Below, one piece after another: positions 1 through 29,493 of a DNA stretch of 29,493 bases. This DNA comes from a virus. Every line of letters begins with the position of its first letter. The stretch's first letter is position 1. The position numbers and the translations under genes are program-made. Below the pieces are notes generated by a model that was not told the DNA's origin, ran no database searches, and saw nothing but the letters and a program-made list of their open reading frames with translations. Location of the stretch: IMG/VR virus record IMGVR_UViG_3300032331_003703, positions 1 through 29,493 of that record. One strand, 5' to 3'.

Positions 1-12
1 AGATTGTGGTTG

Positions 13-20
13 TATATTTA
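13..20 (+). promoter_or_regulatory. Promoter -7 box (P1)
   Basis: TATATTTA fits the Bacteroidetes -7 box TAnnTTTG except for the last base. It lies 25 bases before the first gene. The -33 element would fall outside the window. The flanking bases (GTGGTTG before, AAAACATAATTAA after) resemble those of the promoters near 324 and 967, so these three look like one promoter family. Confidence 0.5.
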
Positions 21-45
21 AAACATAATTAAAAAAATAAAACAT

Positions 46-240
46 ATGAAAAATTTTGTTGTGATTAGTAAAGAAGACAGTAGTGATTATTTTATTGTAA
101 GTGACTTAAATGAGTTGATCAATGAAATGTTTGAGGTTGATTTGATGAATGGTGATTCATTTGAAACTGTTAGAGGTTATTTATTTAATAATTATATTGT
201 GTTTGAGTCTGAAAGTAAAATAGATGAAGTTTGGTATTAA
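46..240 (+). CDS. Small acidic hypothetical protein
   Basis: I do not recognise this 64-residue protein. It is acidic, with a DSSDYFIVSDLNELINEMFE segment likely to form strand then helix, and it has no cysteine pair, signal peptide or membrane segment. It follows promoter P1 and is closed by a strong terminator, so it is probably transcribed alone as an early-type gene. The ATG has an A-rich leader (aaaacat) without a Shine-Dalgarno sequence. Codon use matches the AT-rich surroundings. Confidence 0.6.
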   Translation: MKNFVVISKEDSSDYFIVSDLNELINEMFEVDLMNGDSFETVRGYLFNNYIVFESESKIDEVWY

Positions 241-272
241 AGTGGTTAGTAGTTTACATTTGAATATTTAAA

Positions 273-307
273 GTAAGAGGTAACTTAGGTTGCCTCTTAT
301 TTGTTTA
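273..307 (+). terminator. Rho-independent terminator
   Basis: TAAGAGG (274-280) pairs with CCTCTTA (293-299). The stem continues through a T-G pair and AAC/GTT, giving about 11 pairs around a TTAG loop, followed by TTTGTTT. It ends the first gene. The TTTG of its tail also serves as the -33 element of the next promoter. Confidence 0.8.
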
Positions 308-335
308 TTTAAAGCTGTGGTCGTATATTCACAGC
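300..335 (+). promoter_or_regulatory. Bacteroidetes-type promoter (P2) with inverted repeat
   Basis: TTTG at 300-303, a 20-base spacer, then TATATTCA at 324-331. A perfect 6-base inverted repeat, GCTGTG (314-319) and CACAGC (330-335), brackets the -7 box, as an operator might. The site lies 24 bases before the small membrane peptide at 359. Confidence 0.6.
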
Positions 336-358
336 ATAATAATTAAAACCATAATACA

Positions 359-451
359 ATGAAAGAACATTTGAAATTTACATTTACAGTTACCAGTTTA
401 CTTAGTGCTTGGTGTTTAGCTATGCTTTGGTTGTTGACGGTAAACCGTTAA
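359..451 (+). CDS. 30-residue membrane peptide
   Basis: A tiny gene with ATG at 359 and TAA at 449-451. The product has a basic start (MKEHLK) and then one hydrophobic span of about 20 residues rich in L, A, W and V, ending VNR. This is what a single-pass phage membrane peptide looks like. It sits directly behind promoter P2, which is the main reason to accept it. Function unknown. A chance open frame is possible at this length. Confidence 0.45.
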   Translation: MKEHLKFTFTVTSLLSAWCLAMLWLLTVNR

Positions 452-458
452 CTCCAAC

Positions 459-480
459 ACCCGCATTTAAACCGCATTTA
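459..480 (+). repeat. Short tandem repeat CCGCATTTAA
   Basis: CCGCATTTAA occurs twice in tandem with one base between, in the leader of the gene at 512. It may be a binding site or a chance duplication. Confidence 0.4.
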
Positions 481-511
481 ATCCATTCATTAATTTAAAA
501 CACGTAACACC

Positions 512-703
512 ATGAGTAAAACATTTAATTTAGTTAATCGCGCATTTGAATTGCGCATACAAAACACCCACCACATTAATGTGTGTGGTGAGCCGGATTT
601 CGATGCGGTGAGTGAGTTGGTGCAAGTGCTTGAGGGCATGTCGCCCATCGAGCTGGCCAAGTTCGAGGCCGGTGTAGGGTTGAGGGACGCATGCCCATTT
701 TAG
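512..703 (+). CDS. Small hypothetical protein with GC-rich 3' half
   Basis: This 63-residue protein is not recognised. The first part has VNRAFELRI and NTHHINV strands; the second has two helices (DAVSELVQVL and PIELAKFEAGV) separated by EGMSP. From about base 590 the codons become GC-rich (gcg gtg, ggc, gcc, gag ctg), unlike the neighbours, and the GC-rich stretch continues past the stop to about 880. That suggests acquired DNA. The ATG follows an A-rich leader (aacaccatg). An antisense frame over the same bases lacks any support. Confidence 0.6.
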   Translation: MSKTFNLVNRAFELRIQNTHHINVCGEPDFDAVSELVQVLEGMSPIELAKFEAGVGLRDACPF

Positions 704-724
704 GGGTGCGTGCGTATATATGCC

Positions 725-813
725 GTACGTGTATAGTATTATGGTAGTGTACCTCCCGCACGCGTTGCTGTCCATGTACGTGTATCTGTATCCTTTGATG
801 GTACTGCCCGCAC
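725..813 (+). repeat. Pair of imperfect ~38-base direct repeats in a GC-rich island
   Basis: Copy 1 (725-761) and copy 2 (776-813) both begin GTACGTGTAT and end in CCCGCAC, with partly matching middles (a TAT step, then TGGTA or GATGGTAC). They lie between the genes at 512 and 993, a stretch of 289 bases with no gene I can support. The stretch also holds a 12-base palindrome and the -33 element of promoter P3. Confidence 0.5.
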
Positions 814-848
814 CTTCAACTCGTAAACGTATAACGCCGGCCGAGCGT

Positions 849-860
849 ATATACGTATAT
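849..860. repeat. Palindrome ATATACGTATAT (copy 1)
   Basis: A perfect 12-base palindrome. The same sequence recurs at 960-971, and a longer related palindrome lies at 2078-2093. Repeated copies near gene starts suggest a binding site for a dimeric regulator. Confidence 0.45.
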
Positions 861-942
861 CCCAACAACGCAACATGGAATTTCGAATTACCCCTTTCGG
901 CAAAAAAATATGAGAATTAAAATCTCTTTCTTTACAAAAAAG

Positions 943-974
943 TTTGGCATCGACAAAGTATATACGTATATTTA
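943..974 (+). promoter_or_regulatory. Bacteroidetes-type promoter (P3)
   Basis: TTTG at 943-946, a 20-base spacer, then TATATTTA at 967-974. The palindrome ATATACGTATAT (960-971) overlaps the -7 box, so a protein bound there would compete with RNA polymerase. It lies 18 bases before the ATG at 993 and shares CGTATATT and GCATAA flanks with P2. Confidence 0.6.
960..971. repeat. Palindrome ATATACGTATAT (copy 2)
   Basis: Identical to the copy at 849-860. It overlaps the -7 box of promoter P3, which fits a repressor operator. Confidence 0.45.
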
Positions 975-992
975 CCGCATAAATTAAAGGTT

Positions 993-1199
993 ATGAGTAC
1001 AACATTCGGGGTTAGAATCCCATCAACAGATGAAGTAGTTGAAATAGCAAGAAGGGTAGGAGTAGGAAATGGAAATGTAGATGTATATTTTACAAACCAG
1101 ATTGCCGAGCTGCTTCCGTTAGAGCTTGAAGTGATCCCAATGGATAATACAGCTCAAGGGGTAAAAACGATTGAAGATTTAATAAAACTAATAAAATAA
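993..1199 (+). CDS. Small hypothetical protein
   Basis: A 68-residue protein that I cannot assign. It has an N-terminal strand (TFGVRIP), a helix (TDEVVEIARRVG), a central VDVYF strand and a C-terminal helix (TIEDLIKLIK), so a small alpha/beta fold is likely. It is the first gene after promoter P3 and is separated from the next gene by two bases, so the two are co-transcribed and probably co-translated. Confidence 0.7.
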   Translation: MSTTFGVRIPSTDEVVEIARRVGVGNGNVDVYFTNQIAELLPLELEVIPMDNTAQGVKTIEDLIKLIK

Positions 1200-1201
1200 C
1201 T

Positions 1202-1525
1202 ATGGAAAAAGTAATTAGAGACGGTCACGTAGCAGTAATAATTTCATCAGGTTGGGGCGCAGGTTGGTCAACATGGCACGGCCATAAAGAATTGATTTTT
1301 CATCCTAAATTAGTAAAATGGGTTGAAAGTGAACAACCTACTGTGGTTGCTATATCAACAATATTGAAAGAAATACTTGGTGAAAAAGAAGCAGAACATG
1401 TATATCTAGGTGGAGTTGAAGATTTAACAGTTCAATGGCTACCCGAAGGTATTAAATTCAAAATTGAAGAATATGATGGTAGCGAATACATTATTACAGA
1501 AAATGATTTAGATATGATAGCATAA
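1202..1525 (+). CDS. Conserved phage protein with GAGWSTW motif
   Basis: This 107-residue protein begins with RDGHVAVIISSGWGAGWSTW, followed by ELIFHPKLVKWVE. The Gly/Trp-rich turn after a VAVIISSG strand is, to my recollection, typical of a small phage family of unknown function. The C-terminal part (LTVQWLPEGIKFKIEEYDG) is a predicted beta hairpin. It is the second gene of the P3 unit. No catalytic motif is visible and no function is claimed. Confidence 0.75.
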   Translation: MEKVIRDGHVAVIISSGWGAGWSTWHGHKELIFHPKLVKWVESEQPTVVAISTILKEILGEKEAEHVYLGGVEDLTVQWLPEGIKFKIEEYDGSEYIITENDLDMIA

Positions 1526-1650
1526 GCCCCGCTCGCGAGGGGATCGTAAAACACGGGCTGCATACCGGATGAACTTTCAGTTGCACACTGCTCCCGTTCT
1601 CATCGTATAGGAGATAGAGTTAGCCTTCTCGACGTCGTTTAAAAAGGCAA
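1526..1650 (+). other. GC-rich structured non-coding stretch
   Basis: No gene is supported in these 125 bases, which are clearly more GC-rich than their surroundings. Self-complementary pieces are CCCC (1527-1530) with GGGG (1539-1542), ACGGG (1553-1557) with CCCGT (1593-1597) enclosing AACT-TTC-AGTT, and GCCTT (1623-1627) with AAGGC (1644-1648) enclosing CGACGTCG. It sits just before the tRNA genes and could be part of their precursor or a separate small RNA. Confidence 0.35.
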
Positions 1651-1718
1651 TGTTGGATAGTTTAATGGAGTAAAACATCTGCACTGCAGAAGATGCAAGT
1701 TTGAGTCTTGCCCAACAA
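1651..1718 (+). tRNA. tRNA-like gene lacking a normal anticodon loop (A)
   Basis: Acceptor TGTTGG pairs with CCAACA (1712-1717). D-arm GTTT-AATGGAGTA-AAAC lies at 1660-1676. T-arm GCAAG-TTTGAGT-CTTGC lies at 1695-1711, with discriminator A1718. Where the anticodon arm belongs, a perfect 5-pair stem TCTGC/GCAGA (1678-1690) closes on only three bases (ACT), followed by a normal 4-base variable region. One acceptor base (position 66) is also missing. No CCA is encoded. The body resembles phage glutamine or glycine type tRNAs, but no amino acid can be assigned. It may be a decayed gene or a non-decoding tRNA-like RNA. An alternative fold with CATCT/AGATG and a 10-base loop leaves no variable region. 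Confidence 0.55.
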
Positions 1719-1722
1719 CAAT

Positions 1723-1792
1723 AGTCAGGTGGCGTAATTGGTAACGCCTTATATTGGTATAGGAGATATAGGTTCGAATCCTGTCCTGACTA
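1723..1792 (+). tRNA. tRNA-like gene with undersized anticodon loop (B)
   Basis: Acceptor AGTCAGG pairs fully with CCTGACT (1785-1791), discriminator A1792. D-arm is GCGT-AATTGGTA-ACGC (1732-1747). T-arm is ATAGG-TTCGAAT-CCTGT (1768-1784). All three arms are canonical. The anticodon arm is TTATA-TTGG-TATAG (1749-1762): five pairs on a 4-base loop, then a 5-base variable region. Three loop bases are missing relative to a decoding tRNA. An alternative pairing CTTAT/ATAGG leaves a 6-base loop ATTGGT. No standard 7-base loop can be formed, so no amino acid is assigned. It starts four bases after gene A. Confidence 0.6.
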
Positions 1793-1808
1793 CTAAAAAT
1801 AAAAAGTT

Positions 1809-1961
1809 ATGATATATTTAGATTTATTCTTGTTAGCCACCCATGCTATAAATGGCGTTATGTTTAGAAAAAGAGAAGAGTACAAATGGTCAAATGTTAG
1901 TTGGTTCTTCGCCGGACTACAATTGGGCTTTATTTTTATTCATTTAAGAGAAATGGTATGA
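1809..1961 (+). CDS. 50-residue hypothetical protein with hydrophobic C-terminal half
   Basis: ATG at 1809, TGA at 1959-1961. The product starts MIYLDLFLLATHA, has a basic middle (FRKREEYKW) and a hydrophobic C-terminal span (WFFAGLQLGFIFIHL). It may be a two-segment membrane peptide. Its stop overlaps the next start as ATGA, which supports translation of both. It follows the tRNA-like gene by 16 bases, so the RNA genes and these two reading frames probably share a transcript. Function unknown. Confidence 0.55.
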   Translation: MIYLDLFLLATHAINGVMFRKREEYKWSNVSWFFAGLQLGFIFIHLREMV

Positions 1962-2077
1962 TAGTTGTTAGTCCAACGGGTGAACCCGTAGAAAATCCAC
2001 TAGTTATAGGTCTAGGTATTGCTTATTTACTATTCATAGCCGGCTATATTTGGTGGAATAATCGCAAAGAGAAGTAG
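1958..2077 (+). CDS. 39-residue single-pass membrane peptide
   Basis: ATG at 1958 overlaps the previous stop (ATGA); TAG at 2075-2077. The product has a short N-terminal region (MIVVSPTGEPVENP), one membrane span (LVIGLGIAYLLFIAGYIWW) and a basic tail (NNRKEK), so the C-terminus is probably cytoplasmic. Such miniature membrane proteins are common near phage early and lysis genes, but nothing here gives it a role. A terminator follows at 2107. Confidence 0.55.
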   Translation: MIVVSPTGEPVENPLVIGLGIAYLLFIAGYIWWNNRKEK

Positions 2078-2093
2078 ATACGTATATACGTAT
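2078..2093. repeat. Palindrome ATACGTATATACGTAT (related to copies at 849 and 960)
   Basis: A perfect 16-base palindrome directly after the stop codon at 2077. It contains ATATACGTAT, ten of the twelve bases of the other two copies. Confidence 0.45.
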
Positions 2094-2106
2094 GAAAGTG
2101 GGGAAG

Positions 2107-2131
2107 GAGGATCATCAAATGGTCCTCTTTT
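2107..2131 (+). terminator. Rho-independent terminator
   Basis: GAGGA (2107-2111) pairs with TCCTC (2123-2127), continuing through T-G and CAT/ATG around a CAA loop, then TTTT. It closes the RNA/membrane-peptide unit. Confidence 0.75.
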
Positions 2132-2134
2132 AAT

Positions 2135-2144
2135 TATTTATAAT
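2135..2144 (+). promoter_or_regulatory. Candidate late-type promoter box TATTTATAAT
   Basis: TATTTATAAT lies 13 bases before the ATG at 2158 and directly after a terminator, where a new transcript must begin. The same box precedes the genes at 9225 and 26395, with close variants at 6168 and 19515. There is no TTTG at the -33 spacing. Confidence 0.45.
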
Positions 2145-2157
2145 AAACAGAAAACAT

Positions 2158-2517
2158 ATGAATGAAGTAACAATAATGAAAGGTAACATCTATACCGATC
2201 GTTTTAAAAATATAACTCAAGACGAGTATGATAACACCTCAGGTAACGCGGATATAGGCGAGTATAAAACAATACCTTGGGTGGTATATCCAGGTAATGT
2301 AGTTTACTTTTTCTTTACGGATAACATGTTATTTACTGATAAAGCACAAAGTACAGGAGAAGAAGAATTGTTAGATGAGATTATAGCTAAGTACTTTAAA
2401 GGAATTAGAGCTAAATCTGTAATTAACTTTGACTACGATTCATTCGCTATAGAAGTAGCTGATAAAGGATTAGCAGAGTTTTTGTCAAAAGGACCAGAAA
2501 AACCTTTGCCTTTCTAA
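2158..2517 (+). CDS. Hypothetical protein
   Basis: A 119-residue acidic protein, not recognised. It contains aromatic strands (TIPWVVYPGNVVYFFFTDNMLF), an acidic helix (EEELLDEIIAKYF) and a final strand-helix (FDYDSFAIEVADKGLAEFL), ending GPEKPLPF. This suggests a small soluble alpha/beta domain. It has its own candidate promoter after a terminator. The start is set by the A-rich leader agaaaacat. It may act in host takeover like other left-end genes, but the sequence does not show this. Confidence 0.7.
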   Translation: MNEVTIMKGNIYTDRFKNITQDEYDNTSGNADIGEYKTIPWVVYPGNVVYFFFTDNMLFTDKAQSTGEEELLDEIIAKYFKGIRAKSVINFDYDSFAIEVADKGLAEFLSKGPEKPLPF

Positions 2518-2535
2518 ACTCATATGTTATATTTA
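2505..2535 (+). promoter_or_regulatory. Bacteroidetes-type promoter (P4)
   Basis: TTTG at 2505-2508, inside the end of the previous gene, a 19-base spacer, then TATATTTA at 2528-2535. It is placed 18 bases before the ATG at 2553. It would drive that gene and the tRNA island behind it. Confidence 0.5.
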
Positions 2536-2552
2536 GGTATAATTAATTTGAT

Positions 2553-2751
2553 ATGAGATTCACACATATAAATGAATTAAAAACGGTTTTAACTAACGAG
2601 TTAAAAACAGATAACTTAAACAAGAAAGCCTTAAATGAATTGTGGAGTGTATTAAGTTCACCTATAAATCAAAGGTATGAAGTGACTAAAGAACATTTAG
2701 TTAATTACTATTTAACTTGTGTAAGATTTGAACAATTAAAAGATAATATAT

Positions 2752-2753
<2 letters not shown>
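2553..2753 (+). CDS. Small helical hypothetical protein
   Basis: This 66-residue basic protein appears mostly helical: INELKTVLTNELK, KALNELWSVLSS, then VTKEHLVNYYLTCVRFEQLKDNI. It is not recognised. Its TAG stop (2751-2753) shares two bases with the first acceptor bases of the next tRNA, so the mRNA 3' end must be cut when the tRNA is processed. It follows promoter P4. Confidence 0.65.
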
Positions 2754-2825
<72 letters not shown>

Positions 2826-3043
2826 CAATAAGTAAGAGATACTTAGCAGTCTTTGGTCCAAGACTCATTTAACAATGGACTCGCTCGAGCCGGACAGCGG
2901 AATGCCGACTCTTAGGGTAAAAGGTAGTAATCACGCTCCTCCTTCGTAGTGTGACTTTTTTCATAGGGGATGCCCAGCAGGTTTTTATCAATAGGAAAAA
3001 AACCGATATAACTACTCATCTGTAATCTCAAGATGGGGAATAC
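2826..3043 (+). other. Structured non-coding spacer inside the tRNA island
   Basis: No gene is supported in these 218 bases. Two nested arrangements are visible. TAAGAG (2833-2838) pairs with CTCTTA (2909-2914) around three hairpins: AGTCTT/AAGACT with a 6-base loop, GGACTC-GCTC-GAGCC, and CGG-AATG-CCG. Then GTAGT (2924-2928) can pair with ACTAC (3011-3015) around TCACGCT/AGTGTGA (followed by six Ts, so possibly a terminator), GGG-GATG-CCC and GGTTTTT/AAAAACC. Both resemble cloverleaf layouts, but T-loop consensus bases are absent. These may be decayed tRNAs or a separate small RNA. Confidence 0.35.
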
Positions 3044-3141
3044 ACTCAAGTGGCGGAAGCGAGATTGTTGCAACAATCCGATAGTAGACGCTAAGGTTTC
3101 GAGTTCGAAAGAACATATTGGTGCAAGTCCAATCTTGGGTA
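3044..3141 (+). tRNA. Rearranged Leu-type tRNA-like gene with hairpin in D-loop
   Basis: Acceptor ACTCAAG pairs with CTTGGGT (3134-3140), and T-arm ATTGG-TGCAAGT-CCAAT (3117-3133) is intact. TGGCGGAA at 3051-3058 and TAGACGC at 3085-3091 are the two ends of a leucine-type D-arm, but a perfect 16-base palindrome, GATTGTTG/CAACAATC (3063-3078), lies between them. A long-type variable arm, GTTC-GAAA-GAAC (3103-3114), is possible. Then only 11 bases (3092-3102) remain for the anticodon arm. The other reading is TTTCG-AGTT-CGAAA (3097-3110), again with a 4-base loop. It could be a broken tRNA-Leu or a non-decoding RNA. No anticodon is assigned. Confidence 0.45.
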
Positions 3142-3146
3142 CTAAT

Positions 3147-3219
3147 GCGCTTGTGGCTAAATGGTTAAAGCAGCACACTCATAATGTGAAGACTATAGGT
3201 TCGAATCCTATCAGGCGCA
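3147..3219 (+). tRNA. tRNA with CAT anticodon (Met or Ile2)
   Basis: Acceptor GCGCTTG/CAGGCGC (3212-3218) with one G-T pair, D-arm GCTA-AATGGTTA-AAGC, anticodon stem GCACA/TGTGA with a mismatch at the base, 7-base loop CTCATAA (anticodon 3180-3182), 5-base variable region, T-arm ATAGG-TTCGAAT-CCTAT, discriminator A3219, no encoded CCA. All arms have standard sizes. A CAT anticodon can be elongator Met, or Ile if the C is changed to lysidine. Together with the gene at 2752 the island holds two such tRNAs, which would fit different roles. Confidence 0.9.
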
Positions 3220-3263
3220 CAAAAGTAAGTTCTTTGAAATAAAAATTATAAGGAGAAAAAATT

Positions 3264-3584
3264 ATGGAAACAACATTTTTTATTTTAGGTATGCTCTCGA
3301 TTATTGGAGTTATTGCATTAGCGACAATCGTTTGGGGTGTGCTTAAGATTAACAAATTAACTAAATCAATTAAGCAACTAGAAGAATGGATTCAATCTAA
3401 TGATCGTGTTTATTGTGAAACTATCAATCACTTACGTGATGACGTAGATCGAAAATTTGAAGATACAGATCGTAATATTATTCAACATATCTCACATGTA
3501 GCAAATGAAAGTAAATCATATACTGATTCACGTTTTGATAAAGCCACAGGATTAACTGGGGAGAAAAAATTAATTAGAGGATAA
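3264..3584 (+). CDS. Membrane-anchored coiled-coil protein
   Basis: A 106-residue protein with a hydrophobic span at about residues 4-28 (FFILGMLSIIGVIALATIVW is its core), then a charged, helical, coiled-coil-like tail (TKSIKQLEEWIQ and DDVDRKFEDTDRNIIQHI). This suggests anchoring in the inner membrane with a cytoplasmic or periplasmic rod. The leader aaggagaaaaaatt carries one of the few real Shine-Dalgarno sequences here. It follows the tRNA island by 44 bases and ends before a strong terminator. The role is unknown. The architecture resembles spanin or holin accessory proteins, but the lysis-like genes lie elsewhere. Confidence 0.65.
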   Translation: METTFFILGMLSIIGVIALATIVWGVLKINKLTKSIKQLEEWIQSNDRVYCETINHLRDDVDRKFEDTDRNIIQHISHVANESKSYTDSRFDKATGLTGEKKLIRG

Positions 3585-3610
3585 AATTAACCATAAAGAA
3601 CTTACTTTTA

Positions 3611-3637
3611 AGAGCGGCTTGCCGCTCTCTTTTTTTT
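3611..3637 (+). terminator. Strong Rho-independent terminator
   Basis: AGAGCGGC and GCCGCTCT form a perfect stem on a TT loop, followed by C and eight Ts. It ends the transcript carrying the tRNA island and the gene at 3264. Confidence 0.95.
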
Positions 3638-3654
3638 CATATATATTTATATAC

Positions 3655-4071
3655 ATGGATTTAAATAAACTTTTTAAATTATTTGACTCTAATGAATCAG
3701 AGGAAAAATCAGTAATTGTTAATGAACAGTTACTTGAACATCCTTATATCTATATGGGTTTATTTAAGAAATTAATTATAAATTATAACACATTCAGTCA
3801 ACAATTATTTCAATTTATGCGTAGTGCAGATAATGATTTAGATGTAGATCAAATGGAAAAAGCCGGCGTTCATATGGTTTATTGGCGAGCATATAACCAT
3901 ATTGAAAAAATTGATTTAACCCAAGATTTCCACGTTGATATCATACGAGCATATGCAGATGATAACTTTATTAAAGCATTAGATATGTGTCTTCAATATT
4001 ATGAGAATAATGAAGAATATGAAAAGTGTGCGTTTTTAAAAAAGATATCAGATATTATAAACCTCTCTTAA
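3655..4071 (+). CDS. Hypothetical protein
   Basis: A 138-residue, mostly helical, acidic protein (MDLNKLFKLFDSNE start; HPYIYMGLFKKLIINY; MVYWRAYNHIEKIDL; ALDMCLQYYENNEEYEKCAFLKKI). It is not recognised. I chose the ATG at 3655 because an in-frame TTG at 3619 would place the start inside the terminator hairpin. A TATTTATAT box (3644-3652) sits just upstream. The final repeat-like helix (LDMCLQYYENNEEYEKCAFLKK) looks like a phage accessory protein that I have seen as a conserved unknown, but no function follows from that. Confidence 0.7.
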   Translation: MDLNKLFKLFDSNESEEKSVIVNEQLLEHPYIYMGLFKKLIINYNTFSQQLFQFMRSADNDLDVDQMEKAGVHMVYWRAYNHIEKIDLTQDFHVDIIRAYADDNFIKALDMCLQYYENNEEYEKCAFLKKISDIINLS

Positions 4072-4074
4072 AAG

Positions 4075-4172
4075 TAGCTTGGCCTACATATCCCTAATTA
4101 TTATAATATAATTACGGGTTTTGAAACAATATTAAAACGTTTTGAAAACAGAATGTAGCTAAGGTAGTTACG
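4075..4172 (+). other. Structured intergenic region with hairpin
   Basis: CTACAT (4084-4089) can pair with ATGTAG (4153-4158), and the flanks (AGCTTGG and CTAAGGT) pair partly. Inside is a stem, CCC-TAATTAT / ATAATTA-C-GGG (4092-4118), followed by TTTT, which may terminate transcription weakly. Then come two copies of GTTTTGAAA. This could be a terminator with leader structure or a small RNA. The stretch has no gene. Confidence 0.4.
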
Positions 4173-4174
4173 AG

Positions 4175-4182
4175 TATAAATA
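4175..4182 (+). promoter_or_regulatory. TATAAATA box, T4-like late promoter match
   Basis: TATAAATA is the exact T4 late-promoter core. It lies 12 bases before the ATG at 4195 in an AT-rich leader, so a chance match is likely enough to keep confidence low. Confidence 0.3.
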
Positions 4183-4194
4183 AAAATTAAAATT

Positions 4195-4377
4195 ATGAAA
4201 AATAAAAACAACGTTCTACATCAACTTGATAAGATTGATGGGATCACTAACCAACTTAATTTTGTTGTTAAACAGCAACAACCAATTGAAGATTATATGA
4301 AACTCTTAGAAATGCTAAGAGAAGTAGTAGATCAAACTCGTACATTTGTTGAAGTAGAACCTGAAGCATATAATTAA
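4195..4377 (+). CDS. Small coiled-coil hypothetical protein
   Basis: A 60-residue protein with hydrophobic residues spaced as in a coiled coil (VLHQLDKIDGITNQLNFVV, then MKLLEMLREVVDQTRTFV) and a Q-rich turn between, suggesting a helical hairpin. It has no membrane segment and is not recognised. It ends one base before the HD-domain gene and is probably co-translated with it. Confidence 0.65.
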   Translation: MKNKNNVLHQLDKIDGITNQLNFVVKQQQPIEDYMKLLEMLREVVDQTRTFVEVEPEAYN

Positions 4378-4378
4378 T

Positions 4379-5149
4379 ATGAAATTAACAGCAGAACAAA
4401 TCCAACAAAACTGGATAGATTTAGAAGAAACAATCAAATCATATATTAGTGAACCACGTCGTTCACAATTATTAGATTTTTATTCTGAATATTCAGAACG
4501 TATTATGTTAATGCCTGCTGCTCATAAAAAGGAATATCATAATGCTTTTCCAGGTGGCTACGTAGATCACGTCCTTCGTGTTATCGATTGTGCTCTTAAA
4601 ATTAATAAAGTATGGATTGAGATGGGGGTTGATTCATCTACTTATACTACTGAAGAATTAGTATTTGCAGCCTTAAATCATGACCTAGGTAAAATGGGTG
4701 ATGAGCAACATGATGCTTATATTCCTCAGGATGACCAATGGAGACGAGATAAATTAGGTGAAGATTATAAGTTTAACGATCGTTTAGAATTCATGTCAGT
4801 GCCAGATCGTAGTTTACATTTGCTACTTTCACATGGTATTTCAGTTTCTAAAAACGAATGGTTAGCAATTAAATTACATGATGGTTTGTATGATGATGCT
4901 AATAAGCCTTATTTAATGTCTTGGTCACCAGAAACAAAACCACGTACTTCATTAATTTATATTGTTCATCAAGCTGATTTAATGGCTGCTCGTATTGAGT
5001 TTGAACGTGAATGGAATCCTAAATTAAAAGGTGAAGTTAAGAAAAAAATAGATAATTTTAAGGTAACTGAAAAGAAGCCAACAATCAAAACTAAAGCATT
5101 AGGCTCAGTTAAAAGCGAAGGTCTAATGAATTTATTAGATAATTTATGA
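4379..5149 (+). CDS. HD-domain phosphohydrolase
   Basis: This 256-residue protein carries the metal-binding residues of the HD superfamily: GGYVDHVLRV (His64), the paired NHDLGK (His101-Asp102) and VHQADLMAARIE (Asp200). HD enzymes cleave phosphoester bonds, often in nucleotides. In phages they may alter nucleotide pools or remove signalling nucleotides. The substrate cannot be read from the sequence. The region before His64 is helical, and the basic tail (KLKGEVKKKIDNFK) might bind nucleic acid. Its stop overlaps the next start (ATGA), placing it in one unit with the membrane protein and sigma factor. Confidence 0.85.
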   Translation: MKLTAEQIQQNWIDLEETIKSYISEPRRSQLLDFYSEYSERIMLMPAAHKKEYHNAFPGGYVDHVLRVIDCALKINKVWIEMGVDSSTYTTEELVFAALNHDLGKMGDEQHDAYIPQDDQWRRDKLGEDYKFNDRLEFMSVPDRSLHLLLSHGISVSKNEWLAIKLHDGLYDDANKPYLMSWSPETKPRTSLIYIVHQADLMAARIEFEREWNPKLKGEVKKKIDNFKVTEKKPTIKTKALGSVKSEGLMNLLDNL

Positions 5150-5442
5150 TAGTATTAACAGTAATATTAGGTTTAATGGTCGTGGTCTTAGGATACACGA
5201 CCTTTAATCTTCTTAGAAAACTTGAAAAACAAGAAGACGCTATAAATAATCAAGCTACAATTTTATCCTCTTATTTATCATATCTAAATAAAATCTCAGA
5301 TATAATTGATTTCTCAGATAAAAAATTAAGAGAAGTAGATTATAAAGGTTCATTTGCCTCAGATGATGAGGTAGGATTTTTCTTTGAAGAGATTAAACAA
5401 ATACAAAGTACATTAAATCAATTTAAAGTTAAAAATTTATGA
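5146..5442 (+). CDS. Membrane-anchored coiled-coil protein
   Basis: A 98-residue protein with an N-terminal membrane span (VLTVILGLMVVVLGYTTFNL) and a long helical tail (KLEKQEDAINNQATILSSYL). It overlaps the neighbours on both sides by ATGA, between the HD enzyme and the sigma factor, so it is tightly co-translated. Its layout is similar to the gene at 3264, but the sequences are not obviously related. Function unknown. Confidence 0.7.
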   Translation: MIVLTVILGLMVVVLGYTTFNLLRKLEKQEDAINNQATILSSYLSYLNKISDIIDFSDKKLREVDYKGSFASDDEVGFFFEEIKQIQSTLNQFKVKNL

Positions 5443-6140
5443 TTGAGGTGAAAGAAAAAAAGAATACTCAATATTTTACTCAAGATACTGAGGATGCAAT
5501 TGTATTATATAATAGCCTCATAGACCAAACAGAACGAGATATTTTATATAGAACTCGCATACATTATGCTTTTTTTAAATTAACAGAAAATATTATTCAT
5601 ACTTTTAAGTTTTATTATACAGAAGTAGATAATATTGAAGATTTACAACACGAGGTAATTACATTTTTACTTTCTAAATTACATTTATTCAACCCAGAAA
5701 AAGGAGCTAAAGCATACTCATATTTTGGAACAATTGCTAAACGTTATTTAATTAATAGTAATAATAAAAATTATAAAAAACGAGTTGAAAAAGCACCTGT
5801 TAGTGAGATAGAATCAAATGAAAATTTTTCATATAGAATAGATGAAGGTTCAGAAAGTGATAAATTAATTAACTTTATTGATCAGTATGTAGAGTATTGT
5901 ACTGATAATATTAATGAACTGTTTCCTAAAAAAACAGATGCTCAAATTGCTGATGCTATTTTAGAGTTATTTCGTAAAAGAGAAAATATAAATGTATTTA
6001 ATAAGAAAGCATTGTATATATACATCCGTGAAATTATTGACGCTAAAACACCTAAAATTACTAAAATAGCTGATAAATTATATGATATATTTAAACAGCA
6101 TTATTATTTTTATTTAGAAAACGGATATACAAATTTCTAA
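5439..6140 (+). CDS. Late-type RNA polymerase sigma factor (T4 gp55-like)
   Basis: A 233-residue protein. Residues about 41-110 match sigma region 2 as found in phage late sigma factors: TENIIHTFKFYY, NIEDLQHEVITFLLSKL, FNPEKGAKAYSYFGTIAKRY, then LINSNNKNYKKR. Region 2 binds the beta' clamp and opens the -10 element. The C-terminal half (about 145-233) is helical, and I see no clear region 4, as in T4 gp55, which recognises a single -10-like box. It would redirect host RNA polymerase to late genes. The tail block starts just downstream. T4 gp55 is about 185 residues, so this one is longer. Confidence 0.8.
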   Translation: MIEVKEKKNTQYFTQDTEDAIVLYNSLIDQTERDILYRTRIHYAFFKLTENIIHTFKFYYTEVDNIEDLQHEVITFLLSKLHLFNPEKGAKAYSYFGTIAKRYLINSNNKNYKKRVEKAPVSEIESNENFSYRIDEGSESDKLINFIDQYVEYCTDNINELFPKKTDAQIADAILELFRKRENINVFNKKALYIYIREIIDAKTPKITKIADKLYDIFKQHYYFYLENGYTNF

Positions 6141-6146
6141 TGTCCA

Positions 6147-6156
6147 TATTTATAAA
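6147..6156 (+). promoter_or_regulatory. Candidate late promoter box TATTTATAAA
   Basis: It lies right after the sigma-factor gene and 11 bases before the ATG at 6168 that opens the tail block. There is no TTTG at -33 spacing, consistent with a single-box late promoter. Confidence 0.45.
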
Positions 6157-6167
6157 AAATAAATATT

Positions 6168-6506
6168 ATGGAAGGTTTAGATAATATAGTGTTTGGTGGT
6201 AAAAAATTCTCTGATATTTTAGAAGAGATATATAACAACCAAAAGAAAAAAGATAAACAGATATCTGCTTTAATAGCAGAATTAAAGCCACTTGTGCAAT
6301 CAATGGGTGATGCTACTTTAATTGTTCCATTAATTAAAGAATACTTAGAGATAAGTGTTAAAAATGATGAACAATTAATTAAAATGGCTACAATTATCCA
6401 GCGTGTAATTAATAATTCATCAACTAATACTGATGGTGGATTTGGTATTTCTGAAGAAGAAAAAGCACAATTACTAGCGGAGATAGATAAATTTAAAGGA
6501 GAATAA
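6168..6506 (+). CDS. Helical conserved-type phage protein
   Basis: A 112-residue protein that begins MEGLDNIVFGGKKFSDILEEIY, followed by a long helical region (KKKDKQISALIAELKPLV and DATLIVPLIKEYLEISVKND) and an acidic C-terminus ending KFKGE. It is the first gene of the tail block and its position next to the spike-like gene suggests a small structural or assembly protein. It may trimerise by a coiled coil. I do not recognise the family. The last codons carry AAAGGAG, which serves as the Shine-Dalgarno sequence of the next gene. Confidence 0.7.
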   Translation: MEGLDNIVFGGKKFSDILEEIYNNQKKKDKQISALIAELKPLVQSMGDATLIVPLIKEYLEISVKNDEQLIKMATIIQRVINNSSTNTDGGFGISEEEKAQLLAEIDKFKGE

Positions 6507-6507
6507 C

Positions 6508-7812
6508 ATGCCTAATATTAAATTTGGGGCTGTAGGATTAACTAATATTGTATATACAGCTCAAAATGCTGCCATAACTAACACTAATTTTCAGAATGGA
6601 GGAGTTATACTTGTAGCTAGAGTAAAACATATTATTCTAGATGAAAATGATCCTGAGTTTAAAAATTATGGTGAATGGAATGGTATTGGGACTATATTTT
6701 GGGAGCCAATAGATAGACCTCAAGAAGGATATAATAATCTTTTATTTGCTGTACCGTTTTTTTCTAACATAAAAAATTATCCCTTATTAAATGAATTAAT
6801 TTATTTATTACAATTACCTAGTAATAATATATCAACTAATATAACAGATAATAATTTTTATTACTTCCCACCATTAAATATATGGAATAGCCAACATCAT
6901 AACGCTATGCCAGATAATCCTCAATCATCTAACCAATCAGAAGACTACGACTCAGCGTATCAAGGTGAGGTTAGAAGACCTGAAGATAATAGTTCTGATA
7001 TAAATTTAGGTGATACTTTTAAAGAAAAATTAAAAATAAATCCTCTTTTACCTTATGAAGGAGATATAATATATGAAGGTAGATGGGGTAACTCTATACG
7101 CTTAGGATCTACAGTTAAGAATGCTTATACTCAAAATGAGTGGTCTAAAGAAGGAGAAAATGGAGATCCAATAACTATCATAAGGAATGGTCAAACTGAA
7201 TATGATAGTGACCCATGGGTACCCCATACTGAAGATATTAATAAAGATCTATCAGATATATGGTTAACATCAACTCAAAAATTACCTATCACTCCTAGTA
7301 GTAATTTAACTGATTCATATGCTAAATCTAAAGCTCCTGAAGACCCAAGAGAATACTCAAAAAACCAAATAGTTTTAAATTCAGGGCGTTTAGTATTTAA
7401 CGCTAAAGATGATTCTATAATCTTAGGAGCAAATAAAACAATACATTTAACCTCAAATGAATCTGTTAATATAGATACTGAGAATTATATAGCTTTAACA
7501 TCCCAAAAAGTATATTTAGGTTCAAATGAAGGAGCTGAGTATGATAGTAATAACCCATCTAATGGGGATATTAATTTACAATCTTTAGTTTTAGGAGAAA
7601 AATTAAATGAGTTACTTAAAGAAATATCAACTTTTCTTACAGAAGACCTAAGCCCAGCTTTTTTAAAAGCATTAGTGATAGTACAAGGTTTACCTACCCC
7701 AGTAGGTAGTTTAGTATCAAAAGCTTCTAAAACTAAGAAATTAGGTGAGTCAATTAAAAAATATGTAGATGATAGAACATTATTATCTGATAAAGTTAAA
7801 ACAATAAAATGA
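6508..7812 (+). CDS. Baseplate spike/hub-like protein (gp5/VgrG-type features)
   Basis: A 434-residue protein. Residues about 31-70 (GGVILVARVKHIILDENDPE, then GIGTIFWEP) look like an OB-fold of the kind in gp5 or VgrG. Residues about 292-346 form short repeats of the type seen at the spike base (TIHLTSNESVNIDTENYIAL, then TSQKVYLGS), fitting a beta-helical or beta-prism trimer. A helical C-terminus with a hydrophobic patch (FLKALVIVQGLPTPVGSLV) follows. No lysozyme domain is visible. It would sit at the tail tip and pierce the outer membrane. Its position before the gp25-like and J-like genes supports this. It overlaps the next gene by ATGA. Confidence 0.65.
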   Translation: MPNIKFGAVGLTNIVYTAQNAAITNTNFQNGGVILVARVKHIILDENDPEFKNYGEWNGIGTIFWEPIDRPQEGYNNLLFAVPFFSNIKNYPLLNELIYLLQLPSNNISTNITDNNFYYFPPLNIWNSQHHNAMPDNPQSSNQSEDYDSAYQGEVRRPEDNSSDINLGDTFKEKLKINPLLPYEGDIIYEGRWGNSIRLGSTVKNAYTQNEWSKEGENGDPITIIRNGQTEYDSDPWVPHTEDINKDLSDIWLTSTQKLPITPSSNLTDSYAKSKAPEDPREYSKNQIVLNSGRLVFNAKDDSIILGANKTIHLTSNESVNIDTENYIALTSQKVYLGSNEGAEYDSNNPSNGDINLQSLVLGEKLNELLKEISTFLTEDLSPAFLKALVIVQGLPTPVGSLVSKASKTKKLGESIKKYVDDRTLLSDKVKTIK

Positions 7813-9206
7813 GTGATAGTATTCAATCATATTCTGTAATATTTGGGAAAATAGTAGATTCTAAAGGAAATCCACTTTCGGGTGTAGGAGTAACTTTAAC
7901 TCTTTCTGGATCTATAACACCACCTAAATCTTTATCTTCTTCATCTTCGAATGATGGTTCATTTTCATATAGAATGCCATCAACAGATGTTGATCCTAAA
8001 AATACTAAATTATTATTTACTAAAGAAAATTTTAAAGTAAAAGACGTTAATAGAATACAAGAATCATCTAGATCAGAAAAAAATAATGAGATTGAGATTT
8101 TATATGAAATCCCAAGAATAACTCTACGCCCTGGTCCAGATATGAAAGAAGTTTTACAAAATAAAGTAAAAACTGATTTAGCTGTAGTTGGGAAAGGTAT
8201 AACAGATAAACAAATAAAAGAAGATTTTCAAACTAAAATAGCTAATAATATTAATAATAAATTAGATAATACTAAACAAATATTATTACCATATGTTATT
8301 AATATATTAATGGAATTTGGTCCCACAGTAGCTCAACAAGTTATAGATAAAAATATGGATCCCAATTCTTTATCTTCAATTACTACTTGCCCATTACCTT
8401 CTACTTTAGAAGAATTAATTATAAAAAGAAATAATTTAGTACAACAGCTAAATAATTCATATGAAAGTATTACAAGAGCAACTAAAGCTTTAAATATAAG
8501 TGAGAAAGTTGTAAAAGCAATTCAAGTTGGTTTAACATTATATCAATTAAATCCATACCCAACTACAGGAGTTCCACCTTTAGGATTACCACCCTTAACA
8601 GCGGGTCAAATAGTTGTGATAAACATCTCAGTTGCTATACTCCAAACTTTATTATCTGCTTCTAAAGTAAATATAGATGTTTTAACTATATCTTTGGGTG
8701 AATATGGGTATTTTTTAGCTTTATTATTAGATTATTTAAATCAAATAGATACATTATTACAATTCTGTGCTTCTCAACCTCCCGTGACTGAAACAACAAT
8801 AGGTTTAACAGCTGATCAAGTACAAGAATTATATGCTGCCTCAGTTTTATCTACTTCTGGGTCAGGAGGTGCGGCTGGGACAACTGGAGCAACTGGAACA
8901 GCAGGTGCTTTACCCCCAACTGCTTTAAATTTTGAACAAGTAAATAACCAAATTAACGCTTTAGCTAACTCAGCTATTAAAGCATCTCAAACTGCTGGTA
9001 GTGGAAATACGTATAAAGGATTTAAACTTGAATTAAAAATAAATGAAAAGAACACAAGCAAATTTATCCAGCGTTATGCTCAAGCAGTAAATGTACAAGG
9101 TGTTCCTGTTTTAAAAACAGAACCTTCATTTGCTTCTGATCCTCAAATATTAATAGATCAATTAAAATTTATAATAGATTCAAATCCTAATTTAACAGCT
9201 CAATAA
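7809..9206 (+). CDS. Tail protein with carboxypeptidase-regulatory-like domain
   Basis: A 465-residue protein. Residues about 8-75 form an Ig-like CarboxypepD_reg domain: VIFGKIVDSKGNPLSGVGVT, then SSNDGSFSYRMPSTD. Such domains are common in Bacteroidetes surface proteins. The rest is long and mainly helical with hydrophobic stretches (PPLTAGQIVVINISVAILQT and YGYFLALLLDYLNQI) and a Gly/Ala/Thr linker (GTTGATGTAGA) near residue 360. Cys residues at STTCPLP and QFCASQ could pair. It lies between the spike-like and wedge genes with an ATGA overlap, so a baseplate or hub role is inferred. The hydrophobic helices might instead suit a tape-measure or membrane-channel part. Confidence 0.6.
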   Translation: MSDSIQSYSVIFGKIVDSKGNPLSGVGVTLTLSGSITPPKSLSSSSSNDGSFSYRMPSTDVDPKNTKLLFTKENFKVKDVNRIQESSRSEKNNEIEILYEIPRITLRPGPDMKEVLQNKVKTDLAVVGKGITDKQIKEDFQTKIANNINNKLDNTKQILLPYVINILMEFGPTVAQQVIDKNMDPNSLSSITTCPLPSTLEELIIKRNNLVQQLNNSYESITRATKALNISEKVVKAIQVGLTLYQLNPYPTTGVPPLGLPPLTAGQIVVINISVAILQTLLSASKVNIDVLTISLGEYGYFLALLLDYLNQIDTLLQFCASQPPVTETTIGLTADQVQELYAASVLSTSGSGGAAGTTGATGTAGALPPTALNFEQVNNQINALANSAIKASQTAGSGNTYKGFKLELKINEKNTSKFIQRYAQAVNVQGVPVLKTEPSFASDPQILIDQLKFIIDSNPNLTAQ

Positions 9207-9211
9207 TCAAA

Positions 9212-9221
9212 TATTTATAAT
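9212..9221 (+). promoter_or_regulatory. Candidate late promoter box TATTTATAAT
   Basis: An exact copy of the box at 2135 and 26374. It lies in the 18-base gap before the ATG at 9225, ending three bases from it, so any transcript starting here would be almost leaderless. It may instead aid translation. Confidence 0.4.
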
Positions 9222-9224
9222 CAT

Positions 9225-9596
9225 ATGAAAATCGATATTTTAAAAAAATTAATTAAAGAAGCAGTACGTGAAGCAATTCAAGATGAATTAAAAGATATTC
9301 TACTTGAAGCAGTTAAATCACCTAAAACAATAGTACAAGAATCATATACTGGTACTCCATTCTTAAACCAACCAGTAATGGCTACTGGTCCAACAACATC
9401 AACTGTAAATCATGATGTTAGACGTAACTTAAGAAATATGATTGGAGGTGAATTTGATACTGTTATTACTGCTAATTCATCACATGCTCAACCTGCTTAT
9501 ACCCCTCCACCTGTTAACACAGCTGGTGAAGGATCAAGTTTACCTGGTGGTGAAGTAAGTTTAGATCAAATAATGGGCATAATGGGTGGTAAATAA
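9225..9596 (+). CDS. Hypothetical baseplate-region protein
   Basis: A 123-residue protein. An amphipathic N-terminal helix (KIDILKKLIKEAVREAIQDE) is followed by a polar, Thr/Pro-rich middle (PVMATGPTTSTVNHD and PAYTPPPVNTAGEG) and a short C-terminal helix (SLDQIMGIMGGK). It looks like a small adaptor or chaperone with a flexible linker. It is immediately upstream of the gp25-like gene, with one shared base (TAATG), so it is probably part of baseplate assembly. The family is not recognised. Confidence 0.65.
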   Translation: MKIDILKKLIKEAVREAIQDELKDILLEAVKSPKTIVQESYTGTPFLNQPVMATGPTTSTVNHDVRRNLRNMIGGEFDTVITANSSHAQPAYTPPPVNTAGEGSSLPGGEVSLDQIMGIMGGK

Positions 9597-9997
9597 TGGC
9601 TTATAGAATACCAAATAAAAATCCTATTGATGTTGGCTCAAGAGTAGCTATTGGAGTTTCTATTCCTTTTAATACTCCCCAAGTTTTTACTCAAACATAT
9701 ACTACTCAAGATCAAATAAAATCTAATATAATCAATTATATTTTAACTGATAGAGGAGAAAGAGTATTTAACCCTACATTTGGTAGTAATATAAGAGCTT
9801 CAATATTTGAAAACATCACTCCAAATTTATTAAAAAATCTAGAAACAACCTTAAATAGTGATTTATCAGCCTATTTTCCTAATGTTAATTTCGCTGATGT
9901 TAAAATTACTCCAAATTATGATGAAAATAGTATTTCTATAGAAATAAAATATTCATTATATAATGGTCCTATTAATGATATTAATATAATTATATAA
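9596..9997 (+). CDS. Baseplate wedge protein, gp25/W family
   Basis: A 133-residue protein, the usual size for T4 gp25 (132) and P2 W. The family signature is clear: an N-terminal beta part, QIKSNIINYILTDRGERVFN, PTFGSNIRASIFE, and a C-terminal strand pair (DVKITPNYDENSISIEIKYSL). GERVFNPTFG corresponds to the family's EPR-type motif (x-E-R-x-x-P-x-F-G). The protein links the wedge to the first sheath ring and starts sheath assembly. It is followed by the J/gp6-like gene one base later, which is the classic wedge order. Confidence 0.9.
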   Translation: MAYRIPNKNPIDVGSRVAIGVSIPFNTPQVFTQTYTTQDQIKSNIINYILTDRGERVFNPTFGSNIRASIFENITPNLLKNLETTLNSDLSAYFPNVNFADVKITPNYDENSISIEIKYSLYNGPINDINIII

Positions 9998-9998
9998 C

Positions 9999-11849
9999 AT
10001 GGCTGATCAAAAAGTAAATATAAATTACCTAAATAAAGATTTTAATCAATTTAAGACATCCTTAATTGATTATGCTAAAACTTATTTCCCAACAGTATAC
10101 AATGATTTCACACCATCCTCACCTGGGATGATGTTTATAGAAATGTCTGCATATATTGGAGATGTTTTATCATTTTATTTAGATAACCAAATCCAAGAGA
10201 CATTTTTACAATATGCTCGTAACCAAAGCAATTTATATTCACTCGCATATACTATGGGTTATAGACCTAAAGTAACATCAGTATCAACAGTTAATATAGA
10301 TATCTATCAACAAGTACCAGCTAGTGGTAATGATCCTGATTACAATTACGCCCTATTAGTAAATCCTAATACAGTTGTAGCTTCTAATGCTTCGTCCCCT
10401 AGTTATTTTTTAATACAAGATTCAATAGATTTTTCTTTTTCAAGTTCATTTGATCCAACAGAAACTACATTATATAGAACTTCTCCAGATTATTATCTTT
10501 TAAAGAAAACAAGAAAAGCAATATCGGCTGAAATTAAAACCTCTACTTTCACATTTGGAAGTCCAGAAAAATTTCAAACTGTAGATATCAATGACTCAAA
10601 TATTATAGGAATTTTAGATATAGTTGATAGTGATGGAAATACTTGGTATGAAGTACCTTATTTAGCCCAAGAGACTATTTATGATACTATTAAAAATACT
10701 AATGTAAATAATCCTACTTTATCATCTGATGGAGATAATACTCCATATTTACTCCAACTTAAAAAAATCCAACGTAGATTTGTAACTAGATTTTTAGATA
10801 CTACAACATTGCAACTTCAATTTGGGGCAGGCACTAACACTTCAAACACTGATGAAGAAATCATCCCTAATCCAGATAATGTAGGTTTAGGCTTACCTTA
10901 TAAGCAATCAAAGTTAAACACAGCATTTTCTCCATCTAACTTTTTATATACAGACACTTATGGTATAGCACCATATAATACTACTTTAACAGTGAGATAT
11001 TTAGTTGGAGGAGGATTACAATCTAATGTAGACGCTGGATCATTAACTGTCTTACCAAATAAAAACACTAACTTTAAATTTATTAACACTAATCTTAACT
11101 CAGTAACTGCTCAGTATGTTTATGATAATATATTAGCTAATAACCCTTTAGGAGCAAGTGGTGGTGGCCCTGGTGACTCAGCTGATGATATTAGATTAAA
11201 AGCTCTAGGTACTTTTATAACTCAACAAAGAACAGTTACTCAAGATGATTATTTAGTTAGAGCATTATCATTGCCTTCTCAATACGGTACAATAGCTAAA
11301 ATTTATATTGAACCTGAAAAAATCTCATCATTATTACCAGGAGAAACTCCATCAATATTAAATATGTTTATTTTATCTTATGATAAAGATAAAAAATTAA
11401 CTGCGTCCTCAGCCGCTTTAAAACAAAATTTATCAACTTATATCTCACAATATAGAGTGATAAATGACTCAATTAAAATAAAAGACGCGTTTATTATTAA
11501 TATAGGTGTGGATTTTGAAATAACTATTTTACCTCAATATAATAGTAATTTAATATTAGCTAATTGCATAACAGCTTTACAAAATTATTTTAATATAGAT
11601 AAATGGCAAATTAATGAACCTATATTAATAAAAGATTTATTTATTCTTTTAGATAAAATTGAAGGTGTTCAAACTGTTAAAAATGTTAATATAACTAATA
11701 AATCTGGTGCTCTTTTAGGATACTCTCAATATAATTATGATATTAAAGGAGCAACTCAAAATAATGTTATTTATCCAAGTTTAGATCCAATGATATTTGA
11801 AGTCAAATATCCTAACACTGATATTAAAGGTAGGGTTGTAACTTTTTAA
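9999..11849 (+). CDS. Baseplate wedge protein, gp6/J-like
   Basis: A 616-residue protein close in size to T4 gp6 (660). N-terminal hallmark: FTPSSPGMMFIEMSAYIGDV, then LSFYLDNQIQETFLQYA and YSLAYTMGYRP, as in baseplate_J proteins. A second hallmark around residues 386-440: DSADDIRLKALGTFITQQRT, then VTQDDYLVRAL. The C-terminal part has alternating strands and helices (ILPQYNSNLILANCITALQN). The protein forms the dimers that make the inner ring of the wedge together with gp25 and gp7 types. It sits directly downstream of the gp25-like gene. Confidence 0.9.
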   Translation: MADQKVNINYLNKDFNQFKTSLIDYAKTYFPTVYNDFTPSSPGMMFIEMSAYIGDVLSFYLDNQIQETFLQYARNQSNLYSLAYTMGYRPKVTSVSTVNIDIYQQVPASGNDPDYNYALLVNPNTVVASNASSPSYFLIQDSIDFSFSSSFDPTETTLYRTSPDYYLLKKTRKAISAEIKTSTFTFGSPEKFQTVDINDSNIIGILDIVDSDGNTWYEVPYLAQETIYDTIKNTNVNNPTLSSDGDNTPYLLQLKKIQRRFVTRFLDTTTLQLQFGAGTNTSNTDEEIIPNPDNVGLGLPYKQSKLNTAFSPSNFLYTDTYGIAPYNTTLTVRYLVGGGLQSNVDAGSLTVLPNKNTNFKFINTNLNSVTAQYVYDNILANNPLGASGGGPGDSADDIRLKALGTFITQQRTVTQDDYLVRALSLPSQYGTIAKIYIEPEKISSLLPGETPSILNMFILSYDKDKKLTASSAALKQNLSTYISQYRVINDSIKIKDAFIINIGVDFEITILPQYNSNLILANCITALQNYFNIDKWQINEPILIKDLFILLDKIEGVQTVKNVNITNKSGALLGYSQYNYDIKGATQNNVIYPSLDPMIFEVKYPNTDIKGRVVTF

Positions 11850-11855
11850 TTTTTA

Positions 11856-11865
11856 TATTTATTAA
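11856..11865 (+). promoter_or_regulatory. Candidate late promoter box variant TATTTATTAA
   Basis: A one-base variant of the recurrent TATTTATAA box in the gap before the ATG at 11869. Confidence 0.3.
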
Positions 11866-11868
11866 TAT

Positions 11869-12993
11869 ATGGCTATTTATAAACTATTTCCTACTAAAGA
11901 TGCTACTATCTATTCTAGATACCCTGCCAAAAATACAGGATTAGACGAGATATTAGATGTAAGTATTGAGGATGCTCAAACTAGTGGTAACCCTCAAGCG
12001 AGCAGATACTTAATACAATTTTCATCTACAGAGATAACAGATGTATTAACCAATAAAGTTGGTAATTCATCTTGGAGTGCTTCTCTAACTAATTATTTAG
12101 CATATGGAGATGGTTTAAATATAGATACTACTTTAGATTTTTACCCAATATCTGGATCATGGATAATGGGAACAGGAAAATTCGCTTATTCTCCTGAATA
12201 TACAAATGGTGTAAGTTGGACTTACAGAGGAGTATCAGGTAGTAATACTTGGACTACATCAAGTTTTTCTCCATATGTAACAGCATCTTATGGTTCAGCT
12301 AAGGGTGGAGGTACTTGGTATACTGCGTCGTCTAACCTATCTATAGTGCCATATGTGACTTCATCTCAAACGTTTACTTACTTCGATGATTTCGATATTA
12401 CTACTGATGTTACTAATATAGTTAAAGCATGGACTAGTAGTTTAATTGAAAATAATGGTATTATTGTTAAACAAAGAACTGAATTTGTTGATGATCCTAA
12501 TTATAATATTACTTTAAGATATTTTTCAAGAGATACCCACACTATATATCCTCCAAGTTTAGATATTAAATGGAGAGACTATACTTGGAATACAGGTTCT
12601 TCAATTCAAACTATTTTAGACATAACCCCATCATTTATAGATATAGCTGAAAACCCAGGTGTATTTTATCCTGAAAGTATAAACAAATTTAGAGTAAACG
12701 CTAGACCAGAGTATCCTGTTCGAGTATGGCAAACATCTTCTTATTATACAGTAAATTATTACTTACCAACAGCTTCATATTATGCTATAAAAGACTTGGA
12801 TACTAATGAGTTTGTTATTAATTTTGATAATCAATTTACTCAATTAAGTGCTGACACTACTAGTAGTTATTTTAATTTATATATGAATGGTTTACAACCT
12901 GAAAGATATTATACTATTTTAATTAAAACTACTATTAATGGTAGTACTTTAGTATTTGATAATAATTATAGTTTTAAAGTAATAAATGGCTAA
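11869..12993 (+). CDS. DNRLRE-domain-like structural protein
   Basis: A 374-residue protein that opens with IYKLFPTKDATIYSRYPAKN, then TGLDEILDVS. That is the typical start of DNRLRE-type beta-sandwich domains, which are found in surface and extracellular proteins (KDATIY.....N.G...L.V). The body is rich in Ser, Thr, Tyr and Trp (YTNGVSWTYRGVSGSNTWTT) with DITTDVTNIVKAWTSSLIEN, which matches the V-x-x-W element of this domain. It sits between the J/gp6-like and I/gp7-like genes. It may decorate the baseplate or contact the host surface. Confidence 0.7.
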   Translation: MAIYKLFPTKDATIYSRYPAKNTGLDEILDVSIEDAQTSGNPQASRYLIQFSSTEITDVLTNKVGNSSWSASLTNYLAYGDGLNIDTTLDFYPISGSWIMGTGKFAYSPEYTNGVSWTYRGVSGSNTWTTSSFSPYVTASYGSAKGGGTWYTASSNLSIVPYVTSSQTFTYFDDFDITTDVTNIVKAWTSSLIENNGIIVKQRTEFVDDPNYNITLRYFSRDTHTIYPPSLDIKWRDYTWNTGSSIQTILDITPSFIDIAENPGVFYPESINKFRVNARPEYPVRVWQTSSYYTVNYYLPTASYYAIKDLDTNEFVINFDNQFTQLSADTTSSYFNLYMNGLQPERYYTILIKTTINGSTLVFDNNYSFKVING

Positions 12994-13324
12994 TTATACA
13001 TTAAATAAAACCCAATACCCTAGGAGTACATATGAAAAAGTAATTGATACATCTTTTGCTCAAAATACTCCACCACCACCTATTGAAGATACTATAACTG
13101 TAGAACAATTCTTTAACTTTTATTCTACTTTATTCTATGATATCCCAGTAAGTGGTGACATTAATTCTCACACATATTTAGTTAAAACAAGTGGAGAGTA
13201 TATTGGTTTTAATGGAAATAATGAAGATGTACAAGTATTATTAGATGAAATTAGTGCTTTACAACAAGAAAATTTAGTTCTAAACCAACGGATATTTGAT
13301 TTACAATTATCAGGATCAATATAA
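12986..13324 (+). CDS. Small structural hypothetical protein with C-terminal coiled coil
   Basis: A 112-residue protein, overlapping the previous gene by eight bases. It has a proline run (NTPPPPIEDT), a hydrophobic/aromatic middle (VEQFFNFYSTLFYDIPVSGD) and a leucine-rich final helix (LLDEISALQQENLVLNQRIF) suited to trimerisation. It probably joins the baseplate or fibre proteins encoded on both sides. The family is not recognised. Confidence 0.65.
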   Translation: MANYTLNKTQYPRSTYEKVIDTSFAQNTPPPPIEDTITVEQFFNFYSTLFYDIPVSGDINSHTYLVKTSGEYIGFNGNNEDVQVLLDEISALQQENLVLNQRIFDLQLSGSI

Positions 13325-13325
13325 T

Positions 13326-16300
13326 ATGGCAACAACAATTACTCCAATATCAACTCAAACTAACTATAATATATCAGATGAAATATTATTAAATTCGTCT
13401 ATCACCCAATCATATTTTGATCCTGGTACAAATTATATTGAGTATACAATTGTTACTCCTGATAACTCATTTTCAACAATTGATTATAATTATAAAGGAT
13501 ATTCCTTCCCCAATAGTGGAGTCACATCAAACTCCATCTCAGATATAACCATAAACCCAGAAGTTGATTTATTTAAAAATGGATTTAATAGTGGTGAATA
13601 CAATGTTTATTATAATTTTTTAAAAAATGAATTAAGTTCATCTTTTAATAATCAAAATTTCTTCATAAAAGAAATATCATCAGACAGAACAGAAGTAACA
13701 TTAAATAGTATAGATAATACTAATCTTATTAATGCTATTACTAATTTTAAAAACCAGTTAAACTCTAACCCAAATTATTTTCAAGATTTTTATTTAAATT
13801 TTGGTAATAATGTGTTATGTGTAGCTAATAATATTAGTATTAATAACATCACATTAGATATATTTATTAATCTATATGAGCCTTTACCTAATAACATACA
13901 AGTTAAAAACACATTATGGGTTGTTACTCAGGTAGCTAATGAGTTAGCTTTTAACATAGTAACTTCTCCAGAACCTATTGTACCCACAATAACTAGTTTT
14001 CCTTTAAATGGACCTAATTTTAACTTACCAATTAAAGATCAAACTAATAATTCAACTGATTATCAAACATATTCTTCTTTAATTACTAGTTCTTTATTAT
14101 CCACTTCATACTCTCAATTAAATAATTTATTATCATCATCAAAAACACAGTTAAGTATTGATTATACAGATTTTTCAAATTTTGTACATTTCTCTTCAGC
14201 TGTAACTAGAATTAATAATTTTTATTATAAGAAACAATTAATAGATCAATACCAACAAGAAATTAATGTTTTAAATAATATATCATTATTAAGTACATCA
14301 AGTAATATTATTTTATTAACAAATCAAATAAATAATATTATTGAAAATTTTGATGGATATGAGTATTTTCTCTATTACGGATCTGGATCTTGGTCTTACC
14401 CTAAATCAGGATCTACAATCCCATATAAACTATACCCAGCTGGTTCTCCAGAAGTTAGATCATGGTTAGGAGATGCTGAAGATTTAACAGGTATTTTAGG
14501 AAGTGCATCATTATATGATAGAGACAATTTAGATTATCTATATAACACAGTTCCAAATTTTATTCAAGAAGACCCACAAAATGATCCATACAAAGTATTT
14601 GTGGAAATGGTTGCTCAATCTTATGATAATATTTGGATTTATTATAAAGATGTGACTAATAAATACAATGCTGATAATAGATTAGATTTTGGTATTTCTA
14701 AAGACTTAGTAGCTAATGTTCTTAAATCATTTGGTGTTAAATTATATCAAAATAATTTCTCAACTAATGATCTATACTCAGCATTTTTAGGATATGGTAA
14801 CCCAAATCCTAATACTACAGGATCACTTCCCGTAACAGCATATTCAGGACAAGAATATATTTCAAATTATATTACAGCATCTTATGATGCCTCAGTAGTA
14901 CCTTTAGATGATGTAAATAAAGAAACATATAAACGTTTATATCATAACTTACCTTATTTAGCTAAAACTAAAGGTACTATACCTGGTTTAAGAGCATTAA
15001 TAAATTGTTTTGGTATTCCTGATACTATTTTAAGAATTAGTGAATTTGGAGGTAGAGATAAAGATACTTCTACTTATGATTATTTTGACCAACAATATAA
15101 TTACAAAACAGATGTTAAATCACCTAACGCAATATATACCAATTGGGTGCTAACTTCATCTTGGGGATCGGAAGATAACTTCCCAGAATCAATTCAATTT
15201 AGATTTAAAACTAGACCTGAAGATACAGGATCATCATATAAAATGTTTGATCTAAGATATACTACTGCTGCTAACGAGAAAGCTAGATTATATTTAACTT
15301 ACACTGGTTCTGGATTATTAAGTGGTTCATATAGTGGTTCAACTTACTCATCATCTTACCAAAATGCTACCTTAACTTTTATTCCAAGTTTATTTGATAC
15401 CTCAACATCAGCTAGTATAACTTTACCTTTTTTTGATCACAATTGGTGGTCTGTAATGATTAATAGATCAGGAAATAATTTTACTCTATATTCTGGAAAT
15501 AAACTATATTATGATGGATATGATGGAAATCAGATTGGGTATTTAGCTTCTTCATCCGTAACTCAACCAAATCATTTATGGACAGGTAGTACTCATTTTT
15601 TTCTTACCTCACCATCCAACGCTACTTTAAATTCAATTACCCATAAACCATTTTCAGGTTCATATCAAGAATTACGATTTTGGGCTAGAACAGGAAGTGT
15701 AGAATCATTTAAAGATTTTATAATGAATCCTAGTTCTATTGATTACTGGGGAGAAGAAAATGAATATGCTAATTATTTAACTTTTAGAATACCATTAGGA
15801 AACGAATTATACACCGGTTCTACTTCAGTCCATCCTAGAATAACAGGTTCATGGAACATTCGCCCTACTAGTCCTGACGGTAACTCTGTGATATTAGGTT
15901 TAAACACAGCAACTTTCACTCCAGATATAGAACCATTTTTCTATAATCAGCCTATAGCAGGTATTAAAAATAGAGTAACAGATAAGATACAAATTGTATC
16001 TTCAAGTTATCCTACAGGAAGTGTATTATCACAATATCGCTCTTTAGAACAAACATATCCTACTTTAGGTAGTGAAACACCTGATATTAATTTATTAGAA
16101 GTAGCGTTCTCACCTCAAAATGAGATTAATAATGATATTATAGCTTCATTAGGTTATTTTAATATAGGAGAATATATTGGAGATCCAAGACAGGTATCAT
16201 CCTCATCTACTACTTACCCTGATTTAGTTAATTTAAGTAATGATTTTTTCCAAAAGTATTTCGCTTCATATAATTTATTTGATTATATAAGACTTATTAA

Positions 16301-17894
16301 ATATTTTGATAACTCATTATTTAAAATGATTCAAGATTTTGTTCCTGCAAGAACAAGTCTAGCATCTGGTGTAGTTATTAAACAACATCTATTAGAAAGA
16401 AATAAATATCCTCAACCACAAGTTGAATGGGAAGATGTGACATATAGTGGATCTATAACTACTGCTTTTATAGATGGAGGAACTGGAGGTACTTTTGATT
16501 CTTACAACTTTACAGGATCAACTATTCCTCCTACATTCATTAATAACACTCAATCATGGGGTGAAGAAGTTAAAACACCTGTAGGTCTACTAACTATTAG
16601 TCATTCAACTCAAGACGAATTTTATAATGGCGAATTACCAAATTCTTTAATCATAGTTACAAATGGTGAATTAGATGAGGCAAACACATCTAAATACCCA
16701 TCAGATAATATTATAATATATAACCCAACTCTATATCTTAGTAATATAACTAATGAATCTATATTTATAAATCCATTAACTTCACCTAATCCTGGAGAAG
16801 TACTTTTATGGTGGGATAGTGGAAGTTTAACCAACCCAGGAAATACAGTTACAATAAAACCTCCATTTCCTCAAAAATTATCTCCTTCTACTTTATTTTT
16901 ATATAATAAAACAAATGGTGTTAAATATATTAAATTAAATAATATAGATGCTAGTGGAAGTAACCAGTCAAATTATTTAGATCAATTAGAAACTATTACA
17001 CTTTCATATCCTGATAGATCAGATGTTACTTATAATATAGCTGGAATTCAAAATTTTGGAGATTATTTCTTATATAGTATAGGTCCATATACCCCAGGAA
17101 GCATGACCAATCTTAATACTTCATCAGCTGGGGATATTAATAATTATACTTTACGAACAAACCAATCTTCCTTTAGTGGTACACCTGGTACTAATATACT
17201 CACAGCTTCATTAACATCTACAACTGATCCTTTAAATTATTTTAATAATACAACTCATATATATACATTAGGAAATACTCCTAATATTGCTTTACGATTT
17301 GAATTAACCGCCTCCTCGGTTACCACAACTAATCCTGGTGGTGCCGCTACCATATATTTATTATCTAATACCAATTTTCCAGGCTCAGCTGTGTTACCAG
17401 AAAATATAACTCAAGGAGCACCTGATTATAGATACGCTGTTAATTCTTTATCAGTGAATAGTGGGACTTCTGGACAAAATTCTATAATATTATCTGGGAG
17501 TTTAGCTTTATTAGAATCTACTAATTTTATTATAGGAGTTGGTGGAACTTTTGGAGCAGGGAATATAACTGTTAACACTATTAATTTTAATATTACACCT
17601 ATTACCCCAGAATTTAACGGCTCATCATCATTAACAATATTTGATCCATATGTTTCTAATTTTGATTATAATGAATATAACGCTTTAATCAATAACGCGG
17701 AAATACCTCAAACATCAGTATTTTTTATGGATGTAGATTATTCACAAAATCCCGTGATTCCTGTTAACCAAGGACTTATATTAAGTGGTAGTGCTGATAG
17801 AGCTCAAGTCCAAGATTCTAACTATACTTCTAAAGCATGGAGTAATATTAGATATAATGGAAGTAAAACAAATTCATATAGAATAATATCTTAA
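13326..17894 (+). CDS. Giant baseplate protein with gpI/gp7-like segment and LamG-like domain
   Basis: The start at 13326 (MATTITPIS) is preferred; an in-frame ATG at 13296 lies inside the previous gene. The product has 1522 residues. Residues about 240-350 are helical with coiled coil. Residues about 398-576 contain YNTVPNFIQEDPQNDPYKVF and YKRLYHNLPYLAKTKGTIPG, then LRALINCFGIPDTILRI. This is the pattern of tail protein I/gp7, whose hallmark is LP-x-x-x-x-TKGT-x-x-G-x-R-x-L. Residues about 618-798 resemble a LamG/concanavalin-like sandwich (ESIQFRFKTRPEDTGSSYKM, HNWWSVMINRSGNNFTLYSG, YQELRFWARTGS). The rest is Ser/Thr/Gly-rich beta. It probably completes the wedge and adds a carbohydrate-binding surface. 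Confidence 0.75.
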   Translation: MATTITPISTQTNYNISDEILLNSSITQSYFDPGTNYIEYTIVTPDNSFSTIDYNYKGYSFPNSGVTSNSISDITINPEVDLFKNGFNSGEYNVYYNFLKNELSSSFNNQNFFIKEISSDRTEVTLNSIDNTNLINAITNFKNQLNSNPNYFQDFYLNFGNNVLCVANNISINNITLDIFINLYEPLPNNIQVKNTLWVVTQVANELAFNIVTSPEPIVPTITSFPLNGPNFNLPIKDQTNNSTDYQTYSSLITSSLLSTSYSQLNNLLSSSKTQLSIDYTDFSNFVHFSSAVTRINNFYYKKQLIDQYQQEINVLNNISLLSTSSNIILLTNQINNIIENFDGYEYFLYYGSGSWSYPKSGSTIPYKLYPAGSPEVRSWLGDAEDLTGILGSASLYDRDNLDYLYNTVPNFIQEDPQNDPYKVFVEMVAQSYDNIWIYYKDVTNKYNADNRLDFGISKDLVANVLKSFGVKLYQNNFSTNDLYSAFLGYGNPNPNTTGSLPVTAYSGQEYISNYITASYDASVVPLDDVNKETYKRLYHNLPYLAKTKGTIPGLRALINCFGIPDTILRISEFGGRDKDTSTYDYFDQQYNYKTDVKSPNAIYTNWVLTSSWGSEDNFPESIQFRFKTRPEDTGSSYKMFDLRYTTAANEKARLYLTYTGSGLLSGSYSGSTYSSSYQNATLTFIPSLFDTSTSASITLPFFDHNWWSVMINRSGNNFTLYSGNKLYYDGYDGNQIGYLASSSVTQPNHLWTGSTHFFLTSPSNATLNSITHKPFSGSYQELRFWARTGSVESFKDFIMNPSSIDYWGEENEYANYLTFRIPLGNELYTGSTSVHPRITGSWNIRPTSPDGNSVILGLNTATFTPDIEPFFYNQPIAGIKNRVTDKIQIVSSSYPTGSVLSQYRSLEQTYPTLGSETPDINLLEVAFSPQNEINNDIIASLGYFNIGEYIGDPRQVSSSSTTYPDLVNLSNDFFQKYFASYNLFDYIRLIKYFDNSLFKMIQDFVPARTSLASGVVIKQHLLERNKYPQPQVEWEDVTYSGSITTAFIDGGTGGTFDSYNFTGSTIPPTFINNTQSWGEEVKTPVGLLTISHSTQDEFYNGELPNSLIIVTNGELDEANTSKYPSDNIIIYNPTLYLSNITNESIFINPLTSPNPGEVLLWWDSGSLTNPGNTVTIKPPFPQKLSPSTLFLYNKTNGVKYIKLNNIDASGSNQSNYLDQLETITLSYPDRSDVTYNIAGIQNFGDYFLYSIGPYTPGSMTNLNTSSAGDINNYTLRTNQSSFSGTPGTNILTASLTSTTDPLNYFNNTTHIYTLGNTPNIALRFELTASSVTTTNPGGAATIYLLSNTNFPGSAVLPENITQGAPDYRYAVNSLSVNSGTSGQNSIILSGSLALLESTNFIIGVGGTFGAGNITVNTINFNITPITPEFNGSSSLTIFDPYVSNFDYNEYNALINNAEIPQTSVFFMDVDYSQNPVIPVNQGLILSGSADRAQVQDSNYTSKAWSNIRYNGSKTNSYRIIS

Positions 17895-17899
17895 TAATT

Positions 17900-19468
17900 A
17901 TGGCTATTGACCCAAACTTATTTTTAAATCCTGACGCTGTTGGTGATTTCAATGATACTACCCCAAATGCAAGTGGTTATGGAGTTTTATCTGGAGCTGA
18001 ATTAAACCAAACATATTTTGCCTATTATGATGGGTGTGGAAGACAAGATCCTGAATTACCAAAACAAACTACATTTTTTATAAAATATCTAATTGATGCT
18101 AATGGTAATGTAGTTAAACCTCAACCTAATGATACGTCTGTTATTAATATAATTGATAATTTTGAAACAGGAAAACCAGTTATAGTTACAACTAAAACTC
18201 CAACAGTAGCTTTAAATCCACTATTAGGAGAAAAAATAGTAACTCATGTTGGTGAATTATCAACATTATTGGTTACTAATACTGGGTCTGGAAAATTAGA
18301 TTATATTCGAACAATGAGTTTTCAAAATCTGTTAGGTATATCATTAGCTCAAACAGCTTCAGATTATAATATGACTGTAAGAGCAAATAATCCTGGCCAA
18401 TATGTTGTTGATGGTATAGCATACCCTGCTCCTGTTTTAATTAATTTAATTGAAAATTTAAAAGATTTATTTAGGTATGGAGGAGGAACTATTTTTAACT
18501 TACTAGACAATAGCCCATCCCCTGCAGGAACTTGGAGCAATACAGATTGTTCTTATACTTTTAATACAACAACAAACCCAGATGGAAATTCTAGAGTACA
18601 ATTTCAAATAAAATTAAATCTCCAAGTATGGAGTGGGATTTCTGGTGACTCATATCGTGAGAATATAGTTACAATTAGAATAGTAAATAATAGTAATGTT
18701 ATATGGACGGGTGATAGTAAAGTAGTAACCAATAATGTAGGAGGTAGTAATCAATATTTTGAATGGATTTCTCCATTTTTTAATTTTCAAGCAGGTGATG
18801 TAGTGACATTTTATATAACAAAAGAAAATAGTGCCTATCGAAATAGAGTTATTATGTACACCTATGCCCAAGGAGGTACATCATATATTAAAGCTGTAAA
18901 TGAAAACCAAAACCTTACAGGTCTTATAGATGGAGCCACCGCGGCCACCGCTCCTTTTTTCACAATAGGAGAATACCCAGATCAAAATGGAGATCCAAAT
19001 GCTCCTTATCTTCAAACATCTGTAATCACAGCATCACAAGGTTTAACTAATATATATAGGGAAGGTACAATACAAACATTGCCTCAATCTGTATTAGATT
19101 ATTATTATATGCAACCATGGCAATCATTTTACCCATTATTACCTGGTGATAGAATAATATTTGAAAATGACAAAAACAATGTCCATACTATAACAGAAAT
19201 CATTCCATCTATAACAGCTAGTAATGGATCATCAAGTTTTGGTTTAAGAGTAGTACCTGGAATTACAACTGGATCTATAGTTAATAATTTTTGCATATAT
19301 AGAATTTTAAATAATGGTTCTCAAATTATGATTGATCAAGAAAAACCAAAAGGAACAGCTGCTTTAGCTTTTAGAGGATTTATCAGACCAAAATATATAT
19401 CTCAAGAATTAGAGACAAAATTCACAGATATTATTAATAAACTTGAGATAAACGGTACAATATCATAA
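17900..19468 (+). CDS. Large virion structural protein of unknown family
   Basis: A 522-residue protein. It is beta-rich with an N-terminal LSGAELNQTYFAYYDGCGRQ segment, a jelly-roll-like middle (FQIKLNLQVWSGISGDSYRE, FEWISPFFNFQAGDVVTFYI) and a C-terminal TAALAFRGFIRPKYISQELE. The middle resembles receptor-binding or fibre beta-sandwiches. It is separated by only five bases from the giant baseplate gene and belongs to the same transcript, so a baseplate-attached fibre or receptor-binding protein is likely. No known family is recognised. Confidence 0.65.
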   Translation: MAIDPNLFLNPDAVGDFNDTTPNASGYGVLSGAELNQTYFAYYDGCGRQDPELPKQTTFFIKYLIDANGNVVKPQPNDTSVINIIDNFETGKPVIVTTKTPTVALNPLLGEKIVTHVGELSTLLVTNTGSGKLDYIRTMSFQNLLGISLAQTASDYNMTVRANNPGQYVVDGIAYPAPVLINLIENLKDLFRYGGGTIFNLLDNSPSPAGTWSNTDCSYTFNTTTNPDGNSRVQFQIKLNLQVWSGISGDSYRENIVTIRIVNNSNVIWTGDSKVVTNNVGGSNQYFEWISPFFNFQAGDVVTFYITKENSAYRNRVIMYTYAQGGTSYIKAVNENQNLTGLIDGATAATAPFFTIGEYPDQNGDPNAPYLQTSVITASQGLTNIYREGTIQTLPQSVLDYYYMQPWQSFYPLLPGDRIIFENDKNNVHTITEIIPSITASNGSSSFGLRVVPGITTGSIVNNFCIYRILNNGSQIMIDQEKPKGTAALAFRGFIRPKYISQELETKFTDIINKLEINGTIS

Positions 19469-19487
19469 TAAAAATACAAAGTTAATA

Positions 19488-19497
19488 TATTTATAAA
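19488..19497 (+). promoter_or_regulatory. Candidate late promoter box TATTTATAAA
   Basis: In the 46-base gap between the genes at 17900 and 19515, 17 bases before the ATG. It is one of the longer gaps in the tail block, and it holds the recurrent box without a -33 TTTG. Confidence 0.45.
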
Positions 19498-19514
19498 AGA
19501 TAATAATAAAAATT

Positions 19515-20171
19515 ATGGGATATTTAAATAACCAAATAGTAACAGTAGACGCTATTTTAACAAAAAAAGGAAGAGAATTATTAGCTCGCAATGATGGTTC
19601 ATTCCGTATCACCCAATTTGCTTTAGCAGATGACGAGATAGACTATACATTATACAATCCAAATAATGCCTCAGGATCATCATATTATGGTCAAGCAATT
19701 GAAAATATGCCTCTTTTAGAAGCATTTCCTGATGAAACACAAATCATGAAATATAAACTTACCACTTTACCTCGTGGTACAGCTAAAATGCCTATCATTA
19801 ATATTGGTTATACTAATATTGTATTAAAACAAGGAGCTTCATTATCAATCACCCCACAAACTTTAAATTATTTAGGTGGAGGAAACACATTTGAAGCCTC
19901 AGGATATAACTTCACTATTGGTGATGTTAGAACAATGAGTGTCTTTAATGGTGTTGGTATCAATACAGATCAAGCAACTTCTTTAAACTCAACAACTACT
20001 CTTGGAACTAACGTGTCTAAAACAGTAATTGGTACCACATTAAATATGACTGGTACTACAATTAACACATTATTTGGTTCACAAACTCAATTGCAAACTA
20101 TATTAATTGTTGAAGGTAGAGATAGTGGAGCAAGAGTAACTATTCCAATCACTGTAACAAAAGTTAGCTAA
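19515..20171 (+). CDS. Conserved phage structural protein
   Basis: A 218-residue protein. The start is distinctive: NQIVTVDAILTKKGRELLAR, then FRITQFALADDEIDYTLYNP. To my recollection this start occurs in uncharacterised tail-region proteins of environmental myoviruses. It continues with ENMPLLEAFPDETQIMKYKL and a Thr/Ser-rich C-terminal beta domain ending in RVTIPITVTKVS. The C-terminal half (residues about 120-218) may be Ig-like, as in phage decoration proteins. Its own candidate promoter suggests high expression. The exact role is unknown. Confidence 0.7.
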   Translation: MGYLNNQIVTVDAILTKKGRELLARNDGSFRITQFALADDEIDYTLYNPNNASGSSYYGQAIENMPLLEAFPDETQIMKYKLTTLPRGTAKMPIINIGYTNIVLKQGASLSITPQTLNYLGGGNTFEASGYNFTIGDVRTMSVFNGVGINTDQATSLNSTTTLGTNVSKTVIGTTLNMTGTTINTLFGSQTQLQTILIVEGRDSGARVTIPITVTKVS

Positions 20172-20177
20172 TAAAAA

Positions 20178-20187
20178 TATTTAAAAT
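20178..20187 (+). promoter_or_regulatory. Candidate late promoter box variant TATTTAAAAT
   Basis: A one-base variant of the recurrent box, ending three bases before the ATG at 20191. Confidence 0.3.
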
Positions 20188-20190
20188 AAT

Positions 20191-21228
20191 ATGTCATTTA
20201 AAACATTAGATCCTCAAGATTTCTTAGTAAGTGCTGATAGTATAACAGCTCCTGCTTGGTCAAATTATATCCCTGAATTAACAGCTATGTATACCTCTTC
20301 AACACAAGTGGCAGGCACCTCAGGACAATATTTTTTAAATATTTATAATTTAAATCCAACTGACCCAACAGCTGAAGTTCAATTTAATATAGCTTATGGA
20401 AATAAATTTGGGTCAGGATCTCAACCATATAACGCTGCTTATCCAAATTTATCCCCAACTAGAACAGTTTATGGACAATGGAGGAATTTAATATATGGGG
20501 ATGAAAATACTGATTTTATATTTGGTAACACTACTCCATCTCAACAACATTTTTATGCTTTAACTGTTGATAGAGCAAGATATAAACAATCATTATTTCC
20601 TGGTTCTTTAAATTTAACTTTATATAGTGCTTCTAAAGAATTAAACTTAACAGATAATAGTGCTGTCACTACTACTATTTCATATTGTGACGCTGGTAGA
20701 ATTTATCAAATTGTATCTGGAAGTGACGGTTCACCATACAGCGGAACAGGATACACAGCTGCCTCTGGATCATATGGTCTATTCTTACCAGATATTGGAA
20801 CTATTATTTTAAACGCGGCAGCTTTGGATTTAACTTTTGCTAACGGAGGTATTAATTTAGGAACAGGATTAACCCCAACATCTCAAAATCCAATTAAATT
20901 ATGGTCAACTGGTTCAAATAAAATAGGATTAACTACAGGTTCATATACAAGTAGTATGTTTTTAAACTCACAAGAAACAATAACATCTGATTTTGTATTT
21001 TGTAGAGCTAGAAATGGTGAATTTAATTATACTGAAAATCCAAGCTTTATTTCAGGTAGTACAGGAGCTGTATTATATGATTTATTTGTAAATAACCCAA
21101 CAACATATATCACAACTGTTGGAATGTATAATGATCAAAATGAATTATTAGCTGTAGCTAAATTATCAAAACCACTTAAGAAAGACTTTACTAAAGAAGC
21201 CTTAATACGTGTTAAATTAGATTTTTAA
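20191..21228 (+). CDS. Structural protein, paralogue 1
   Basis: A 345-residue protein. Its N-terminal domain has FKTLDPQDFLVSADSITAPA and WSNYIPELTAMYTSS. The C-terminal region (from about residue 260) contains EFNYTENPSFISGSTGAVLY, then TTVGMYNDQNELLAVAKLSK. This closely matches the C-terminal region of the next gene. The shared block is probably a conserved capping or assembly domain, while the N-terminal parts differ. It is inferred to be a fibre or tail decoration protein, as both genes sit at the end of the tail block three bases apart. Confidence 0.7.
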   Translation: MSFKTLDPQDFLVSADSITAPAWSNYIPELTAMYTSSTQVAGTSGQYFLNIYNLNPTDPTAEVQFNIAYGNKFGSGSQPYNAAYPNLSPTRTVYGQWRNLIYGDENTDFIFGNTTPSQQHFYALTVDRARYKQSLFPGSLNLTLYSASKELNLTDNSAVTTTISYCDAGRIYQIVSGSDGSPYSGTGYTAASGSYGLFLPDIGTIILNAAALDLTFANGGINLGTGLTPTSQNPIKLWSTGSNKIGLTTGSYTSSMFLNSQETITSDFVFCRARNGEFNYTENPSFISGSTGAVLYDLFVNNPTTYITTVGMYNDQNELLAVAKLSKPLKKDFTKEALIRVKLDF

Positions 21229-21231
21229 TGA

Positions 21232-22233
21232 ATGGGTGCATTCAAACAATTTTTAAGTACAGATGTAACTGTAGTTCCGTTTGTTGTTAACAAAAGTTTT
21301 TCTTTTAAGGGCACTGGATCCTTTAGTAGTGACGGGATTGAAAGATTAGCTGGAATTAATACATATTTAAATTCAATATATGATATAGATGGTAGTCTTT
21401 ATCAATCCCAATCTGTTTCTTTAGTATATAATTCAATAAAACAACTATATTATACTAATTATATTCCTAATCCAATTAGTGATTCACCATATATTACTGA
21501 TTTTAATAATCAAGTAGTTGAAGATGATTCATTAACTAATGTTTATAGTAGATTTTATAATTATGAATCTACAACATTATTTCAAACTAACTCATTAGGG
21601 TATACTTCAAATTACGGGTATAGTAGATATTTTCCAACATCATCAGCTGATGATGGTGGTGCTGCTGTATATCAAACTTCTGTAGCTGTGTTATCAGTAC
21701 CTAAAAATTTATTTGGAGATTATATAAATTCAAATACATTTTATTACTCAATGTATTTTAGTAGAGATAACGTCACGTTAACATTCACAGATAATGGTGA
21801 AGGTATAGTATATGTTTCTGGATCAGTAGATCCTTCTACTCCAGATGGCCCAATTGGTATAATAAATTATCAACATGGTACTGTAGTTTTAGCTTATAAC
21901 TGGGAAGATATTGTTGGTGACTGGGTTACAGCAGGAGCTACTCAAAATAATATCACTTGTAGTTTTCAAAGTTCAAGAACAATATTTGAAACACAATATA
22001 AATGTACTATCAGACCTGATGAATTTAATTTTAGTTTAAACCCATCATTGATATCAGGCTCTACAGATGGGACAATTTATAATTATGTAACAAGTTCATA
22101 TTTTAGTCCATATGCTACAACAGTAGGTTTCTACAATGAATCTCAAGAATTATTAATGGTAGCTAAATTAGCAAAACCTCTTCCAACAAGTGCAACAACT
22201 GATACAACAATATTAGTTAATATAGATAAATAA
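21232..22233 (+). CDS. Structural protein, paralogue 2
   Basis: A 333-residue protein. It starts MGAFKQFLSTDVTVVPFVVN. The C-terminal region has EFNFSLNPSLISGSTDGTIY, then TTVGFYNESQELLMVAKLAK, paralogous to the previous gene; a GTVVLAYN strand before it matches GTIILNA there. The ATG at 21232 was chosen over an ATG at 21228, which reads another frame. A tandem duplication followed by divergence of the N-terminal part suggests different binding surfaces on a shared attachment module. Confidence 0.7.
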   Translation: MGAFKQFLSTDVTVVPFVVNKSFSFKGTGSFSSDGIERLAGINTYLNSIYDIDGSLYQSQSVSLVYNSIKQLYYTNYIPNPISDSPYITDFNNQVVEDDSLTNVYSRFYNYESTTLFQTNSLGYTSNYGYSRYFPTSSADDGGAAVYQTSVAVLSVPKNLFGDYINSNTFYYSMYFSRDNVTLTFTDNGEGIVYVSGSVDPSTPDGPIGIINYQHGTVVLAYNWEDIVGDWVTAGATQNNITCSFQSSRTIFETQYKCTIRPDEFNFSLNPSLISGSTDGTIYNYVTSSYFSPYATTVGFYNESQELLMVAKLAKPLPTSATTDTTILVNIDK

Positions 22234-22237
22234 GATT

Positions 22238-22705
22238 ATGAGTAAATGGTTATATAAAGGTAAAGAAGTTAATGACATTGAAGACTTTGGAGAACAAACC
22301 CCATTTGGGTTTGTTTACCTTATAAAAAATATCACTACCAATAAAATATATGTTGGTAAAAAATTCCTACAACATAAAAAAACTAAAAAACTAGGTAAAA
22401 AAGCTATAGCCGAACAAACTGGTCCTGGCCGTAAAAAAACTAAAGAAGTTACTTACGCCGAGTCAGATTGGAAAACATATTGGGGTAGTTGTAAACCACT
22501 TCATAATGATATAACTTTATTTGGTGAAGATAAATTTTATAAAGAAATTCTAGAAATAGCATGGACATCAAAACATCTATCATATCTTGAAGCCAAATAT
22601 CAATTTACATTGAATTGTCTAGAAGAAGATAATTACAATGATAACATACAAGGACGATACTTCAAAAAAGATTTGGCATCCCCAATTCTTGTTGATATAT
22701 TGTAA
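22238..22705 (+). CDS. GIY-YIG nuclease-like protein
   Basis: A 155-residue protein. The core GFVYLIKNITTNKIYVGKKF matches the two strands of GIY-YIG domains (here VYL and IYVG). It is followed by a basic insert (KKTKKLGKKAIAEQTGPGRK), then YAESDWKTYWGS and GEDKFYKEILEIAW. YLEAKYQF is the likely site of the metal-binding glutamate. Phage proteins of this shape are often annotated Seg-like homing endonucleases. It has no DNA-binding tail typical of a mobile enzyme, so it may act in phage recombination or host DNA degradation. It is followed by primase two bases later. Confidence 0.75.
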   Translation: MSKWLYKGKEVNDIEDFGEQTPFGFVYLIKNITTNKIYVGKKFLQHKKTKKLGKKAIAEQTGPGRKKTKEVTYAESDWKTYWGSCKPLHNDITLFGEDKFYKEILEIAWTSKHLSYLEAKYQFTLNCLEEDNYNDNIQGRYFKKDLASPILVDIL

Positions 22706-22707
22706 AT

Positions 22708-23640
22708 ATGGTGAACCAAGCTTTAGTATCAACATTGAATTCTGTCTTAGGACAAGGTAAAAAAACCTCTAAAGGTAATTTCGCATATCACTGTCCATTT
22801 TGTAATCACCATAAACCTAAATTAGAAGTTAACTTAACTGAAAGTGAAAAAGGTGAACACCCATGGCATTGTTGGGTGTGTGATAAAAGAGGTAAAAGTT
22901 TAGTTAAACTATTCAGACTGATATCCGCCCCTGATGATAAAATAACAGAAATTAAATCATTAGTCAAATACATATCAGGTAATTTTGAAATAACAGTAAC
23001 TGAGAAAAAAGTAGAATTACCTAAAGAATTTAAATCTCTTACTATAGAAGGTAATAGCATTGAATATAAGCACGCTATTAGCTATTTAAAACGCAGGAAT
23101 ATCACCCCTAATGACATTATAAAATATAATATAGGTTATTGTGAATCTGGCACTTACTCTAACTGTATTGTGATACCATCATATGATGAACATGGTATAT
23201 TAAATTACTTCACAGCTAGAAGTTTTGATAAAAACTCTACCTTAAAATATAAAAACCCAGATGTATCTAGAAATATAATTCCATTTGAACTGTTTATTAA
23301 TTGGAATATACCAATTATATTATGTGAGGGACCATTTGACGCGTTAGCTATAAAACGCAATGTTATCCCGTTATTAGGTAAGAATATCCAAACAGCATTA
23401 AAGAAAAAATTAGTAACATCTAAAGTGCAAAAAATATATATAGCGTTAGATAAAGACGCTATTAAACAAGCTCTTTCATTTTGTGAAGAATTATTAAATG
23501 AGGGAAAAGAAGTATATTTAGTAGATATGCAAGAAAAAGACCCAAGTGAAATGGGTTTTGAGAATTTCACAAAATTAATACAAACAACAGTTCCATTAAC
23601 ATTTTCGGATCTGTTTGAGAAAAAACTACAATTAATATGA
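22708..23640 (+). CDS. DNA primase (zinc-binding and TOPRIM domains)
   Basis: A 310-residue protein. The zinc-binding domain has CPFCNHHKPK (Cys29, Cys32) and WHCWVCDKRG (Cys55, Cys58). The TOPRIM core has IILCEGPFDALAIK, with the catalytic glutamate near residue 206, and IYIALDKDAI, with the metal-binding Asp pair near residue 247. The middle region (HAISYLKRRNITPNDIIKYN, IGYCESG) matches DnaG-type primases. It makes RNA primers on the lagging strand with the phage helicase. T4 gp61 is 342 residues, so the length fits. Its stop overlaps the next start (ATGA). Confidence 0.92.
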   Translation: MVNQALVSTLNSVLGQGKKTSKGNFAYHCPFCNHHKPKLEVNLTESEKGEHPWHCWVCDKRGKSLVKLFRLISAPDDKITEIKSLVKYISGNFEITVTEKKVELPKEFKSLTIEGNSIEYKHAISYLKRRNITPNDIIKYNIGYCESGTYSNCIVIPSYDEHGILNYFTARSFDKNSTLKYKNPDVSRNIIPFELFINWNIPIILCEGPFDALAIKRNVIPLLGKNIQTALKKKLVTSKVQKIYIALDKDAIKQALSFCEELLNEGKEVYLVDMQEKDPSEMGFENFTKLIQTTVPLTFSDLFEKKLQLI

Positions 23641-24428
23641 TTGAAAAAAATTCAAACATTTACAAAAAATCAGTAACAAGGTTACTTGAAATTGATCAAA
23701 AATCTCAAAGAGTAAACATTTTAGATCAAAGATTTTATACTAGAAAAGATAAATATTATCCATCTGTTACTAGTATTTTACAATTTATGCCTAAAGGTAA
23801 GTTTTTTGAAACATGGCTAAAAGATGTAGGTCATAACGCTGATATTATTGCTCGCAAAGCAGCAGATGAAGGTACTCAAGTTCATGAAATGATTGAAAAA
23901 TACCTAGAAGGTGAAAAAATTGATTGGCTAGATGAAAATGGTCAAACTAAATGCTCTTTAGAGGTATGGAAAATGCTACTTAAATTTGTTGAATTCTGGT
24001 CAACTTATAACCCACAATTACTAGGAAGTGAAATTCATTTATTCTCAGATCAATACGAATATGCTGGAACATGTGACTTAGTAGTTGAATTAAATGGAGA
24101 AGTATGGTTATTAGATATCAAAACATCTAATTCAATCCATACATCAATGGATTTACAATTAGCTGCTTATTCTCAAGCTTGGAATGAAATTTTTAAAGAA
24201 AAAGTAACACGAGCTGGTATTTTATGGTTAAAATCATCTAAGCGTGGTGAGGGTAAAGGAGATAAAATTCAAGGTAAAGGATGGGAAGTATATGAATCTC
24301 CTCGTACATTAGAAGAAAATATGACATTATTTCTGAAAATATATGATTTATATAAATTAGAAAATCCTAATGATAAACCATCAATTAATGACTATCCAAT
24401 ATCTGTTCAATTGGAAAAGAAAAAATAA
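23637..24428 (+). CDS. PD-(D/E)XK nuclease (Cas4/RecB-like)
   Basis: A 263-residue protein. The motifs in order are SVTSILQFMPKGKFFETWL, GTQVHEMIEKYLEG (His motif), YAGTCDLVVELNGEVWLLDI (Asp near residue 146), then KTSNS (D-x-K of the active site near residue 160) and DLQLAAYSQAWNE (QxxxY motif). This is the layout of RecB/Cas4-type exonucleases. It overlaps the primase gene (ATGA), so a role in replication, recombination or DNA-end processing is likely. No cysteine cluster for an iron-sulphur centre is seen, which argues against Cas4 proper. Confidence 0.88.
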   Translation: MIEKNSNIYKKSVTRLLEIDQKSQRVNILDQRFYTRKDKYYPSVTSILQFMPKGKFFETWLKDVGHNADIIARKAADEGTQVHEMIEKYLEGEKIDWLDENGQTKCSLEVWKMLLKFVEFWSTYNPQLLGSEIHLFSDQYEYAGTCDLVVELNGEVWLLDIKTSNSIHTSMDLQLAAYSQAWNEIFKEKVTRAGILWLKSSKRGEGKGDKIQGKGWEVYESPRTLEENMTLFLKIYDLYKLENPNDKPSINDYPISVQLEKKK

Positions 24429-24455
24429 TATTTATTGGTAAACAATTAATCGTTA

Positions 24456-25271
24456 ATGTTTACAAAAGAAGATATAATTTCTAAATTAACTTTAGATTTA
24501 GTAAAACCGTTTATCCCCGACTATAAAGTTGGGGATAAAAAGGTTAATGAAGTATTTAAACCATCCTCCTTAAAAGAACATACTCTTTTATCTGAGGAAA
24601 TTCAAGGTGATAGTATAGTTTGTGATAGTTGTGGTTGGACATGGAAAATAAAAGATGGTGGGGATGATTTATATAATTGTCATAAATGTGGGCATGATAA
24701 CACCCCTAAAAAGACAAATAATTTCTTTGAACCAATACAAGACAAGAATATAGATCTCAATATATCTTCAGAACCTAGTAGAGTAGATTATTATAAAGAC
24801 CATATACAAAATGTTATCCCATCTGATTTTAAAGTAGAAAAACATAAGGATAAAATTGTAGTCACACCTACTTCTAAAACTCAAAAATTAGAAAATGATC
24901 CTGAATTTAAAGAGTTATTAATATCTTTAACAATGCATATGATGGGTCAAATTAATATAGAACCATTACCCGATTTAGTTTTTATTGAGGATGATGTTCA
25001 AAATGCTAAAGATAAACTAGGCAAAACAGCTCATTATAACCACAATGATAAATGTATAACATTATATACTTATGGACGTCATCCGAAAGATGTATTACGT
25101 TCATATGCTCATGAAATGATACATCATAAACAAAATTTAGAAGGCAGATTGCAAAACCAAATCCACACCCAGAATATAAATGAAGATGAATATTTAAAAG
25201 AAATTGAAGAAGAAGCATATCGATTAGGTAATGGCTTATTATTCAGAGAGTGGGAAAATTCAATAAAATAA
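24456..25271 (+). CDS. Zinc-ribbon protein with HExxH metallopeptidase motif
   Basis: A 271-residue protein. A zinc ribbon near residues 55-83 (VCDSCGWTWKIKDGGDD, then LYNCHKCGHD) is followed by a linker, then a domain with KCITLYTYGRHPKDVLRSYA and HEMIHHKQNLEGR. HEMIH near residue 219 is the HExxH of zinc peptidases, and a later Glu (EEAYRLGNGL) could be the third ligand. It might process virion proteins or cut host proteins. It starts with an AT-rich leader including TATTTATTGG, and leads the 24456-26371 gene run. SprT-type or prohead protease function is not established. Confidence 0.75.
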   Translation: MFTKEDIISKLTLDLVKPFIPDYKVGDKKVNEVFKPSSLKEHTLLSEEIQGDSIVCDSCGWTWKIKDGGDDLYNCHKCGHDNTPKKTNNFFEPIQDKNIDLNISSEPSRVDYYKDHIQNVIPSDFKVEKHKDKIVVTPTSKTQKLENDPEFKELLISLTMHMMGQINIEPLPDLVFIEDDVQNAKDKLGKTAHYNHNDKCITLYTYGRHPKDVLRSYAHEMIHHKQNLEGRLQNQIHTQNINEDEYLKEIEEEAYRLGNGLLFREWENSIK

Positions 25272-25272
25272 T

Positions 25273-25794
25273 ATGAGTAAATACAGTTTAGTAAAGTTAA
25301 TATTAGAGAATGATGAAGAAAACGGACAAGCTCGTTTTAGAGAGAAAAGTACTTTAAAACTATACCCTGAAGGTAAATCATTAGATGAGATTATAAAAGC
25401 ATTAGAAAATGCTGAAAATTATGGAAGATATATATCAAATCTTCGTAATTTACCTTACTACAGTAAAAAATTTAATGAAAAATTTGGCACCTCACTTCAA
25501 CGTAGAAGTTTTTCTAAAGGTGGAAAAGTAGTATCAACTGCCAAAGCTGCTCCATATAATGCTGAAGAAGGAGAAATATTCTTAGGCTCATTATTAAACC
25601 AGGAGTCAGATACTAAAAAAGCTAAAATTTTAAAAAGTATAGTAAACTGGAAACCATCACCAGACAATACTCATTTAATTTTAATGTATGATGCTAAAAA
25701 TACAATAGATACAGTATTTAATAAAGTTCTTTATATTCTTAATAAAGCTAGTATGCAACAGGATATTGATTATAGAATGGTAAAAGAAAAATAA
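25273..25794 (+). CDS. Hypothetical protein
   Basis: A 173-residue basic protein, not recognised. It begins YSLVKLILENDEENGQARFR, has a segment NAENYGRYISNLRNLPYYSK and a C-terminal alpha/beta part (HLILMYDAKNTIDTVFNKVL, YILNKASMQQDIDYR). The ENDEENG near the start and basic, glycine-rich middle (RRSFSKGGKVVSTAKAA) could contact nucleic acid. It starts one base after the metallopeptidase stop, so the two are co-translated. It may be a substrate or partner. Confidence 0.65.
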   Translation: MSKYSLVKLILENDEENGQARFREKSTLKLYPEGKSLDEIIKALENAENYGRYISNLRNLPYYSKKFNEKFGTSLQRRSFSKGGKVVSTAKAAPYNAEEGEIFLGSLLNQESDTKKAKILKSIVNWKPSPDNTHLILMYDAKNTIDTVFNKVLYILNKASMQQDIDYRMVKEK

Positions 25795-25801
25795 TAAAGT
25801 T

Positions 25802-26371
25802 ATGGCAGAAAATGTTTTAAAAAAAGAATTTAAAGAAAAAGATGTACAACGTCTTCGTAACTTAGTTCAAGGTAAATATGGTGAAAAAGCTACCATAGGC
25901 ACTGGTTATACTAAAAAGCAAGAATTTCATGAGGAAGGAGATATATGGGAAGAGGATGATAGAACTTGGACTATTAAAGATGGTATTAAACAAAATATTA
26001 CTCGTTTAGATAAAGCAAAAGAATCATTACATTTACCATTATTTTGCCCATGTTGTAATAATGTTATGAAACCTCATCTAGATAAGCGTTTCTATATCCA
26101 ATATCATAGATGTTTTAATTGTCAAGTAGACTTTGAAGCTGATCTTAGAAAAAGAGGTTTATTAGAAGAATATGAAAAATTTGTAATCAACTCAGATATT
26201 GATGGTGTAATCCATGAGTTTAATATATGGATAGATGAAGAAATAAATTCATCTAATGAGTCATGGATCACAGAAGCTGGTGATATTGAAAAATGGGATG
26301 GATCTTCTAAAGATAAATTATTGCAAAATAAAGAAGAAACTATCAAATATCTTGAGAGTTTAAAAAAGTAA
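25802..26371 (+). CDS. Zinc-ribbon protein
   Basis: A 189-residue protein. A four-cysteine ribbon lies at about residues 82-107: FCPCCNNVMKPHLDKRFYIQ, then YHRCFNCQVDF. The N-terminal half is basic and helical (VLKKEFKEKDVQRLRNLVQG), the C-terminal half acidic (INSDIDGVIHEFNIWIDEEI). Such ribbons usually bind nucleic acid or stabilise protein contacts. It lies in the same unit as the peptidase with a second ribbon. Function unknown; a structural or transcription-linked role is possible. Confidence 0.7.
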   Translation: MAENVLKKEFKEKDVQRLRNLVQGKYGEKATIGTGYTKKQEFHEEGDIWEEDDRTWTIKDGIKQNITRLDKAKESLHLPLFCPCCNNVMKPHLDKRFYIQYHRCFNCQVDFEADLRKRGLLEEYEKFVINSDIDGVIHEFNIWIDEEINSSNESWITEAGDIEKWDGSSKDKLLQNKEETIKYLESLKK

Positions 26372-26373
26372 CA

Positions 26374-26383
26374 TATTTATAAT
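26374..26383 (+). promoter_or_regulatory. Candidate late promoter box TATTTATAAT
   Basis: An exact copy of the box at 2135 and 9212, located 11 bases before the ATG at 26395 in the short gap after the previous gene. Confidence 0.45.
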
Positions 26384-26394
26384 AAAAATTAAAC

Positions 26395-26757
26395 ATGGAG
26401 TTTGTTAAACTTATATCATATTTATTTCACTCACGGACTCAAGCCCATATTTTTCATCTACAAACACAGTCATTTGCTGAACATATGGCTTTAAATACTT
26501 ACTATGATGAAATAGTAGGTTTGATTGATGGTATTGTAGAAGCATATCAAGGTAAGTATGGTATTGTAAAAGGTTATACTAATTTCAACTTAATGGAATA
26601 TAATAATGTTCAACAAGTAATTGAGTATTTAGAGGCACTTTGCAGTGCAGTTTATTCAACTTACGAAACAATTGATGATACTTATATTCAAAACTTATTA
26701 GACGGTATAACTGAGTTGATTAAATCAACTATTTATAAATTACAAAACTTAAGATAA
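26395..26757 (+). CDS. Ferritin-like-fold candidate
   Basis: A 120-residue protein. It is all helical: SRTQAHIFHLQTQSFAEHMA, LNTYYDEIVGLIDGIVEAYQ, then NNVQQVIEYLEALCSAVYST. The H-x-x-H, E-H and D-x-x-E spacing, and the AEH-AL-x-x-YYDEI-x-x-L-x-D pattern, resemble Dps/ferritin-like four-helix proteins known as conserved unknowns in T4-type phages. Metal binding or DNA protection is possible. It shares its last base with the next start (TAATG). Evidence for the fold is by pattern only. Confidence 0.5.
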   Translation: MEFVKLISYLFHSRTQAHIFHLQTQSFAEHMALNTYYDEIVGLIDGIVEAYQGKYGIVKGYTNFNLMEYNNVQQVIEYLEALCSAVYSTYETIDDTYIQNLLDGITELIKSTIYKLQNLR

Positions 26758-27539
26758 TGGCAGTAATAGTAAAAGAAGTATCAGATGATGCTTACAAATC
26801 AATGATAAAGGATCTTCTAGGAACATATAAAACATACGAAGAACAATTTGGCCCAGCAGAAGAGTTAGGACCATACGACAATTTCCAGGCTAAATATATA
26901 GCATTACAAAACGCTATTCGTCTTAATAACCCTAACCCAATCAGAGAAATAACATATTTATCATCAAATTCTAAAATGAAAAATAAACTACAAGAGTTAA
27001 TAAACAAAATAATTAAAGAAGAATTAACCGAATTGGGACCTAAAGCTATTAGATCAACAGCTAAACATTTAGGCAAAGATACTATGCATGACATAGCTAA
27101 AGGAGTTCTTGGCACTGAAGATTTTAACCAAATTTATGATGAGTTAATTCATGATGTAGGAATAGATCCTGAAGCAGCTCATGAAGTTTTAGAGTTATTA
27201 GCTCAAAGATTTAAAGATATAAGTCTAAACGAAAAGAAAGAACCTAAAAAAAATAAAAAAGAAGAGGAAGAATTAGACTTAGACCTAGATCTAGAAACAC
27301 CAGCCGATGACAGTTTAGATCTTGGAACTCCACCCCCAGATACTAGTTTAGATGTTGATATGGATTTAGGTGGAAGTGGTGATGCTACTCAAAAATCTAT
27401 TAGTAAAGGTTTACAAATGGCCTTAGATGCTGCTAAACAAATGCCAGACAGTGAGACCAAAAGTAAATTAGTAAGACAAATTGGAAATACAGCATTGTTT
27501 TTCTTAAAGACTCAAATCCCAGGAGAAAAACAAATTTAA
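26757..27539 (+). CDS. Hypothetical protein with acidic low-complexity linker
   Basis: A 260-residue protein. A helical N-terminal half includes DLLGTYKTYEEQFGPAEELG, NKIIKEELTELGPKA and DFNQIYDELIHDVGIDPEAA. Then comes a charged linker (KKEPKKNKKEEEELDLDLDL followed by acidic and proline repeats) at about residues 160-205, and a C-terminal helix (GLQMALDAAKQMPDSETKSK). This composition fits scaffold or core proteins of phage heads, which are acidic and helical, but no family is recognised. It follows the ferritin-like candidate in the same unit. Confidence 0.6.
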   Translation: MAVIVKEVSDDAYKSMIKDLLGTYKTYEEQFGPAEELGPYDNFQAKYIALQNAIRLNNPNPIREITYLSSNSKMKNKLQELINKIIKEELTELGPKAIRSTAKHLGKDTMHDIAKGVLGTEDFNQIYDELIHDVGIDPEAAHEVLELLAQRFKDISLNEKKEPKKNKKEEEELDLDLDLETPADDSLDLGTPPPDTSLDVDMDLGGSGDATQKSISKGLQMALDAAKQMPDSETKSKLVRQIGNTALFFLKTQIPGEKQI

Positions 27540-27566
27540 TATAAACCAAATAAATAAATCAAATCT

Positions 27567-27740
27567 ATGAACACTCAAGAGTTATTAGAAAAGTTGCATG
27601 AATTATTTGAGACATTAACAGCAGAACACGCCAAAGGTTCTAAAGCAGCACAAGGACGTGCTCGTAAAATTGCTGGCGAAGTTAAAAAAGTAGCTAACGA
27701 ATATCGTAAAGCTTCTGTTGCTGAAGGTAAAGCTCAATAA
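27567..27740 (+). CDS. Hc1-type histone-like DNA-binding protein
   Basis: A 57-residue protein. The pattern LEKLHELFETLTAEHAKGSK, then AAQGRARKIAGEVKKVANEY and RKASV, matches the small histone H1-like (Hc1) proteins of Bacteroidetes and their phages: a helix, KGxKAAxxRARK, then EVKK-x-x-x-EYRKASV. Basic residues line one face for DNA binding. It may compact phage DNA or shield it. ATG at 27567, TAA at 27738-27740, and a strong terminator follows. Codons are less AT-extreme than the neighbours (cgt, gct), suggesting high expression. Confidence 0.75.
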   Translation: MNTQELLEKLHELFETLTAEHAKGSKAAQGRARKIAGEVKKVANEYRKASVAEGKAQ

Positions 27741-27750
27741 TTAAGCAAGA

Positions 27751-27788
27751 GGTTATGGGGAACGGGAGTGTTCCCCTTATAACTTTTT
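27751..27788 (+). terminator. Strong Rho-independent terminator
   Basis: GGGGAAC (27757-27763) pairs with GTTCCCC, and the outer GTTAT pairs with ATAAC, on a GGGAGT loop. TTTTT follows. It isolates the histone-like gene from the next one. Confidence 0.92.
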
Positions 27789-27800
27789 AAAATTAAAATT

Positions 27801-28271
27801 ATGCCATACGAAAGAAAAGGTAAATGTGTTTACAATAAAGAAACGGGCAAAAAGAAAGGTTGCTCATCTTCAATCACTAAAGCTAAAGAATATATGAAAG
27901 CATTATACGCTTCAGAACTTCAAGAACGTGTGCAAAAAGCAGTTAAGAAAATTATCAATGAACAATTCTCTAAAGAATTCGATGACAACCCAGCTTTAAA
28001 AGGTAAACAAAAGAAATTACCTGATGCTCTTCAAAAATCAATTATTGACAAAAAATCAGTAAAAGAAGGTGGTGAAGGAGAAACTGAAAACTATATGTTC
28101 TTTAGTAATCTAAAACAAATGCATCGCCAAATTGAATTATTAATGGAAATTGACCCAGCCACTATAGAAATGATTCTTCAAAATGGACATGACTGGGCTG
28201 ATGACCATATCACTGAGGCTAAAACTAATGTAGATCAAGTTTTTGATTTTATCATGAATGAAATTAAATAA
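27801..28271 (+). CDS. Hypothetical phage protein with basic Cys-containing N-terminus
   Basis: A 156-residue protein. The N-terminal region YERKGKCVYNKETGKKKGCS, then SSITKAKEYMKALYA, has two cysteines and many lysines. Then follow a helix (LQERVQKAVKKIINEQFSKE), a polar segment and an acidic C-terminal part (QIELLMEIDPATIEMILQNG, HDWADDHITEAKTNVDQVFD). It could be a nucleic-acid-binding or virion protein. It begins after a terminator, so a promoter must lie in or near 27741-27800, though no clear box is seen. The family is not recognised. Confidence 0.65.
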   Translation: MPYERKGKCVYNKETGKKKGCSSSITKAKEYMKALYASELQERVQKAVKKIINEQFSKEFDDNPALKGKQKKLPDALQKSIIDKKSVKEGGEGETENYMFFSNLKQMHRQIELLMEIDPATIEMILQNGHDWADDHITEAKTNVDQVFDFIMNEIK

Positions 28272-28273
28272 AA

Positions 28274-28825
28274 ATGGCTAAACAAGACTTAAAAGATAAA
28301 ATCAGAAGTATAGCTAAAAAAGCATATGATTCTTTGACTTCACCTGAGTCAACAGATAGTAAATCTGATTCTTTAAAAGCATCAATTGAAAAACCAAAAG
28401 AAAAATCATTCCCTATTTTAGATAAATTCCCTGATTTAGAACCAGTAATATTATCTTTACTAACAGACCAATATGATTTTTTTATAGAAGATATATGGTG
28501 GGTAGCCCCACGTCCTACAACATTTAAAATTATATTAGCTAATAGTCAATACTTTTATTTAATATATACACAACGTTCATGGATAGCTCAAATAGAAGGT
28601 AAAAAATATTATTTGAATAATAATAATGAAGAAGCAAGAGCAGCTGAGGCAATAGCTAAAATGTTACGTTATGGTGTAGCTAAAACAGAAGAAAGCCCAT
28701 CAGCTTCAATACCATCAGGTGAGGACATGCCTCCACCATCTGATGAAGAAGAATCATCTTTACCATCTCCCGAATTCCCAGAAGAAGGAGGAGAGGAAGA
28801 AATTCTAACTAATGTCCCAGTATAA
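28274..28825 (+). CDS. Hypothetical protein with acidic C-terminal tail
   Basis: A 183-residue protein. A basic N-terminus (KQDLKDKIRSIAKKAYDSLT) is followed by a compact domain with YDFFIEDIWWVAPRPTTFKI, ILANSQYFYLIYTQRSWIAQ and IEGKKYYLNNNNEEARAAEA (a beta-hairpin then helix). The last ~40 residues are Ser/Pro/Glu-rich and acidic (PPPSDEEESSLPSPEFPEEG). It starts two bases after the preceding stop. The acidic tail may be a flexible partner-binding segment. Not recognised. Confidence 0.65.
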   Translation: MAKQDLKDKIRSIAKKAYDSLTSPESTDSKSDSLKASIEKPKEKSFPILDKFPDLEPVILSLLTDQYDFFIEDIWWVAPRPTTFKIILANSQYFYLIYTQRSWIAQIEGKKYYLNNNNEEARAAEAIAKMLRYGVAKTEESPSASIPSGEDMPPPSDEEESSLPSPEFPEEGGEEEILTNVPV

Positions 28826-28827
28826 TT

Positions 28828-29145
28828 ATGAAAAAAAACACCAATAGAGAATTGTTGGCTTGGTTATTGGTTATAATTTTAATTTCACTTTTAATTATAA
28901 CAAACTTGGCTCCTAAACCAGAGATTGTTACTTTACCTCCCGATAATCGTATTGATAGTTTACATCATATAGTTGATTCACTTAATAATAATATTATTAA
29001 TTTGAGACAGGATTATGATAGTGCTCAAAAAAATATAAAAACAGAAATCGAATATATCCGAATAAAAAATGCTAAAGATATTTCTAACATTCCTAATCTC
29101 ACTTTTGATCAACGTGACAGTATGTGGTCAACATTTGAGCCCTAA
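28828..29145 (+). CDS. Rz-like inner-membrane spanin candidate
   Basis: A 105-residue protein. A basic start (KKNTNRE) precedes one membrane span (LLAWLLVIILISLLIITNL), then a periplasmic helical tail (RIDSLHHIVDSLNNNIINLR, QDYDSAQKNIKTEIEYIR) ending PNLTFDQRDSMWSTFEP. This is the layout of an inner-membrane spanin, which joins an outer-membrane partner to fuse the membranes at lysis. It is overlapped by the next gene in another frame, a hallmark of Rz/Rz1-type pairs. No endolysin is within the window, so the assignment is by architecture. Confidence 0.6.
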   Translation: MKKNTNRELLAWLLVIILISLLIITNLAPKPEIVTLPPDNRIDSLHHIVDSLNNNIINLRQDYDSAQKNIKTEIEYIRIKNAKDISNIPNLTFDQRDSMWSTFEP

Positions 29146-29493
29146 GAGAATTGTATTTGAAAAAGATACAGGTATTTTCTTTAAATCTAATCAAGAAATT
29201 CTTCTTCTAATTAAACTAAAACAATTAGAAGCTTGTGAATCTGAGAAAAATAAATGGATGCTTTACGCTAATGAAGCTGATAAGCAAATTGGTGAAGAAA
29301 GAATAGCATATGATAAATTATTTAGACAATACGTTGCTCTAGAAGGAGTAGCCACAGATTTTGAAAACAAATATAGAGAAGAATTTAGACTACATCAAGA
29401 AACTAAAAATTCTTTAACCATTCAAATTGACAAAAAACGCACTTGGATTAAAATGGCAGTTGGATCACTTTTAGTTAATGGAACTTTAATATA
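29069..29493 (+). CDS. Signal-peptide coiled-coil protein, partner of the spanin-like gene (partial)
   Basis: ATG at 29069, open to the window end (at least 141 residues). The start is a signal peptide: MLKIFLTFLISLLINVTVCG, then QHLSP. VTVC is near but not equal to a lipobox, so lipid attachment is uncertain. A long helical region (LLLIKLKQLEACESEKNKWM, REEFRLHQETKNSL) and a C-terminal hydrophobic segment (WIKMAVGSLLVNGTLI) follow. It overlaps the Rz-like gene by 77 bases in a different frame. The second hydrophobic segment is unusual for an outer-membrane spanin. The 3' end is cut by the window edge. Confidence 0.6.
   Translation, partial: MLKIFLTFLISLLINVTVCGQHLSPKRIVFEKDTGIFFKSNQEILLLIKLKQLEACESEKNKWMLYANEADKQIGEERIAYDKLFRQYVALEGVATDFENKYREEFRLHQETKNSLTIQIDKKRTWIKMAVGSLLVNGTLI

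What the first reader, a model, noticed from the sequence alone, without database searches (positions are those of the whole stretch)
1651..1792. Two adjacent tRNA-like genes keep every arm but have 3-4-base anticodon loops
Gene A (1651-1718) and gene B (1723-1792) have good acceptor, D and T arms. Their anticodon stems are perfect 5-pair helices closing on ACT and TTGG. A decoding tRNA needs a 7-base loop. Random decay would be expected to damage stems too, yet stems are intact, so loop loss may be selected. Possible roles are decoys for tRNA-binding host factors or RNAs immune to anticodon-loop nucleases used in phage defence. It could equally be two decaying genes.
Basis: partly seen in the sequence, partly recalled or inferred. 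Interest (0 to 1): 0.62.

Follow-up and report, generated by a model that had tools for sequence, protein, structure and literature searches.

The report
Phage tRNA bodies without anticodon loops
This lake-phage stretch carries three conserved RNA genes that keep the body of a transfer RNA but have lost the part that reads the genetic code, and one of them belongs to a large, apparently undescribed family in which that part is swapped for many unrelated RNA domains.

Summary
Gene A (1651-1718) has a 3-nt anticodon loop and gene B (1723-1792) a 4-nt one (6 nt if the last A-T pair stays open). Neither is a decaying gene or an assembly error. Gene A is letter-identical in three other contigs with different flanks. 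Gene B's hairpin recurs in another phage with compensatory stem changes and the same TTGG loop.
Gene B belongs to a large family I could not find described. A constant tRNA body (acceptor AGTCAGG/CCTGACT, tRNA-Leu-like D arm, T arm) carries a domain of 16-139 nt where the anticodon and variable arms should be. I collected 251 copies (218 distinct) from 165 loci. The domains fall into about 130 apparently unrelated groups; several keep their helices by paired changes, and some look pseudoknotted. No Rfam family fitted in the loci scanned. One named phage (ctfjg026) has a copy, unannotated.
The window holds a third such RNA at 3044-3140, with strong covariation, and two conserved structured elements.
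Best reading: non-decoding RNAs that use a tRNA body for processing and stability while the swapped domain does the work, perhaps against host factors. Function is not shown. T4's unexplained stable RNA C (rnaC) is the closest known RNA.

The parts
1526..1650 (+). nc1: conserved structured element (CCCC..GGGG hairpin, ATCGTAAAACAC, exchangeable middle hairpin, TTCTCATCGTATAGGAGATAGAGTTAGCCTT..AAAAAGGCAA)
   Evidence: Aligned in 17 loci. In 18 of 19 loci an AGTCAGG-type body or gene A follows within 154 nt. No Rfam match at E<=1.
1651..1718 (+). Gene A: tRNA-like RNA with a 3-nt ACT loop, 6-bp acceptor, T loop TTTGAGT
   Evidence: cmscan 41.1 bits; fold; identical in L285, L286 and L287.
1723..1792 (+). 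Gene B: AGTCAGG-body tRNA-like RNA with hairpin CTTATA-TTGG-TATAGG in place of the anticodon arm
   Evidence: cmscan 50.3 bits; identical in L023/L284; L233/L283 carry CCCATA-TTGG-TATGGG; family.
3044..3140 (+). Element C: Leu-like tRNA body with a palindromic hairpin in the D loop, only about 11 nt in place of the anticodon arm, and a 4-bp variable arm with a tetraloop (GAAA here)
   Evidence: At least 25 relatives. 18 distinct sequences, 30 pairs: 95.2% of cells paired, 17 pairs with changes on both sides against 7.3 in shuffles.
2827..3040 (+). nc2: conserved structured RNA of about 215 nt following a tRNA
   Evidence: 16 sequences, RNAalifold: 36 pairs, 11 with compensatory change. No Rfam match at E<=1.
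2752..2826 (+). Normal tRNA (CAT anticodon), same cluster
   Evidence: ARAGORN and cmscan.
3147..3220 (+). Normal tRNA (CAT anticodon), same cluster
   Evidence: ARAGORN; cmscan 70.6 bits.

Best explanation
Genes A and B are non-decoding RNAs built on a tRNA body, not tRNAs that lost a loop. The acceptor stem, T arm and usually the D arm form the tRNA elbow, which would let the RNA be cut out of a tRNA-cluster transcript by the host's tRNA-processing enzymes and resist degradation. The anticodon arm is replaced by another RNA domain: a short hairpin in A and B, up to 139 nt elsewhere. That domain does the work, most likely by binding a host or phage factor during infection. Shown by sequence analysis: the architecture, its conservation and covariation, the exchange of domains and acceptor stems between otherwise similar copies, a location mostly outside ORFs, and the absence of a decoding loop. 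Inferred: transcription, processing, stability, and that the swapped domain is the active part. Guess: that the targets are defence or other host factors.
For: Body constant, domain variable: of 150 distinct tRNA bodies without a normal loop found in the loci, 112 carry acceptor AGTCAGG. The family reached 251 copies, 218 distinct, in 165 loci, up to 7 per locus, with midpoints inside an ORF in 37 of 229 against 71% ORF coverage. On the 5' side, which the search did not fix, U8 is present in 97%, a D-loop GG in 93% (54% in shuffles) and a 3-bp D stem in 81% (30% in shuffles). Domains form about 130 groups. Domain structure is kept: one domain type in 14 distinct copies has a 7-bp helix with C-G, U-A and G-C versions and a 4-bp hairpin paired in 14 of 14. 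Crossing helices in domains are stronger than in shuffles, 10.8 against 5.6. Modularity: the same domain sits on acceptors AGTCAGG, AGTGCAG and AACAGAG, each with both strands changed; L286 and L287 share a domain on acceptors AGTCAGG and AACACAG. Gene A is invariant in four contigs; element C covaries strongly. Engineered tRNA scaffolds that replace the anticodon arm give stable RNAs in E. coli (PMC3753655).
Against: No expression, processing or phenotype data. Folding energy of the domains is not clearly better than in control segments (mean z -0.54 against -0.38), and only 21% of domains beat their own shuffles for crossing helices. No common motif or partner was found. T-arm and acceptor constancy is partly built into the searches.
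Confidence: 0.6

Rival explanations
1. Decoys: the bodies mimic tRNAs to occupy or exhaust host tRNA-binding or tRNA-cutting proteins, and lack the anticodon loop so that anticodon nucleases cannot cleave them.
For: Elbow and stems kept, loop gone. The family is phage-specific in what I searched: 0 of 395 Bacteroidota genomes has an AGTCAGG body of matching length.
Against: A decoy needs no long conserved domain, and the domains are the conserved part in several groups. A T4-type RNA ligase was found in only 4 of 15 long contigs, which is a weak test.
Confidence: 0.15
2. Charged but non-decoding tRNA: the Leu-like bodies are leucylated by host LeuRS and act as an amino-acid sink or donor outside the ribosome.
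For: LeuRS of E. coli needs A73 and the D-T loop contacts, not the anticodon or variable arm, and the anticodon arm is dispensable for charging though needed for editing (PMC9976931). The family keeps a Leu-type D arm, GG and mostly A73.
Against: A73 was part of the search pattern. Some copies have G73, and one relative (L287) has C73 on a different acceptor. Gene A is not Leu-like.
Confidence: 0.12
3. Decaying tRNA genes or assembly errors.
For: Gene A is irregular in acceptor and T loop.
Against: Identical A in four contigs and compensatory change in B; paired changes in element C and in other domains.
Confidence: 0.03
4. Antisense guides: the swapped domain base-pairs with phage or host transcripts and the body only stabilises it.
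For: Domains are diverse and poorly folded by energy.
Against: Longest complement to the surrounding locus is the same as for shuffled domains (9.91 against 9.94). Only locus flanks were tested, not host genomes. Several domains keep helices by paired change.
Confidence: 0.1

Closest known systems
T4 stable RNA C (species 1 RNA, rnaC)
   Same: Lies in a phage tRNA cluster; has a T arm (CCGGG-TTCGAAT-CCCGG) and acceptor-like ends around a large non-tRNA domain; T stem and one acceptor pair change in step in T-even relatives. Annotated as a small stable RNA; its function is, to my knowledge, unknown.
   Different: No canonical D arm; two U-U mismatches in the acceptor-like stem; one conserved domain rather than many; no sequence kinship seen.
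tmRNA
   Same: Acceptor and T arm with an insert in place of the anticodon arm.
   Different: The family has a D arm, U3-A70 rather than the G3-U70 of tmRNA, and inserts usually too short for a tag frame and pseudoknots. No family member was assigned to tmRNA by cmscan.
Engineered tRNA scaffold (PMC3753655)
   Same: The same design: acceptor, T and D arms kept, cargo in place of the anticodon loop.
   Different: Artificial; the phage family would be a natural counterpart.
GOLLD and ROOL RNAs
   Same: Structured RNAs of unknown function in phages, often near tRNA islands, with kissing-loop oligomers (PMC12286853). L184 carries a GOLLD near AGTCAGG bodies.
   Different: Much larger, no tRNA body; no match to the elements here.

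Membership tests
Decoding tRNA | 7-nt anticodon loop on a 5-bp stem | tested here: not met
   3 nt in A, 4-6 nt in B, about 11 nt for the whole arm in element C.
Decoding tRNA | D and T arms forming the elbow (U8, G18G19, T loop) | tested here: met
   Gene B and the family: U8 97%, D-loop GG 93%. Gene A has U for C56.
Decoding tRNA | Aminoacylation | not testable with these tools
   Needs biochemistry.
tmRNA | G3-U70 alanine signal, tag reading frame, pseudoknots, no D stem | tested here: not met
   AGTCAGG/CCTGACT has U3-A70 and a D stem; window and 13 relatives gave no tmRNA match to a family member.
T4 rnaC | tRNA T arm and acceptor-like ends around a non-tRNA domain | tested here: met
   Shared plan.
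T4 rnaC | Sequence homology of the domain | tested here: inconclusive
   A blastn of rnaC against named phages returned 718 records, by name mostly enterobacterial phages. The domains printed here do not resemble it by eye, but no direct comparison was run.
tRNA with a group I or other known intron or ribozyme in the anticodon loop | Intron core or Rfam match, exons that join to a normal arm | tested here: not met
   No such Rfam match at E<=1 in the window's first 5 kb or 13 relatives; gene B is too short to hold one.
GOLLD / ROOL | Rfam model match | tested here: not met
   Not in the window's first 5 kb; one GOLLD elsewhere in L184.
Anticodon-nuclease decoy | Binding or inhibition of such a nuclease | not testable with these tools
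   Needs biochemistry.

The most novel reading that the evidence does not exclude
Phages evolved a natural, modular tRNA scaffold: one stable, processable tRNA body onto which more than a hundred unrelated RNA domains have been mounted and exchanged, a class of small RNA effectors comparable in variety to phage anti-defence proteins. Some would act as dimers through self-complementary loops.
Probability: 0.35. Interest if true: 0.92.

Novelty: new variant of a known kind. Interest (0 to 1): 0.75.

Why it matters
If right, many phage genes that annotation skips or calls odd or pseudo tRNA are a large family of structured RNAs with swappable domains. That would make the 50-year-old question of what T4's stable RNA C does testable by comparison, and would add a natural tRNA scaffold to RNA biology.

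Tried and rejected
Whole-domain folding energy as evidence of structure: no clear signal. Shared sequence motif in domains: only D-arm pieces from copies with D-loop insertions stood out. Palindromic loops as a general feature: palindromes are fewer than in shuffles (61 against 102) and palindromic hairpin loops equal shuffles (17 against 18.4), so dimerisation is proposed only for one domain type and element C. Antisense to the locus: none. Host tRNA with the same acceptor: none in 3 genomes reached through loci and 395 Bacteroidota genomes at tRNA length. S-TIP37 hit: read as a host tRNA-Leu fragment beside an integrase, not a family member. The Hymenobacter hit has no AGTCAGG 5' strand and was set aside. 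Seven literature queries found no description of the family.

Full report
What is there. The window is a 29,493-base IMG/VR virus record with T4-like baseplate genes; its gp6-like protein is 48% identical to that of Flavobacterium phage immuto and 46% to that of Microcystis phage Mel-JY01. Gene A and gene B lie in a stretch without ORFs of 60 aa or more, four bases apart, in a cluster with two normal tRNAs. Both score as tRNA with cmscan and both lose the loop in the alignment.

Not decay. A scan of the viral collection for gene A's D arm found three contigs, all with gene A identical over its whole length, including the 3-nt loop, always 33 bases after the same nc1 signature, with different sequence beyond. 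In L285 the neighbouring nc1 has diverged while gene A has not. A scan for gene B's hairpin found L284 (same contig as L023, identical) and L233/L283, where the stem is CCCATA/TATGGG instead of CTTATA/TATAGG and the TTGG loop is unchanged. One pair changed on both sides (T-A to C-G), one on one side (T-G to C-G).

A large family. Gene B's 3' half is a near-invariant 23-mer. With all loci fetched there are 251 copies, 218 distinct sequences, in 165 loci, a few of which share a contig. The 5' half is a tRNA-Leu-type D arm. Between the arms stands a domain of 16 to 139 nt, median 50, where a class I tRNA has about 22 and a class II about 35. Clustering gives about 130 groups, most of them singletons. 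Some copies also have an insertion in the D loop, as element C does.

How unusual is it. In a scan for tRNA bodies that did not look at the loop, 367 distinct bodies had a normal loop and 150 did not; 112 of the 150 had acceptor AGTCAGG and about 15 more had acceptors close to it. The call of a normal loop was loose, so a few AGTCAGG bodies counted as normal are doubtful. Part of the locus set was fetched with the AGTCAGG 3' end, so these numbers describe association, not frequency. Among the 155 loci fetched by protein similarity alone, plus the window, 24 distinct sequences with this 3' end appeared.

The domains are selected. For one domain I fetched every contig with its 3' signature and compared 14 distinct copies. 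The acceptor pairs in 14 of 14 and exists in versions AGTCAGG, AGTGCAG, AACAGAG and AGTTAGG; the inner 7-bp helix has C-G, U-A and G-C versions; the 4-bp hairpin pairs in 14 of 14. Its 7-nt loop contains a hexamer that can pair with itself in 12 of 14, in five versions: CTGCAG, CTCGAG, TGTACA, TAGCTA and CTGCGG. A hairpin cannot use such pairing within one molecule, so I infer kissing dimers for this domain. The T arm was fixed by the search and is not evidence. One copy is in a named phage, Podoviridae sp. ctfjg026 (MW202828.1), where nothing is annotated at the site. Smaller groups show similar paired changes by eye. Crossing helices are enriched overall, but only a fifth of domains are individually significant.

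Element C. The third body, 3044-3140, is present in at least 25 loci. Its structure keeps 95.2% of cells paired, with 17 of 30 pairs changed on both sides against 7.3 in shuffles; slid controls fall to 48% or less. The D-loop hairpin has a self-complementary centre in its main versions (CCATGG, TTGCAA, ATGCAT, CCGCGG). The short helix I tried in place of the anticodon arm is poorly supported (72% paired).

Neighbouring elements. nc1 is followed by gene A or an AGTCAGG body in 18 of 19 loci; nc2 has 36 consensus pairs, 11 with compensatory change. Neither matches Rfam.

Known relatives. T4 rnaC has a tRNA T arm and acceptor-like ends around a non-tRNA domain, with paired changes among T-even phages. 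I found no paper that describes the AGTCAGG family in seven searches of an open-access library, which does not hold most subscription journals.

Limits. Everything is sequence analysis. IMG/VR contigs are redundant and hosts are not known; Bacteroidota is inferred from MAG titles and from protein similarity, and some MAG titles name other phyla. Expression, processing, charging and function are untested.

Noticed in passing
window 2827-3040; 16 loci in alignment A6: nc2: a conserved structured RNA of about 215 nt with 11 covarying pairs and a pseudoknot-like 5' part, not in Rfam, found after tRNAs or element C in many related phages.
   Followed up: partly
window 1526-1650; L285:4867-4995: nc1 with gene A sits next to an unrelated upstream gene in L285 and L287, so the pair may be a mobile or exchangeable cassette; its middle hairpin comes in two unrelated versions.
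   Followed up: partly
T4 NC_000866.4 70908-71046 (L288:1409-1547): T4 rnaC has a tRNA T arm and acceptor-like ends with compensatory changes in ZX14, Moon and VPA32.
   Followed up: partly
L171:4124-4186 and L184:1477-1884: A freshwater-1 RNA (70.1 bits, just under its cut-off of 72) and a GOLLD RNA (298.8 bits) lie near AGTCAGG bodies.
   Followed up: no
L191, L180, L263, L278: A few domains contain a second T-arm-like hairpin (4 of 131 group representatives against 0 in shuffles).
   Followed up: no
L032, L034, L053, L079, L088: Related phages carry near-complete sets of 21-26 tRNA genes at the same place, while the window's close relatives keep only one or a few.
   Followed up: no
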